From the NCBI GenBank assembly GCA_003963115.1, contig RXJQ01000022.1:62001-126000 (forward strand): DNA of 64,000 nt. The letters run 5' to 3'. Position numbers and translations under genes: made by a program. Source of the DNA: Burkholderiales bacterium (GTDB lineage Bacteria; Pseudomonadota; Gammaproteobacteria; Burkholderiales; Burkholderiaceae_C). The number at the start of each line of letters is the position of its first letter. Position 1 is the stretch's first letter. This document shows, piece after piece, positions 1 to 64,000 of the stretch. Below the pieces are notes generated by a model. It saw only the letters and a list, made by a program, of their open reading frames with translations. It was not told the origin of the DNA and did not search any database.

Positions 1-560
1 AACCACTGCCGGGCCACGCCGTGGTGAGGCAGCGTGGCCTTCAGGCGCGCCGCCACGCCCCAATGGCCATACTCCTTGCGGGCAAAACTAACGCCCAGGG
101 CCGAGCGCGTCTGGGAAAACTTGCCCTCGCAGATGGCCAGCAAACTGGCGTCGACCGGCGCGCCTTCCTCGGTCACCGGCCCGACCACCTCCACCTTGGG
201 CGCAAACCGCAGGGCCTCGCCCAGCAGGCGCTCCAGCTCGGCCGCATCCACGATCCAGGCCAACTCGCTCACGCATTGCTGCCAGGCCGAAAACGACAGG
301 ACACCGCCCTCGTCACCCCGCACATCCATCTCGCTCACAGGCGAGGCATAAGCCTTGAGCGCAGGCCAGGCCCGCAGCCGCTCCAGCAGGCGGATGGCAC
401 GCGCATTCAAGGCATAGGTGCGCACATCAGGCTTGGCAGCGCCCTTGCCCGCCTCGGGTGCCTTGGCCCAGGCCACTTTCCAGCCATCGGCCGACAAGGA
501 CAGCGCCAGACTCATGGCCACCGCCCCCGAACCACTGACACACACATCAAAAGCAGGCAT
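1..560 (-). CDS. FAD-dependent monooxygenase, UbiH/UbiF/COQ6 family (N-terminal part; runs off the window start)
   Basis: Not in the ORF track because it is open at the window edge. Reverse-strand translation from ATG at 560 gives MPAFDVCVSGSGAVAMSLALSLSADGWKVAWAK...PDVRTYALNARAIRLLERLRAWP: FAD GxGxxG-like motif plus the UbiH-type 'R.YALN..SIRLLE' motif. Confidence 0.75.
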   Translation of the reverse strand, partial: MPAFDVCVSGSGAVAMSLALSLSADGWKVAWAKAPEAGKGAAKPDVRTYALNARAIRLLERLRAWPALKAYASPVSEMDVRGDEGGVLSFSAWQQCVSELAWIVDAAELERLLGEALRFAPKVEVVGPVTEEGAPVDASLLAICEGKFSQTRSALGVSFARKEYGHWGVAARLKATLPHHGVARQW

Positions 561-700
561 ATGCGCAAACACAAGCAAGAACAAGAGGAACAAACAAACG
601 GAAACAAACGAACGGCGACGAGGCCCCAGGCGCACGAAAACGGAGGGCCATTCGGTAATTTAATATGGAATTCTTAAATTCCATCGAATACAGGGAACCA

Positions 701-2623
701 ATGGCAGTAAACCGCTTGTGGAGGGCTGTTTTGGGCCATTCCGATACTGCTGCCGGCCCTCAGCATGCCGGCAGCGCGAACTACCTGTCACTGATCGAGC
801 ACAAAACGGCACTTCGTATCTACCTGATCGCGGCCGTGGCGGCCCTCGTGCTGTGGGGATGCGAGCTGAGCACCCAGGTGATCGCGCCGCACGACCGGTG
901 GGCGCAGCCCGCCCTCGCGCTGCTGATGCTGTGGCTGCACCGTACGCTGGACCACCACCCCGAAACGCTGCTGGGCACCCAACGCGTGGCCGCCGGCGGG
1001 CTGGGCGCCTATTTCATGGTGAGTTCGCTGTCGGCGCTGTTCTTCAATCGGCAGGCGGTGTCGCCCTACTGGGTGGCCAACAATTTCCTGTGGATGCCGG
1101 TGGTGTCGTTGCTGCTGCAGCTCACGTTTCCCTGGCGATGGGCCGTGCGCCTGTCGCTGGCCATGCTGGCCATGGTCGCCCTGCCCGCAGTCTGGCTGGA
1201 GGCCACCTCCACGGACAAGGCCTGGTCCGGCGTGATGCAGTCGCTGGTCATCAATGGCGTGCTGATGCAGATCACCTTCCTGGTCAGCCTGATCAGTGTC
1301 GACCGGCTCAAGCATGGCGTGGGGCTGATCGTCTCCGGCCACAAGGACGGCCCCAGCGACGCCCGTCAGGCGCTGGAGATGTGGGTGCGCGACCGCACCG
1401 ACGAGCTCGCACGCGCCCGCGACGCTGCCGAGACCGCCTCCCGCGCCAAGAGCCGCTTCCTGGCCGTCATGAGCCACGAGTTGCGCACCCCGCTGCATGC
1501 CATGCTGGTGTCGGCTGATCTGCTGGCTGACAAGAACAACCTGCCCGGCGACACCGAGCGCGATACCCGCCTGCTCAACACCATCCAGACGAGTGGCCAG
1601 CACCTGCTGACCCTGATCGACCAGGTGCTGGAGCTCTCGCGCATCGAGGCCGGCAAGATCGAGGCCGTGGAGCAGCCCATGGACCTGCGCCTCATCGTGC
1701 AGAAAGCCTGCGCCGCCGTGAAGCCCATGGCCGAACTCAAGGGCCTCAAGCTGCTGATCGGCATGCCCGATGACCTGCCCTCCATGCGCATGGGCGACGA
1801 GCTGCGGCTCACCCAGGTGCTGATCAACCTGATGGCCAATGCGATCAAGTTCACCATGCAAGGCCATGTCAGCCTCACCCTGCGCCGTCTGCCGCCTGTC
1901 AACCCGGGAGAGGACTGGCTGTGCATGAGCGTGATCGACACCGGCCAGGGCATGAGCGAATCCGACCAGAGCCGCGTCTTCGAGGCCTTCTACCAGGCCG
2001 ACAGCCGCAGCAACCGCCACCACGGCGGTGCCGGCCTGGGCTTGACCATCACCCAGGAACTGGTGAGCCTGATGAAGGGGCGGCTGAGCCTCAAGAGCCA
2101 GCCGGGCCGGGGCACACGCATCGACGTGGAGCTGCCGCTGGCCATCTTGCAGGACACGGACCCGTCCCTGCTGCGCGCGCCCAACGTGAGCCGTGATCTG
2201 CGCGGCCAGCTGGTGCTGGTCGTCGACGACGATGATGTCAACCGCATGCTGGCCACGGAGGTGCTGCTGAGCGCCGGGGCCAGCGTCAGGGAAATCAGCA
2301 ACGGCCACGACGCGCTGGCCTTCATGCGCGAGAACCGCCCCGCTGCCGTGCTCATGGACTGGCGCATGCCCGGCATGGACGGCCTGGAAACCACGCAGCG
2401 CCTGCGCCAGGGCGAAGCCGGTGCGCTCAGCCAGGACGTGCCCGTCATTGGGTTGACGGCCAACGCCTTCGAGGAAGACCGCCAGGCCTGCCTCAGCGCG
2501 GGCATGAACACCGTGCTGACCAAACCGGTGGACCGCAAGCAGTTGCTCGATGCGCTCTGCCTGTGGATGAAGATCGACCCTGCGGCCAAACCTGCCTCAC
2601 CGGCGACACCATCGGCGGCGTAA
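701..2623 (+). CDS. Hybrid sensor histidine kinase/response regulator (TM region + HisKA + HATPase + REC)
   Basis: [19 protein letters not shown] (H box), NAIKF (N box), GGAGLGLTI (G box), C-terminal REC (VVDDDDVNR...[11 protein letters not shown]...TKP). ORF opens at 665, but ATG 701 has a better SD (aggga). Confidence 0.9.
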
Positions 2624-2687
2624 AATGGCAGGTTTGGTGCGCGTGAGGTGCGCCGCCCTTCTCTTTCTGTACCCTCTAGGAACATCC

Positions 2688-3782
2688 ATGAGCCTCAAGT
2701 GCGGCATCGTGGGTCTGCCCAACGTCGGCAAGTCCACCCTTTTCAACGCCCTGACCAAGGCCGGCATCGCGGCTGAAAACTACCCCTTCTGCACCATCGA
2801 GCCCAATGTGGGCGTGGTGGAAGTGCCCGATCAGCGCCTGCAAGCCCTGGCTGACATCGTCAAGCCCGAGCGCATCCTGCCCGCCATCGTCGAGTTCGTG
2901 GACATCGCTGGCTTGGTGGCCGGCGCTTCCAAGGGCGAAGGCCTGGGCAACCAGTTCCTCTCGCACATCCGCGAAACAGACGCCATCGTCAATGTGGTGC
3001 GCTGCTTCGAAGACGACAACGTGATCCACGTGGCCGGCAAGGTCGACCCCATCGCCGACATCGAAGTCATCCAGACCGAGCTGTGCCTGGCCGACCTGGG
3101 TACCGTCGAAAAGAGCCTGACCCGCTACCAAAAGGCCGCCCGATCTGGCAACGACAAGGAAGCCGCAGCCCTGGTCAAGGTGCTGGAAAAGTGCCAGGCT
3201 GCGCTGGACCAAGCCAAGCCCGTGCGCTCCATCGATTTCAGCAAGGAAGAGCTGGTCATCCTCAAGCCCCTGTGCCTGATCACCGCCAAGCCCGCCATGT
3301 TCGTGGGCAACGTGTCTGAAACGGGCTTTGAAAACAACCCCCTGCTGGACCGCCTGAAAGAATACGCCGCAGCCCAAAAAGGAGCCGTGGTGGCCATTTG
3401 CGCCAAGACCGAAGCCGAACTGGCCGAGATGGACGACGAGGACCGCGCCATGTTCCTGGCCGAAATGGGTCAGGACGAGCCCGGCCTGAACCGCCTGATC
3501 CGCGCGGCCTTCAAGCTGCTCGGTCTGCAAACCTACTTCACCGCCGGTGTGAAGGAAGTGCGCGCCTGGACCATCCACGTGGGCGACACCGCCCCTCAGG
3601 CCGCTGGCGTGATCCACACGGACTTCGAGCGTGGCTTCATCCGCGCACAGACCATCGGCTTTGACGACTACATCCAGTTCAAGGGCGAACAAGGCGCGAA
3701 AGACGCCGGCAAGATGCGCGCCGAAGGCAAGGAATACGTGGTCAAGGACGGCGACGTTTTGAACTTCTTGTTCAACGTCTGA
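2688..3782 (+). CDS. ychF: Redox-regulated ATPase YchF (Obg-like GTPase family)
   Basis: [44 protein letters not shown]... C-terminal TGS domain. Start moved from 2625 to 2688, giving the usual ~364 aa. Confidence 0.97.
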
Positions 3783-3797
3783 GCCAAACAGAACGTC

Positions 3798-4601
3798 GTG
3801 CGCAGCAGCCTGAAGTTCGCAGGGCTGTACTGTGCAACGTTGGCGCCGCTGGCCCTCCACCCCGTCTCGGCCGCCTGCAGCCGGGTATTGCGCGTGGGCT
3901 GGGTGGCGTGGCCCCCATATTCGGTCGAAGGCCCGCGTCAGCAGCCTTTGGGGCTTGACGTCGAACTCGTCTCGCGCATCGCCCAGGAGGCCGGTTGCAC
4001 GGTTGAATTCGTCCGGGGCATACCGCCGCCGCGTCAGCTGTTTTACCTGCGTCAAGGCACGCTCGATCTGCAATTTGCCGCATCCGACGTGCCCGAGCGC
4101 CACGCCTTCGCCTGGGTCAGCAAGCCCTACCGCGCGGAGATCATTTCGCTGTTCGCGCGCAGCGGCGAGGCAGCCCGCTATGCCCCCGCCACCCTCGACA
4201 CTGTGGCCAAGAATCACTGGCACCTGATCGCGCCGGATGCGGGCTGGTTCGGTGCGAGCTACCAGGCTCTAAGGCCTCAGTTTCAAGCCAAGGGCCGGCT
4301 TTCTGTCTACCGCACGACCACGCAGGGCATGCAGATGCTAAACACGCACCGTGGCGATCTGGTGCTGGGCGACCACTACGCCTTCGTGCACGAATCCTTG
4401 GCCAAGGGCATCCCGCCGCTCGACCCGCTGCCCATCCCGGTCAACGAGGACCCCATCCACCTTCTGCTGAGCAAGACCTCGCTTCAGGCGAGGGATATGG
4501 ACACCCTCAACGCGGCCATCGAACGCCTGACCCGAAGCGGCGCTCTGAGGGACATCGAGACACGCTATCGCCTGAGCCAGGGCCGCGCGCCTCGCCGCTG
4601 A
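3798..4601 (+). CDS. Periplasmic substrate-binding protein, SBP_bac_3 (amino-acid ABC type) family
   Basis: 267 aa with signal-like N-terminus; LRVGWVAWPPYS...LGLDVELVSRIAQEAG...F..GIPPPRQLFYLRQGTLDLQFA pattern. GTG start. Confidence 0.8.
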   Translation: MRSSLKFAGLYCATLAPLALHPVSAACSRVLRVGWVAWPPYSVEGPRQQPLGLDVELVSRIAQEAGCTVEFVRGIPPPRQLFYLRQGTLDLQFAASDVPERHAFAWVSKPYRAEIISLFARSGEAARYAPATLDTVAKNHWHLIAPDAGWFGASYQALRPQFQAKGRLSVYRTTTQGMQMLNTHRGDLVLGDHYAFVHESLAKGIPPLDPLPIPVNEDPIHLLLSKTSLQARDMDTLNAAIERLTRSGALRDIETRYRLSQGRAPRR

Positions 4602-4665
4602 CGGCACAGGCTGTGCGTCCACGTGGCGCATAAAAGACTGATCTGGATCAAGCATGGCCACCCAT

Positions 4666-4697
4666 GATGGCCCGAGGTCTGGCCATCGCGGATTTTT
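4666..4697 (+). terminator. Possible rho-independent terminator after the SBP gene
   Basis: GATGGCC-cgaggtct-GGCCATC hairpin followed by gcggaTTTTT. Confidence 0.4.
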
Positions 4698-4825
4698 CCC
4701 ATGTGGAGAAAAATATTCTGCTCAAGACCTCGCCCTTGTCGCCGAAAGCTTCAGGGATCTAGGCGACTTGGACTTGGCATGACGGCCCTGCTTCTCGGCG
4801 CCACCTGACGACCGACAACAGGCTT

Positions 4826-6394
4826 GTGCCATTCACCATGAACATGTTTGCCTTGATGCGAGGATTCTCGATTCGCTTTCGTATGTACAGCGCCATTGGT
4901 GTCGTGCTGTTTCTGCTCGTCCTGGTGGGCGGTGTGGGCCTGTATGGCCTGCTGCACAACCAGAGCGCCAGCGACGCCTACCGCAAAGGTCACTTCGCCG
5001 AGGTGAGCCTACTGTCGGGCATGCGCGAGGCCATTGGCGACATCCGTTTGCGTGAGAAGAACGCCATTTTGCTGGCCGGCGACGGCGCCGCCGTCGGCCG
5101 CGAGATTCAAGGCTGGCAAGGCAGCATCAAGACCCTGCGCGAACTCTGCGCCCGCATGCTGGAAGGCGAGGAAGACGCAGACAACGTCGTTGTGCGCAAG
5201 ATGCTGACGCAACTGGACGCCTACCAGAAGGCCGTGGAGTCTGAATCCGACCAGTTGGCCTCGGGCGCGCTGTCGGGCAAGGCAGCGATGAGCAAGCTGG
5301 CACCGGCCGCCGGGCTGGCCAATCAGTTCGGCCAATACACGCAGGACATCGACAAGATCCTGAACCAGGAGTCGGAGACAGCGAACGTGGAACAGGCGGT
5401 GACCGTGCGCAACACCATGCTGCTGTTTGGCGGTGCCGTGCTGCTGTCCATCCTGATCGTGGCCCCGCTGACCATCCTCAACCAGATCTGCATCTGCCGT
5501 CCACTGGAAGACGCCCAGCGCATCTCCCAGGCCATCGCGGCCGGCCACCTGAGCAACCAGGTCGATACCAGCGGCTCGGACGAACCCGCACAGTTGCTCG
5601 GCGCCCTGATGCGCATGCAGGACGCATTACGCGCCATCGTCTCGGATGTGCGCATCTCGGCCGACTCCATCTCCGTGGCCTCCAGCGAAATCGCCAGCGG
5701 CAACATGGACCTGTCTTCCCGTACCGAAAGTACGGCGTCCAATCTGCAGGAAACCGCCAACTCGATGGAGCACCTGACCGGCACCGTGCAGCAGAGCGCC
5801 GAGTCGGCCACGCAGGCCAATGCGCTGGCGCAGTCCGCCGCCACGGCCGCCCATCGCGGCAACAGCATCGTGTCAGAAGTCGTCTCCAACATGGACGAGA
5901 TCGACGGCACCAGCAAGCGCATCAACGACATCATCGGCGTCATCGACGGCATCGCCTTCCAGACCAATATCCTAGCCCTGAACGCCGCGGTGGAAGCCGC
6001 CCGTGCGGGCGAGCAAGGCCGTGGCTTTGCCGTGGTGGCCGGCGAGGTGCGCTCCCTGGCTCAGCGCAGCGCCACCGCCGCCAAGGAAATCAAGCAGCTG
6101 ATCCAGGCCTCCAGCGAGAAGGTGGAGTCGGGCACGCGCCTGGTCCACGACGCGGGTGCCGCCATGGAAGAGATCATCGCCAGCGTGCAGCGCGTCTCGG
6201 ACATCATCGGCGAGATCAGCTCGGCCGCCACCGTGCAAAGCACCGGCATCGCCCAGGTGAACCAGTCGGTGACTGATCTGGATCAGATGACGCAACAGAA
6301 CGCCGCGCTGGTGGAGCAGTCTGCTGCGGCTGCTGCCAGCCTCAAGGATCAGGCCACGAAGCTCACGCATTCGATGGCCATCTTCAAGGTCTGA
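4826..6394 (+). CDS. Methyl-accepting chemotaxis protein
   Basis: N-terminal TM/periplasmic region, HAMP-like segment and signalling hairpin ([48 protein letters not shown]). Confidence 0.95.
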
Positions 6395-6407
6395 GCTGGC
6401 CCCTCGT

Positions 6408-7133
6408 TTGACCATGCACCTGCGCCATCATCCACGATCTCGGTGCATGCTGGCCTTGGCTGGCACCATGGCGATGGCGATGGCAATGTCAGATGGCGCT
6501 TGGGCCGGCCGGCCGCTGTCGACCGACGACGCGAGTGCCAACAGTCAGGCCCAATGCCAGTTGGAGAGCTGGCAGGACAGTATCGGTGGACTGCGGGCGG
6601 TGCATGTGTCGCCTGCCTGTGGCTTGCTCGATGGGTTTGAGCTCGGGCTGGATGTGATCCGTGTGTCCCCCGCCACAGAGCAGGCTCAGGCGCGCGCGGT
6701 GGGCATCAAGTGGGCACCGGAATGGGCCAGTTGGCAAGGCTTGCGGTTCGGCGTGAAAGCCGGCACCCTCAGCGAGAAGGCCCATGACGAGCACGCCTGG
6801 CATCAGTCCCTCGTGGGTGCCAGCGCCCTGGCCAGGCTGCCGCTGAATGCCCAATGGACCCTGCACCTGAACCTCGGGCGCGAGCGCAACAAGCTAGAGC
6901 AAGCAAGCACCAACAGCTACGCAGCCGCCCTGACCTGGTCACCCGAGGCTCGCTGGCTGGTCTTTGGCGAAGTGCTGGGACACGCCAACAGCCCCGCCTG
7001 CCAGGCCGTCGGCCTTCGCTATTGGCTGCTGCCCGACAAGCTGGGGCTGGACGCCACCGCCGGACGCAGCAATGCCACGCCAGACAGCCGTAGCTGGGGC
7101 ATTGGCATCGGCTGGTATGGCATCTCGTTTTGA
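6408..7133 (+). CDS. Hypothetical exported or outer-membrane protein
   Basis: 241 aa ORF with signal-like N-terminus, beta-rich C-terminus ending in F (IGIGWYGISF), set between MCP and CheW genes. Confidence 0.6.
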   Translation: MTMHLRHHPRSRCMLALAGTMAMAMAMSDGAWAGRPLSTDDASANSQAQCQLESWQDSIGGLRAVHVSPACGLLDGFELGLDVIRVSPATEQAQARAVGIKWAPEWASWQGLRFGVKAGTLSEKAHDEHAWHQSLVGASALARLPLNAQWTLHLNLGRERNKLEQASTNSYAAALTWSPEARWLVFGEVLGHANSPACQAVGLRYWLLPDKLGLDATAGRSNATPDSRSWGIGIGWYGISF

Positions 7134-7268
7134 GCACCATGCCCAAGCCATCAAATGGACTTTCATTTCCGGACTTCAGTTCCGGCGACCACCGCCGATA
7201 TTGACGGTGAACCCAGTTCCCACGGAGTACGCCCCGCTTGGCGCACGCCCCGCTACCGAAGGACGCGC

Positions 7269-7844
7269 ATGGAAACCCTGCAAGCCGCCCCCCAGACTCA
7301 ACCCGCCGTCCGCGGTGATGCCTCGCCCGCCGGTTTGGGCATGCGCAATGCCAATCGCCAGGTCCGCCATGTGCCCGCCGGCCGTGAATACCTCACGTTC
7401 CGCCTCGGCACCGAAGAGTACGGCATCGACATCTTGAAGGTGCAGGAAATCCGCTCCTACGAGCCGCCCACCAAGATCGCCAACGCGCCCGCCTACCTCA
7501 AGGGCGTGGTGAACCTGCGCGGCGTGATCGTCCCCATCGTGGACCTGCGCGTGAAGTTCAATTGCTTCAACGACGAAGGCCAGACCGAGATCAACAGCTT
7601 CACCGTGGTGATCGTGCTGAACGTCAAGGGCCGCGTGGTCGGCGCCGTGGTCGATTCGGTGAGCGACGTGATGCAGCTGTCTGAGCAGGCCATCCAGCCC
7701 GCCCCCGAGATGAGCAGCTCGGTCGTGGACACCACCTACATCACCGGCATCGCCAATGTGAGCGAACGCCTGCTGATTCTCATGGACATCGAATCCCTGA
7801 TGGGCAGCGCCGAGATGGGCCTGATCAACACCCTGGCTCAGTAA
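7269..7844 (+). CDS. cheW: Chemotaxis protein CheW
   Basis: YLTFRLGTEEYGIDILKVQEIRSYEPPTKIANAPAYLKGVVNLRGVIVPIVDLRVKF. Internal ATG 7269 preferred over 7155. Confidence 0.93.
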   Translation: METLQAAPQTQPAVRGDASPAGLGMRNANRQVRHVPAGREYLTFRLGTEEYGIDILKVQEIRSYEPPTKIANAPAYLKGVVNLRGVIVPIVDLRVKFNCFNDEGQTEINSFTVVIVLNVKGRVVGAVVDSVSDVMQLSEQAIQPAPEMSSSVVDTTYITGIANVSERLLILMDIESLMGSAEMGLINTLAQ

Positions 7845-7850
7845 GCCGCC

Positions 7851-10454
7851 TCATTCGGCCTGACGCAGCGTCATTGCCACGGGCCTGCTGACCACGCCAC
7901 GCAGGCTCCACCAACCGGCCGCCCAGGCCAGCAGCGCCCCGACAATGGCTCCCAGCAAGGGCCACCACAGGGGCGCATGCCATTCGAACTCGAACACCTT
8001 GGTGGCCAGGCCCCAGCCAATGCCCAGCGCCGCCGCAGCCGCCATGGCACCGGCCAGCGCACCCAGCCCGAGCAGCTCCACGCTCTGAACGGTCGATAAC
8101 AGTTTCTGCGTCGCGCCCATGGAGCGCAGCACGGCCCACTCCCGCGCACGGCGCTCACGCGAGGTCATCAGGCCCGCCATCAGCACGATCAGGCCGGTGG
8201 CCAGCGTGAACACGAAGAGAAACTCCACCGCCGTGATCACCTGCCCGAGCACCCCCTGGATCTGTGCCAAGGTGGCCGACACGTCGATGACGGTCACATT
8301 GGGGAAGTTCTGCACGAGGGTGCGGTCCAGCTTGACCTGTGCAGGCATGCGAAACGCGGTGATGTAGGTCACCGGCCACTGCGGCATGTCTGCCTTGGGC
8401 GCCATCACGAAAAAGTTCACGCGCATGGAGGACCAGTCCACCTTGCGCAGGCTGGTGATGCGCCCTTCCTGCATCGTGCCGGCCATGTCGAAGCGCAGCC
8501 GGTCGCCCAGGTGCAGGCCCAGGGTCTTGGCCAGGCCCTCTTCCACACTGAAGGCATCGTTCTCGTCCTTCACATAGCGGCCGGACACCACCGGGTTGTA
8601 GGCCGGTGACTGCGACGCAAAGCTCAGGTTGAATTCGCGGTCGGCCAGGCGCTGGGCACGCTCGTCGGCGAAGTCTTGCGCGCGCACGGCCTTGCCGTTG
8701 ACCGCCACCAGACGCGCCCGCACCATGGGATACCAGTCGAACTGCGCCACGCCGGCCTGCTTCAAGGTGCTTTGAAAGGCCAGGGCCTGATCCGGCTGGA
8801 TGTTGATCACGAAGCGATCAGGCGCATCCGGCGGCGTGGCATTGCGCCAGCTGTCGACCAGGTCCGTGCGGATCAGCACCAGCAGCATCAAGGCCAGCAG
8901 GCCCACGCTCAAGGCGCAGACCTGCACGACCGTGTGCACGGGCTGCGCGGTCAACTGGCGGGTGCCCAAGGTCCACCAGGTCGGAGCCTGACCGGCCAGG
9001 CGATCGGCTACTTCGCGCAGCACACCGACCGCAACAAAGCCTAGCAAGGCAAACACCAGCACCGCGCCCATGAAGCCGCCCAGCGCGATGCCGCCCATCT
9101 TGACGTCCTTGGCCACCATCATCAGCAAGGCCAGCAAAGCCCCGCCGCCCAGCAGCCACACACCGGTCGACATGGGACGCAACTGGCCCAGATCCCGACG
9201 CAGCACGCGCAAGGGCGGCACCTGCGTGAGCTGCAACACGGGCGGCAGTCCAAAGCCCAGCGTCAGCAGCACGCCCACGCCCAGGCCCAGCGCGATCGGC
9301 TGCCAACCGGCGGCGGGCAGCGAGACGCCCACCAGGTCTGACAGCAGCGCCACGAACACCAGATGGAACAGCCAGCCCAAAGCCAGGCCGACGACGCTGG
9401 CGGCGGCGCCCACGACCAGAAACTGCAAACCGTAGGACCAGGCCATGACGGGCTGAGGCACGCCCAGCACCCGCAACAAGGCGCAGTCATCCAGGCGGCG
9501 CTGGGCGAAGTCTCTCGACACGAGCGCCACGGCCACGGCCGAAAGCAAGCCCGCCAGCAAGGCGACCAAGCGCAGGAACAAACCGGCACGGTCCAGCGTG
9601 GCACGCATCTCGGGCCGGCCCGAATCGAGTGTCTCGACGCGCAGGCCACGCTGTTTGTCGGCCACCTGTTTAGCCACGTTCACGAACTGCTGCACCTGTA
9701 CCTTGCCGTCGTTGGGCAAAGGCGCGATGGGCGTGGTGTCGGCATCACCCGCCCGCGAGGGCCCGGCCACCATCACGCGGTAGGTGATGCGGCTGGCGGG
9801 CTGGACCAGTTGGGTTCGAGCCAGATCGGCCGCACGGATCATCACCCTGGGGGAGAAGGCCGCAAAGCCCGCACCGCGATCCGGCTCGCTGACGACCACG
9901 GCACTGATCAGAAAGCGGGCTTCGCCCAACCACAGCGTGTCGCCGACCTTGAGGTTGAGCGCCAGCAGCAAGGAAGGCTCAACCCAGGTCTCGCCCGAAG
10001 GTGGCCCGCCCGCAGGCGCTTTGCCCGTGGGCTTGACGATGCCGTCGGCCCCCATGGCGCCCAGCGTCAGTTGGCCGCGCAAGGGGTAGTTCGGCGTCAC
10101 GGCCTTGAGCGACACCAGACGCGTGTCACCTCCCAGTTCGTCCGGCGCGCGGGCCATGCTGGCGAACACCGAGGTCTGGGCCATGCGCAAGCCCAGAGCC
10201 TGCGCCTTCTTTCCGAGGTCCTCGGGTACGGGCTGATCTGCCACCACCACGGCATCGGCCCCCAGCAACTGCGCCGCATCCCGGGTCAGGCCCCGCTCGA
10301 TCCGGTCCGCGAAGAAGCCGACGGCCGTCAGCGCCGCCACCGCCAGCACCACGGCCAGCACGAGAAAACGCATCGCGCTGGACCGCCAATCACGGCGCGT
10401 CTGGAGCAAGGCCCATCGCCAGGCCGGGACTGTCATGCTGGAAGACACACTCAT
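7851..10454 (-). CDS. FtsX-like ABC transporter permease (YbbP-type, 867 aa)
   Basis: Large multi-TM protein with two FtsX/MacB-like permease regions and long periplasmic domains. Confidence 0.85.
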   Translation of the reverse strand: MSVSSSMTVPAWRWALLQTRRDWRSSAMRFLVLAVVLAVAALTAVGFFADRIERGLTRDAAQLLGADAVVVADQPVPEDLGKKAQALGLRMAQTSVFASMARAPDELGGDTRLVSLKAVTPNYPLRGQLTLGAMGADGIVKPTGKAPAGGPPSGETWVEPSLLLALNLKVGDTLWLGEARFLISAVVVSEPDRGAGFAAFSPRVMIRAADLARTQLVQPASRITYRVMVAGPSRAGDADTTPIAPLPNDGKVQVQQFVNVAKQVADKQRGLRVETLDSGRPEMRATLDRAGLFLRLVALLAGLLSAVAVALVSRDFAQRRLDDCALLRVLGVPQPVMAWSYGLQFLVVGAAASVVGLALGWLFHLVFVALLSDLVGVSLPAAGWQPIALGLGVGVLLTLGFGLPPVLQLTQVPPLRVLRRDLGQLRPMSTGVWLLGGGALLALLMMVAKDVKMGGIALGGFMGAVLVFALLGFVAVGVLREVADRLAGQAPTWWTLGTRQLTAQPVHTVVQVCALSVGLLALMLLVLIRTDLVDSWRNATPPDAPDRFVINIQPDQALAFQSTLKQAGVAQFDWYPMVRARLVAVNGKAVRAQDFADERAQRLADREFNLSFASQSPAYNPVVSGRYVKDENDAFSVEEGLAKTLGLHLGDRLRFDMAGTMQEGRITSLRKVDWSSMRVNFFVMAPKADMPQWPVTYITAFRMPAQVKLDRTLVQNFPNVTVIDVSATLAQIQGVLGQVITAVEFLFVFTLATGLIVLMAGLMTSRERRAREWAVLRSMGATQKLLSTVQSVELLGLGALAGAMAAAAALGIGWGLATKVFEFEWHAPLWWPLLGAIVGALLAWAAGWWSLRGVVSRPVAMTLRQAE

Positions 10455-10539
10455 GCGGTTGGTCTGATGGGGTTGTCAGATTGGCGCGAAGTTTGCGCGA
10501 TGATGACAGCTTACTTGGAAGTCCGACTCAGCCACGCCC

Positions 10540-11274
10540 ATGCCCGTCAATTACCTCAGGACGCTCACGGCCCCGGAGCGCACCCGTCGCACCAATCTGC
10601 ATTTGGGCCTGTCGCTGGCCTTCGTGGCCGGCGCCACCAACGCGGGGGGCTTTCTCGCCGTCAAGGCGTACACCTCGCACATGACGGGCGTGGTCTCCAG
10701 CATGGCCGACGACCTGGCACTGGGCCGCATCGACCTTGTGCTGGACTGGGCCACCTCGCTGCTGGCCTTCCTGCTGGGCGCCGCCACATCGGCCATCCTC
10801 ATCAACTGGGCCAGGCGGCGCGCCTTGCGGCATGAGTACGCCCTGCCCCTGCTGATCGAGGCGACCATGCTGTTGGCGTTCGGCGTGCTGGGCGCCATGC
10901 ACCATGTCATCGGCTCTTCACTGGCCCTCACCGTCGCCCTGTTGTGCTTTGTGATGGGCTTGCAGAACGCCATGATCACCAAGGTGTCCAACGCGGAGAT
11001 ACGGACCACGCACGTCACCGGCCTGGTCACCGACATCGGCATCGAGCTGGGCAAGTTGATCTACTGGAACCACAGCCCAGACAGCATCGCTCAGCCCATG
11101 GTGCGCGCCAACCAGGACAAGCTCAAGGTGCATGTGCAACTGGTGATGTCCTTTTTCGTGGGCGGCGTGATCGGGGCGCTGGGTTTCAAGCACGTGGGCT
11201 ATGTGTCGACCGTGCCCCTCGCTGTCGTGCTGGCATTGCTGTCGTCCGTGCAGTTCTGGCCGGCCCGGCGATAG
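10540..11274 (+). CDS. YoaK/DUF1275 family membrane protein
   Basis: LGLSLAFVAGATNAGGFLAVKAYTSHMTGVVSSMADDLALG...; multi-TM, family-typical. Confidence 0.88.
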   Translation: MPVNYLRTLTAPERTRRTNLHLGLSLAFVAGATNAGGFLAVKAYTSHMTGVVSSMADDLALGRIDLVLDWATSLLAFLLGAATSAILINWARRRALRHEYALPLLIEATMLLAFGVLGAMHHVIGSSLALTVALLCFVMGLQNAMITKVSNAEIRTTHVTGLVTDIGIELGKLIYWNHSPDSIAQPMVRANQDKLKVHVQLVMSFFVGGVIGALGFKHVGYVSTVPLAVVLALLSSVQFWPARR

Positions 11275-11283
11275 ACTGCCTTC

Positions 11284-12153
11284 ATGACGTCCCATCTCGA
11301 TTCACGCCTGCCCACGCTCTTCCTGTCTCACGGCTCGCCGATGATCGCCATCGAGCCTGGCGAGGCGGGCCTGTTCATGCAGAAGCTCGGGCCAACGCTG
11401 GACCGGCTATGGGGTCGCCCGAAAGCAGTCGTCATCATGTCGCCGCACACGGCCACGCGCTCGACCTATGTGCTGGGCGCCGCGCAGCACGGCACCATCC
11501 ACGACTTCGGCGGCTTTCCGGCGCCCTTGTATGAGATCCAGTACGAGGCCAAGGGTGATGCCGCCCTGGCGCAAACCGTGACGCGCCTCCTCACTGACGC
11601 GCGCCTGCCTGCCCAACTGACGCCACAAGGCGGTTTGGACCACGGGACCTGGACGGTGTTGATGCACATGTACCCACAGGTTGATGTGCCGGTGGTGCCC
11701 GTGTCCCTGACACCGCACATGCGCCCGGCAGATAAGCTGGCCATGGGCCGCGCCCTGCGTTCGCTGGCCCATCAAGGCGTGCTGGTGATCGGCTCAGGCA
11801 GCCTGACGCACAACCTGCAGCGCTTCTTTGGCCGCCCCGTCCCTGTCGATGCGCCAGAAGAAAGCGATTGCGCTGCGTTCAGGGCCTGGGTGATGCAGCA
11901 CAGCACCTCGGCCGATTGGCCGGCGCTGCTGGACTACCGCTCCAAAGCGCCCTATGCCCGCGAGATGCACCCGACCGACGAGCATTGGCTGCCCTTCTAC
12001 TTTGCGGCAGGCGCAGCCACCAGTGACGAAGAGCAGGCACCGGCACAGGCCGTGCGCCTGCATGGCAGCATCACACATGGCCACTTGGCGATGGACGCCT
12101 ATGGCTTCGGCCCGGGCGCAGCGGCCTTGCTGGAGGCATTGAGCCCCGCCTGA
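11284..12153 (+). CDS. DODA-type extradiol dioxygenase family protein (LigB/YgiD-like)
   Basis: [16 protein letters not shown]...[10 protein letters not shown]...[15 protein letters not shown]...[22 protein letters not shown]. Confidence 0.9.
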   Translation: [289 protein letters not shown]

Positions 12154-12160
12154 AGCTTCG

Positions 12161-13225
<1,065 letters not shown>

Positions 13226-14395
13226 TTACTTGCTGGAAGGAATCGCGCCGTCCACGCCCTTGACGTAGAAGTTGATGCCGCCGAGGAACTTGTCATCGGC
13301 CACGGCGTCCTTGGCCAACACATCCTTGCCATCCTGACCAGCGATGGGGCCCTTCCAGATCACGAAGCTGCCATCCTTCAGACCAGCCTTGACCTTCTCG
13401 ACCTTCTCCTTCACGTCAGCGGGCACCTTGTCGGAGATGGACACGATGTCGATCGCCCCTTCCTTGACGCCCCACCACACGCCACCGGTCTGCCACGTGC
13501 CTTCCAAAGCATCCTTGGTGGCCTTGATGTAGTACGGGCCCCAGTTGATGACACTGGAAGCCAGGTGTGACTTCGGCCCGAACTGGCTCATGTCAGAGTC
13601 CCAGCCAAAGGCGTACTTGCCGGCCTTCTCTGCCGTTTGCAGCACGGCGGGCGAATCGGTGTTCTGGAAGAGCACATCGGCCCCCTGGTTGATCAGGCTT
13701 TGCGCACCTTCGGTTTCCTTGGGAGGATCGAACCAGCCGTTCACCCACACCACCTTGGTCTTGATCTTGGGGTTGACGCTTTGCGCGCCCAGCGTGAAGG
13801 AGTTGATGTTGCGGATCACCTCGGGGATGGGGATCGAGCCCACCACGCCGATCACGCCGGATTTGCTCATGCCGCCGGCGATCACACCAGCCATGTAGGC
13901 GCCTTCATAGGTGCGCGAGTCATAAGTGCGCATATTGGGCGCAGTCTTGTAGCCGGTGGCGTGCTCGAACTTCACATTGGGGTTGTCGGCTGCGACCTTG
14001 AGCATGGGCTCCATGTAGCCGAAGGTGGTGCCGAAAACCAGGGTGTTGCCCTGGCTCACCAGGTCACGCAGCACGCGCTCGGCCTCTGGGCCCTCGGGCA
14101 CCTTCTCGACGAAGGTGGTCTTGACCTTGTCGCCGAATTCCTTTTCTACGGCCAGGCGGCCAGCGTTGTGGGCAAAGGTCCAGCCTGCATCGCCCACCGG
14201 GCCCACATAGGCGAAAGCGATCTTGAGCGGGCCGGCCGGCGCCGCCGCGGCCGAGGCAGCCGACGCGGGCTCGGAAGCCGCAGGTGCTGCAGGTGTTTCT
14301 GCTTTCTTGCCGCAACCAACGAGGGCAGCGGTGGCGGCCAGCGTGGCCCAGCCGGCCACCTTGAGCAAAGAGCGCTTGGACAGAGTCGTGGTCAT
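13226..14395 (-). CDS. BMP (PnrA/Med-like) family ABC transporter substrate-binding protein
   Basis: KIAFAYVGPVGDAGWTFAHNAGR...VFGTTFGYMEP...NVKFEHATGYKTAPN, next to two BMP-type permeases and an RbsA-like ATPase. Confidence 0.92.
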   Translation of the reverse strand: MTTTLSKRSLLKVAGWATLAATAALVGCGKKAETPAAPAASEPASAASAAAAPAGPLKIAFAYVGPVGDAGWTFAHNAGRLAVEKEFGDKVKTTFVEKVPEGPEAERVLRDLVSQGNTLVFGTTFGYMEPMLKVAADNPNVKFEHATGYKTAPNMRTYDSRTYEGAYMAGVIAGGMSKSGVIGVVGSIPIPEVIRNINSFTLGAQSVNPKIKTKVVWVNGWFDPPKETEGAQSLINQGADVLFQNTDSPAVLQTAEKAGKYAFGWDSDMSQFGPKSHLASSVINWGPYYIKATKDALEGTWQTGGVWWGVKEGAIDIVSISDKVPADVKEKVEKVKAGLKDGSFVIWKGPIAGQDGKDVLAKDAVADDKFLGGINFYVKGVDGAIPSSK

Positions 14396-14476
14396 GTCAT
14401 CTCCAGGGTTGAGAACTGCTTGTCAGAGAGATTGGATTGCGCACTGCAGCAATGATCGTGCCGCGATCATGCCAAT

Positions 14477-15427
14477 TCACGTGCCAGGATGGAAGGGCTT
14501 GCCCAAGGAAGCGGGCATGTTGATGCGAATCCACGTCGGATTGCGCGAGATCAATACCAAGACCACGATGGTGGAAAGGTAAGGCAGCATGGTGAGCCAT
14601 TGGCTGGGGATCTGCACGCCCTGCCCTTGCAGTTGAAACTGCAGCATCGTGACGCCGCCGAACAGATAGGCCCCCAGCAACACGCGCGCCGGGCGCCATG
14701 TGGCAAAGGTGGTCAGGGCCAGGGCGATCCAGCCTTTGCCTGCCACCATGCCTTCCACCCACAGGGGAGTGTAGACCAGCGAGATATAGGCCCCCGCCAA
14801 ACCGCACAAGGCCCCGCCCATCATCACGGCGGCCAGGCGGATGCGCCGAACGGCATAGCCCAGCGCGTGTGCCGATTCAGGCGACTCGCCCACCGCACGC
14901 AAGACCAGGCCAGCACGCGATTTCATCAAGAACCGGCTGAGTCCCAGGGTCAGCGCCACCGCCGCATAGACCAGCGGGTGGTGCTTGAAAAAAGCCGGCC
15001 CCACGAAGGGCAGATCCGACAAGAAGGGGATGTCGAAATGGGCGCGCTCAGGCAGGCGCTGTTGGGTGTAGCTGATGCCAACGAAAGCGCTCAAACCGGC
15101 GCCAAAGAGGCTCAGCGCCAGGCCACTGGCGTACTGGTTGGTGTTGAGCCAGATCACCAGCACGCCAAACACCATGGCCATGCCCGCGCCGGCCAGTGCA
15201 CCGGCCGCGAACCCCAGGGTATCGCTGCCCGTGTGCACGCAGGTGGCGTAGCCAGCAATGGCCGCCACCAGCATCATGCCCTCGGCCCCCAGATTGAGCA
15301 CGCCGGCGCGCTCGTTGATCAACAGCCCCAAGGCAGCCAGAGCCACCACCGTGCCGGCGTTGAGCGTGGCGGCAATCAGCAGCGCCAGCGAATCAGCGGT
15401 CAGTCCGGTCATTTGGATGTCACCCAA
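14477..15427 (-). CDS. ABC transporter permease (BPD_transp_2; nucleoside/purine type)
   Basis: AALGLLINERAGVLNLGAEGMMLVAA...; multi-TM. Confidence 0.92.
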   Translation of the reverse strand: MGDIQMTGLTADSLALLIAATLNAGTVVALAALGLLINERAGVLNLGAEGMMLVAAIAGYATCVHTGSDTLGFAAGALAGAGMAMVFGVLVIWLNTNQYASGLALSLFGAGLSAFVGISYTQQRLPERAHFDIPFLSDLPFVGPAFFKHHPLVYAAVALTLGLSRFLMKSRAGLVLRAVGESPESAHALGYAVRRIRLAAVMMGGALCGLAGAYISLVYTPLWVEGMVAGKGWIALALTTFATWRPARVLLGAYLFGGVTMLQFQLQGQGVQIPSQWLTMLPYLSTIVVLVLISRNPTWIRINMPASLGKPFHPGT

Positions 15428-16456
15428 CGCAAACGTTGATGGATGAAGGTGTCGCAGGCCAGGAGCGCGAACAGCAGCAGCCCCTGGAAGACACCGGTCA
15501 AGGCCTTGGGCAGTCCCAGGCGCGACTGCGCGAGCTCACCGCCAATGTAGAACATGCTCATCAGCACCGCCGAAAACACGATGCCCACTGGATTGAGGCG
15601 ACCGACGAAGGCCACGATGATGGCGCCAAAGCCGTAGCCCAAAGGGATGTAGGGCGTGAGCTGGCCCTGGGGACCAGCAGCGTCAAGGCCACCAGCCAGG
15701 CCAGCCATGCCGCCGGAGAGCAGCAAGCCCGTCCACAGCGCGCGCCGCGACGAGAAGCCCGCGTAGCGCGCCGCCGCCGGTGCCAGCCCGCCCACCTGAA
15801 GCTGGAAACCAGCATGCGTGCGGGCCATGAACACCGTCAGGATCAGCACGGCCAGGGCCGCAAAACCCACACCCACGTTCATGCGCAACCCCGTCATGAG
15901 CTTGGGCACGCGGGTCATCTCCAGGAAGGTGATGGTCTGAGGGAAGTTGTAGCCCTGAGGGTCCTTCCAGGGGCCATAGACCAGGTAGCTCAGCACCATG
16001 TCGGCCACATAGACCAGCATCAGGCTGACCAGGATCTCGCTGGCATTGAAGCGGTCACGCAGCAAGGCCACGATGGCCGCCCACAGCATGCCCCCCACCG
16101 CACCGGCCAGCAACACCAGCAGCCAGATGGCCGAGCTGCTCTCAGGCGTGGCGCGCATGGCCACACCACCGGCGAACACCGCGCCCATGATGAATTGACC
16201 TTCCGCGCCGATGTTCCAGATGTTGGCCCGAAAGCACACCGCCAGGCCAAGACCAATGAGGATCAAGGGCGTGGCCTTGACGCTCAGTTCAGACAGCGCA
16301 TAGCTGCTATTGAGCGGCTCGACGAAGAACATCTGCAAGCCCGCCAGCGGGTCTTTGCCCAGGGCGATGAACAGCAGCACCCCGATGACCACGGTGATGG
16401 CCAAGGCCACCAAGGGCGAGGCCAGCATCAGCGTGGTCGACGGCGTGGGCCTGGGC

Positions 16457-16470
<14 letters not shown>
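15409..16470 (-). CDS. ABC transporter permease (BPD_transp_2; nucleoside/purine type)
   Basis: FRANIWNIGAEGQFIMGAV...; overlaps neighbouring operon genes. Confidence 0.92.
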
Positions 16471-17994
<1,524 letters not shown>

Positions 17995-17998
<4 letters not shown>

Positions 17999-19383
17999 GC
18001 TGCTGTCCGTGTTTTGTATACAGTTTTACCAGCAATCAGCGTGCCTACCAAGTTGCGTTCATCCCCAAGCGTCATCCAGGCAAAGACGCGTTCGTGCAGG
18101 TTCCCCGAGGCCTTGGCCACCTCGTCGCGGTGCGAGGCCACTGGCTCGACCGCCCAGTCCCACACGGCCAGATCGGCCATGCAGCCGGGGTCCACATGCC
18201 CCATTTCGTGCGCCAGCCCCAGATGCCGCGCCGCACCCAGGGTGGCGGTGAACAAGGCCTTCCAGGCGGTCAGGCGCGTGCCTTGCATGGCCTGGATCTT
18301 GTAGGCATCGGCCATGTTGCGCAGCATCGACAGGCTGGTGCCGCCGCCCACATCACTGGCCAGGCTCACGTTCACGCCCCCGCGCTCCGCGCCGGCCCAG
18401 TCGAACAGGCCGCTGCCCAGAAACAGGTTGGAAGATGGACTGTGCGCGATCTGGGCGCCATGCTCGCGCAGCACGGCGCGGTCGCGCTCGTCCAGCCAGA
18501 TGCCATGGGCCAGCACGGCCCGCGCGCCGATCAGGCCATCGCGGTCGTAGACGTCCAGGTAGCTGCGAGCATCGGGAAACAGCTCGGCCACCCAGCGCAC
18601 CTCGTCGCGGTTTTCGGCCACGTGGGTTTGCATGTACGTGCCGGCGTAGGTCTGGCAAAGCTGGCCGGCCATCTTCAGTTGTGCGGGCGTGCTGGTGGGC
18701 GCGAAACGCACCGTCACCGCGAAGGACTGTCGGCCCTTGCCATGCCACTGCTCGATCAGGTCGACGCAATCGCGTTCGGCTTGCTCGACATCGTCACGCA
18801 AGCCATCTGGCGCGTGCCTGTCCATGAGCACCTTGCCTGTGACCAGGCGCATGTGCTGTGCGTGCGCTTCCTCGAACAAGGCCTGCGCGCTGACCTTGTG
18901 CACGGTCGGGAACACAACCGCACTGGTCGTGCCGTTGGCCCACAGGGCCCGCAGAAAGCGCTGGGCACCCTCCCTCGATGCCGTCGGGTCGGCATAGCGG
19001 CGCTCGGCCGGAAAGGTGTAGGTGTTGAGCCAGTCCAGCAGGGCGGTGCCAAAGCTGGCGATCACATCCAGTTGCGGGCAGTGCACGTGCGTGTCGATGA
19101 AGCCGGGCATGATCAGTCGGCCACGGTGGTCTTCGACGGGCGCCGCCAGCCAGTCGTCACCCAGCGACTGGACGCGCGGCTGTACCGCCACGACGCGGCC
19201 ATCGTCGATGAGCACGGCATGATCCGGGCGCCAGCGCACGCCGGCTGCCTCGTGCGGCGCAGCAAAACCCGGGTCCTCGGTGAAGTCCAGCACATCGCCC
19301 CACAACACGAGCCGCCCAGATGACGAGGGGCCTTGCCAGGAGGGCTGGGTGGAGGTGGTCGGGTCTGTGCCAGGATCAGTCAT
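17995..19383 (-). CDS. guaD: Guanine deaminase
   Basis: MPGFIDTHVHCPQLDVIASFGTALLDWLNTYTFPAE..., HSPSSNLFLGSGLFDW, SDVGGGTSLSML. Confidence 0.95.
18015..18022 (-). promoter_or_regulatory. TGTATACA palindrome just upstream of the ABC ATPase start codon
   Basis: Minus strand AAAACTGTATACAAAAC about 17 bp before ATG (17998); shares its core with the 29399-29414 palindrome. Confidence 0.4.
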
Positions 19384-19395
19384 CTAGGGCGGCGG

Positions 19396-20400
19396 TCAAC
19401 TGGCGCTGCGCACGGGCAGGGCCTGGGCGCGCGTGGGTGGACGAACAAGCTGCAGACTGCGCACGACGTCGCGCACCTGCTCGCGTAGCCAACGGCTCGC
19501 TGCGGAATGGTGCGTCAGGTCATGCCAGAGCTGATAGTAGTTCATTGGCGGGAAGCTCACGGGGCATCGCACGATCTTCACGCGCAACTGTTGCGCATAG
19601 CGCTCACAGAAGCGGCGACCCGTGGTGAGCACGAGCAAGGATCCGGCCACCATATAGGGCAGTTGCGCGAAATGCGGGTTGCGCACGACGATGTTGCGGC
19701 GCAGGCCCTGCGCGGCCAAGTGCTCGTCGATGATGCCCAGCGCGCCGGGGTGCAGGGCCGACGGCGCGATGTGCTCCGCCGCCAGGTACTGCTCGACAGA
19801 CCAGGCGCGCTTACCCTCCTTGGGCAGCCGCGCTGCGGGGTGGTCTTCGGACACCATGCAGACGACCTCGTCGGTCACCAGGCGGCCCAGATGGAGCTCA
19901 TCTGAAGGCTCCAGCCAGTTGCCGATGACCAGGTCGACCTCACCGCGCGCCAGGCTGCGACGGTAGTCCAGATCTGCGGACAAGGGGATCACGTCGATGC
20001 GCACGTGTGGCGCCAGCTTGCGCAGACGCAGCGTCAGCTCCGGCAGGAAGTAAGGATCGAGGTAATCGGTGGCGGCCAGGCGGAAGGTCAGGCTGGTAGT
20101 GGCCGGGTCGAACTCGCGCACCGAATTCTTGTGGCCGAACATGCTCTGCGCGTGCTGCAGGATGGCCGCGGCGGGCTCCAGCAGGCTGAGCGCCACATCG
20201 GTGGGGGCCATGGTCTGCCCGCAGCGGACCAGCAAAGGGTCGCCCGTCAACTCGCGCAGGCGCTTGAGTTGAGAGCTGACAGCAGGTTGGCTGGATTGCA
20301 GGCGAACGGCCGCCCGCGAGACGCTGCATTCGGTGATCACGGTGTGCAGGACACGTATCAGGGAGAGGTCGATCTTCTCGAAAAGCGTGCTCTTATTCAT
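19396..20400 (-). CDS. LysR family transcriptional regulator
   Basis: N-terminal HTH (LIRVLHTVITECSVSRAAVRLQSSQPAVSSQLKRLRELTGDPLLVR). Confidence 0.93.
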   Translation of the reverse strand: MNKSTLFEKIDLSLIRVLHTVITECSVSRAAVRLQSSQPAVSSQLKRLRELTGDPLLVRCGQTMAPTDVALSLLEPAAAILQHAQSMFGHKNSVREFDPATTSLTFRLAATDYLDPYFLPELTLRLRKLAPHVRIDVIPLSADLDYRRSLARGEVDLVIGNWLEPSDELHLGRLVTDEVVCMVSEDHPAARLPKEGKRAWSVEQYLAAEHIAPSALHPGALGIIDEHLAAQGLRRNIVVRNPHFAQLPYMVAGSLLVLTTGRRFCERYAQQLRVKIVRCPVSFPPMNYYQLWHDLTHHSAASRWLREQVRDVVRSLQLVRPPTRAQALPVRSAS

Positions 20401-20557
20401 ACGTCAACACTGATAATGCTTATTCGCGAAATGGTATGGCCAGAGCCTACACTGGCGATACCCTCTTCGTGGTGTGTGGATGCACGGGCGTGGCTTTTGC
20501 AAACACATGAGCCGCAAAGACCTGTCTGCCCAAAGTTCGCTCCAAAGGAACCCGCCC

Positions 20558-22093
20558 ATGAGCACCATCGCCCCCCGCCCGATCCGTTTCGTGCACCAGG
20601 GGCAGATACGGGAAGTGAGCGGCTTGCCGCCCACCACCACCGTGTTGCAATGGTTGCGCGAACATGCGCACTGCACGGGCACCAAAGAGGGGTGCGCCGA
20701 GGGCGACTGTGGTGCATGCACGGTGGTGGTGGGCGAGCTGGACGCGAGCACCGGCGCCTGGCAACAAAAGACGGTCAATGCCTGCATCCAGTTCCTGCCC
20801 ACGCTGGATGGCAAGGCCCTGGTAACGGTGGAAGACCTCCATGGCGCGGATCGCCCATCGCTGCACCCCTGCCAGCAAGCCATGGTGGACTGCCACGGTT
20901 CGCAATGCGGCTTCTGCACACCGGGTTTCGTGATGTCGTTGTGGCACGTCTACCAGACGCATGAGCAGGCACCGACCCGGTCGGATCTGGCCGACGCCCT
21001 GTCCGGCAATCTGTGCCGCTGCACGGGCTACCGCCCCATCCTGGATGCCGGACAGAAAATGTTCGAGGCGCCCCGCCCTGCTGTTGACAACGCCCCCTTG
21101 CTGTCCCTCATGGCAGCGCTGCGTCAGCCAACTCCCCAGGGCCTGGTTTATGAGGGCCCGTCTGCCACGGACAGCACAGTGAAGAGCCGCTTCTTCGCGC
21201 CCAGCAGCCTCGATGAACTGGCGCAACTGCGCCAGGCCATGCCCCACGCACGCCTGCTGGCCGGCAGCACCGACATCGGCCTGTGGGTCACCAAGCAGTT
21301 CAAGACTGTGGGCGACATCATCTACCTGGGTCAGGTGCCGGCGCTGCAAACCATCACCCAACTCGCGCCACAGGGCGATCAGCCTGGCGCACTGGAGATC
21401 GGCGCGGGTGTGAGCCTGGAGCAGGCCTGGTCCACCTTGACCGATGCGCTCCCCGCCCTGCGCGAGATCTGGCTGCGTTTTGCCTCGCCACCCGTTCGGC
21501 ATGCCGGCACCCTGGTCGGCAACCTCGCCAACGGTTCGCCCATCGGCGACAGTGCGCCCATCCTCCTGGCTCTGGACGCCTCGGTCTTGCTGCGCTGCGG
21601 CAAGCAGACCCGCGAGATGCCCTTGTCCGCCTTCTACCTGGACTACATGAAGAACGCGCTGCAAGCGGGCGAGTTCATCCAGTCGGTACGCATCCCCTTG
21701 CCGCGTGTCGAACAAGGCCAGATCCTGAGGGCCTACAAGATCTCCAAGCGCCGGGACAGCGACATCTCCGCGCTGTGCGCCGGTCTGTACATCCAGCTTG
21801 ACGGCGAGGTGATCCGCGATGCACGCTTGGGCTGGGGTGGCATGGCGGCCACGGCCAAGCGGGCCCACCTGGCGGAAGCCGCTCTGATCGGCCAGCCCTG
21901 GACCGAGGCCACGCTGCGGCAAGCACAAGCGGCCCTGGCGCAAGACTTCCAGCCCATGACCGACCTGCGCGCCACCAAGGACTACCGCCACAAGGTGGCC
22001 GCCAACCTGCTGGAGCGTTTCTGGCTGGAGACCCGGCCTGCTTCGCCGCTGGCAGCGAGCCAGGTTCAAGTCTGGCCGGCCCAGGCCGCCTGA
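20558..22093 (+). CDS. xdhA: Xanthine dehydrogenase small subunit (2Fe-2S/FAD)
   Basis: GTKEGCAEGDCGACTVVVGE, GSQCGFCTPGFVMSL, NLCRCTGYRPI, FAD-binding domain. Start placed at ATG 20558. Confidence 0.95.
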   Translation: MSTIAPRPIRFVHQGQIREVSGLPPTTTVLQWLREHAHCTGTKEGCAEGDCGACTVVVGELDASTGAWQQKTVNACIQFLPTLDGKALVTVEDLHGADRPSLHPCQQAMVDCHGSQCGFCTPGFVMSLWHVYQTHEQAPTRSDLADALSGNLCRCTGYRPILDAGQKMFEAPRPAVDNAPLLSLMAALRQPTPQGLVYEGPSATDSTVKSRFFAPSSLDELAQLRQAMPHARLLAGSTDIGLWVTKQFKTVGDIIYLGQVPALQTITQLAPQGDQPGALEIGAGVSLEQAWSTLTDALPALREIWLRFASPPVRHAGTLVGNLANGSPIGDSAPILLALDASVLLRCGKQTREMPLSAFYLDYMKNALQAGEFIQSVRIPLPRVEQGQILRAYKISKRRDSDISALCAGLYIQLDGEVIRDARLGWGGMAATAKRAHLAEAALIGQPWTEATLRQAQAALAQDFQPMTDLRATKDYRHKVAANLLERFWLETRPASPLAASQVQVWPAQAA

Positions 22094-22115
22094 GTCGTGA
22101 CGAAGGGCAAGCACC

Positions 22116-24455
22116 ATGAACAAGACCGTTGAAGCCTTTCAGACTGCCACCGTGGCCGGCCAGGCACTGCCGCATGAATCGGCGCACCTGCATGTGGCGG
22201 GCCAAGCCACCTACATTGATGACCTGCCCGAACTCGCCGGCACCCTGCACGCGGCCATCGGCATGTCGCCCGTCGCGCATGGCCGGCTGGAGTCCATCGA
22301 TGTCGCGGGCCTGAAAAAGCTGGCCGGGGTCGTCGATGTCTTGACCGCTGCCGACATCCCCGGCGTCAACGACTGCGGCGCTATCGTCCACGACGACCCC
22401 ATCCTGGCTGAAGGCGAGGTCCACTACCTGGGCCAGCCCATCTTCGTGGTCCTCTCGGCCAACCGGGAGACCGCGCGCCGCGTGGCGGCCAAGGTCGCCG
22501 ACTTCGTCAAGATCACACCCCTGCCCGCCTTGCTGACGCCCGATGCGGCCCATGCGGCGCAGCGCTATGTGGTGCCCCCCATGCACCTGCATCGCGGCGA
22601 CACGGCGCAGGCATTGGCCCAGGCCCCTGAGCGTTTGCAAGGCCGCTTCGACCTGGGCGGCCAGGAGCAGTTCTACCTCGAAGGCCAGATCTCGTATGCC
22701 ATCCCGAAAGAGAACGATGGCCTGCTGGTGCACTGCTCCACGCAGCACCCCAGCGAGATGCAGCATGCCGTGGCCCATGCCCTGAACCTGCATGCGCACC
22801 ATGTGCTGGTCGAATGCCGCCGCATGGGTGGCGGCTTTGGCGGCAAGGAGTCGCAGTCGGCGGTGTTCGCGTGTATCGCGGCCGTCGCGGCCCACAAGCT
22901 CAAGCGGCCGATCAAGCTGCGCCCCGATCGCGACGACGACTTCATGATCACGGGCCGGCGCCACTGCTTCTATCACGAGTTCGATGTGGGCTATGACGAG
23001 GCTGGCCGCGTGCTGGGTGCCAAGGTCGACATGGTGTCTCGGGCTGGGTTCTCGGCCGACCTGTCCGCGCCGGTGATGACCCGGGCGCTGTGCCATTTCG
23101 ACAATGCCTATTACCTGCCGGCAGTCGATCTGCATGGCTACTGCGCCCGCACCAACACACAGAGCAACACGGCCTTTCGTGGTTTTGGCGGGCCGCAGGG
23201 TGCACTGGCCATCGAGGTGATCCTCGATTCGATCGCGCGCCAACTCGGCAAGGACCCATTGGACGTGCGCCTGGCCAATCTGTATGGCATCGATGACCGC
23301 AACACCACGCCCTATGGGCAACTGGTGGAAGACAACGTGCTGCACCCTTTGCTGGATGAACTGGCCCGCAGCAGCGACTACCGGGCTCGCCGCGCCGCGC
23401 TGTCCGCCTTCAACGTCAGCAGCCCCGTGCTCAAGAAAGGCATCGCGCTCACGCCCGTCAAGTTCGGCATCTCCTTCAACGTGGTTCACCTCAACCAGGC
23501 CGGCGCGCTGGTGCACGTCTACAGCGACGGCAGCATCCTGGTCAACCATGGCGGCACCGAGATGGGCCAGGGCCTGAACACCAAGGTCGCGCAGATGGTG
23601 GCCCATGTGCTGGGCGTCAAGGCGCAACGCGTGCGCGTCACGGCCACGGACACCAGCAAGGTGGCCAACACCTCGGCCACGGCCGCCTCGACCGGCTCGG
23701 ACCTCAATGGCAAGGCCGCTGCCGACGCCGCACAGCAGATCCTGACCAGGTTGACGGCGATGTTGGCCAAGCGCCATGGCGTGCCCGAGGAGCTGATCCG
23801 CTTCTCGGATGACATGGTGCAAGTCGGTGCCGAGACGCTGCGCTTCGACGACGTGGTGATGGACGCCTACATGACCCGCGTGCAGTTGTGGTCCGACGGC
23901 TTCTACGCCACGCCCAAGCTGCATTGGAACCGCGAGACCATGCAGGGGCGGCCCTTCTTCTACTTCGCCTATGGTGCCGCCGTGAGCGAGGTGCTGGTCG
24001 ATACGCTCACTGGCGAATGGAAACTGCTGCGCGCCGATGTGCTGCACGACGTCGGCCAGTCCATCAACCCCGCGCTGGACATCGGCCAGGTCGAAGGCGC
24101 CTTCATCCAGGGCATGGGTTGGCTGACCAGCGAAGAGCTGTGGTGGCACCCGCAAAGCGGCAGGCTGATGACCCACGCGCCGTCCACCTACAAGATCCCC
24201 ACGGCCAGCGACTGCCCGGCCGACTTCCATTTCAAGCTGTTCGACAACCAGAACGTGGAAGACACGGTCTACCGCTCCAAGGCCGTGGGCGAGCCGCCTC
24301 TGCTGCTGCCTTTCTCGGTCTTCCTGGCCATCCGCGATGCCATCTCGTCTGTTGGCCAGCATCGCGTCGACCCGCCCTTGCGCGCCCCAGCCACGCCAGA
24401 GGCCATCCTCGATGCTGTGGACGCCGTCAAGGCTGCCGCCTCATGTCCAGCCTGA
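22116..24455 (+). CDS. xdhB: Xanthine dehydrogenase molybdopterin-binding subunit
   Basis: GGGFGGKESQ, AFRGFGGPQG, GGTEMGQGLNTKVAQ motifs. Confidence 0.96.
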   Translation: MNKTVEAFQTATVAGQALPHESAHLHVAGQATYIDDLPELAGTLHAAIGMSPVAHGRLESIDVAGLKKLAGVVDVLTAADIPGVNDCGAIVHDDPILAEGEVHYLGQPIFVVLSANRETARRVAAKVADFVKITPLPALLTPDAAHAAQRYVVPPMHLHRGDTAQALAQAPERLQGRFDLGGQEQFYLEGQISYAIPKENDGLLVHCSTQHPSEMQHAVAHALNLHAHHVLVECRRMGGGFGGKESQSAVFACIAAVAAHKLKRPIKLRPDRDDDFMITGRRHCFYHEFDVGYDEAGRVLGAKVDMVSRAGFSADLSAPVMTRALCHFDNAYYLPAVDLHGYCARTNTQSNTAFRGFGGPQGALAIEVILDSIARQLGKDPLDVRLANLYGIDDRNTTPYGQLVEDNVLHPLLDELARSSDYRARRAALSAFNVSSPVLKKGIALTPVKFGISFNVVHLNQAGALVHVYSDGSILVNHGGTEMGQGLNTKVAQMVAHVLGVKAQRVRVTATDTSKVANTSATAASTGSDLNGKAAADAAQQILTRLTAMLAKRHGVPEELIRFSDDMVQVGAETLRFDDVVMDAYMTRVQLWSDGFYATPKLHWNRETMQGRPFFYFAYGAAVSEVLVDTLTGEWKLLRADVLHDVGQSINPALDIGQVEGAFIQGMGWLTSEELWWHPQSGRLMTHAPSTYKIPTASDCPADFHFKLFDNQNVEDTVYRSKAVGEPPLLLPFSVFLAIRDAISSVGQHRVDPPLRAPATPEAILDAVDAVKAAASCPA

Positions 24456-25363
24456 GTGCCCCGGACCTGCGACGCCTGGCCTGCGAGTGGGAGCAGGCTG
24501 GGCAGCGTGCCATGGTGATCACGGTCAGCCAGAGCCAAGGCTCCACGCCGCGTGATGCGGGCACGCGCATGCTGGTGAAGGCAGATGGGCTTGCTGGCAG
24601 CATCTTGGGGACGCTTTTTGGCACCATTGGTGGCGGCCACCTGGAATGGCAGGCCATCGACCTGGCCAGGCAAGCCCTGGCCGAGTGTGCAACAGGCGTG
24701 CCCGCAGCCTGGACGCAGACCTTCGCGCTGGGCCCGGCCCTCGGCCAATGTTGCGGCGGCGTGGTCACGCTCCATTTCGCCCCGCTGGATGAACAAGCGA
24801 TCGCGCAATGGCCTGTCAGCGGGCGGATGCACATCGAACTCCATGGTGCTGGCCACGTCGGGCAAGCCATCATCAGGATCCTGAAGGATCTCGATTTCTC
24901 TGTGCGCTGGATCGATACACGCGACAGCGGCGACGAATGCTGCGGCCTGCCCGATGAGGCGACCTTGCAAGGCCTGCCGCCACACATCGTCTGGCTGCCA
25001 TCCGATTGCCCCGAGGCCGAAGTGGCAGACGCTCCGCCCGGCGCCATCCACCTGGTCCTCACCCACCGGCATGACCTGGACCTGCGCATCATCGAAGCCG
25101 TGCTCAAGCGCAACGACAGCCTGTTTGCCGGGCTGATCGGCTCGCGCACCAAGAAGGCCAGGTTCCTGCACAGGCTCGAAGCAAAAGGCCTGAGCACCGC
25201 ACAGCTCGCGCACATGACCTGCCCTATCGGCCTGCCAGGCCTGCAGGGCAAGGAGCCCGCCGTGATCGCGGTCGCCGTGGCGGCGCAACTGCTGATGATC
25301 CAGCAGTCACAATCCACACTCGACACCGCCATTTCATTCGAACAAACCCCGTCTTCGCCGTGA
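24443..25363 (+). CDS. xdhC: Xanthine dehydrogenase accessory protein XdhC
   Basis: QSQGSTPRDAGTRMLVKADGLAGSILGTLFGTIGGGHLEW...LFAGLIGSRTKKARF. Start ATG 24443 overlaps xdhB by 13 bp. Confidence 0.94.
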   Translation: MSSLSAPDLRRLACEWEQAGQRAMVITVSQSQGSTPRDAGTRMLVKADGLAGSILGTLFGTIGGGHLEWQAIDLARQALAECATGVPAAWTQTFALGPALGQCCGGVVTLHFAPLDEQAIAQWPVSGRMHIELHGAGHVGQAIIRILKDLDFSVRWIDTRDSGDECCGLPDEATLQGLPPHIVWLPSDCPEAEVADAPPGAIHLVLTHRHDLDLRIIEAVLKRNDSLFAGLIGSRTKKARFLHRLEAKGLSTAQLAHMTCPIGLPGLQGKEPAVIAVAVAAQLLMIQQSQSTLDTAISFEQTPSSP

Positions 25364-26772
25364 GCCCACACAGCACGCTGCTGATCCAGAACGCCGACTG
25401 CGTCGCCACCATGGACGACCAAGGCACCGAGTGGCGTGACGCCAGCATCCTGATCCAGGGCCACGAGATCATCGCCGCCGGCCCCACCGCATCCCTGCCC
25501 AAGGACTTGCTGGACCAGGCCACGCAGACCATCGATGCGCGAGGCCACATCGTCATCCCCGGGCTGGTGAACACCCATCACCACATGTTCCAGAGCCTCA
25601 CGCGGGCCGTACCCGCCGCGCAGAACGCCGAGCTGTTCAGTTGGCTGCGTACGCTCTACCCCATGTGGGCCAGGCTGACGCCAGAGATGATCCACGTCTC
25701 CACGCAAGTGGCAATGGCCGAGTTGCTGCTCAGTGGCTGCACGACCAGCAGCGATCACCTCTACCTCTACCCCAATGGCGTGCGACTCGACGACAGCATC
25801 GCCGCCGCGCAAGACATCGGCATGCGCTTCCATGCCTGCCGAGGCAGCATGAGCGTGGGCGAAAGCGCAGGCGGCCTGCCGCCAGACAGCCTCGTCGAAA
25901 AGGAAGCGGACATCCTCAAGGAAAGCCAGCGGCTGATCGACACCTTCCACGACGCCAGCCGCCACGCCATGCTGCGCGTGGCATTGGCCCCTTGCTCGCC
26001 GTTTTCCGTCAGCCCCGACTTGATGCGGGAGTCGGCGCGCCTGGCGCGTAGCAGCGGCCAAGCCGGCGTGCGTCTGCACACCCACCTCGCCGAGAACGAC
26101 CACGACCTGGCCTACACGCGCGAGAAGTTCAATTGCACGCCAACCGAATACGCCGAGTCACAGGAGTGGCTGGGCGATGACGTCTGGCATGCGCACTGCG
26201 TCAAACTCGACGATCACGGTATCGGCCGTTTTGCCGCCACGGGCACGGGCGTGGCCCATTGCCCTTGCAGCAATATGCGGCTGGCCTCTGGCATTGCGCC
26301 CGTGCGACGCATGCTCGACGCGGGCGTGCCCGTGGGCCTGGGTGTGGACGGCTCGGCCAGCAACGATGCCGCCCACATGCTCGGTGAAGCCCGCCAGACC
26401 ATGCTGCTGGCCCGTGTTGGACGCAGCCTCGTGCCTTTTGGCTGCGACCACGGCCCCTCAGACATGACTGCACATGACGCCTTGCGAGTGGCCACCCGGG
26501 GCAGTGCCCGGGTACTGGGCCGCGACGACATCGGGCAGATCGCGCCAGGCATGGCGGCCGACCTGGCCATCTATGACCTGCGCACCTTGGGCATGGCCGG
26601 CAGTGCCGTACACGACCCCGTGGCCTCATTGCTGATGACCCAGCCCGCACAGACCGCATGGACCATCGTGCATGGCCGCATCGTGGCCGATCATGGCCGG
26701 ATCACCACCGTGGATCTGGCCCGCGTGGTCGAGCGCCACAATCAGTTGGCCAGGGCGTTGGCCGGGCATTGA
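25360..26772 (+). CDS. 8-oxoguanine deaminase-like amidohydrolase
   Basis: GLVNTHHHMFQSLTRAVPAAQNAELFSWLRTLYPMWA..., LHTHLAEN..., GVAHCPCSNMRLASGIAP, GLGVDGSASNDA. GTGA overlap with the xdhC stop. Confidence 0.85.
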   Translation: MSPHSTLLIQNADCVATMDDQGTEWRDASILIQGHEIIAAGPTASLPKDLLDQATQTIDARGHIVIPGLVNTHHHMFQSLTRAVPAAQNAELFSWLRTLYPMWARLTPEMIHVSTQVAMAELLLSGCTTSSDHLYLYPNGVRLDDSIAAAQDIGMRFHACRGSMSVGESAGGLPPDSLVEKEADILKESQRLIDTFHDASRHAMLRVALAPCSPFSVSPDLMRESARLARSSGQAGVRLHTHLAENDHDLAYTREKFNCTPTEYAESQEWLGDDVWHAHCVKLDDHGIGRFAATGTGVAHCPCSNMRLASGIAPVRRMLDAGVPVGLGVDGSASNDAAHMLGEARQTMLLARVGRSLVPFGCDHGPSDMTAHDALRVATRGSARVLGRDDIGQIAPGMAADLAIYDLRTLGMAGSAVHDPVASLLMTQPAQTAWTIVHGRIVADHGRITTVDLARVVERHNQLARALAGH

Positions 26773-26793
26773 AGGGTTCTTAAGCCATCGGCA

Positions 26794-27510
26794 TCAGGCC
26801 TTCTTTTGCTGGCGACGTCGCTGATAAGCCACCACCCCCAGCCCCGCCAAGACCAGGGCCATCACTTCGGGCTCGGGCACCGCTGCGGTTTGAATCCCGA
26901 TCTTGTATTGCTGCAAGGAGGCGTAGGCCGCGCTGCCTTGCCCCACGGCGCCCGCACCCAGCAGGAGATCCAGGGCAGATAAACCAATCGGCTGCGAGGC
27001 AGCAAAGCTCAGCGAGCCCGACGCGCTGTGAGCACCAAGCGATGACTGGCCGGCCGTGAGCGACACGATGGTGTAGGGCGTGTTCTGGCCCAGCATGTCC
27101 GCGCCATTGACCACCACCCATCGAGACACCAGGCCAGCCACGACGCCGGCCTGCGAACCTTGCGAGTCGGCTGCCGAAGCGCGGTGCTCACCCGCCACCG
27201 TTTCAGTCAAGCCCGTGATGGTGACACCCGCCTTGGGCGTGATCACGATGGGAAAGGGTTTGCCGGCGTAGCTGTCGAAGGAGCCCACCACGCCATTGGT
27301 TTCCAGGATGCCACCCAGCGCGTAGGTGTTGTAGCTCAGGTTAGAGAACGTGACATCGCCACCGCTGGTGCTGACAGTCGCGCCGGTCAGGAAGGTGTCC
27401 TCGTAGCTCAAGACATAGTTGCCCGCGTCAATGCTGACAGAGGCGGCTTGGGCGGCGGGCAGAACCCCCAGCAGGCCTGCAGACAAGGCTGCGATCACAA
27501 CATTCTTCAC
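26794..27510 (-). CDS. PEP-CTERM sorting domain protein
   Basis: Signal peptide plus C-terminal VPEPEVMALVLAGLGVVAYQRRRQQKKA (PEP motif, TM helix, basic tail). Confidence 0.85.
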   Translation of the reverse strand: MKNVVIAALSAGLLGVLPAAQAASVSIDAGNYVLSYEDTFLTGATVSTSGGDVTFSNLSYNTYALGGILETNGVVGSFDSYAGKPFPIVITPKAGVTITGLTETVAGEHRASAADSQGSQAGVVAGLVSRWVVVNGADMLGQNTPYTIVSLTAGQSSLGAHSASGSLSFAASQPIGLSALDLLLGAGAVGQGSAAYASLQQYKIGIQTAAVPEPEVMALVLAGLGVVAYQRRRQQKKA

Positions 27511-27657
27511 GGCGCACCTATATTTGTAACGATATGTGTGTGAACTATAGCCACCGTGATTTCACTCGTGTTCGCTTTTTAGCCCCTCAGGCGTGGGGAG
27601 GGTTACCCCTCGAATCCATGGACTCTTCCATCTGGCAAAAAACCCCAATCAAAGCCC

Positions 27658-28881
27658 TTATTGCAGCGCCGCACCGGCCTCGAACCAGCGGGCCAGAACC
27701 GCTCTTTCAGCGTCAGTGATACCCGTGGCGTTGTTCATGGGCATGGCTTTGAGCACCACCGCTTGCTGGTAGATCTGCTGCGCGTGTGAGCCGATCAGGT
27801 CGGGCGAGCTCAGCATCACGCCTTTGTTGGCCAGTTGCGGGTTGTGGCACAGCACACACCGTTGTGTGACGATGGCCTGCACCTCGGCGAACTTCGGCGC
27901 AGGTGCGGCCTTGGCCTCTGCCGAGCTGGCCACCGGTGCCGGCGCCAACCAGACCGCCACACCCAGCAGCACGACCACCCCAGCCAGAGCCCAGCCCCAA
28001 GGCGCGCCCTTGCCGACCACCTCGGTCTTGTGACGGGCCACGAAGAAGTGCCGGATCAAGGCACCGGCCAGCATGATCAGCACGAGCACCAGCCAGTTGT
28101 GCGCGTGCCAATAGGCCCAGCCATAGTGGTTGCTGAGCATGGCGAACAACACCGGCAGCGTGAAGTAGGTGTTGTGCACGCTGCGCTGCTTGCCCCTCTG
28201 CCCGTGGACAGGGTCAACCGGCTCGCCGGCCTTCATGGCCGCAACCACCTTGCGCTGCCCCGGAATGATCCAGAAGAAGACATTGGCGCTCATGGCCGTG
28301 GCCATCATGGCTCCCACCAGCAGGAAGGCCGCACGCCCGGCAAACAACTGACAGGCCAGCCAGGCGGCCAGCACCACGATGGCCAGCACGCACAGGCCCA
28401 CCAGCTTGTCACCATTGGGCTTTTGCCCCAAGGTCCGGCAGATCAGGTCATACAGAATCCAGAAGCCCGCCAGAAAGCCCAGAGCGGACAGCACGGCCAC
28501 ACCGGGCGACCAGGCGTGTACCGACTTGTCGATGAGGAAGGTGCCTGCGTTGAACAGGTACAAGACCGTGAACAAGGCAAAGCCGCTGAGCCAGGTCGAA
28601 TAGCTCTCCCAGAAGAACCAATGCAGGTGCTCGGGCAGGCTCTTGGGCGCCCCCAGGTACTTCTGCGGGTTGTAGAAGCCGCCGCCATGCACGGCCCACA
28701 GCTCGCCGCCCACACCCTTGTCCTTCAGCTGCTGGTCCTTGGGTGGCGTCAACGAGTTGTCCAGCCAGACGAAATAGAACGACGATCCGATCCAGGCAAT
28801 GGCCACGATCACATGGGTCCAGCGCAGCAGCAGGTTGACCCAATCCAGGGCATAGGCCAACAAGGGCGACATCTCGATCAT
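27658..28881 (-). CDS. puuD: Urate hydroxylase PuuD (membrane protein with C-terminal cytochrome c domain)
   Basis: LLRWTHVIVAIAWIGSSFYFVWLDNSL..., C-terminal CVLCHN haem motif. Start MIEMSPLL at 28881. Confidence 0.92.
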   Translation of the reverse strand: MIEMSPLLAYALDWVNLLLRWTHVIVAIAWIGSSFYFVWLDNSLTPPKDQQLKDKGVGGELWAVHGGGFYNPQKYLGAPKSLPEHLHWFFWESYSTWLSGFALFTVLYLFNAGTFLIDKSVHAWSPGVAVLSALGFLAGFWILYDLICRTLGQKPNGDKLVGLCVLAIVVLAAWLACQLFAGRAAFLLVGAMMATAMSANVFFWIIPGQRKVVAAMKAGEPVDPVHGQRGKQRSVHNTYFTLPVLFAMLSNHYGWAYWHAHNWLVLVLIMLAGALIRHFFVARHKTEVVGKGAPWGWALAGVVVLLGVAVWLAPAPVASSAEAKAAPAPKFAEVQAIVTQRCVLCHNPQLANKGVMLSSPDLIGSHAQQIYQQAVVLKAMPMNNATGITDAERAVLARWFEAGAALQ

Positions 28882-28907
28882 CGATGGTCCTCGGTCAAGC
28901 AAGCGGA

Positions 28908-29321
28908 TCAGCTGCCACGGTAGGTGGAATACGACCACGGGCTCACCAGCAAAGGCACGTGGTAGTGGGACTGCGCATCGGCGATACCGAAATCAAGCGG
29001 CACCTTGCCCAGAAAGGCGGGCTTGGGCAGCACCACGCCCTTGGCCCTGAAATAGCCCTCGACATCGAAGATGAGGCGGTAGCAGCCCGTCTTGAAATCG
29101 CTGCCTGAGAGCAAGGGCCGATCCAGGCGGCCATCCGCGTTGGTGACCACGCTGCGCAGCGACAACCAGCGGCCATCGCCGCAACCATCGGGCGAGGTCT
29201 CGCGCACATAAAGCTCCAGCTTCATGCCTTCGGCAGGCGTGCCATGAACGGTGTCCAGCACGTGGGTGGTCAGAAACCCGGTATGGGGTGTGGTGTCAGA
29301 AGAGGCTTGTTCTTGGCTCAT
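28908..29321 (-). CDS. uraH: 5-hydroxyisourate hydrolase (transthyretin-like)
   Basis: LTTHVLDTVHGTPAEGMKLELY...TNADGRLDRPLL...C-terminal HYHVPLLVSPWSYSTYRGS. Start MSQEQ at 29321, not 29957. Confidence 0.96.
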   Translation of the reverse strand: MSQEQASSDTTPHTGFLTTHVLDTVHGTPAEGMKLELYVRETSPDGCGDGRWLSLRSVVTNADGRLDRPLLSGSDFKTGCYRLIFDVEGYFRAKGVVLPKPAFLGKVPLDFGIADAQSHYHVPLLVSPWSYSTYRGS

Positions 29322-29398
29322 AGAGGGCTCCCGCTCGGGCGCTGGCACACAACCTTGATCGCTGCGTGCTTGTGTGCATGGCTTGCATGTGCGATCTG

Positions 29399-29414
29399 AA
29401 AGTGTATACACTTT
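29399..29414. promoter_or_regulatory. 16-bp perfect palindrome AAAGTGTATACACTTT in the uraH/GntR divergent region
   Basis: Exact self-complementary 16-mer, directly upstream of the GntR gene start and in the uraH upstream region. Confidence 0.6.
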
Positions 29415-29419
29415 AAACA

Positions 29420-30207
29420 TGATGAGCGCTGCACGCAAGACATCTCCTTCCACTTCATACACAAGCAGTCGGCGTGCCCGCCTGCCGCGCGCCGATGCCA
29501 CCCTCATCTCCACGGCCGATGCACCAGATTCGACATCGGACGCCTCCAGCACCGAGCACATCGTGGCAGCCGTGACACGCGCCATCGTGGAGCATCGCCT
29601 GTTGCCAGGGGCCAAACTGGTGGAGCAGAGGCTGGGCGACCGGTTCGGCGTGTCTCGCACCGTGGTCAGGCAGGCACTGTTCCGGCTGTCTGAGCTGAAG
29701 CTGGTCAAGCTTGAGCCTGCGCGCGGGGCCTTCGTGGCCGCACCATCGGTCAAGGAAGCCCGCGAGGTCTTCGCCGTGCGCCGCATGGTGGAGGCACAGA
29801 TGCTGCGCGAGTTGATTGCCTGCATCAAGCCGGCCGACATCCGCGCACTCAAGGCCCACCTCAAGGCCGAGCGCGACGCCGTGACCCGCATCGACGTGCC
29901 CTCGCGCACCAAGCTGCTGTTTGACTTCCATGTGCGGCTGGCCGAGGTGCTGGGCAACCAGGTGCTGGTCGACCTCGTTCAAGAGCTGGTCTCGCGCTGC
30001 TCGCTGATCACGCTGATGTACCAGTCTGCCGATGACGCGCAGGCCTCGAATGCCGAACACATGCAGCTGCTCAAGGCCATTGAAGCACGCGACACCGATC
30101 TGGCCTTGCATCTGCTGGACGACCATCTCCAGACGGTGGAGCACCAACTGACCGAACAACCCCGCACGGCTGCCCCGCTCTTGAACGCGGCCCTGCCCAC
30201 GACCTGA
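29420..30207 (+). CDS. GntR family (FadR-like) regulator, probable purine catabolism regulator
   Basis: IVAAVTRAIVEHRLLPGAKLVEQRLGDRFGVSRTVVRQALFRLSELKLVKLEPARGAFVAAPS wHTH plus FCD-like C-terminus. Start ambiguous (29374/29420). Confidence 0.9.
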
Positions 30208-30224
30208 TTGACGTCACGCCTGTC

Positions 30225-31187
30225 ATGAACACCAGCACCACGCCCTACCCTCGCGACCTCATTGGCTACGGCCGCACGCCACCGCACGCCCAGTGGCCCG
30301 ATGGCGCGCGCATCGCCGTGCAGTTCGTGCTCAATTACGAAGAAGGCGGCGAGAACAGCGTGCTGCATGGCGATGCCGGCAGCGAGCAGTTCCTCAGCGA
30401 AATGTTCAACCCGGCCTCCTACCCGGACCGGCACCTGAGCATGGAGTCGATTTACGAATACGGTTCGCGCGTGGGTGTGTGGCGCATCCTGCGCGAGTTC
30501 GAAAAACGCGGCTGGCCCTTGACGATCTTTGGCGTCAGCATGGCCTTGCAGCGCCATCCTGATCTCACCAAAGCATTTGTCGAGTTGGGCCATGAGATCG
30601 CCTGTCACGGCTGGCGCTGGATCCACTACCAGAACCTGGACGAGGCCACCGAGCGCGAGCACTTGGCGCTGGCGATGCAGATCATCGAGGAGTTGACCGG
30701 TCAGCGTGCCCTGGGCTGGTACACCGGACGCGACAGCCCGAACACCCGCCGCCTGGTGGCCGACTATGGCGGCTTTGCCTATGACAGCGACTACTATGGC
30801 GACGACCTCCCTTTCTGGACCGAGGTACAGCGCACCGATGGCCAGACCGTGCCACACCTGATCGTGCCCTACACCCTCGACGTCAACGACATGCGCTTTG
30901 CCCTGCCTCAAGGCTATTCGCAAGGCGAGGACTTCTTCACCTACCTGCGCGATACCTTCGATCTGCTGTATGCCGAAGGCGACCCCCATGGCGACAACGA
31001 GCCCAAGATGATGAGCGTGGGCATGCATTGCCGCCTGCTGGGGCGCCCGGGCCGTTTCAAGGCCTTCCAGCGCTTTCTGGACCATGTGGCCAAGCACGAC
31101 AAGGTCTGGGTCTGCCGCCGTATTGACATCGCGCAGCACTGGCGCCAGGTACATCCTTACCAAGCCGCTCACCCGGCGTCGAACTGA
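30225..31187 (+). CDS. puuE: Allantoinase PuuE (polysaccharide deacetylase-like)
   Basis: YPRDLIGYGRTPPHAQWPDGARIAVQFVLNYEEGGENSVLHGD...MESIYEYGSRVGVWRILREFEKRG. Confidence 0.96.
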   Translation: MNTSTTPYPRDLIGYGRTPPHAQWPDGARIAVQFVLNYEEGGENSVLHGDAGSEQFLSEMFNPASYPDRHLSMESIYEYGSRVGVWRILREFEKRGWPLTIFGVSMALQRHPDLTKAFVELGHEIACHGWRWIHYQNLDEATEREHLALAMQIIEELTGQRALGWYTGRDSPNTRRLVADYGGFAYDSDYYGDDLPFWTEVQRTDGQTVPHLIVPYTLDVNDMRFALPQGYSQGEDFFTYLRDTFDLLYAEGDPHGDNEPKMMSVGMHCRLLGRPGRFKAFQRFLDHVAKHDKVWVCRRIDIAQHWRQVHPYQAAHPASN

Positions 31188-31208
31188 AGCGTCCTGAAAG
31201 ACCCTGCC

Positions 31209-32990
31209 ATGAGCCTGACCCTGGACCGACTCAATGCAGCCTCAAGCGAGGGCTTCGTTGCCCTGCTCGATGGCGTCTACGAGCACTCACCGTGGATCGC
31301 CGAAGCGGCGGCTGCGGCCCGCCCTTTCAAGACCGTCACCCACCTCAAGCACGCGCTCGCGCAAGTGGTGAGACAAGCTGGCGCAGACCGTCAGAAGGCC
31401 TTGATCCGTGCTCACCCCGAGTTGGCAGGCAAGGCCGCGGTGGCCGGCCAGCTCACAGCCGAGTCCACCAGCGAGCAAAGCAAAGCCGGTCTCACGCATT
31501 GCACCGCCGATGAATTTGCCCGACTGCAGCAGCTCAATGCCGACTACAACACCCGGTTCGGCTGGCCTTTCATCCTTGCGGTGCGGGGCCCACGTGGACT
31601 GGGCCTGACACGCCAGCAGATCATTGAGACCTTCGCGCGCCGGCTGGACAACCCGGCCGACTTCGAACTGGCCGAATGCCTGCGCAACATCCACCGCATC
31701 GCCGAGATCCGCTTGAACGACAAGTTCGGCATCGAGCCCACACAAGGCAACCTGGTGTGGGACTGGGCCGAGCAACTCGCCGTGCACAGCGAACCCGAAT
31801 TCGCGGCACAAGGCCAGCTCACCGTGACCTACATGACCACGGCTCACCAGGCCTGCGCGGCGCAATTGCTCGTGTGGATGCGCGAATGCGGCTTCGATGA
31901 GATCAGTGTGGACGCCGTGGGCAACGTGGTCGGCATCTACCATGGCAGCGATCGCAGTGCGCCACGCCTGCTCACCGGCTCACACTACGACACCGTACGC
32001 AATGGCGGCAAGTACGATGGCCGGCTGGGCATCTTCGTGCCCATGGCCTGTGTGCGGGCCCTGCACCAGCAAGGCCGGCGCCTGAGGCACGGCATCGAGG
32101 TGGTCGGTTTCTCTGAAGAAGAGGGCCAGCGCTTCAAGGCCACCTTCCTCGGGTCGGGGCCCCTGGTGGGCGACTTCGACCCAGCCTGGCTCGACCAGCT
32201 CGATGCAGACGGCATCAGCCTGCGCCAGGCCATGCAGTCCGCAGGGCTGAGCGCCGACATGGCCGACATCCTCAAGCTCCAGCGCCAGGCCAAAGACTAT
32301 CTGGGCTTCGTTGAAGTCCACATCGAGCAAGGCCCCTGGCTGGACGAGATCGACCAGCCGCTGGGCGTGGTGACCGCCATCAATGGCAGCATGCGCTTTG
32401 CCGGCGAGGTCGTCGGCCTGGCCTCTCATGCGGGCACCACGCCCATGGATCGCCGCAAGGATGCCGCCGCAGCCGTGGCCGAGCTGGTCTTGTATGTGGA
32501 GCAACGCGCCGCCGCAGATGTCGCGTCAACACATGGCCCGTCGGTCGGTACCGTGGGTGTGCTGCACGTTCCCTCAGGCTCGATCAACGTGGTGCCAGGG
32601 CGCTGCCAGTTCACACTCGATCTGCGCGCGCCCGACGACGCACAGCGCGACGCCCTGGCCAAGGACGTGCAGCAAGCACTGGCCACCATCTGCGAGCGAC
32701 GTGGTCTGCGCTACAAGCTGGAGTTGAGCATGCAAGCCTCGGCCGCGCCATCTGATCCGGCCTGGCAGGCCCGTTGGGAAGCGGCAGTCAGCCATGTGGG
32801 GCTGCCCGTGTTCAAGCTGCCCAGCGGAGCCGGCCACGATGCCATGAAGCTCCACGAGCTGATGCCGCAGGCCATGCTCTTCGTGCGTGGCGGCAATGCG
32901 GGCATCAGCCACAACCCGCTTGAAACCATCACCAATGACGATGCACAGTTGTGCGTCGATGCCTTCACGCACCTGCTGGAGCAGCTATGA
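31209..32990 (+). CDS. Fusion: OHCU decarboxylase (UraD) + allantoate amidohydrolase (AllC, M20 family)
   Basis: N-terminal ~170 aa OHCU decarboxylase (HPELAGKAAVAGQLTAESTSEQSKAGL...FGWPFILAVRG); C-terminal ~420 aa M20 amidohydrolase (GSHYDTVRNGGKYDGRLGI...FSEEEGQRF...HIEQGPWLD). Confidence 0.93.
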   Translation: MSLTLDRLNAASSEGFVALLDGVYEHSPWIAEAAAAARPFKTVTHLKHALAQVVRQAGADRQKALIRAHPELAGKAAVAGQLTAESTSEQSKAGLTHCTADEFARLQQLNADYNTRFGWPFILAVRGPRGLGLTRQQIIETFARRLDNPADFELAECLRNIHRIAEIRLNDKFGIEPTQGNLVWDWAEQLAVHSEPEFAAQGQLTVTYMTTAHQACAAQLLVWMRECGFDEISVDAVGNVVGIYHGSDRSAPRLLTGSHYDTVRNGGKYDGRLGIFVPMACVRALHQQGRRLRHGIEVVGFSEEEGQRFKATFLGSGPLVGDFDPAWLDQLDADGISLRQAMQSAGLSADMADILKLQRQAKDYLGFVEVHIEQGPWLDEIDQPLGVVTAINGSMRFAGEVVGLASHAGTTPMDRRKDAAAAVAELVLYVEQRAAADVASTHGPSVGTVGVLHVPSGSINVVPGRCQFTLDLRAPDDAQRDALAKDVQQALATICERRGLRYKLELSMQASAAPSDPAWQARWEAAVSHVGLPVFKLPSGAGHDAMKLHELMPQAMLFVRGGNAGISHNPLETITNDDAQLCVDAFTHLLEQL

Positions 32991-34255
32991 GCACAGATGC
33001 ACGTGCCGACCTTGCCGACTTCTACGCCCAACTCGACCAGTGGGTCGATGCCCATTTCGACGAAGAAATTCGCTTCCTGCAAGCCATGGTGCAGGTTCCA
33101 ACCGACACGCCTCCCGGCAACAACGCACCCCACGCCCAGCGCACGGCCGAACTGGTACAAGCCTTTGGTTGGCAAGTTGAAGCCCATGCCGTGCCTGATG
33201 CCGAGGTCAAGGCCTATGGCTTGCAGAGCCTGACCAACCTCATCGTGCGCAGGCGCTTTGGACAAGGTGGTCGCGTGGTGGCGCTCAATGCGCATGGCGA
33301 CGTGGTCCCCCCTGGCGAAGGCTGGACGCACAACCCCTATGGCGGTGAAATCGAGGACGGCAAGCTTTACGGCCGCGCCGCCGCCGTGAGCAAGAGCGAC
33401 TTTGCCACCTTCAGCTTCGCCTTGAGGGCGCTCGAAGCCTTGAGCGCAGAGCACCCCGAGGCGGGCATCCACGGCGGTGTCGAGCTGCACTTCACCTATG
33501 ACGAGGAGTTCGGGGGCGAGCTGGGTCCAGGCTGGCTGCTCAAGCAGGGCCTCACCAAGCCTGACCTGCTGATCGCCGCCGGCTTCAGCTACGAGGTGGT
33601 CACTGCCCACAACGGCTGCCTGCAGATGGAGGTGACCGTGCATGGCCAGATGGCACACGCGGCCATCCCGCACACTGGCATCGATGCGCTGCAAGGCACT
33701 GTGAAGATCCTCAACGCGCTGTACGCCCTCAACACCGACTACCAGCGCATCACCTCACAGGTACCCGGCATCAAGCACCCGTACCTGAACGTGGGCCGCA
33801 TTGAAGGTGGCACCAACACCAATGTGGTCCCCGGCAAGGTCGTCTTCAAGCTGGACCGGCGCATGATCCCCGAGGAAGACCCCGTCACTGTGGAGGCCGA
33901 TATCCGCCGCGTCATCACCGAGGCCGCAGCCAGCTTCCCCGGCATCAAGGTCGACATCAAACGGCTGCTGCTGGCGCATTCGCTCAAGCCTCTGCCGGGC
34001 AACGCGCCCCTGGTCACAGCCTTGCAAAAACATGGTGAAGCGGTGTTCGGTGAGCCCATCCCCACCAGCGGCACGCCGCTCTACACCGATGTGCGGCTGT
34101 ACTGCGCCCAGGGCATCCCGGCCGTGATCTATGGCGCCGGGCCGCGCACGGTGTTCGAGTCCAACGCCAAGCGCGCTGACGAGCACCTGGTACTGGAAGA
34201 CCTGCGCCGTGCCACCAAGGTGGTCGCCCGCACCCTGTGGGACATCTTGAGCTGA
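32987..34255 (+). CDS. M20 family metallo-hydrolase (ArgE/DapE-like)
   Basis: LNAHGDVVPPGEGWTHNPYGGEIEDGKLYGRAAAVSKSD. Start ATG 32987 overlaps the upstream stop (ATGA). Confidence 0.88.
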   Translation: MSTDARADLADFYAQLDQWVDAHFDEEIRFLQAMVQVPTDTPPGNNAPHAQRTAELVQAFGWQVEAHAVPDAEVKAYGLQSLTNLIVRRRFGQGGRVVALNAHGDVVPPGEGWTHNPYGGEIEDGKLYGRAAAVSKSDFATFSFALRALEALSAEHPEAGIHGGVELHFTYDEEFGGELGPGWLLKQGLTKPDLLIAAGFSYEVVTAHNGCLQMEVTVHGQMAHAAIPHTGIDALQGTVKILNALYALNTDYQRITSQVPGIKHPYLNVGRIEGGTNTNVVPGKVVFKLDRRMIPEEDPVTVEADIRRVITEAAASFPGIKVDIKRLLLAHSLKPLPGNAPLVTALQKHGEAVFGEPIPTSGTPLYTDVRLYCAQGIPAVIYGAGPRTVFESNAKRADEHLVLEDLRRATKVVARTLWDILS

Positions 34256-34261
34256 AGCCCG

Positions 34262-36190
34262 GTGACATACAGACCCGATGTAGACGGACTGCGCGCCATC
34301 GCGGTGCTTTCAGTCCTGGGTTTTCATGCCTTTCCCCAGTTCATGCCCGGCGGCTTCGTGGGCGTGGACATCTTCTTCGTGATTTCAGGCTTTCTGATTT
34401 CACGCCTCATTTTCGAGGACCTGGACAACCATGCCTTCAGCGTCCTGGCCTTCTACCAAAGGCGCATCCGGCGGATCTTGCCCGCGCTGTTGGTGGTCAT
34501 GCTCTCCAACATCATCGCAGGTTGGTTCATCCTTTTCCCCGACGAGTACGCGCAACTTGCGCAACATGTGGCGGCCGCCGCCGCCTTCGTCCTGAACTTC
34601 AGCCTTTGGCGAGAAAGCGGGTATTTCGACAACGCGGCGGAAACCAAACCCATGCTCCACCTTTGGAGCCTGGCGGTGGAAGAGCAGTTCTACCTCCTTT
34701 GGCCTCTGTGGCTTGCGGCATGGGGCAAGAAGCGGGCAAACATACCCTACGCGATCCTGGGCGTGGGACTGCTGTCCTGGTGCTGCAACATCTACCTGTC
34801 CAGCAAAAGCCCAAGCGCGGCGTTCTATCTGCCCATCACCCGCTTTTGGGAACTCATGGTGGGGGCCGCTGGTGCTTACCTGGCCTCGATCAAGCGCGCT
34901 CCTTTTGGCCGGCATCCCAACCTCCAGAGCGTGGCGGGCGCCCTGCTCATCGTATGGGGCTTTCTGCTGATCAACCGCCACAGCGCCTTCCCCGGATACT
35001 GGGCCTTGCTGCCAACAGGTGGCGCCTTTTTGATCATCAATGCGGGTGAACAGGCATCGGTCAACAGGATCCTGCTGGCCAGGGCCCCTATTGTGGCCAT
35101 CGGCTTGATCAGCTACCCCTTGTATCTATGGCATTGGCCCTTGCTGACCTTTTTGAGAATCGGCACGAATGGCCAAGCCGGTCCTAACTTGATCCTGGCG
35201 AGCCTTCTACTGGCCTTTCTCCTGGCCTGGCTCAGCTACAGCCTGCTCGAAAAGAGAATCCGCGCGGCAAAGGGGCATCGCCATGTAGGCGCCTTGCTTG
35301 CGTCCTTGATGCTGGTCTTGCTGATATCCACCGTCATCAGCGTCCAGGCTGGCCTGCCGGATCGCGCCATCGCACGCAAGCTGGGCCATATCGGCGCTCA
35401 GGATGTGTTTGCCGGATCAAGGCACGCGGATGGCAGCTGCACCGAGTTGCTCCACCTTCCTTCACTGCCTGAAGAGATCTGCCTCACCAACTCACGCAAC
35501 CCCACATTGCTGATGGCCGGCGACAGCCACGCGATGGCGCTGTTTTCATCCATCTACGGAAAGAGCACGCAAGCAGAGGCTCTGCTGATTGCCGCACATG
35601 GCTGCGACCTCTACCCGGAGCTCACCTATGCCCCTAGCTACCAGAAGGACTGGGGCAGCAACTGCACGGCAGTCGCTCAGCGCATCATGGCGCTGACTCG
35701 GGCCCCGAACACCTTGAGGACCATCCTGCTGGTCAACCACTACCCACCCTTGGATGAAGGCGTCTCGCCCTACAGATTGGGCAACGATCAGTTGAACAGG
35801 CGTCAGGCCTTTCTCAGTGGCCTGCCTCCCTTGATTCGGGCCGCTCGACAAGCGGGCAAGAAAGTCGTCTTTCTGGTGGATGTACCCTTCCTGAAGCAAG
35901 ACCCCAAGAACTGCGTCCAAAGGCTGCCGTTTGTCGAAGCAAGAGACTGCCGGTACACCTTGAGCGAGCACCAGCAGTTGCGGCTCGAATACCTTCAGCA
36001 GGTTCGCCATCTACAGGCCCTGTATCCCGACCTGATCGTGTATGACCCCACCCCTCTCTTTTGCACTGGGCAGCTGTGCCTGGACCAAAAAGACGGCCAA
36101 CAGCTCTACAACGACGCCAACCACATCAGCGCCTATGCATCGAAGATGGTGTTGAACCAGATGCGCGCAGACCATGTTCTCGACTTTTAG
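34262..36190 (+). CDS. Acyltransferase family 3 protein with C-terminal SGNH hydrolase domain
   Basis: YRPDVDGLRAIAVLSVLGFHAFPQFMPGGFVGVDIFFVISGFLISRLI; C-terminal LLMAGDSHAMALFSSIYG (SGNH). Confidence 0.92.
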   Translation: MTYRPDVDGLRAIAVLSVLGFHAFPQFMPGGFVGVDIFFVISGFLISRLIFEDLDNHAFSVLAFYQRRIRRILPALLVVMLSNIIAGWFILFPDEYAQLAQHVAAAAAFVLNFSLWRESGYFDNAAETKPMLHLWSLAVEEQFYLLWPLWLAAWGKKRANIPYAILGVGLLSWCCNIYLSSKSPSAAFYLPITRFWELMVGAAGAYLASIKRAPFGRHPNLQSVAGALLIVWGFLLINRHSAFPGYWALLPTGGAFLIINAGEQASVNRILLARAPIVAIGLISYPLYLWHWPLLTFLRIGTNGQAGPNLILASLLLAFLLAWLSYSLLEKRIRAAKGHRHVGALLASLMLVLLISTVISVQAGLPDRAIARKLGHIGAQDVFAGSRHADGSCTELLHLPSLPEEICLTNSRNPTLLMAGDSHAMALFSSIYGKSTQAEALLIAAHGCDLYPELTYAPSYQKDWGSNCTAVAQRIMALTRAPNTLRTILLVNHYPPLDEGVSPYRLGNDQLNRRQAFLSGLPPLIRAARQAGKKVVFLVDVPFLKQDPKNCVQRLPFVEARDCRYTLSEHQQLRLEYLQQVRHLQALYPDLIVYDPTPLFCTGQLCLDQKDGQQLYNDANHISAYASKMVLNQMRADHVLDF

Positions 36191-36277
36191 CGACCGCCGT
36201 GCATGTCGCGCTTCTCATTTCAGCGATTCCACATCGGTCCAAAGGTGCGCAGGCAGGATTGCGCGACAAGCGCGCTT

Positions 36278-37636
36278 CTAGTTCGTGGGCGACTTCCAGC
36301 CATCTGTCAGCGTATTCAAAAAGGTCACGATGTCGCGCACTTCTGCTTCGGTTAGCCTGGGGCGATCGCCAGGACTTGCCCCAAACGGCGCACTCACGTT
36401 GACATTGCCATGGTAGCGAGCAGGCAAATCATCAAATTTTCGCACTTTGCCTCGCGTGTCCTTCGGATACCAGCGCTCGGGCTGACTGTCTCGCGTGGCA
36501 TAGAAGCGGACAACCTGCTCCAGGCTGTGAAATACACCGTTATGAAAGAATGCACGTCGGGTGGCCACGTTGCGCAGCGTCGGTGTCTTGAAGAGACCGC
36601 ACCAATCATCGTGCTCGGAACGATTGAATCGACCGTTGGCACACAAGCCTAGATCAAAGTATTTTGGGTCGCCATTTGCCCGAATGGCACGATTACGCGG
36701 CACGCCCAGCGCAGAATACGCTGAATCGGTGAAACGAGGTAAACCGCCACTGGATGTCAGCGAGCTGGTGTGACAACTCGCGCAGTTGCCCTTATTGGGC
36801 GCATTGAACAAGGTCAAGCCCCGCATTTCGGCGGGACTCAATGTAGCTTGATGACGCATAAAAGCATCGTACTTGCTGGAGAAGGGGTAAAACTCGTTTT
36901 CGCTTTGTTGATAAACCTCCAAAGCTGAAGCGAGCCAAGATACGACGCGTGCGGGGTCATCGAAAACACGCTCACCGGGACCACTGAACGCCGCCTCGAA
37001 GTCGGCGGCGTAGGCGGAGTGCATAACCCGTCTGGCCAGATCAGCAGGGGATGCATTGGCCATCTCGTTGTGCGCAAACAGTGGAATCAACGCCTGTTCA
37101 TGGGGCGTGTCGGCACGGCCGGACCACGTCAATCCACCAGTCGGCCCGCCATCCTCACCGTGACCATCTTCATCATCAATGAAATGCGCGGTGAACGGAA
37201 CTGTTGTGACCAGATAGCGCAGCGTGGGTACGGCTCGCATACCGGCCTGATCAAGGTGCGCTCCCCCATGCTGCACAGACAAAGCATTGGCCGGGCCAAA
37301 GCCATGCGCAGGGTCGTGACAAGAAGCGCAAGCCTGCCGCCCAGACGCAGACAGGCCAGCATCGAAGAAGATGCGACGCCCCAAATCCGTCATCTGCTGA
37401 ACCGTCGGCCAACTTCCAAATACGCGCGGACCATAACCAGGAAGCCGCCCTGGTGATGAAGGTACAGCCGATGAAGCGGGCCTATCCACATGGGCCACCT
37501 GCGCCATTTCCGCGCTGGTAGGTGTGGATGCAGGCAGCGGAACTGCCGAGCCGTTACACCAGGCAACGGTCGGTACTGCAATACAGCCGATCAGGCATAC
37601 CAAGCCTGTCAAGCGGTGGAAAGCCAATTTGAGCAC
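36278..37636 (-). CDS. Di-haem cytochrome c peroxidase/MauG family protein
   Basis: Two CxxCH motifs (CASCHDPAHGFG, CASCHTSSLTSSGG), GRRIFFDAGLSASGRQACASCHDP, KTPTLRNVATRRAFFHNGVFHSL. Confidence 0.92.
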   Translation of the reverse strand: MLKLAFHRLTGLVCLIGCIAVPTVAWCNGSAVPLPASTPTSAEMAQVAHVDRPASSAVPSSPGRLPGYGPRVFGSWPTVQQMTDLGRRIFFDAGLSASGRQACASCHDPAHGFGPANALSVQHGGAHLDQAGMRAVPTLRYLVTTVPFTAHFIDDEDGHGEDGGPTGGLTWSGRADTPHEQALIPLFAHNEMANASPADLARRVMHSAYAADFEAAFSGPGERVFDDPARVVSWLASALEVYQQSENEFYPFSSKYDAFMRHQATLSPAEMRGLTLFNAPNKGNCASCHTSSLTSSGGLPRFTDSAYSALGVPRNRAIRANGDPKYFDLGLCANGRFNRSEHDDWCGLFKTPTLRNVATRRAFFHNGVFHSLEQVVRFYATRDSQPERWYPKDTRGKVRKFDDLPARYHGNVNVSAPFGASPGDRPRLTEAEVRDIVTFLNTLTDGWKSPTN

Positions 37637-37704
37637 CAGTAAAACAGCGCGCCGCCTTGATCGACGACGCGCTCGTAAATGCTTGCTAACTCAGATCGAG
37701 TCGA

Positions 37705-38349
37705 TCACTGACGGCGGGTGCGCAGGCTTTGACCAACCAAAAGCAGCAGGCTCACTGCAGCCAGGGCGAAACTTTCAGGCTCCGGTACGGGCGCAGCGAC
37801 GGTGTTCATGGTCACACGCAAGGTATCGAAGTTGAAGGTGTCCGCCGCCAACACGCCGGAACCATTGTCGGCATACTGCACGAAAGTGGGCGTACCGACC
37901 GGGTTCTGGCTGGCGACCAAGCCACTTGCCCCCGTAGCGCCAAACAAACCGGAACCGAACAATACAGCGTATTTGCCGGCAGTCAGCGTACCTGTCAAGG
38001 CGACGCTCTGATCACCGCCTGTAGGCGTGAACAACGCCTCAGACACGGTTGAAGCAGCCAAGTCAGAAATGGCCGGCAGGGTGTCGGCAGACGTCAGGCG
38101 CACCACTGCACCAAAGATCGCGTTGCCATCGCCGTTCACCGTGAAGTTACCGCCAATCGATGTCAGCGATTCGTTGGCGGTCACACTGAACACTGCACCC
38201 AGGTAGCGGGTGTTGTCCAGAAAGTAGTCACCGCCCGCAGTGGCCTCGTCCACAAAGGTCGCGGATTGGTAGGCCGAAGCCTGCGCCAGCACGGGCGTAA
38301 GCGTCAAGGTCGCAGCGGCCAACAAGGTCGCACCAAAAATGGATTTCAT
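37705..38349 (-). CDS. PEP-CTERM sorting domain protein
   Basis: Signal peptide; C-terminus VPEPESFALAAVSLLLLVGQSLRTRRQ. Confidence 0.85.
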   Translation of the reverse strand: MKSIFGATLLAAATLTLTPVLAQASAYQSATFVDEATAGGDYFLDNTRYLGAVFSVTANESLTSIGGNFTVNGDGNAIFGAVVRLTSADTLPAISDLAASTVSEALFTPTGGDQSVALTGTLTAGKYAVLFGSGLFGATGASGLVASQNPVGTPTFVQYADNGSGVLAADTFNFDTLRVTMNTVAAPVPEPESFALAAVSLLLLVGQSLRTRRQ

Positions 38350-38384
38350 GAATTTCTCCTACAGCAATAGAGCATGGCAGTGGC

Positions 38385-40049
38385 TCAATGAGCCAGGGTC
38401 AGCGCATTGGTCAGATCACCCATTGGCTTGCCGGTGCTGGCGGTCACAGCCGCATCACGTGCTTGCAGACCGGGCAGCGTTGCCAACGACCAACGACGCG
38501 TAATCAAGCGCAGTACCGACGCCGTGTCGTACACGGTGTGATCGACGAAACCCTTCTTGGCAAAAGGAGAGATCACAATGGCCGGGATACGCGTGCCAGG
38601 CCCCACCAAGTCGCCTTTAGGGACCGGCGCGTGATCGAACTGCCCCCCAAACTCGTCGTAGGTCACGACGACAACCATGTTGGACCACTGGGGGCTTTGC
38701 TGGAGCGCCTTGATGGTGTTGACGATCTCGGCGTCAGCATCGGTCACGTTGGCATAACCGGGATGCTGGTTTTGGAAACCTACTGGCTTGTAGAACACCA
38801 CCGGAGGCAAGGTGCCATTGGCCGCATCGGTATACAAATCGCTTCGATCCTTCAAATGTGCTGCGCGATAGGCAGGATGGGCCACCGGGTCCATCGAGGC
38901 GAAGTAATTGAAGGGTTGATGGTGGGCCTGGAAGTCGGAGTGGGACGCATCAGACGTACCAAAGCTATTGGTGTTGTAGATGGTCGTGCTGTTGTTGAAT
39001 GAAGAACCGTTCCAAACGTAGGGCGTCGAGGACGCTGCAGCCCAGCCACCCGAGTACCAGGCCCAACCAATGTTGGCCCCATCCAGCAGATCACCGATGG
39101 TGGTTTGTGTCTGGGGTGGAAGCGTGGTCGCTGCAGAGGGAGCGGCATACAGCGCATTGTTGCCAGAGTTATTGATTGGCTTGTTGCCGCTGGGCTGGTA
39201 GGCCGGCTGCATGGTGTTGACTGCGCGATACCCGTCACCAGCACCAAAATAGTCCACTGGGGCAATGTTGCCAGACAGCGTGAAGACGGGCTTGCCGCTC
39301 AAAGCTGATGCGGGCGAACTGGAGGACAAGGCCAATTGCGGTACGCCATTGACCGGAGAACCCAGCACGGCGACGGTCATGTGATTGTTGCCAACGGTAG
39401 CAGCGTCCACCGTCGGCACGCATGCGCAAATAAGATATTGGTGATTCAGAAACGAGCCACCCCAAGCACCCTCATAGAAATTGTCGGCAAGCGTGTATTG
39501 CTTGGCTATATTCCAAAGCTGCGTCTTGCTGCCATCAAAATAGCCCATGACCACGCCACCGGAATCACCCCAGGCAGCGAACATATCGTTCTTGCCGCCG
39601 TTGGCCTGCATCTGATTTTCAAAGAAGCGATGGTACAGGTCGCGCGTTACGACTGTATTGGGCACGGTTCCATAGCCAAACAGATCGGTACTTGCGTCGA
39701 TCTGGAATGGTGCGTTGGGCCAGACATTCGTGGTTTGGGCTTGCGTTACAGCAGGCGTCTGTCCAGCCGCAGTCAGGCCGCTCCATGCCGGAGGCAGGAC
39801 GGACAGCGCAGTGCTGCCATCACGATCAACCTGCTTGATGGCTTTGGCCGCAGCGGAGTTGAGGCCGTTGGCTCCTGGAAACTTCCCGAACAAGTTATCA
39901 AAGCTACGGTTCTCGGCGTAGATGACAACGATGTTTTGAATCGCTTCAATACCCGGTTGTGTCGTGGTCGCTTTGGCCGAAAAAGACATTGCTGCAAAAG
40001 CGGACGCCAGCAGCGCAGGCATGGGAGCAAGAATAGGACGGAAATTCAT
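38385..40049 (-). CDS. Phosphoesterase family protein (acid phosphatase AcpA/phospholipase C-like)
   Basis: IQNIVVIYAENRSFDNLFGKFPGANGL...VVVTYDEFGGQFDHAPVPKGDLVGPGTRIPAIVISPFAKKGFVDHTVYDTASVLRLI. Start MNFRP at 40049. Confidence 0.92.
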   Translation of the reverse strand: MNFRPILAPMPALLASAFAAMSFSAKATTTQPGIEAIQNIVVIYAENRSFDNLFGKFPGANGLNSAAAKAIKQVDRDGSTALSVLPPAWSGLTAAGQTPAVTQAQTTNVWPNAPFQIDASTDLFGYGTVPNTVVTRDLYHRFFENQMQANGGKNDMFAAWGDSGGVVMGYFDGSKTQLWNIAKQYTLADNFYEGAWGGSFLNHQYLICACVPTVDAATVGNNHMTVAVLGSPVNGVPQLALSSSSPASALSGKPVFTLSGNIAPVDYFGAGDGYRAVNTMQPAYQPSGNKPINNSGNNALYAAPSAATTLPPQTQTTIGDLLDGANIGWAWYSGGWAAASSTPYVWNGSSFNNSTTIYNTNSFGTSDASHSDFQAHHQPFNYFASMDPVAHPAYRAAHLKDRSDLYTDAANGTLPPVVFYKPVGFQNQHPGYANVTDADAEIVNTIKALQQSPQWSNMVVVVTYDEFGGQFDHAPVPKGDLVGPGTRIPAIVISPFAKKGFVDHTVYDTASVLRLITRRWSLATLPGLQARDAAVTASTGKPMGDLTNALTLAH

Positions 40050-40111
40050 TGGTTGATCCTTTCTGCGACGAAAAATAGCTACCCCTATCAAAACCATGTT
40101 GCTGAACGCGT

Positions 40112-40129
40112 GTGACGCGCGCATGTCAG
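40112..40129 (-). promoter_or_regulatory. Weak Pho-box-like direct repeat upstream of the phosphoesterase gene
   Basis: Minus strand CTGACAT-GCGC-GCGTCAC: two 7-mers with 11-bp period, 11/14 matches to CTGTCAT/CTGTCAC. Confidence 0.25.
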
Positions 40130-40311
40130 GCGGAGCCCTGCTTAATGGATGCGGAAAAGACCGGAGCCTATGGATTGGTGCTCGTCCATTTCCATTCGAT
40201 TGCGAGCCCTCGCAGCCTTCTGTTTCCCCATATGTGGAGAATCATCGGCGACCTGGCATTCGCCGCACATTGGCAAGGTAGGCACCCTGCCATTCTTGAG
40301 ACAATGCCGAC

Positions 40312-41214
40312 ATGCCTGAGTCCATGCCCCTGATCCACATTTCCTTCTACCGCTTTGTCGCCCTGCCCGATCCCGAAGGCATGGCCGCACTCCTGCGCGA
40401 GCTGGTCGCACCACTCACCGGCAACGTCCTGGTAGCGCAAGAAGGTATCAGCGGCGCCTTGGCGGGCTCACTGGCGCAGATCAAGGCTTTCGAGCACGCC
40501 ATGGCCCATGACCCTCGCCTGGGCGGCCTGTTCACCGACATGCCCTTCAAGCGCAGCACCTGCAACACGCCGCCCTTCTGGAAGGTGAAGGTGCGCGTCA
40601 AGCCGGAAATCGTCGCCCTGGGCCTTGACGGCGTCACCGGCCTCGTGCCTGACCGCGCCTCCGGCCACCACCTGAGCCCACAGCAATGGCGCGACCTCAT
40701 TGCCCGCGACGATGTGGTCGTGCTGGACAACCGCAACAGCTTCGAATACCGCCTGGGCCGCTTCAAGAACGCCATCGACCCGCACGTCGACAACTTCCGC
40801 GACTTCCCCGACTACGTGGCCGGCCACGCCGAACAGTGGAAGGCGGAAGGCAAGAAGGTGGCCATGTACTGCACCGGCGGCATCCGCTGCGAAAAGACCA
40901 GTGCCTGGATGCAGCAGTTCGGCCTGGACATCTACCAGCTCGACGGCGGCATCATGAACTACTTCCAGGCCCTGCCTGATGCCGACAAGGACTGGCAAGG
41001 CGAGTGCTTCGTGTTCGACAACCGCGTGGCCGTCGACACCCACCTGCAAGAGACCGACACCACCTCGGACGACGTCTACAACCCCGACATTCCTGATGAA
41101 CGCTGGCGTCTGGAGCGGGCACACCGCCTCTCTGCCTTCACGCCCAAGGTCTACCGCGAACCCACAGACGACGCCCCCGAAGCAGCCAGCGGCAGGGATG
41201 AGCCCGCCTCCTGA
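40312..41214 (+). CDS. trhO: Rhodanese-related tRNA uridine hydroxylase (TrhO/YceA family)
   Basis: Acylphosphatase-like N-terminus, YCTGGIRCEKTSAWM rhodanese active site, FDNRVAVD. Confidence 0.9.
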   Translation: MPESMPLIHISFYRFVALPDPEGMAALLRELVAPLTGNVLVAQEGISGALAGSLAQIKAFEHAMAHDPRLGGLFTDMPFKRSTCNTPPFWKVKVRVKPEIVALGLDGVTGLVPDRASGHHLSPQQWRDLIARDDVVVLDNRNSFEYRLGRFKNAIDPHVDNFRDFPDYVAGHAEQWKAEGKKVAMYCTGGIRCEKTSAWMQQFGLDIYQLDGGIMNYFQALPDADKDWQGECFVFDNRVAVDTHLQETDTTSDDVYNPDIPDERWRLERAHRLSAFTPKVYREPTDDAPEAASGRDEPAS

Positions 41215-42217
41215 CACCGAAGACCCGGCCATGCGCATCACGCTGCCCACCATCAACGGGGTCAGCCCCAGTTGCGTTGCCCTGCCCCATGGCACCTGGC
41301 CCACCATGCTGGACTTCCTGGCCCAGCGCATCCCCGCCGTGTCTCGTGATGACTGGGCCCAACGCATGCGCCAAGGCGAGGTACTCGACGCGCAAGGCCG
41401 GCCTGTTGCACCCAACACGCCCTACCGCTCGCAGACCAGGCTCTACTACTGGCGCAGCCTGCCCTTCGAACACGCCATCCCTTTTGAGGAGGCCGTGGTC
41501 TTCCAGGATGCGTACCTGGTGGTGGCCTACAAACCGCATTTCCTGCCAGTCACGCCCAAGGGGCGCTATCTGCAAGAGACACTGCTGGTGCGCCTCAAAC
41601 GCAAGCTTGGTATCGACACCCTGGTGCCCATGCACCGCATCGACCGCGAAACCGCAGGGCTCGTGGCCTTCACGATCCAGCCGCACACACGCCATGCCTA
41701 CCAGAGCCTGTTTCGCGACAAGCTGATCGGCAAGACCTACGAAGCCATCGCACGTCTCAATCCGGCCGTCGCCCTGCCGCTGACCTACCAATCACGCCTG
41801 GAAGAAAGCGAACGCTTCATGGCCATGCACGAGGTGGAAGGGCCGGTGAATGCAGAGACCCGCATCGAGCTGATCGAATCACAAGCGGGTTGGGGTCGCT
41901 TCAGGCTGAGCCCCATCACCGGACAGAAGCACCAGCTGCGGGCCCACATGTCGGCGCTGGGCATGCCCATCGAGGGCGATCAGATCTATCCTGAATTGCT
42001 GCCCGCCTTGCCTCCCGATGTGCCACCTGACTTTTCCAGGCCGCTGCAACTGCTGGCCCAGTCGCTGGCCTTCACCGACCCCGTCACAGGCCAGGCACGT
42101 GCCTTCCATTGCGGGCGCAGCCTGGACCTGGCACAGGTTGTTCAAGAGGTCGCCAGCAGAGACACCAGCACCGTCAATCTGGGCGCCATCACGGCAGCAA
42201 CACCGCCGCCCCGCTGA
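41198..42217 (+). CDS. RluA family pseudouridine synthase
   Basis: VPMHRIDRETAGLVAFTIQPHTRHAYQSLF; RLSPITGQKHQLRAHMSALGMPIEGDQIYP. Start ATG 41198 or 41231. Confidence 0.92.
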   Translation: MSPPPDTEDPAMRITLPTINGVSPSCVALPHGTWPTMLDFLAQRIPAVSRDDWAQRMRQGEVLDAQGRPVAPNTPYRSQTRLYYWRSLPFEHAIPFEEAVVFQDAYLVVAYKPHFLPVTPKGRYLQETLLVRLKRKLGIDTLVPMHRIDRETAGLVAFTIQPHTRHAYQSLFRDKLIGKTYEAIARLNPAVALPLTYQSRLEESERFMAMHEVEGPVNAETRIELIESQAGWGRFRLSPITGQKHQLRAHMSALGMPIEGDQIYPELLPALPPDVPPDFSRPLQLLAQSLAFTDPVTGQARAFHCGRSLDLAQVVQEVASRDTSTVNLGAITAATPPPR

Positions 42218-43223
42218 AGCGCCCGGCCCGCAAATCCGCCAAGGCTTCGTTGGCCTGCGCCATGGGGTAGCCATGGGTCCTGACCTGCAGGCGGCAGCGC
42301 GCGGCCAAGGCCATGAAGCCCTCACCATCGGCTCGCGTCAAGTTGGCCACCGACACGATGCGCCGCTCACGCCACAGCCAGGCGTAGGGGAACGAAGGGA
42401 TGTCGCTCATGTGGATGCCAGCGCACACGACGATGCCTGCGGGCCGGATGGCCTGTAGCGCCAACGGCACCAAGGCGCCGACCGGCGCGAACAACAAGGC
42501 GGCATCCAGCAAATCAGGCGGCGCCTGCTCGGAAGCTCCCGCCCAGACCGCGCCCAATTGCAAGGCCAGGGCCTGCGCCGCCGCATCACCTTCACGGGTG
42601 AAAGCATAGACGTCGCACCCTTCGAAGCGCGCCATTTGCGCCACCAGGTGGGCAGCCGCGCCAAAGCCATACAGCCCCAGCCTGGGCCGCGCCCCTTTGA
42701 GTGCCTCGCCAGCCATGCGCAAGGCCCTGTAGCCGATCAAGCCGGCGCACAGCAACGGCGCGGCCTCGGCATCGGCGTAGTCGGGCGGAATCGGGAACAC
42801 ATAGCGCGCGTCAGCCACCACATGGCTGGCATAACCGCCATGGATCTGATAGCCGGTGAAACGAGCCTGCTCGCAGAGGTTTTCATGGCCGCTCAAGCAC
42901 ATCTCGCACTGACCGCAGGTCCAGCCCAGCCAGGGCACACCGACACGGTCGCCCACCTGATGCTTGCAGCCCGCCTCTGCCACGCCCTCACCCAGCGCCA
43001 CCACGCGCCCCACCACCTCGTGGCCCGGCACCACCGCTTGCCCCGGGAAAGGCAAGTCGCCGTCGACGATGTGCAGATCGGTGCGGCACACACCACAGGC
43101 GCTCACGCGGATCAGCACCTGCCCCCGCCCGGCCTTGGGCATGGCCTCGCGCAGCTCCTTCTGCAGTGGACGACCTGGACCATCCATCTGCATGGCATAG
43201 ATCAATTGGGCATCGGCTGCCAT
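42189..43223 (-). CDS. Zinc-dependent alcohol dehydrogenase family protein
   Basis: CGVCRTDLHIVDGDLP...VPGHEVVGRV..., structural zinc site CGQCEMCLSGHENLC. Confidence 0.93.
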   Translation of the reverse strand: MAADAQLIYAMQMDGPGRPLQKELREAMPKAGRGQVLIRVSACGVCRTDLHIVDGDLPFPGQAVVPGHEVVGRVVALGEGVAEAGCKHQVGDRVGVPWLGWTCGQCEMCLSGHENLCEQARFTGYQIHGGYASHVVADARYVFPIPPDYADAEAAPLLCAGLIGYRALRMAGEALKGARPRLGLYGFGAAAHLVAQMARFEGCDVYAFTREGDAAAQALALQLGAVWAGASEQAPPDLLDAALLFAPVGALVPLALQAIRPAGIVVCAGIHMSDIPSFPYAWLWRERRIVSVANLTRADGEGFMALAARCRLQVRTHGYPMAQANEALADLRAGRFSGAAVLLP

Positions 43224-43284
43224 GATGAGGGCTCCTTCACGTGCGCGGTCCACACGTCGATCACCCCGTCATGATGCGCCGATT

Positions 43285-44127
43285 TCAGCGCTGCGCCATG
43301 GCCTCGCCCATGCGGATGGGCTTGGCGGCCGCCCAATCCGGGTTGAACTGCAACGAGCCTCTGGGGAAGAGCATCACCACGGTTGAGCCCAGCAGGAAGC
43401 GCCCCATCTCATCACCCTGCTTGAGCACGATGGGCTGATTGTCATAGCGCCACTCTCGCAGATTGGCACTGCGAGGCGGGTTCACCACGCCATGCCAGGT
43501 GGTGGCCATGCTGCCCACCACCGTCGCGCCCACCAGCGTCAGCACGAAGGGGCCATGCTCGCTCTCGAACACACACACCACGCGCTCATTGCGCGCGAAC
43601 AGCCCCGGCACGCCGTGCGCCGTGGCCGGGTTCACCGAGAACAAGTCACCGGGCACATAGATCATGCGGGTCAGGCGCCCATCACAGGGCATGTGGATGC
43701 GGTGGTAGTCCTTGGGGCTGAGGTAAAGGGTCGCGAAGTGGCCATCCTCGAAGCGCGCCGCCAGTTGGGCGTCGCCGCCAACCAGTGCACGTGTGCTGTA
43801 GTCGTGCCCTTTGGCCTGGAAGATTTGGTCCTTGCGAATGGGGCCGAACTGGCTGATGGCGCCATCGACCGGGCTGATGAGATCGGCCTGCGCCAAGGGG
43901 CGTGCGCCGGCCTTCAGCGGACGGGTGAAGAACTCATTGAAGGTCGGGTAGCTGGCGATGTCCGGGTTGGCCGCCTCGGCCATGTTCACGCCATATTTGC
44001 CCACGAACCACTTGATGAAGCCCGTCGTCAAGGCGCCACCGCGCATCGATGCCAGCAAGCCGGCCCCCTGGGTCAGGGCCTTCTTGGGCAAGACATACTG
44101 CATGGACACAAAGAGACGATCTGACAC
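43285..44127 (-). CDS. psd: Phosphatidylserine decarboxylase
   Basis: FNEFFTRPLKAGARPLA...ISPVDGAISQFG...KDYHRIHMPCDGRL...VGATVVGSM, cleavage motif LLGSTVVMLFPRGS. Confidence 0.95.
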   Translation of the reverse strand: MSDRLFVSMQYVLPKKALTQGAGLLASMRGGALTTGFIKWFVGKYGVNMAEAANPDIASYPTFNEFFTRPLKAGARPLAQADLISPVDGAISQFGPIRKDQIFQAKGHDYSTRALVGGDAQLAARFEDGHFATLYLSPKDYHRIHMPCDGRLTRMIYVPGDLFSVNPATAHGVPGLFARNERVVCVFESEHGPFVLTLVGATVVGSMATTWHGVVNPPRSANLREWRYDNQPIVLKQGDEMGRFLLGSTVVMLFPRGSLQFNPDWAAAKPIRMGEAMAQR

Positions 44128-44272
44128 TGGCAGCCTCGGGTGGTTTGGACAAAGCGGGGCATTTTATCGTTGTGGCCTGGCAACCTCACAATTGAGCCAT
44201 GGCGGGCACGGCGCATGCATCACACGGCAAGCTCAGGTAAAAAGCGGGTTGCCATCGAATGGAGTTGCCGCC

Positions 44273-45298
44273 ATGACGCTCACCACGACACCCAACACGA
44301 GACATATCGCCCTCGCCCGCCAGGCCGTCGCTTGCCTGGGCCTGCTCGCCGCCTCGCTTTGCGCACAGCAGGCTGCGCACGCCGCAGACAAATTCACCTA
44401 CATCACCAACTGGTACGCCGAAGCCGAACACGGCGGCTTCTACCAGGCCCAGGCCACAGGCCTGTACGCCAAGGCCGGGCTGGACGTCACGCTCAAGATG
44501 GGCGGCCCGCAGGTCAACCTGATGCAGCTGATGATGGCCGGCCAGGCAGACTGCGTCATGGGCTATGACGTGCAAACGATCCAGGTCTGGGAAAAAGGCA
44601 TCCAGGCCGTAACCGTGGCAGCGGCCTTCCAGAAGGACCCAGTCGTCATCGTGGCGCACCCCGACGTCAAGAAATTCGAGCAGCTCAAGAGCAAGACCTT
44701 GCTGATCGGCAGCGCAGGCCAGGTCACCTACTGGCCCTGGTTCAAAACCCAGTTCGGCTTCACCGATGCGCAGATGAAGCCCTACAACTTCAACATCCAG
44801 CCTTTCCTGGCCGACCCCAACATCGCGCAGCAAGGCTATCTGGCCTCCGAGCCCTACTCTATCGAGAAGGAAGGCAAGATCAAGCCTACCGTCTTCATGC
44901 TGTCCGACCTGGGCTGGCCGCCCTATGCCATGACCGTGGTGTGCTCCGTCAAGACCATCCAGAACCGACCCAAGCAGGTGGCCGCCTTCGTCAAGGCCTC
45001 CATGGAAGGCTGGAAGAGCTACCTCGGCGGTGACCCCAGCCCAGGCAATGCCCTGATCAAGAAAGACAACCCGAACATGACCGATGACCTCCTGGCCTAC
45101 GGCATCGCCAAGATCAGGGAGCAAGGCGCGGTCACCGGGGGCGACGCGGCCAAGTACGGCATCGGCATCATCACCGACGAGCGCATGAAGCAGACCTACG
45201 ATCTGCTGGTCAAGCACAAGCTGCTGGATGCGAGCAAGGTCGACATCAAGAAGACTTACACGACCCAGTTCGTCAAGGACCTGAAGGTCATGCCCTGA
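44273..45298 (+). CDS. ABC transporter substrate-binding protein (ThiY/NMT1-like; RibY/ThiY type)
   Basis: KFTYITNWYAEAEHGGFYQAQATGLYAKAGLDVTLKMGGPQVN; followed by ATPase and permease. Confidence 0.88.
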   Translation: MTLTTTPNTRHIALARQAVACLGLLAASLCAQQAAHAADKFTYITNWYAEAEHGGFYQAQATGLYAKAGLDVTLKMGGPQVNLMQLMMAGQADCVMGYDVQTIQVWEKGIQAVTVAAAFQKDPVVIVAHPDVKKFEQLKSKTLLIGSAGQVTYWPWFKTQFGFTDAQMKPYNFNIQPFLADPNIAQQGYLASEPYSIEKEGKIKPTVFMLSDLGWPPYAMTVVCSVKTIQNRPKQVAAFVKASMEGWKSYLGGDPSPGNALIKKDNPNMTDDLLAYGIAKIREQGAVTGGDAAKYGIGIITDERMKQTYDLLVKHKLLDASKVDIKKTYTTQFVKDLKVMP

Positions 45299-46053
45299 TG
45301 GGTGAACGCACCGCCGCCATCGACCTGCAAGACGTCGAGCAGGTCTACCCCAACGGCACGCGGGCCTTGCAGCCCGTGTCGCTGCGCATCGAGGCAGGCG
45401 AATTCGTGACCCTGCTGGGCCCCTCGGGTTGCGGCAAGAGCACCCTGCTGAAAATGGTGGCGGGCTTGCTCAAACCCACGGCGGGGCGCATCGCCTTGTC
45501 TGACGCGCACCTATCCTTCGTGTTCCAGGAGGCCACGCTCATGCCCTGGGCCGATGTGCGCAGCAATGTGCGCCTGCCACTGGACCTGGCCGGCGTCGCG
45601 CGCCCCGAGGCCAATCAGCGCGTGGATGAAGCCTTGCAATTGGTGGGGCTGCAAGCCTTTGCAGGACACCGTCCACGCGAACTCTCGGGCGGCATGCAGA
45701 TGCGTGTGTCCATCGCGCGGGGCCTGGTCACGCGCCCCCGCCTGCTGCTGATGGACGAGCCCTTCGGCGCCCTGGACGAGATCACCCGCAACAAGCTCGA
45801 TGCCGACCTGCTTGAGCTGTGGCGGCAACAAGGCCTCACCGTCGTGTTCGTCACGCACAGCATCACTGAAGCCGTGTTCCTGTCGACGCGCGTGATCATG
45901 ATGGCCACGCGCCCCGGCCGCGTGGTGTTGGACCAGCGCATCGACAACCCCTGGCCGCGCGACGACGATCACCGCACCAGCCCGGCCTTCAATGAGAGCG
46001 TCAGGCAACTGCAGCACGGCCTGAGCCAAGCCTCGTCGGAGTCTGCGGTATGA
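45298..46053 (+). CDS. ABC transporter ATP-binding protein (nitrate/taurine/thiamine-precursor type)
   Basis: LLGPSGCGKSTLLKMVAGL, LSGGMQMRVSIARGLVTRPRLLLMDEPFGALDE. TGATG overlap with upstream stop. Confidence 0.95.
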   Translation: MGERTAAIDLQDVEQVYPNGTRALQPVSLRIEAGEFVTLLGPSGCGKSTLLKMVAGLLKPTAGRIALSDAHLSFVFQEATLMPWADVRSNVRLPLDLAGVARPEANQRVDEALQLVGLQAFAGHRPRELSGGMQMRVSIARGLVTRPRLLLMDEPFGALDEITRNKLDADLLELWRQQGLTVVFVTHSITEAVFLSTRVIMMATRPGRVVLDQRIDNPWPRDDDHRTSPAFNESVRQLQHGLSQASSESAV

Positions 46054-46835
46054 ACACGCGCATGGACAAGCTCAAGCAAACCGCCCTGCCCGTGCTGATG
46101 GCCTTCATCCTGCTGGGCATATGGCAGGCCTGGACGGTGTTGGCAGAGGTGCCCGCCTACCTCGTGCCCTCGCCCTGGCTCATCGCCCAGACCCTCGTCA
46201 AGGACTGGGGCCTGCTGAGCGGCGCCTTGCTGGTCACCATCAAGATCATGGTACTGGCCTTTGCCTGCGCCACCGTGCTGGGCGTGCTCGTGGCCTTTGC
46301 CATGGTGCAGAGCCGCTGGATCGAAGCGGCTTTCCTGCCCTATGCCGTGCTGCTGCAGGTCACGCCGATCGTGGCCATCGCACCGCTGATCATCATATGG
46401 GTGAAAGACCCGACCGCCTCGCTCGTAGTGTGCGCCACGCTGGTCGCACTCTTTCCCATCATCTCCAACACCACCATCGGTCTGCGCAGCGTCAACCCCG
46501 GGCTGGCGGCCTACTTCCAGCTCCAGAAAGCCACACGATGGCAGACCCTGCTGCGCCTGCGCGTGCCTTCGGCCCTGCCCTACTTCTTTGCGGGCCTGCG
46601 CATCTCGGGCGGACTGGCCCTGATCGGTGCGGTGGTGGCCGAGTTCGTCGCCGGCACGGGTGGCACCGGCACCGGTCTGGCCTACCAGATCCTGCAATCG
46701 GGCTACCAGCTGGACATCGCCCGCATGTTCGCCGCGCTGACCCTCATCGCCTTGACCGGCGTTGGCGTGTTCGTCTCGCTGGCCGCGCTTTCACGCTGGG
46801 TGCTGGGCGGCTGGCACGAAAGCGAGATCCGCTGA
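46050..46835 (+). CDS. ABC transporter permease
   Basis: Multi-TM BPD_transp_1-type protein directly after the ATPase with ATGA overlap. Confidence 0.93.
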   Translation: MNTRMDKLKQTALPVLMAFILLGIWQAWTVLAEVPAYLVPSPWLIAQTLVKDWGLLSGALLVTIKIMVLAFACATVLGVLVAFAMVQSRWIEAAFLPYAVLLQVTPIVAIAPLIIIWVKDPTASLVVCATLVALFPIISNTTIGLRSVNPGLAAYFQLQKATRWQTLLRLRVPSALPYFFAGLRISGGLALIGAVVAEFVAGTGGTGTGLAYQILQSGYQLDIARMFAALTLIALTGVGVFVSLAALSRWVLGGWHESEIR

Positions 46836-46850
46836 GGGCACCCACCACAC

Positions 46851-46881
46851 CCCAGTAACCCCACTGGTTACTCGGGTTTTT
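46851..46881 (+). terminator. Rho-independent terminator after the ABC transporter operon
   Basis: CCCAGTAACC-ccact-GGTTACTcGGG-TTTTT. Confidence 0.75.
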
Positions 46882-46908
46882 GATGGCGCCAAAAGTTTTA
46901 AGGCGACT

Positions 46909-46925
46909 GGTCATATTATTTGACC
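46909..46925. promoter_or_regulatory. Candidate TetR operator GGTCA-N7-TGACC
   Basis: Inverted repeat ending 1 bp before the TetR ATG (46927). Confidence 0.4.
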
Positions 46926-46926
46926 C

Positions 46927-47520
46927 ATGGCCCGCACCGCTGACAAAACCGAGATCCCCAACCGACTGACCGAGGCCGGCTATACCCTCTTCAACCAGTT
47001 GGGCTATAACGCCACGGGCATCCAACAGATCACCGACAAGGCCGGCGTGCCCAAGGGTTCCTTCTACAACCACTTCGACAGCAAGGAAGCATTCGCCGCC
47101 CAGATCATTCGCAACTACGGCGCCTGGGTGGACAAGGCCTGGAGCGGTGCGCTGGAAACGGCACCCGCAGAACCGCTGGCAGCCATCCGCCACCTGTTCG
47201 GCAGCTTCATCCAGCGCCATGAGGATAGCGGCCGCTGCGGCTGTCTGGTGGGCAATTTCGCGGCCGAAGTGGCCGAGGCCAGCGACACCTGCCGCCAGGT
47301 GCTGCGAACCGTGATGACGAGCTGGCGCGAGCGCCTGGCCGAACTGATCCGCCAAGGGCAAACGCACGGCAGCATCCGCCGTGACCTGGACGCCCTGGTG
47401 CTTTCGGGCTTCTTCTGGGATGCCTGGGAAGGCGCGGTGCTGCGCATGAAAGTCGACCACAGCACCCGTCCGCTCAAGGACGTGGTGACACTCATGCTGG
47501 ACAAATTCTTCTGTCCGTGA
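46927..47520 (+). CDS. TetR family regulator (NemR-like)
   Basis: TetR HTH (LFNQLGYNATGIQQITDKAGVPKGSFYNHFDSKEAFA), followed by an OYE-family gene. Confidence 0.92.
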   Translation: MARTADKTEIPNRLTEAGYTLFNQLGYNATGIQQITDKAGVPKGSFYNHFDSKEAFAAQIIRNYGAWVDKAWSGALETAPAEPLAAIRHLFGSFIQRHEDSGRCGCLVGNFAAEVAEASDTCRQVLRTVMTSWRERLAELIRQGQTHGSIRRDLDALVLSGFFWDAWEGAVLRMKVDHSTRPLKDVVTLMLDKFFCP

Positions 47521-47600
47521 GCTGAGCCTCGCGCACCACCAGCCTGGCCTGCACCGGCCTTGCACTGGATCAAACCTTCACTTTCTGACCGACATACCCT

Positions 47601-47620
47601 GCCGGCGTGGGCCGGCTTTT
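47601..47620 (+). terminator. Short terminator-like hairpin after tetR
   Basis: GCCGGC-gtgg-GCCGGC-TTTT. Confidence 0.5.
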
Positions 47621-47660
47621 CTCTGACCTTTGTCTGACCTACTTTTGACTGGAGCTATCC

Positions 47661-48755
47661 ATGGGATCCCGCGAAGCACTGTTCGAGCCATTCAAGCTGG
47701 GTGACATCACCCTGTCCAACCGCCTGGTGATGGCCCCCCTGACCCGCAGCCGCGCCCAAAAGGGCAATGTGCCGGGCCCGCTGACAGTCGAGTACTACAG
47801 CCAGCGCGCCAGCGTCGGCCTCATCATCGCCGAGGCCACGCAGGTCTCGGCCACTGCGCAGGGTTACCCGTCCACACCCGGCCTGCACACGCCCGAGCAG
47901 GTGGCAGGCTGGCGCAAGGTGACCGACGCCGTCCATGCCAAGGGCGGCAAGATCTTCGTGCAGCTGTGGCACACCGGCCGCATGTCGCACACGGCCTATC
48001 AACCGGGCGAGCAAGCGCCCGTGGCCCCCTCGGCCATCGCTGCCAAGGCCAAGACCTTCGTGCCAGGCCAGGGCATGGTGGACACCTCGGTGCCTCGCGC
48101 ACTGGAGACCAGCGAGATCCCCGGCATCGTCAATGACTTCCGCACGGCTGCCCGCAACGCCATTGAGGCCGGCTTTGACGGCGTCGAGATCCATGGCGCG
48201 CACGGCTACCTGATCGACGCCTTCCTGCGCGACGGTTCCAACAAGCGCACCGACCAATACGGCGGCAGCATCGAGAACCGCGCCCGCTTCCTGCTCGAAG
48301 TCATGGCCGCGGTGACAGCCGAGATCGGCGCCGGCAAGGTCGGCATCCGCCTGTCGCCCGTCTCACCGGTGAACGACTCCAGCGAGAGCAACCCGCAGCC
48401 GCTGTTCGAGTACGTCGTGCGTGAACTGGAAAAGCTGCACCCCGTGTACATCCATGTGGTCGAAGGCCACACAGGCGGCCCGCGCGACAACGCCCCCTTC
48501 GATTACGAGGCCCTGCGCAAGCTCTACAGCGGCGTCTGGATGGTCAACAATGGTTATGACAAGGACATGGCCGAACGCGCGGTGGCCGAATCGCGTGGTG
48601 ACCTGGTTTCCTTCGGCCGCCTGATCATCAGCAACCCCGACCTGCCTCGCCGCCTGCGCGAGAACGCACCGCTCAATGAGGTGTACAAGGACGTGGGCTT
48701 CTATGGCGGTGGCGACGCGCACGGCTACACCGACTACCCGGCCCTGGCAGACTGA
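47661..48755 (+). CDS. Alkene reductase, Old Yellow Enzyme family (NemA-like)
   Basis: LFEPFKLGDITLSNRLVMAPLTRSRAQ..., FVQLWHTGRMSH, GFDGVEIHGAHGYLIDAFLRDGSNKRTDQYGGSIENRARF. Confidence 0.96.
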   Translation: MGSREALFEPFKLGDITLSNRLVMAPLTRSRAQKGNVPGPLTVEYYSQRASVGLIIAEATQVSATAQGYPSTPGLHTPEQVAGWRKVTDAVHAKGGKIFVQLWHTGRMSHTAYQPGEQAPVAPSAIAAKAKTFVPGQGMVDTSVPRALETSEIPGIVNDFRTAARNAIEAGFDGVEIHGAHGYLIDAFLRDGSNKRTDQYGGSIENRARFLLEVMAAVTAEIGAGKVGIRLSPVSPVNDSSESNPQPLFEYVVRELEKLHPVYIHVVEGHTGGPRDNAPFDYEALRKLYSGVWMVNNGYDKDMAERAVAESRGDLVSFGRLIISNPDLPRRLRENAPLNEVYKDVGFYGGGDAHGYTDYPALAD

Positions 48756-48832
48756 GTCAAGCGAGTCACCCACCTCCTGAAAAGGCGCCGTTAAACGGCG
48801 TACCAGCATCAGATGCCCGGCCGCATTTTGAT

Positions 48833-48852
48833 TTGACAATATTGGTTGTCAA
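48833..48852. promoter_or_regulatory. TTGACAA-N6-TTGTCAA inverted repeat; overlaps a possible -35 (TTGACA) of the MAPEG gene
   Basis: 7-bp perfect arms; TTGACA plus cagaat at 17-bp spacing. Confidence 0.4.
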
Positions 48853-48907
48853 CTCCAGAATGGCCGGGCTTTTTGCTGTTCGAAGACAAGCCTTTTTAGG
48901 AGACAAG

Positions 48908-49315
48908 ATGACCATCGCCAATACCGCCGTCCTGATCGCCGCCGTGATGCCTGTGATCACCATGGGCATCGCCAAAGCCAGCACCGCTGGCAAGAAGCGC
49001 AGCCAGGGCGGCTACGACAACAACAATCCGCGCACCTGGATGGCTGGCCTGGATGGCTGGCGTGCACGTGCCGCCGCCGCCCAGAACAACGGCTTCGAGG
49101 CTCTGCCCCTGTTTGTGTTTGCCGTGCTGGCCGCGCAACACGCCGGCCTGGACCAAGCCCGCACGGACCACCTGGCCCTGGCCTTCATCGGCGTGCGCGT
49201 GCTCTACACGGCCATCTACTTCGCCAACATCGCTGCCCTGCGCTCGGTGGTGTGGGCTGTTGGCCTGGGCATCACCATCGCCATCTTCGCGCCGACGCTG
49301 TCGATGCCTTTCTGA
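48908..49315 (+). CDS. MAPEG family protein
   Basis: NNNPRTWMAGLDGWRARAAAAQNNGFEALPLFVFAVLAAQ, four TM segments. Start ATG 48908. Confidence 0.88.
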   Translation: MTIANTAVLIAAVMPVITMGIAKASTAGKKRSQGGYDNNNPRTWMAGLDGWRARAAAAQNNGFEALPLFVFAVLAAQHAGLDQARTDHLALAFIGVRVLYTAIYFANIAALRSVVWAVGLGITIAIFAPTLSMPF

Positions 49316-49340
49316 TCAGGCCTTCAATCTGAAATCTGAA

Positions 49341-50399
49341 TCAGGACGCCCAGGCCGACCTGGCCTGGGTTGGCTGCAAACACCCCATCTCGACGAGGCT
49401 CTCGCGCACCGCATCGTCCAGCGGCGTGTGCGGCTCCGGGCCAATCAGCGAGACAAGCTTGCGGTTGTCGAGCTTCAGCGCCACGTTCCAGAGATAACGC
49501 ATCTCGCGGATCTCGCGCAGCAAGCCCACGAACGGTGTCAGCAAGGCCAAAACGGCCCAGGGCAAAGGCCTGATGGGCATGTCCGGCTGCCCCAGCACGC
49601 GCCGGATCGACTCGGCCATCTCGCCCCCACGTGCCAGCCAGTGACCTTCCAGGTGCAGCACCTCGAAGCGGGCCAGACGGGCAGGATCTTGTAGATCCAA
49701 GGCCATCAGCCGTGCCGCGGTTTCCGCCATGTCCGGCAGATAGACCCAGGCGTGCCCCACATCCAGCGGGCCCGGATAAACGATGCGCCTTGGCCGTTGG
49801 CCCGGCTTGAGCATGAGCGTGCCAAACCACGACGCCGGGGCATGGCCTCCAAAGAAGTCGCCCGCTCGCAACACCAGTGAATGCAAAGGCTGCTGGGCCG
49901 CCTGCGATGCTTCAAGCAGCATGCGCTCCATTTCCACACGAACCTGCCCCTTGCCCGTCAGCGGATGTTGGGGTGATGTTTCGCTGAGCAAAGCACCGGC
50001 ATCTGGCCCGAAGTTGTAGATGTTGCCGGGCAGCACCAGGCGTGCACCGGCTGCACGGGCCGCCGCCACGCTGTTGGCCAACATTGGCAGGGCCAGCTCA
50101 CGCCAGCGCTGGTAGCGCGGCGGATTTGCCGCATGAACGACGAAATGCGCGCCTTTGGCTGCGGCGAGCATGTCTGATGCGGACATGGCGTCCCCCACCT
50201 GCCACTGCACGGCCTCCAGACCCCGCCATGCCGCTTCTTTGCGCGCGCGCTCGGCCATGTCGGCGTGGCGGGTCAAGGCGCGTACCGCCCAGCCGCGTGC
50301 CAGCAGGCTGCGCGCCAATGCGCCACCGAAACCACCCGTGGCACCCACGATGAGAACCAGGGGTGCACCTGAGCGATCCTGGGCTTGATGTGTGTTCAT
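49341..50399 (-). CDS. NAD(P)-dependent epimerase/NmrA-like oxidoreductase
   Basis: LVLIVGATGGFGGALARSLLARGWAVRALTR Rossmann motif. Start MNTHQ at 50399. Confidence 0.88.
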   Translation of the reverse strand: MNTHQAQDRSGAPLVLIVGATGGFGGALARSLLARGWAVRALTRHADMAERARKEAAWRGLEAVQWQVGDAMSASDMLAAAKGAHFVVHAANPPRYQRWRELALPMLANSVAAARAAGARLVLPGNIYNFGPDAGALLSETSPQHPLTGKGQVRVEMERMLLEASQAAQQPLHSLVLRAGDFFGGHAPASWFGTLMLKPGQRPRRIVYPGPLDVGHAWVYLPDMAETAARLMALDLQDPARLARFEVLHLEGHWLARGGEMAESIRRVLGQPDMPIRPLPWAVLALLTPFVGLLREIREMRYLWNVALKLDNRKLVSLIGPEPHTPLDDAVRESLVEMGCLQPTQARSAWAS

Positions 50400-50469
50400 G
50401 ATGAAGGGCTCCTGTCGTCGTGTCGATGGCCTCATGCTAGGCGCACCCATGTCATTCAACAATTACCTA

Positions 50470-50502
50470 TCCATGCATATCTGCTATACATTCATGCATG
50501 GA
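50470..50502. promoter_or_regulatory. 9-bp-arm inverted repeat enclosing the LysR start codon
   Basis: TCCATGCAT (50470-50478) and ATGCATGGA (50494-50502); ATG start is 50498-50500. Confidence 0.5.
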
Positions 50503-51406
50503 CACCACCGACATCGACTGGAACCTCTACCGAGCCTTCCTGGCCGTGATGCGCGAGGGCAGCCTGTCTGCCGCGGCGCGAGCGCTGGGCAGCACCCAGC
50601 CCAGTGTCGGACGCCACATCGCGGCACTCGAAGAAGCGCTCGGCACACCTTTGTTCACGCGGGGCCCAGGCGGCCTCAAGCCCACTGCCACCGCACTGGA
50701 ACTCCAAGGCCCTGCCCGCGCCATGGCGACTGCCGCGCAGCATGCGGTGCGGGTCGCTTCGGGCAGTGCGCACGAGCATCGCGGCACCGTGCGCATCACC
50801 GCCAGCCAGATCATTGGCGGCGAGGTCCTCCCGGAACTGCTGGCACGCTACCAGGCCCAGCACCCCTTGGTCACATTGGAACTCGTGCTCAACAACAAGA
50901 TGGACGATCTGCTCAAGCGCGAGGCCGACATCGCCGTGCGCATGGAGCGCCCCGGCCAGCAGGCGCTGATCGCCAAGCGGATGGGCCGCGTCGACATCGG
51001 CCTGTATGCACACCAGCGTTATGTCAGGACACGGGGGCTGCCACGCAACCTGGTCGAAATGAGCCAGCATGCCCTGATAGGGGCAGATCAGGACCCGATT
51101 GCCACCCGCCTGGGACAGCAAAAAGGCATCGCCATCACGCGCGACATGTTCACCTTCCGTTGCGACAACGACCTCGCGCAGATTGCCGCCATCCGCGCCG
51201 GCATGGGCATCGGTGGCATGCAGATCGGGCTGGCGCGTCGCGACCCCGACCTGCTGCCCGTGCTGCCCGAGAGCCTGACCTTCAACCTCGACATGTGGCT
51301 GGTGATGCATGGAGACCAGCGACAGAACCAGCGCGTCATGTCGCTCTTTCGCTATCTGACGCAGGAGCTGAGTGCCTACGCAGCCTCCAGCCAGCGCGCA
51401 AGCTGA
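50498..51406 (+). CDS. LysR family transcriptional regulator
   Basis: IDWNLYRAFLAVMREGSLSAAARALGSTQPSVGRHIAALEEALGTPLFTR. Confidence 0.95.
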   Translation: MDTTDIDWNLYRAFLAVMREGSLSAAARALGSTQPSVGRHIAALEEALGTPLFTRGPGGLKPTATALELQGPARAMATAAQHAVRVASGSAHEHRGTVRITASQIIGGEVLPELLARYQAQHPLVTLELVLNNKMDDLLKREADIAVRMERPGQQALIAKRMGRVDIGLYAHQRYVRTRGLPRNLVEMSQHALIGADQDPIATRLGQQKGIAITRDMFTFRCDNDLAQIAAIRAGMGIGGMQIGLARRDPDLLPVLPESLTFNLDMWLVMHGDQRQNQRVMSLFRYLTQELSAYAASSQRAS

Positions 51407-51500
51407 ACAGCTGTATCGGCCTGGGTCCTGGGTATATGCTTGCGCCCACAGCCCACATGGGCTGATCCACATGGGTTGATCGCCACAACAGGAGTCCGCA

Positions 51501-52187
51501 TTGAATCAACGTCCTCTCACCACCGAAGAAGCCCGTGTGCTGTCCGTACTGGTCGAGAAGCAGCACACCGTGCCGGACAGCTACCCCATGTCGCTCAATG
51601 CGCTGACCCTCGGCTGCAACCAGAAAACGGCCCGCGACCCGGTCATGCAGCTCAGTGAGGCGGACGTGCTGCAGGCCATCAACGGTTTGAAAGAGCTCAG
51701 CCTGGTCACCGAGGTGAGCGGCAGTCGCGTCACGCGTTTCGACCACAATGCGGCGCGTGGCCTGGGCGTACCCAGCCAGTCCGTGGCTTTGCTGACCATG
51801 CTGATGCTGCGCGGGCCGCAGACTTCAGCCGAGTTGCGCTTGCACACAGAGCGTCTGCACCGATTCGCGGACGTGTCGTCGGTGGAGGGCTTTCTGGAAG
51901 AGCTGGCCGAACGCGAGCCCAAGCGCGTGGTCAAGCTGCCACGCGCACCGGGTGAACGCGAGCACCGTTGGGCTCATTTGCTGTGTGGCGAGGTGGCCTT
52001 GCCCACGCCCTCTGCGTTTGTGGCGCGCGGCGGCTCGGTGCCATCCGATGTCAGTGCCGATGAAGTGGCCGACGTGAAGGCAGAACAGGCCCGCATGGCG
52101 CAGGAACTGGCAGAGTTGCGTACCCTGGTTCTGCGCATGGCCGCCGAGCTGGGCCTGGAGCCTTCGCCCGACAAACCCGGTCACTGA
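51501..52187 (+). CDS. YceH family protein (DUF480)
   Basis: LTTEEARVLSVLVEKQHTVPDSYPMSLNALTLGCNQKTARDPVMQLSE. Confidence 0.93.
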   Translation: MNQRPLTTEEARVLSVLVEKQHTVPDSYPMSLNALTLGCNQKTARDPVMQLSEADVLQAINGLKELSLVTEVSGSRVTRFDHNAARGLGVPSQSVALLTMLMLRGPQTSAELRLHTERLHRFADVSSVEGFLEELAEREPKRVVKLPRAPGEREHRWAHLLCGEVALPTPSAFVARGGSVPSDVSADEVADVKAEQARMAQELAELRTLVLRMAAELGLEPSPDKPGH

Positions 52188-52207
52188 TCAACACGCCAGG
52201 CAGCGTG

Positions 52208-52750
52208 TCAGGTCCAGAGCTTCTTCCAGCCTTCGTGGCCCAGCTTGCGCAAGGTTTCGATATTGGCCTCGTAGATATCGGCGGCATCGGGAATCGCGGC
52301 CACCGCTTGCGCCAGGCTGCTCTCGCGGATCAGGTGAAGCGTCGGATACGGTGAACGGTTGCTGTAGTTGTCGATGTCGTCGGGCTCGGTGCCATCGAAC
52401 TGGTAATCGGGGTGGAAGCTGGCCACCTGGACGACGCCATCGAGCTCCAGCTCTTCGAGCGCCGCGTCAACCACATCGAGGAAGTCGTTGTAGTCCATGA
52501 AGTCGGTCAACACGGCAGGGTGCACCAGCAGGGTCGTGTCGATCTCGGCCGGGTCGGCATCACGCAGCAAGGTCAACTCGGCCACCAGGTCTTCCAGCAA
52601 GGCTTCGGGCTCGGTGGCGTCAGACACCTTGTAGCGGATCTGCTTCTTGACGTGCACGGCCTTGGCGAAGGGGCACAGGTTCAAGCCGATGACGGCGCGT
52701 GTCAGCCACGTCTCGGTGTCGGCGATGATGGTGTCGTGGTCGAGCTTCAT
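52208..52750 (-). CDS. DUF1415 family protein
   Basis: TETWLTRAVIGLNLCPFAKAVHVKKQIRYKVSDA...SFHPDYQFDGTEPDDIDNYSNRSPYPTLHLIRE. Confidence 0.9.
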   Translation of the reverse strand: MKLDHDTIIADTETWLTRAVIGLNLCPFAKAVHVKKQIRYKVSDATEPEALLEDLVAELTLLRDADPAEIDTTLLVHPAVLTDFMDYNDFLDVVDAALEELELDGVVQVASFHPDYQFDGTEPDDIDNYSNRSPYPTLHLIRESSLAQAVAAIPDAADIYEANIETLRKLGHEGWKKLWT

Positions 52751-52860
52751 GGCGGTATTGTCCCCCCGATCGCGCGCCCACAACCCAAGCGAGTTCGGGT
52801 CAAGGGTCGTTACAGTACGAGGTGTTGCCGTGTCTTGCTGCCCCGCTTTGTCGTACCGCC

Positions 52861-53400
52861 ATGTCCGAAACCGCCAATCTGCATCAACTCGTTCAGCAGT
52901 TCGCCCATGCGGGCAGGCTCGATGCCATCTACCTTCGGCCGGCGCGCCTTGAGCCGGTGGTCTCGGTACAACAGGCTGAACTTGTGCCCGAAAGAGGCCT
53001 CGTGGGTGATCACAAGGCTGCCAAGCCCTCTGCGCAGATTGGCGGCAGCGATCGACAGGTCACACTGATCCAGGCTGAGCACATGCCGGCTGTGGCCGCC
53101 TTCACCCAGAAAGGCCAGGTGGACCCGGCCTGGCTGCGGCGCAACCTGCTGGTCTCCGGCTTGAACCTGCTTGCCGCCAAGGCCTTGTTCCATGACGAGC
53201 CCATTATCCTGCGCATCGGCAGCGCAGTGGTGCTGGAGATCACCGGCCCTTGCGACCCCTGCTCGCGCATGGAGGAGTTGCTCGGTCCCGGCGGCTACAA
53301 CGCCATGCGGGGCCATGGCGGCATGACCGCTCGCGTGCTCCACGGTGGCCACATCCAGGTGGGCGACGCCATCCGGTGCACGCCACCTTCTGCGTCCTGA
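52861..53400 (+). CDS. MOSC domain-containing protein
   Basis: ERGLVGDHKAAKPSAQIGGSDRQVTLIQAEHMPAVA...ALFHDEPIILRIGSAVVLEITGPCDPCSRMEELLGPGGYNAMRGHGGMTARVLHGGHIQVGD. Confidence 0.9.
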   Translation: MSETANLHQLVQQFAHAGRLDAIYLRPARLEPVVSVQQAELVPERGLVGDHKAAKPSAQIGGSDRQVTLIQAEHMPAVAAFTQKGQVDPAWLRRNLLVSGLNLLAAKALFHDEPIILRIGSAVVLEITGPCDPCSRMEELLGPGGYNAMRGHGGMTARVLHGGHIQVGDAIRCTPPSAS

Positions 53401-53434
53401 TCCTTCCCTCTTCGCCTCAAGCAAAGCGCCCTTC

Positions 53435-54280
53435 ATGAGTTGGCACGGCCACCTTCACCTCGACTACAAGCTGGATGGTGCGCGCACCATCGCCCACGAC
53501 CGCCACGACGGGCCTTTGCGTGTATTGCAACGCCTCTACCCCGAGGGTGACGGCATCTGCCACCATGTGCTGGTGCATCCGCCCGGCGGCCTCGTGGGCG
53601 GGGACGTGCTGGACATCGACATGTGCCTGCAAGCTGGCAGCCACGCCGTGATCACCACGCCCGGGGCGACGCGTTTCTACAAGAGCACGGGCGCCGAAGC
53701 CGTGCAAAGCCTGCTTGCGCGGCTGGCGCCCGGCGCCCGCCTGGAATGGCTGCCGCTGGAAACGCTGGCCTACCGCGCTTGCGTGGCCACCAACCGCATG
53801 CGGTTCGAGTTGGCACCCGACGCCGAGATGATGGGTTGGGATGTGCTTGCGCTGGGGCTGCCTGCGGCAGGTGAAGACTTTGACGACCCCATGCACGGCC
53901 AAGGCCGCTTCACGCAGGAGATCGAGCTGCCAGGCATCTGGCTGGAGCGCGGCACAGTGGCAGCCACGGACCAGCGTCTGCTGGACAGCCCCTTGGGCTG
54001 GGCTGGGCACCGCGTGATGGCCACCATGTGGCTGGCTTGCGGCTCACCCATGACGCGGGAGCGGAAAGAAGCCTTGCTGGATGAGGCTCGGGCCGTCCAG
54101 GCCGCGTCTCCCTTGGCCGCCACGGCTGGCAGCACCAGTCCGCATGACGAGGTGGTGATCCTGCGTGTCCTGGCCAACCGGGTCGAGCCCGCCATGCAGT
54201 TGTTGACTCAGGTGTGGGCCCGGTGGCGTCAAACCGCCTGGCAGTTGCCGCCGTGCCCTCCGCGGGTCTGGCGAACTTGA
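53435..54280 (+). CDS. ureD: Urease accessory protein UreD
   Basis: LHHVLVHPPGGLVGGDVLDIDMCLQAGSHAVITTPGATRFYKSTGAEAVQ. Start ATG 53435. Confidence 0.92.
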   Translation: MSWHGHLHLDYKLDGARTIAHDRHDGPLRVLQRLYPEGDGICHHVLVHPPGGLVGGDVLDIDMCLQAGSHAVITTPGATRFYKSTGAEAVQSLLARLAPGARLEWLPLETLAYRACVATNRMRFELAPDAEMMGWDVLALGLPAAGEDFDDPMHGQGRFTQEIELPGIWLERGTVAATDQRLLDSPLGWAGHRVMATMWLACGSPMTRERKEALLDEARAVQAASPLAATAGSTSPHDEVVILRVLANRVEPAMQLLTQVWARWRQTAWQLPPCPPRVWRT

Positions 54281-54305
54281 AAGCAGGCCGGCAGACCTGT
54301 CAGGC

Positions 54306-55901
54306 TCAGTGCGCGGCCTCGGCGGCCTTCTCAGGGTGCCAGTCGATGCACTGCACCTGATTGCGCCCGGCCTCCTTGGCGGCATACAGGCCCTGGTCGG
54401 CCCGCTCGATCAGCAGCAAGGCATTGTTGGCATTGCCCTTGCCCAATTGCGCCACCCCGAAGCTGGAGGTGATGCGCAGATTGGGCACGGCGTCCACGGC
54501 CGGGCCGGCGGTCTTCTCGATCGCATCGCGGATGCGCTCGGCCACCTCGGCCGCCCCCTGTTCGTCCAGGCCGGGCATGAAGGCGCAGAACTCCTCGCCA
54601 CCGTAACGACACAGCACGTCCTGCGGACGCATGGCCGTCTTGAGGATCTTGGCCACCTGCTGGATCACCAGGTCACCCACGGCATGGCCATAGGTGTCGT
54701 TGAAGGATTTGAACTTGTCGATGTCGGTCATGAAGCAGGTCAGCGGCTCACCCGTCTTCAAGGCATGTTCCAGCATGGGCTCGGCCCGGCTGAAGAAGGC
54801 ACGGCGGTTGAAGCAGCCGGTCATCGGGTCGCAGTTGGCAAGCAATTGCAACTCTTCGTTTTGCTTTTGGATCTTGTCGCGCGACAACTCCAGCTCGACC
54901 ATCGCCGAACGCAGTTGGCTATTGGCCTGGTCAAGCTCGGTCACGTCATCGAGGGTGACAAGGCAACCTCGGGCATTGCCAGCGGCATCTCGCACGGCTG
55001 CGCAGTTGAGCAAGGCGCGCCTGGGCTCACCGCCATCATGGCTGAGGTCGACCTGCACACCCAGGATCGGCTCGGTGGTCTGCAGCGCACGCTCCCATGG
55101 GCGTTGCACGTCTTCTTCCTTCAGGCCCTTGATCAGCCAGTCCAGTTGCGTGATGGCGCGGCCCAGCAGCACACCAGAGGCCTGCGGGTGAAAGCCCCGA
55201 AAGGCCGAATTGGCCATCAGGATCTGGCCATCGATGTCCAGCACCAGCAAGCCTTCGGTCAGCGTGTCGAATGCCACGCGCACCCGCTCCGGGATCGCCT
55301 TGGACGGATCCAGATGTTGCAACACGCGACGCAGGTACAAATAAAACGCCACGAAGCATGCCACGCTCAACGTGCCGATGAGCTGGACAGTGGGGTTCTT
55401 CAACCAACCCGCCAGCGAATTCGGCCAGGGCGAGCGAAAGCCCACTTCGAGCTGCCCCCAGCGTTGCTCGCCTGCATTGAGCGGCACCACCACGGCATTG
55501 ATCGTGGAAGACCCCAGCGGAGGCGCTTCCCAGGTTTGATCATGATGAGGCGAGGCCGCGTACAACACGCCCGATGATCGCCTGACCGCCAGCGAGGTGA
55601 TGTCACCGCTTTGTTCGACCAGCTCGACCAGCACATTCTGCAGATGCGCAGCGTCCTGGGTCTCATTGAGCATGCGGCGAACCTGCACGGCCAGGTGAAC
55701 GGACACCTGCTCGCGCACGTCCATGGTCACGGCGCGCTGGTCGGGCAATATCTTGAGGATCAGGTCCAGGATCATCAACAAGCCTAGCAGCATGGACACC
55801 AGCCCCATGGCAATGCGCACGGTCGGGCTGGGCGCCCAGCGTTTGAGGCCCGTGACAAGCGATGGATTGGCCGAGGCCTTTGCCTGGGTCGCCTGGGCCA
55901 T
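54306..55901 (-). CDS. Membrane-anchored diguanylate cyclase (sensor + PAS + GGDEF)
   Basis: NCDPMTGCFNRRAFF...YGGEEFCAFMPG GGDEF domain; PAS-like FDTLTEGLLVLDIDGQILMANSAFRGF; N-terminal and central TM segments. Confidence 0.93.
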   Translation of the reverse strand: MAQATQAKASANPSLVTGLKRWAPSPTVRIAMGLVSMLLGLLMILDLILKILPDQRAVTMDVREQVSVHLAVQVRRMLNETQDAAHLQNVLVELVEQSGDITSLAVRRSSGVLYAASPHHDQTWEAPPLGSSTINAVVVPLNAGEQRWGQLEVGFRSPWPNSLAGWLKNPTVQLIGTLSVACFVAFYLYLRRVLQHLDPSKAIPERVRVAFDTLTEGLLVLDIDGQILMANSAFRGFHPQASGVLLGRAITQLDWLIKGLKEEDVQRPWERALQTTEPILGVQVDLSHDGGEPRRALLNCAAVRDAAGNARGCLVTLDDVTELDQANSQLRSAMVELELSRDKIQKQNEELQLLANCDPMTGCFNRRAFFSRAEPMLEHALKTGEPLTCFMTDIDKFKSFNDTYGHAVGDLVIQQVAKILKTAMRPQDVLCRYGGEEFCAFMPGLDEQGAAEVAERIRDAIEKTAGPAVDAVPNLRITSSFGVAQLGKGNANNALLLIERADQGLYAAKEAGRNQVQCIDWHPEKAAEAAH

Positions 55902-55931
55902 GTGGGCGTGCCTGCCGTTGAAGCCCGCTGT

Positions 55932-57278
55932 TCAGCGGACGCTGGCCAGACGCATGCCACCCACGGGGGAAGTGGCGAGGTCCACGCCCGGCTTGCGGCG
56001 CGCGTCAGCGATGACAGGCTGATTGCTCATCACTGCGTCATGGCGACCCAGAGAAGGCATCTGCATGGACAGAGCCAGGGTAGTCTGCGCGCGCAACATG
56101 GGTGGCAACAGGGGCTTCTTGCTGCTCATGCGAACAGCCGTGTCGGATGCCGCGATCCAGCGATTGCCAGGCGATGTCTTGCCCAGTTCAGCCATGGCGA
56201 GTTTCAGCGTCGACGACACGAAACGGGCTGGCGACAAGGCATGAGGCAGTGTGCTCACGGGTGCGTTCATCGGCGCCGAAACCGTCACCAAACTGCCACG
56301 CGTGCCCGACACGCCGGGCTGCCAGGCGGGTGCCTGCAAAGGCGCTTGAGGCCAGCGTGTCGGCGCCACCTGGCCCGCAGCCGAAGGCGGTGGCGTCACC
56401 GACACGGGAGCGGTGGTCGAGCCGCTGGTATCGGCAGCGCCGAACGCGATGCGGCAGCGCACACCCGACGGGATGCGATTGCCAGGGTTGGGCATGCTCA
56501 GCCGGACCCGGAAGCTGTTGGAAGCGGGGTCGATCACGCGGTCGACCAGGGTCACCTTGGCCGACAACACGGCGTAATCTGGCAGGTCCGTCTTGACCGT
56601 CGCCAATTGGCCGGACGAGATGGTGCCGAACTGCGCCGCAGGCACGATGGCCTCGATGCGCAGCGGGTCAATGCGGGCCACGCGGACCACAGGCTCGCGC
56701 TCGATGCGTTCACCTTCCGTGCGATAGCGCTCCACCACCAGGCCTGCGAAGGGGCTGCGCACCTCACGCTGGCTCAACTGGGCGTTGGAGAGATGGAATT
56801 CCTTTTGCGCGACGCGCTGTGCTTCACGGGCCTGCTCCACGCGTTGCTGAGCCACGCGGGCCTCGGCTTCGGCCTGGTCCAGCGCCTGGTCGGACACGAA
56901 ATCGCGCTTGACCAGATCGCGTGTGCGTTCGAGCTTGCGCTGCGCCAGGTCACTGGCCGCAATCGCCTGCTGGGTTTCCGCATCGGCCTTGGCCTTGATT
57001 TCCGCCACGGATACCGAGGCCTTCTCGACCTGTGCGGACAGCCTGGCCACGACCTGGCCGGCCGTCACCACATCGCCACGCTCGACCGTCAGCTTCTCGA
57101 TCACGCCTGTCGATTGGCTGCCCACATCCGCCACGCGATCGGGCTCAATCAGGCAACCCAGCACATCCGCATGGCTACAACCCCACCAGGACAGGCTGGT
57201 GGCGGTTATCACGCTCAACGCTTTTTTGTTCACTTGGATGCTCCTGCTCGACCACGCTGAGCAAGCCTTGACGCCCAT
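55932..57278 (-). CDS. Efflux RND/HlyD-type periplasmic adaptor with long Pro/Ser/Ala-rich C-terminal extension
   Basis: VGSQSTGVIEKLTVERGDVVTAGQVVARL...VRSPFAGLVVERYRTEGERI...; C-terminal ~170 aa low complexity. True start may be 57233 (MQVNKKAL). Confidence 0.85.
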   Translation of the reverse strand: MGVKACSAWSSRSIQVNKKALSVITATSLSWWGCSHADVLGCLIEPDRVADVGSQSTGVIEKLTVERGDVVTAGQVVARLSAQVEKASVSVAEIKAKADAETQQAIAASDLAQRKLERTRDLVKRDFVSDQALDQAEAEARVAQQRVEQAREAQRVAQKEFHLSNAQLSQREVRSPFAGLVVERYRTEGERIEREPVVRVARIDPLRIEAIVPAAQFGTISSGQLATVKTDLPDYAVLSAKVTLVDRVIDPASNSFRVRLSMPNPGNRIPSGVRCRIAFGAADTSGSTTAPVSVTPPPSAAGQVAPTRWPQAPLQAPAWQPGVSGTRGSLVTVSAPMNAPVSTLPHALSPARFVSSTLKLAMAELGKTSPGNRWIAASDTAVRMSSKKPLLPPMLRAQTTLALSMQMPSLGRHDAVMSNQPVIADARRKPGVDLATSPVGGMRLASVR

Positions 57279-57342
57279 CGTGCACTTAAGCGGGATGATG
57301 TCCGCACCTCGGCTAACGCGATCCGTGAAAAAGCCACGCTTG

Positions 57343-59349
57343 TCAGTCCCAGTCTTCTCTTCCGGCCATGGCCAGCTGCCGTGCCATCACCATGTCGGTG
57401 ATCAGCATCTGCCAGCGGTGGCGGCGTGAGCGCGCCTCGGCCTCCAGCTGGACCTTGCGGCAAGCGCGCTCAACCAGCCAGCGCCCGCCGATGCCCGTCT
57501 TGGCCCAACGAACGAGCCGTTTCAGGCCGCCCGAGGTGGCCAATTCCGCCCAGCAGCTGTCTTCCCAGCTCAGGATCGTTTCGCAGCTGCCGGGCATGCC
57601 CTGCCGCGCGCTGCGTCCGATCAGTTGCCGGTCGATGCGCCTGGAGCGGTTCAGGTTGGTGTTGATGACGTGCAGACCGCCGTTGGCCGCGGCTTCCTTG
57701 GACAAGTGCACATCGGTGCCCCGTCCCGCCATGTGGGTGGCCACCGTGATGCAACCCGCTTGTCCAGCCTTGGCGATGACCTCTTGCTCCTGCTGCCCCA
57801 GGGCTTCATCCTGTCGGGCATTGAGCACCTGATGCGGCAACCCATTGACGCTCAAGGCACGCGAGATCGCATCCGAATCGGCCACCGTGTCAGTCCCGAT
57901 CAGCACAGGCCGCCCTTGCTTGACATGCAGACGCGCCTGTTCGACCACACGCGTCCATTTATCAGCGGTGGTGTCCAGCACCTGCGTGCCGAGCACCTGG
58001 CGCCTCGATGGCACGCGCAGCGGAACACGGCACGTTGTCAGACCGTAGACGCGCAACATCTCGGCGCGGTCCTCGAAGATGGTGCCGCTCAGGCCCGCGA
58101 GCCGCAGGTAGCGCGGGAACAAGGACTGGTAGGTGGCCTGCGTGAGCGTTTCGTTCTCGGGCTGCGGCGGCACGCCTTCCTTGATCGCGATCATCTGGTG
58201 CAGGCCGCGCGACCACGACCGCCCCACAGCCAAGCGACCGGTGGTGTCGTCAATGATGTGGATGCCCTCATCACGCACGAGGTAGTGCACGTCCTTGCGA
58301 AACACATGCAGCGCCTGCAAGGCACAGCTCACCTGCTCGTGGCGATAGCGCCGCCAGCGCCAGGCCCCTTGCATGGAGGCGCCCAGTTCGGCCAGCCGGT
58401 TCTGCCCGGCCTCGGTCAAGCGCACCTGCATGCCTTCGTTGCAAACGTAGTCCTGCCCGACCTTGAGCTGACGCGCCAGGAACAAGGCCAGGCGATAGCG
58501 TTGGTCGGCCTCGCGCAGATCGACGGCGCGGGCCAGGATCAAGGGCGTGCAGGCTTCGTCGATCAGGATGCTGTCCACCTCGTCGACCACGGCCATGCAC
58601 AGGCCTCTGAGCACAATGCCATCCTCGTCGCCCACCGTGCGCGCGGCGCGGTCACGCAGGTGATCGAACGCCACCTCCTTGGCCGTCACGTGGACCACAT
58701 CGGCCTGGTAGGCCTGCTTGCGCTCCTGTGGCGTGCTGGTAGCCGTCACGTAGGCCACGCTCAGGCCCAGGGCGCCATAGATGGGTTGCAGTTCTTCTGC
58801 GTCACGACGCGCCAGGTAGTCATTGGCCGTCAGCACGTGAACCGGGATGCCTGCCAGCGCCGCCGTGGCCGATGTCAACAGCACGGTCAGCGTCTTGCCC
58901 TCGCCTGTGGCCATCTCGGCCAGGCGCTGGCCCAACATCCACCAGCCCGCCAGCAATTGAACATCATGCAACTGGAACCCACGCTGTTCGCGTACCAGTT
59001 GCGCAATCAGGCCAAAGCACGCTGCCACCTGATCTGGCGCGAAGCCGCTGCCCAGCCTGACCCGCATGGCCGCCAGATGCCTGGCACGTTCAGCATCAGG
59101 CAAGCCAACCCAGGCTGCCTGAGCCTGTTGCACCAGGGTCAGAAAGCGCTTGTTCTGGCGCGCAGACGGCTGCGGTGCCGCGCGCCACCACGCCTGCAGC
59201 CAGGCGATGAAGGGACTGTGCGAACGCATCGCCGCGTCTTTCAGCGGATAGCCACCATGAACAGGCCCCGGCCGAGGCACAGTCGATCCCGAGCCCATGC
59301 GCTCCGTCCAGAAGCCCGGATCATTGAAATGCGGCGTGAAGGTTTTCAT
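57343..59349 (-). CDS. SecA-like ATPase (short accessory SecA paralogue)
   Basis: MATGEGKTLTVLLTSATAALAG (Walker A), VDEVDSILIDEACTPLILA (DEAD), THMAGRGTDVHLS, SRRIDRQLIGRSARQGMPGS. 668 aa, no SEC-C zinc motif. Confidence 0.9.
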   Translation of the reverse strand: MKTFTPHFNDPGFWTERMGSGSTVPRPGPVHGGYPLKDAAMRSHSPFIAWLQAWWRAAPQPSARQNKRFLTLVQQAQAAWVGLPDAERARHLAAMRVRLGSGFAPDQVAACFGLIAQLVREQRGFQLHDVQLLAGWWMLGQRLAEMATGEGKTLTVLLTSATAALAGIPVHVLTANDYLARRDAEELQPIYGALGLSVAYVTATSTPQERKQAYQADVVHVTAKEVAFDHLRDRAARTVGDEDGIVLRGLCMAVVDEVDSILIDEACTPLILARAVDLREADQRYRLALFLARQLKVGQDYVCNEGMQVRLTEAGQNRLAELGASMQGAWRWRRYRHEQVSCALQALHVFRKDVHYLVRDEGIHIIDDTTGRLAVGRSWSRGLHQMIAIKEGVPPQPENETLTQATYQSLFPRYLRLAGLSGTIFEDRAEMLRVYGLTTCRVPLRVPSRRQVLGTQVLDTTADKWTRVVEQARLHVKQGRPVLIGTDTVADSDAISRALSVNGLPHQVLNARQDEALGQQEQEVIAKAGQAGCITVATHMAGRGTDVHLSKEAAANGGLHVINTNLNRSRRIDRQLIGRSARQGMPGSCETILSWEDSCWAELATSGGLKRLVRWAKTGIGGRWLVERACRKVQLEAEARSRRHRWQMLITDMVMARQLAMAGREDWD

Positions 59350-61511
59350 GCACCCCTCACATCGGAGAAATGCTTGAGGAACAGCTGACGCAGGCGCAAG
59401 CCCCAGGTTTGCAGCAAGGGCCTCGGCGTCAACTCCAGCTTGACCTTGGCCAGCCCACCGGCCCGAGGAATGCGCTCGTCGAGCACCACGTCCACCATGA
59501 AGGTGGGTTCCGCGGGCTTGATGCCATCGGTGTCGGTGGGCTCCACCGGCACGGGGCCGCCTTGCTTGTTGCTCAGCGCGGCCGAGGGCAGCTTGTCGAT
59601 GGCGGCGGGTGCCTCACCCGAAGGCTTGCCCTTCAACGCTTTGCCTGGCCGCTCAGACAGCATCACGGTCACACCCTTGAGGCGCTCCTTGACATCTTCG
59701 ATGTCCCGCTGGGAGATGACCGCACGCACAACCGTCGGCACGTCTGACATCACATAGGCCAGCAGTTGCCCCCGGCTGACCTGGCGCTGGTCGATGTCTT
59801 CCTGCCTGGACAGCACGAACTCGCCGGGCTGCACGGCCCTCAGAACCTGTCCCGCCAGATCCTCGTCGACCTTGCCCAGTTGCGCATAGTCGCGGTTGAG
59901 CGCCTGCTGGGCATTGCTGACCTTGAGCGGGTCTATGCCAAAAGCACCGTTGAGTTCGGCACGCGTGCCATCGATCTGCGACATCAGGATGGCACGCTGC
60001 GTCAGCAACACGGGGTCCTTCAGCCTGATCAAAGCCTGCCCCCGCACCACGCGTTGCCCGCTTCGCACCAGCACGGCGTCGACCTCGGCATCGCTGGTCG
60101 CGCGCACCTGCGCGTCGGGTGGCAGCCAGACCACGCCATCGGCCACCACCGAGGCCGGCACCGGCACCAAGGCCAGCATCGCCAAAGCCCCGGCCGCGGC
60201 CACGCCACCGCCCCACAAGGCCTTGGTACGCACCGACTCGAAGCCGGCCGCCATTTGCAGGTTGTTCCCCCAGTTGCGGCAAGGTTGCAGCACCAGGCTC
60301 CACACCATCCAGGCCAGGATACCCATGCCCAGCCAGGAGGCCTTCTCTGCTGCCCAGCTGACCATCACCCAGCTGACCGTCAGCCGGTAGCCCCACGAGG
60401 CCGGCGAGTACAGACGCAGCACCCAGCGCTCCAGCGCATCGTGTTCTGATGGCGCGCGTGGCTCCACAGGCATGCGCAGCAGACGCGCCACCAGCCCTTG
60501 CCACATGCGTTCATTGGCCAGCGTGCTGCGCTGAGCCAGGTTGGGCAGATCCAGCACATCGCAAGCCACGAAATAGCCATCGAACTTCATCAGCGGGTTG
60601 CCATTGAACAGCAGCGTGGAGAGCCCACCCACCGTCATCAAGGTGAAGGCCAGCTCACGCACCAGCCCGTCTTCCACGGCCAGCCACAACCCCAGCCCCA
60701 GTACCGCCAGCGTCATTTCCACCATGATGCCCGCCGATGCCACCAGCCCCCGGTGCGCGCGGCTTGTCAGCCGGTTGGACGCCGAAGCATCCACGTACGG
60801 CATGGGCACGAACATGAAGAAGTTGATGCCGACCTCCGGCACCTCGCAACCAAAGCGCCTGAGCATCAGGGCGTGGCCAAGCTCGTGCACGCCCTTCATC
60901 AGCGGGTACAGGACCCACACCATGGCCAAAAAGCGAGGCGTCAGGAAATGGGCCTGGCCATAGATGCGGATGTCTGGCCAGTTGAACCAGATGCCCAGCA
61001 TGCCGGCCAGCATCAGCACCATCCAGGCCATCAAGGTCTGCACCTTGAAGAGGCCACGAATACGGGGGTACAGCGTTTCCAGCAGGGCCGATGGATTGAA
61101 CAAACCCAGCCTGAAGGACAAAGGATTGAGCCGCGTGCGCTTTTCCTTGCGCTGGCGCTCCTCGCCCACATGCAGGATCTGGCGCACATCCGGTGTGACC
61201 TCGGCCTGCACCAGACCCGCATCGGTCAGCTGTCCCAGAATGCGGATCACATCGTTCTGGCTCGGCGCGGCGTCACCCTGCCGGTTCAGCAGCGACTGCC
61301 AGATCTCGTCCACCGTCAAGCGGCCATCCAGCCGCCCGACCAACTCGAACGCCTGCGCATTGACACGGTGATGTCGCCCCGTGGCCTGGTTGTGCAGCAC
61401 ATACCAGGCTTGCCCGCGGGTGCGCTGCATGCGCACGCTGACATGGGCACGCAGGCGCGGATGCAAGCGCGCGATGCGATACCAGTAGGGGGACAGCAAG
61501 GTCTCTTGCAT
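59346..61511 (-). CDS. PqqD-like + M50 (site-2 protease-like) + HlyD adaptor fusion membrane protein
   Basis: N-terminal PqqD-like wHTH (HRVNAQAFELVGRLDGRLTVDEIWQSLL...ILGQLTDAGLVQ), HELGHALMLRRFG zinc motif, NPLMKFDGYF second S2P motif, C-terminal biotinyl-lipoyl/HlyD segment. ATGA overlap with the SecA-like gene. Confidence 0.87.
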   Translation of the reverse strand: MQETLLSPYWYRIARLHPRLRAHVSVRMQRTRGQAWYVLHNQATGRHHRVNAQAFELVGRLDGRLTVDEIWQSLLNRQGDAAPSQNDVIRILGQLTDAGLVQAEVTPDVRQILHVGEERQRKEKRTRLNPLSFRLGLFNPSALLETLYPRIRGLFKVQTLMAWMVLMLAGMLGIWFNWPDIRIYGQAHFLTPRFLAMVWVLYPLMKGVHELGHALMLRRFGCEVPEVGINFFMFVPMPYVDASASNRLTSRAHRGLVASAGIMVEMTLAVLGLGLWLAVEDGLVRELAFTLMTVGGLSTLLFNGNPLMKFDGYFVACDVLDLPNLAQRSTLANERMWQGLVARLLRMPVEPRAPSEHDALERWVLRLYSPASWGYRLTVSWVMVSWAAEKASWLGMGILAWMVWSLVLQPCRNWGNNLQMAAGFESVRTKALWGGGVAAAGALAMLALVPVPASVVADGVVWLPPDAQVRATSDAEVDAVLVRSGQRVVRGQALIRLKDPVLLTQRAILMSQIDGTRAELNGAFGIDPLKVSNAQQALNRDYAQLGKVDEDLAGQVLRAVQPGEFVLSRQEDIDQRQVSRGQLLAYVMSDVPTVVRAVISQRDIEDVKERLKGVTVMLSERPGKALKGKPSGEAPAAIDKLPSAALSNKQGGPVPVEPTDTDGIKPAEPTFMVDVVLDERIPRAGGLAKVKLELTPRPLLQTWGLRLRQLFLKHFSDVRGA

Positions 61512-61525
61512 GCTTCACCCTGGGC

Positions 61526-63058
61526 TTAGAGGAAGGTCCAGGCCTGCATGCTGAGCCATTGCCAGACACGGTCGGCCGCGCGCCACAGCAGCGGCCGGGG
61601 CGGCATGTCGATGCGTGCCACACCCTGCAAGCCGGGCCGCAAGCCCCTCGCACCCGCGCCGGCCCCGGTGGGGATGGCCTCGATCTCATAGCGCACGCCA
61701 TTGGGCGTCGTCTTGGCCACGGGCGTCACGCGGTTGAGCGTCAAACCAATGGTCTGATCAGGCATGGCTGCCAGACGCAGCCGGGCAATCTGGCCATTGT
61801 TGAGGCTGGCGATGTCGCTTTCGTCCACCTCCAGCACCACGCGCCAATCGAGGCCAGGCGCCAGCGTCAGCAGGTTGTCGCCGCGTTTGACAGGTGCACC
61901 CAATTGCTGGCGCAAATCACCCGCGATGACCACGCCATCAAAAGGCGCGATGATCTTCAAGCGCGCCAACTGCTGCTGGAGCAGCGAGATCTGGGCCTTG
62001 GCCTCGTTGAGCTTGGACTGCGCGATCACCGCCTGTGCGCGGTCACCCCGTGCAAAGGCCTCGGCAAAACCATTCTCGTGCTGTGCCGCCTCGGCCGTAC
62101 GGGCTCGCAGAGCACTTTGCAGGTCGTCATCGGAGAGCTCGGCCAAAACCTGGCCAGCCTGCACCAGGTCACCGGCATGTACATGCGCTTCCCGCAGGAA
62201 GCCGTCCTGGGGGGCACTCATCACACGCTGCACCGCACCCTCCAGCCGCGCCGTGGCCGTCACCTGGTATGGCAAAGGCAGCCCGATGCCAAAGGACATG
62301 ATGCCGAAGAGGGCCAGCACGGACCAACGCAAGGTCCGCTCACGCGGATCCGCCAGCCGCACGCGCAGCGACTCCAGCCAGCCGCGCCCTCGCTCATACC
62401 ATGGCTGCTCCAGTCGGTAGCGCAGGTCCAGCGCCGGCGCCATCAGCCCGGCCAGTTTGGCGACCCAGCGCAACTCGGCCTCGCTGAATCCGCGTGAGCC
62501 CTGCTGTTGATCCAGAGACAGCGGCCTCAGGGCGTCCACATGGCTGGTACGCTCCAGGGTCAAGGTGCCCACCACCACACCCCCCTGAGCCAAGGGCACG
62601 GTCAGCAGGCCGGAAAGCCCCTGCACACGGCACAAGGTCTGGTGGGCCATGGTGATGGCATGGGCTTGCGTGGCCTGCGGCTTGGCAGGCTGGGGCCAGC
62701 TCAACGTGGTCTGCTGGTGTGCGGCTTCCAGCATGGCCTGATGCAGCTCAGGCAGGGCCACACCCTCCTCCAGCAGCACGCCATCAGACAGCACGCGCAG
62801 CCGCAGCGACTGCCCGCTGACCCACCCCAGCGCCACGCGGTGGCACTTCATTTGCTGGTTGAGCAAGGTCACGAAGGCTACAGCCCCCGCTGTCCAGTCC
62901 TTCTCCATCAGAAAAGCCTGCAGGCAGGCCACCGCCGCCGCATCATCTTGCACGGCGACTGCCTGTTGCTGAGACTTGGGCGAGCCCTCGGCCGACGCCC
63001 CTGCCTGGGCCGGCATCGGCTCAAGCATCTTGGGACGAGGGGTAACAATGGTGCTCAA
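61526..63058 (-). CDS. GAF-like domain + HlyD-type membrane adaptor
   Basis: N-terminal cytosolic GAF-like region (FVTLLNQQMKCHRVALGWVSG...GLLTVPLAQGGVVVGTLTLERT), one TM, then HlyD core (VMSAPQDGFLREAHVHAGDLVQAGQVLAEL...KIIAPFDGVVIAGDLRQQLGAPVKRGDNLLTLAP). Confidence 0.85.
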   Translation of the reverse strand: MSTIVTPRPKMLEPMPAQAGASAEGSPKSQQQAVAVQDDAAAVACLQAFLMEKDWTAGAVAFVTLLNQQMKCHRVALGWVSGQSLRLRVLSDGVLLEEGVALPELHQAMLEAAHQQTTLSWPQPAKPQATQAHAITMAHQTLCRVQGLSGLLTVPLAQGGVVVGTLTLERTSHVDALRPLSLDQQQGSRGFSEAELRWVAKLAGLMAPALDLRYRLEQPWYERGRGWLESLRVRLADPRERTLRWSVLALFGIMSFGIGLPLPYQVTATARLEGAVQRVMSAPQDGFLREAHVHAGDLVQAGQVLAELSDDDLQSALRARTAEAAQHENGFAEAFARGDRAQAVIAQSKLNEAKAQISLLQQQLARLKIIAPFDGVVIAGDLRQQLGAPVKRGDNLLTLAPGLDWRVVLEVDESDIASLNNGQIARLRLAAMPDQTIGLTLNRVTPVAKTTPNGVRYEIEAIPTGAGAGARGLRPGLQGVARIDMPPRPLLWRAADRVWQWLSMQAWTFL

Positions 63059-63230
63059 GGCGACGGTCCTGGTTCACACACATGGGGGTGTCGGGGCTTT
63101 TTTACCCGGCTTGCCCCTATGATCTGAAAATCTCAAGCGGCCAATACCTCGAAAAACGGAGAAAGTTCACGCCTTGACGCCTGTTCTGGCTGTCGCGTGA
63201 CGGCCCCACACCACGAATCAGGAGTCATTC

Positions 63231-63977
63231 ATGAAGGTTTTGCTGATCGACGACCACCCCTTGATCCTGGCAGCCTTGCAATCGGTCATCCAGGGTCTGG
63301 GCGACAACGTGACCGTGGCAGCGGCAGACAGCGGCCGGGCTGCCCGTGAAACCCTGCGTCAGGACTCCAGCTACGACCTCGTCCTGCTCGATTTGCACCT
63401 GGGCGACGCCGACGGCTTCGATCTCCTCAGCGAGCTGCGCACCAAATACCCCGCCCTGCCCGTGGTCGTGATTTCCGCTTCCGACCGCACCAGCGACGTC
63501 ATCCGCGCCATCGACATGGGCGCCATGGGCTTCGTGCCCAAGCGCGCCACCAACGAAACCCTCTTCGAGGCGCTCCAGCAGGTGATGTCCGGCGGCGTGT
63601 ACGTCCCGCCCATGAGCATGGGCGCCGACCACCAGCCCCAGCTCAGCGGCTCGCCTCATATCCAGCAGGTGCAGCGCGAGGCCTCGGAAGCCGCCTACCA
63701 GACCATGCCCTCGCTGATGCAGCTGGGCCTCACCCCCCGCCAATCCGATGTGCTCAACCTGCTGCTCAAGGGCCAGCCCAACAAGCTGATCGCGCGCGAA
63801 CTGGGCCTGTCGGTCGAAACCGTCAAGGACCACGTGGCCGCCGTGCTGCGCGCGCTGGGCGTGAGCTCGCGCACCCAGGCGGTGATTGCTGTCAGCCAGA
63901 TCCTGCAAAGGCAAAGTGGCGGGCAAGGTGGCGGCACGCCCAGCGGCTCCACCTACTCCGGCTGGCGCCCGCGCTGA
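63231..63977 (+). CDS. LuxR/NarL-type response regulator
   Basis: REC (MKVLLIDDHPLILAALQSVIQGL...LVLLDLHLGDADG) plus LuxR HTH (LTPRQSDVLNLLLKGQPNKLIARELGLSVETVKDHVAAVLRALGV). Confidence 0.95.
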   Translation: MKVLLIDDHPLILAALQSVIQGLGDNVTVAAADSGRAARETLRQDSSYDLVLLDLHLGDADGFDLLSELRTKYPALPVVVISASDRTSDVIRAIDMGAMGFVPKRATNETLFEALQQVMSGGVYVPPMSMGADHQPQLSGSPHIQQVQREASEAAYQTMPSLMQLGLTPRQSDVLNLLLKGQPNKLIARELGLSVETVKDHVAAVLRALGVSSRTQAVIAVSQILQRQSGGQGGGTPSGSTYSGWRPR

Positions 63978-64000
63978 GCGCCCACCTGAACCTGGATGAC

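Follow-up and report, generated by a model that had tools for sequence, protein, structure and literature searches.

A SecA-like and M50-HlyD gene cluster of Aquabacterium belongs to a conserved locus that probably exports giant LEPR-XLL surface proteins

A bacterial locus combining a secondary SecA_DEAD protein with Peptidase_M50-HlyD, GAF-HlyD and HlyD proteins was described in 2015 by Kamneva, Poudel & Ward (PMC4452313). In the part of that paper that deals with the locus, its role is called "completely unknown", SecA is proposed as the motor and M50 as the pore, and the SecA-like sequences group in a single clade separate from canonical SecA; that part mentions neither a substrate nor a PqqD domain, a leader or any connection to DUF4347. 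In the open-access literature, one later paper was found through the title of the 2015 study, and no experimental follow-up. The cluster analysed here, within a stretch of 64,000 nucleotides (the window), is an Aquabacterium member of this conserved, putative export locus. Compared with that part of the 2015 account, it likewise encodes a SecA_DEAD protein without the wing-scaffold region, an adjacent M50-HlyD protein, a GAF-HlyD protein (GAF under cut-off) and a further HlyD protein, its operon order matches META1p2402-2399 of Methylobacterium extorquens AM1, and no ABC protein was recognised among its translated neighbours, the 2015 locus having no ABC transporter. The window-type locus goes beyond it by a LuxR/hybrid-kinase pair and a GGDEF gene at the position of a giant gene. 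A first-pass annotation had presented the cluster as a poorly described system; the locus and the channel idea were already in the 2015 paper. What is new here is the likely substrate, the core gene set having been known since then.

Canonical type I secretion systems for giant RTX adhesins, of the LapA/SiiE type, also concern giant cadherin/Ig-repeat surface proteins, and share with the cassette HlyD-type adaptors, c-di-GMP genes nearby and TolC-type outer-membrane proteins, the latter encoded near some relatives of the cassette. They use an ABC exporter, whereas the cassette has a SecA-type ATPase and an M50-HlyD protein, and their substrates are recognised C-terminally, whereas recognition of the cassette giants is seemingly N-terminal, by LEPR-XLL. 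Accessory Sec systems resemble the cassette in having a second SecA for a subset of large surface proteins. The cassette differs from them by a truncated SecA (no wing or two-helix finger), by its adaptors and by its Gram-negative hosts, and no SecY2 was seen. In the M50 metalloproteases of daptide and epipeptide clusters (YydH/LiaK), a PqqD-type domain and an intramembrane M50 are likewise matched in one protein; the cassette M50 is instead fused to a periplasmic HlyD adaptor, and partners giants rather than small precursors. The window locus is not a SecA2 system, and probably neither a canonical type I nor a RiPP system. Its genes are the following:

61526..63058, minus strand: GAF-HlyD protein, 510 aa; GAF-like N-terminus, one transmembrane segment, periplasmic HlyD/barrel-sandwich adaptor
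59346..61511, minus strand: PqqD-M50-HlyD protein, 721 aa; PqqD, multi-pass M50 with HExxH, C-terminal HlyD barrel and hairpin
57343..59349, minus strand: short SecA-like ATPase, 668 aa; NBD1, preprotein cross-linking domain, NBD2
55932..57278, minus strand: RND-type periplasmic adaptor, 448 aa; RND_mfp 129 bits (cut-off 94.9)
54306..55901, minus strand: PAS-GGDEF diguanylate cyclase; GGEEF motif, GGDEF 154 bits
63231..63977, plus strand: divergent NarL/LuxR-type response regulator; Response_reg 93.7 bits, GerE 57.9 bits
63996..64000, plus strand: start of a hybrid sensor histidine kinase that runs past the window edge (L004:5997-7850, 617 aa)

The first-pass description of five minus-strand genes divergent from a LuxR regulator was verified for all six open reading frames; the spacing along the run is 14 bp (first given as 15 bp), then a 4-bp overlap, 64 bp and 30 bp, as first given. 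Pfam matches also bore out the adaptors fused to other domains, the non-canonical SecA and the c-di-GMP synthase, though GAF and M50 lie under cut-off. The GAF-HlyD protein, encoded by the conserved first gene of the relatives' cassettes, matches HlyD_3 (67 bits) and, under cut-off, GAF_2 (20.5 bits), and has a single membrane-spanning segment at about residues 245-263. When the loci of relatives were compared, the cassette gene order, whose co-occurrence the annotation had proposed to look for, was found again in several phyla, so the arrangement is not due to chance. The kinase gene begins 18 bp past the LuxR gene (L004:5997, window position 63996), which makes the LuxR regulator one half of a two-component pair, kept in L024, L108, L110, L112, L114, L116, L117 and L129. 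The predicted two-component and c-di-GMP control fits the gene content of window-type loci. Promoter and terminator scans gave no signal clearly over shuffled sequence.

The SecA-like protein matches SecA_DEAD (249 bits) plus the preprotein cross-linking and P-loop domains, and scores below all full-length SecA/SecA2 cut-offs (420 bits against 1085, 368 against 725, 348 against 930, and 321 against 1100). In a profile comparison with solved SecA structures, homology ends at about residue 606 of B. subtilis SecA: NBD1, cross-linking domain and NBD2 are retained, while wing, two-helix finger and C-tail are absent. The two-helix finger is the portion that canonical SecA inserts into SecY. Nucleotide-binding motifs are invariant in the SecA-like proteins. 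The genome holds three SecA-family genes, namely the canonical one, the window copy, and a copy in a second cassette on contig C28. As weak DEAD-type matches inflate the counts, making them too loose for SecA-like copies, per-genome copy number was used where a genome had just one match, and local gene order otherwise. Some cassettes without SecA still carry the same kind of giant, meaning that SecA is not universal and that the association does not depend on the motor; SecA-less cassettes occur in G184 and G165, two genomes with a single SecA match. Of the dedicated motor proposed at first pass, a non-canonical SecA in a conserved cassette is supported, but it is not a universal part of that cassette.

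In the M50 protein of the window, PqqD is matched at 28 bits (cut-off 23.4), M50 at 24.6 bits (under the cut-off of 27.2), and HlyD over a weak stretch; among its relatives, Pfam finds PqqD in 17 of 19 and M50 in 18 of 19. Active-site residues are invariant in the 19 sequences, for both the HExxH motif (H209, E210 and H213 in the window protein) and the NxNP...D motif. The predicted model has a pLDDT of 80.8, and the C-terminal part matches the MexA/MacA adaptors.

The recurring partner of the cassette is a gene for a giant protein of up to ~15,000 aa, with cadherin/Ig repeats, a short N-terminal LEPR-XLL tag and usually a DUF4347 domain. Both giants of this genome match LEPR-8K (cut-off 17 bits), at 21.0 bits for the giant on C28 and 20.5 bits for the one on C5. 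In a near-independent phylum sample, 29 of 36 LEPR genomes had the M50-HlyD gene, against 4 of 313 others (p~2e-31); in a class sample, a strong M50-HlyD (at least 490 bits) was present in 16 of 21 LEPR genomes against 6 of 255 others (p=4e-17); the sampled genomes being related to one another, these p values overstate independence, and the LEPR counts are lower bounds, since at the whole-genome threshold LEPR-8K missed both giants of this genome. Counting divergent M50-HlyD proteins, the phylum figure rises to 36 of 36. Within Aquabacterium, the cassette is present in 25/25 genomes with DUF4347 and absent from 16/17 without it (p=1e-10, with the same overstatement); the single genome with a cassette but no DUF4347 is 81% complete. 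In 27 pairs of cassette and giant, DUF4347 distances correlate with those of M50 and SecA (r=0.65 and 0.76), and none of 10,000 permutations was as high. This association suggests that the LEPR-XLL giants are probably the cargo exported by the cassette.

Among LEPR giants on the same contig as the M50 gene, 28 of 32 lie within 15 kb of it, in line with the nearby giant repeat protein anticipated at first pass. The giant comes after the gene for the adaptor or for SecA in L005, L024-L026, L028-L030, L033, L103-L105, L107-L115 and others; the second cassette of this genome, on C28, is followed by a giant. Locus L024 is syntenic with the window locus (both are bordered by the genes etfA, acyl-CoA dehydrogenase and nitronate monooxygenase), with a giant in the position of the window's GGDEF gene. 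More generally, a GGDEF gene is in the giant's position in L116, L117 and L129-L131, and the giant itself in L103, L105, L108, L110, L112 and L114. The diguanylate cyclase, first taken as a component of the system, is outside the cassette core and fills the site of the giant LEPR-XLL/DUF4347 gene of most relatives.

Neither giant of this genome adjoins the window cassette. An unlinked DUF4347 giant is present in this genome and in 6 of 7 window-type relatives (L016, L123-L128), with the motif LEPRILFSA in 5 of these 7 giants; in the seventh relative, G293, whose genome is 81% complete, none was seen. Judging from these presence patterns, the C5 giant, though unlinked, is probably the one served by the window cassette, and the paralogous cassette on C28 would serve its own adjoining giant. 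DUF4347 distances did not single out the giants of LuxR-type cassettes as nearest kin of the C5 giant, and do not prove that trans giants pair specifically with window-type cassettes. An ALTTAQ-repeat giant gene that runs from L004:14995 to the contig end, 9 kb past the window, was dropped as a substrate: it has no LEPR-XLL match, unrelated metabolic genes lie between, and no ALTTAQ repeats were found near the other cassettes examined.

In DUF4347, H144 and C187 are invariant in 8 sequences; across a wider set, 18 of 21 keep the His column and 19 of 22 the Cys column. In a predicted model, confident over residues ~80-217 alone, the His comes behind the third strand of the core (136-142) and the Cys behind the fourth (176-185), as in the His-Cys dyad of clan CD/CPD-type cysteine proteases. 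A PDB sequence search with DUF4347 gave no meaningful match. The top-probability match of the fold search was Tce1 (probability 1.00, E=0.0065), described as a putative cysteine protease (PMC13323088) and itself a DUF4347 protein (PA0256); caspases and legumain are among the best 50 matches, each with E above 0.001.

Taken together, our main reading is that the locus exports and processes giant cadherin/Ig-repeat surface proteins with a LEPR-XLL leader and usually DUF4347, with a probability of roughly 0.6. The genetic association, the domain composition, the conservation of active-site residues and the absence of SecA parts are shown, whereas the steps of transport are inferred. As RiPP systems would suggest by analogy, the leader might be bound by M50-HlyD through its cytosolic PqqD-type domain, a step for which we would not quite give even odds. 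A SecA-like motor, if present, would thread the unfolded giant either through the M50-HlyD membrane domain or through SecYEG, two routes that are equally doubtful. The HlyD parts and the adaptor may, at even odds, build a conduit across the periplasm to an outer-membrane protein of TolC type provided in trans. As to the TolC that the first-pass annotation had proposed to look for, TolC-type OEP genes adjoin the cassettes of some relatives, but none is near the window cassette or elsewhere on contigs C71 or C28, and some two dozen lie elsewhere in the genome. Cleavage of the leader by M50 is a tentative proposal, and self-cleavage of the surface giant by DUF4347, with its putative cysteine-protease fold, a slightly more tentative one. 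The LuxR/kinase pair and c-di-GMP have about an even chance of governing expression or display. A more demanding version, in which PqqD reads LEPR-XLL, a fingerless SecA threads giants of up to ~15,000 residues through M50-HlyD with neither SecYEG nor an ABC exporter, and the cysteine protease and M50 mature the product, would make this a distinct Gram-negative export machine; we hold it to be unlikely in full.

The same association could stem from control or surface retention of the giants rather than from their export. Retention of the cross-linking domain and of both nucleotide-binding domains would suit a specialised second SecA working on SecYEG, with the M50-HlyD and HlyD proteins acting after translocation as conduit and leader peptidase, and the single SecA match in G184 and G165 means that housekeeping SecA/SecYEG could do the job in their SecA-less cassettes. 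However, this arrangement is improbable in view of the missing wing and finger, of scores far under all SecA2 cut-offs, and of leaders that, where inspected, have no strongly hydrophobic signal-peptide core (best 12-residue mean hydropathy at most 1.95). Somewhat less probable still is a cassette that senses by GAF and c-di-GMP and cleaves or retains a giant adhesin exported otherwise, as LapD/LapG do on LapA, with M50 as a site-2-type regulatory protease. The GAF and GGDEF domains and the invariant M50 active site would fit, as would the tandem-GGDEF genes beside most trans giants (L016, L123, L125-L127), but most cassettes with a cis giant have no GGDEF gene, and an ATPase motor with two or three adaptors is too much for a protease switch.

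Maturation and export of a small precursor by PqqD and M50, as in daptide and epipeptide clusters, would account for the closest curated model, a daptide metalloprotease with a PqqD domain (NF041824), but its 138 bits are under the family cut-off of 300, the recurring partner is a giant, and the loci examined showed no recognisable modification enzyme; we regard it as very improbable. Least credible of all is an incomplete tripartite efflux or type I locus handling small molecules: HlyD and RND-type adaptor domains, and the OEP genes of some relatives, are set against a conserved SecA-type motor, the co-occurring giants, and the fact that no RND pump was recognised beside the cassette, nor an ABC exporter among its translated neighbours (flanking ORFs run in part against Pfam).

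With export of LEPR-XLL giants as the preferred reading, a specific substrate that can be tested is put forward for a locus whose role has been called completely unknown. These giants rank among the largest bacterial proteins, and no description of their export route was found in the literature searched. If true, a pared-down SecA would move proteins many times the usual size in bacteria, and a short N-terminal leader would be available for testing. The proposal would also give the LEPR-XLL motif a function, and DUF4347 a role within the giants.

The six ORFs that the first-pass annotation had placed in the cassette were borne out by an ORF check and a profile search, with exact coordinates and the named domains present; of its intergenic distances, the 4-bp overlap and the 64 and 30 bp spacings hold, and the first gap is 14 bp, not 15. 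A hybrid histidine kinase gene starts at window base 63996, 18 bp past the LuxR gene. The window corresponds to C71:62001-126000 of the host genome (5.38 Mb, 108 contigs), which contains three SecA-family genes and whose closest named relatives are Aquabacterium. Beyond the window edge, an ALTTAQ-repeat giant ORF with 50 repeat matches reaches the contig end (L004:14995-19104, that is C71:134994-139103); further ALTTAQ fragments on contigs C29, C40, C48 and C9 suggest that the repeat genes were split by assembly.

One of the three SecA-family genes belongs to a paralogous cassette on contig C28 (GAF-HlyD, PqqD-M50-HlyD, SecA-like, RND adaptor), whose proteins are 34-44% identical to their window counterparts. 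After a gap of 13 bp comes an ORF that is open to the contig end and at least 1726 aa long; its N-terminus has a LEPR-XLL match (21.0 bits, cut-off 17), with DUF4347 (179.5 bits) and then cadherin domains behind it. Another giant with this domain composition stands alone on contig C5, adjoining a divergent tandem-GGDEF gene.

In a class sample of 276 genomes, a strong M50-HlyD match (at least 490 bits) was found in 16 of the 21 LEPR genomes and in 6 of the 255 others; in a phylum sample of 349 genomes, sharing four with the first, the figures were 29/36 and 4/313, the p values being indicative only because the sampled genomes are related. All 36 LEPR genomes of the phylum sample have M50-HlyD, at least in divergent form, and the window's own genome is among the four non-LEPR genomes with a strong match, its giants lying just under the whole-genome threshold. 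Within the genus (42 genomes), cassette and DUF4347 giant were both present in 25, the cassette only in 1, and neither in 16. A strong M50 gene lies on the same contig for 32 of the 61 LEPR giants, and within 15 kb for 28 of these. Open frames as long as 14,000-15,000 aa occur in several genomes; the longest seen for a LEPR-XLL match has 19427 aa (G368:C115:112865). The secretion function first proposed for the cassette is well placed, and the functional claim is strengthened by this association.

Named relatives share the gene order across Aquabacterium, other Burkholderiales, Rhodobacteraceae, Azospirillum, Methyloglobulus, Accumulibacter, Thermodesulfovibrionia and Akkermansiaceae, with the LEPR/DUF4347 giant as next gene in most Aquabacterium cassettes. 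In window-type cassettes (that of the window, L116, L117, L129, L130, L131 and L021, plus fragments L031/L037, apparently of genome G287), GGDEF takes the giant's place wherever the locus is complete. All these genomes except one, 81% complete, have an unlinked DUF4347 giant, mostly beside a GGDEF gene. Since the far flank of locus L024 keeps synteny with the window (etfA, acyl-CoA dehydrogenase, nitronate monooxygenase, kinase, LuxR) and yet L024 carries the giant in cis, the giant is probably the ancestral neighbour of the cassette.

The profile match of the SecA-like protein to SecA extends only to about residue 606 in B. subtilis numbering, a truncation that takes away the wing and two-helix finger. 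Five cassettes (L069, L072, L074, L086, L087) consist of GAF-HlyD, M50-HlyD, adaptor and LEPR giant with no SecA-like gene, which constrains the possible roles of SecA; two of their genomes, G184 and G165, gave a single SecA match. A canonical SecA match at G040:C1:2262362 lies inside a 24580-aa open frame, possibly masked or unusual sequence.

A more distant M50-HlyD form (about 320-360 bits) is frequently linked to an OEP/TolC-type gene. In L094, L139, L140 and L099 it accompanies a DUF4347 giant whose motif has diverged, as in these giants starting with LEPRMMFDGA or LEQRYMFDGA:

L094:11191-17241, DUF4347 giant with divergent M50-HlyD
L139:3581-10429, DUF4347 giant with divergent M50-HlyD
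L140:9809-17218, DUF4347 giant with divergent M50-HlyD

An OEP gene or fragment lies near the L094 and L139 giants, and OEP genes also adjoin some SecA-type cassettes (L070, L082, L043-L045, L106); none was found on C71 or C28 of the window's genome. At L142:2-6031 a DUF4347 giant immediately adjoins an OEP/TolC-type gene; the 10 kb examined there contained no M50 gene.

Among 19 M50-HlyD relatives, PqqD was detected in 17 and M50 in 18, with H209, E210, H213, N303, N305, P306 and D311 invariant. The predicted model (pLDDT 80.8) begins with a PqqD-like region, continues as a helical membrane domain and ends in a part resembling MexA/MacA. A count of its long helices suggests seven membrane crossings, which would make PqqD cytosolic and HlyD periplasmic; the topology is uncertain, as a hydropathy scan alone gave only four segments. 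In DUF4347, His144 and Cys187 are invariant, each after a core strand. The fold match, though weak, points to Tce1 (PMC13323088), which is itself a DUF4347 protein and a putative cysteine protease. The LEPR region is predicted to be disordered and has no strong hydrophobic core, so that a simple hydropathy measure does not class it as an ordinary Sec signal peptide.

The window cassette is a member of an already known, uncharacterised kind of locus, and the novelty first claimed for the system is reduced accordingly: locus, SecA truncation and the idea of M50 as a pore are all found in Kamneva et al. 2015 (PMC4452313), who report no substrate. A search of the open-access literature yielded no experimental follow-up of the locus, and LEPR-XLL and DUF4347 were hardly mentioned there in a setting of this kind. 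What is new here is the substrate link to the giants, together with the PqqD-leader proposal.
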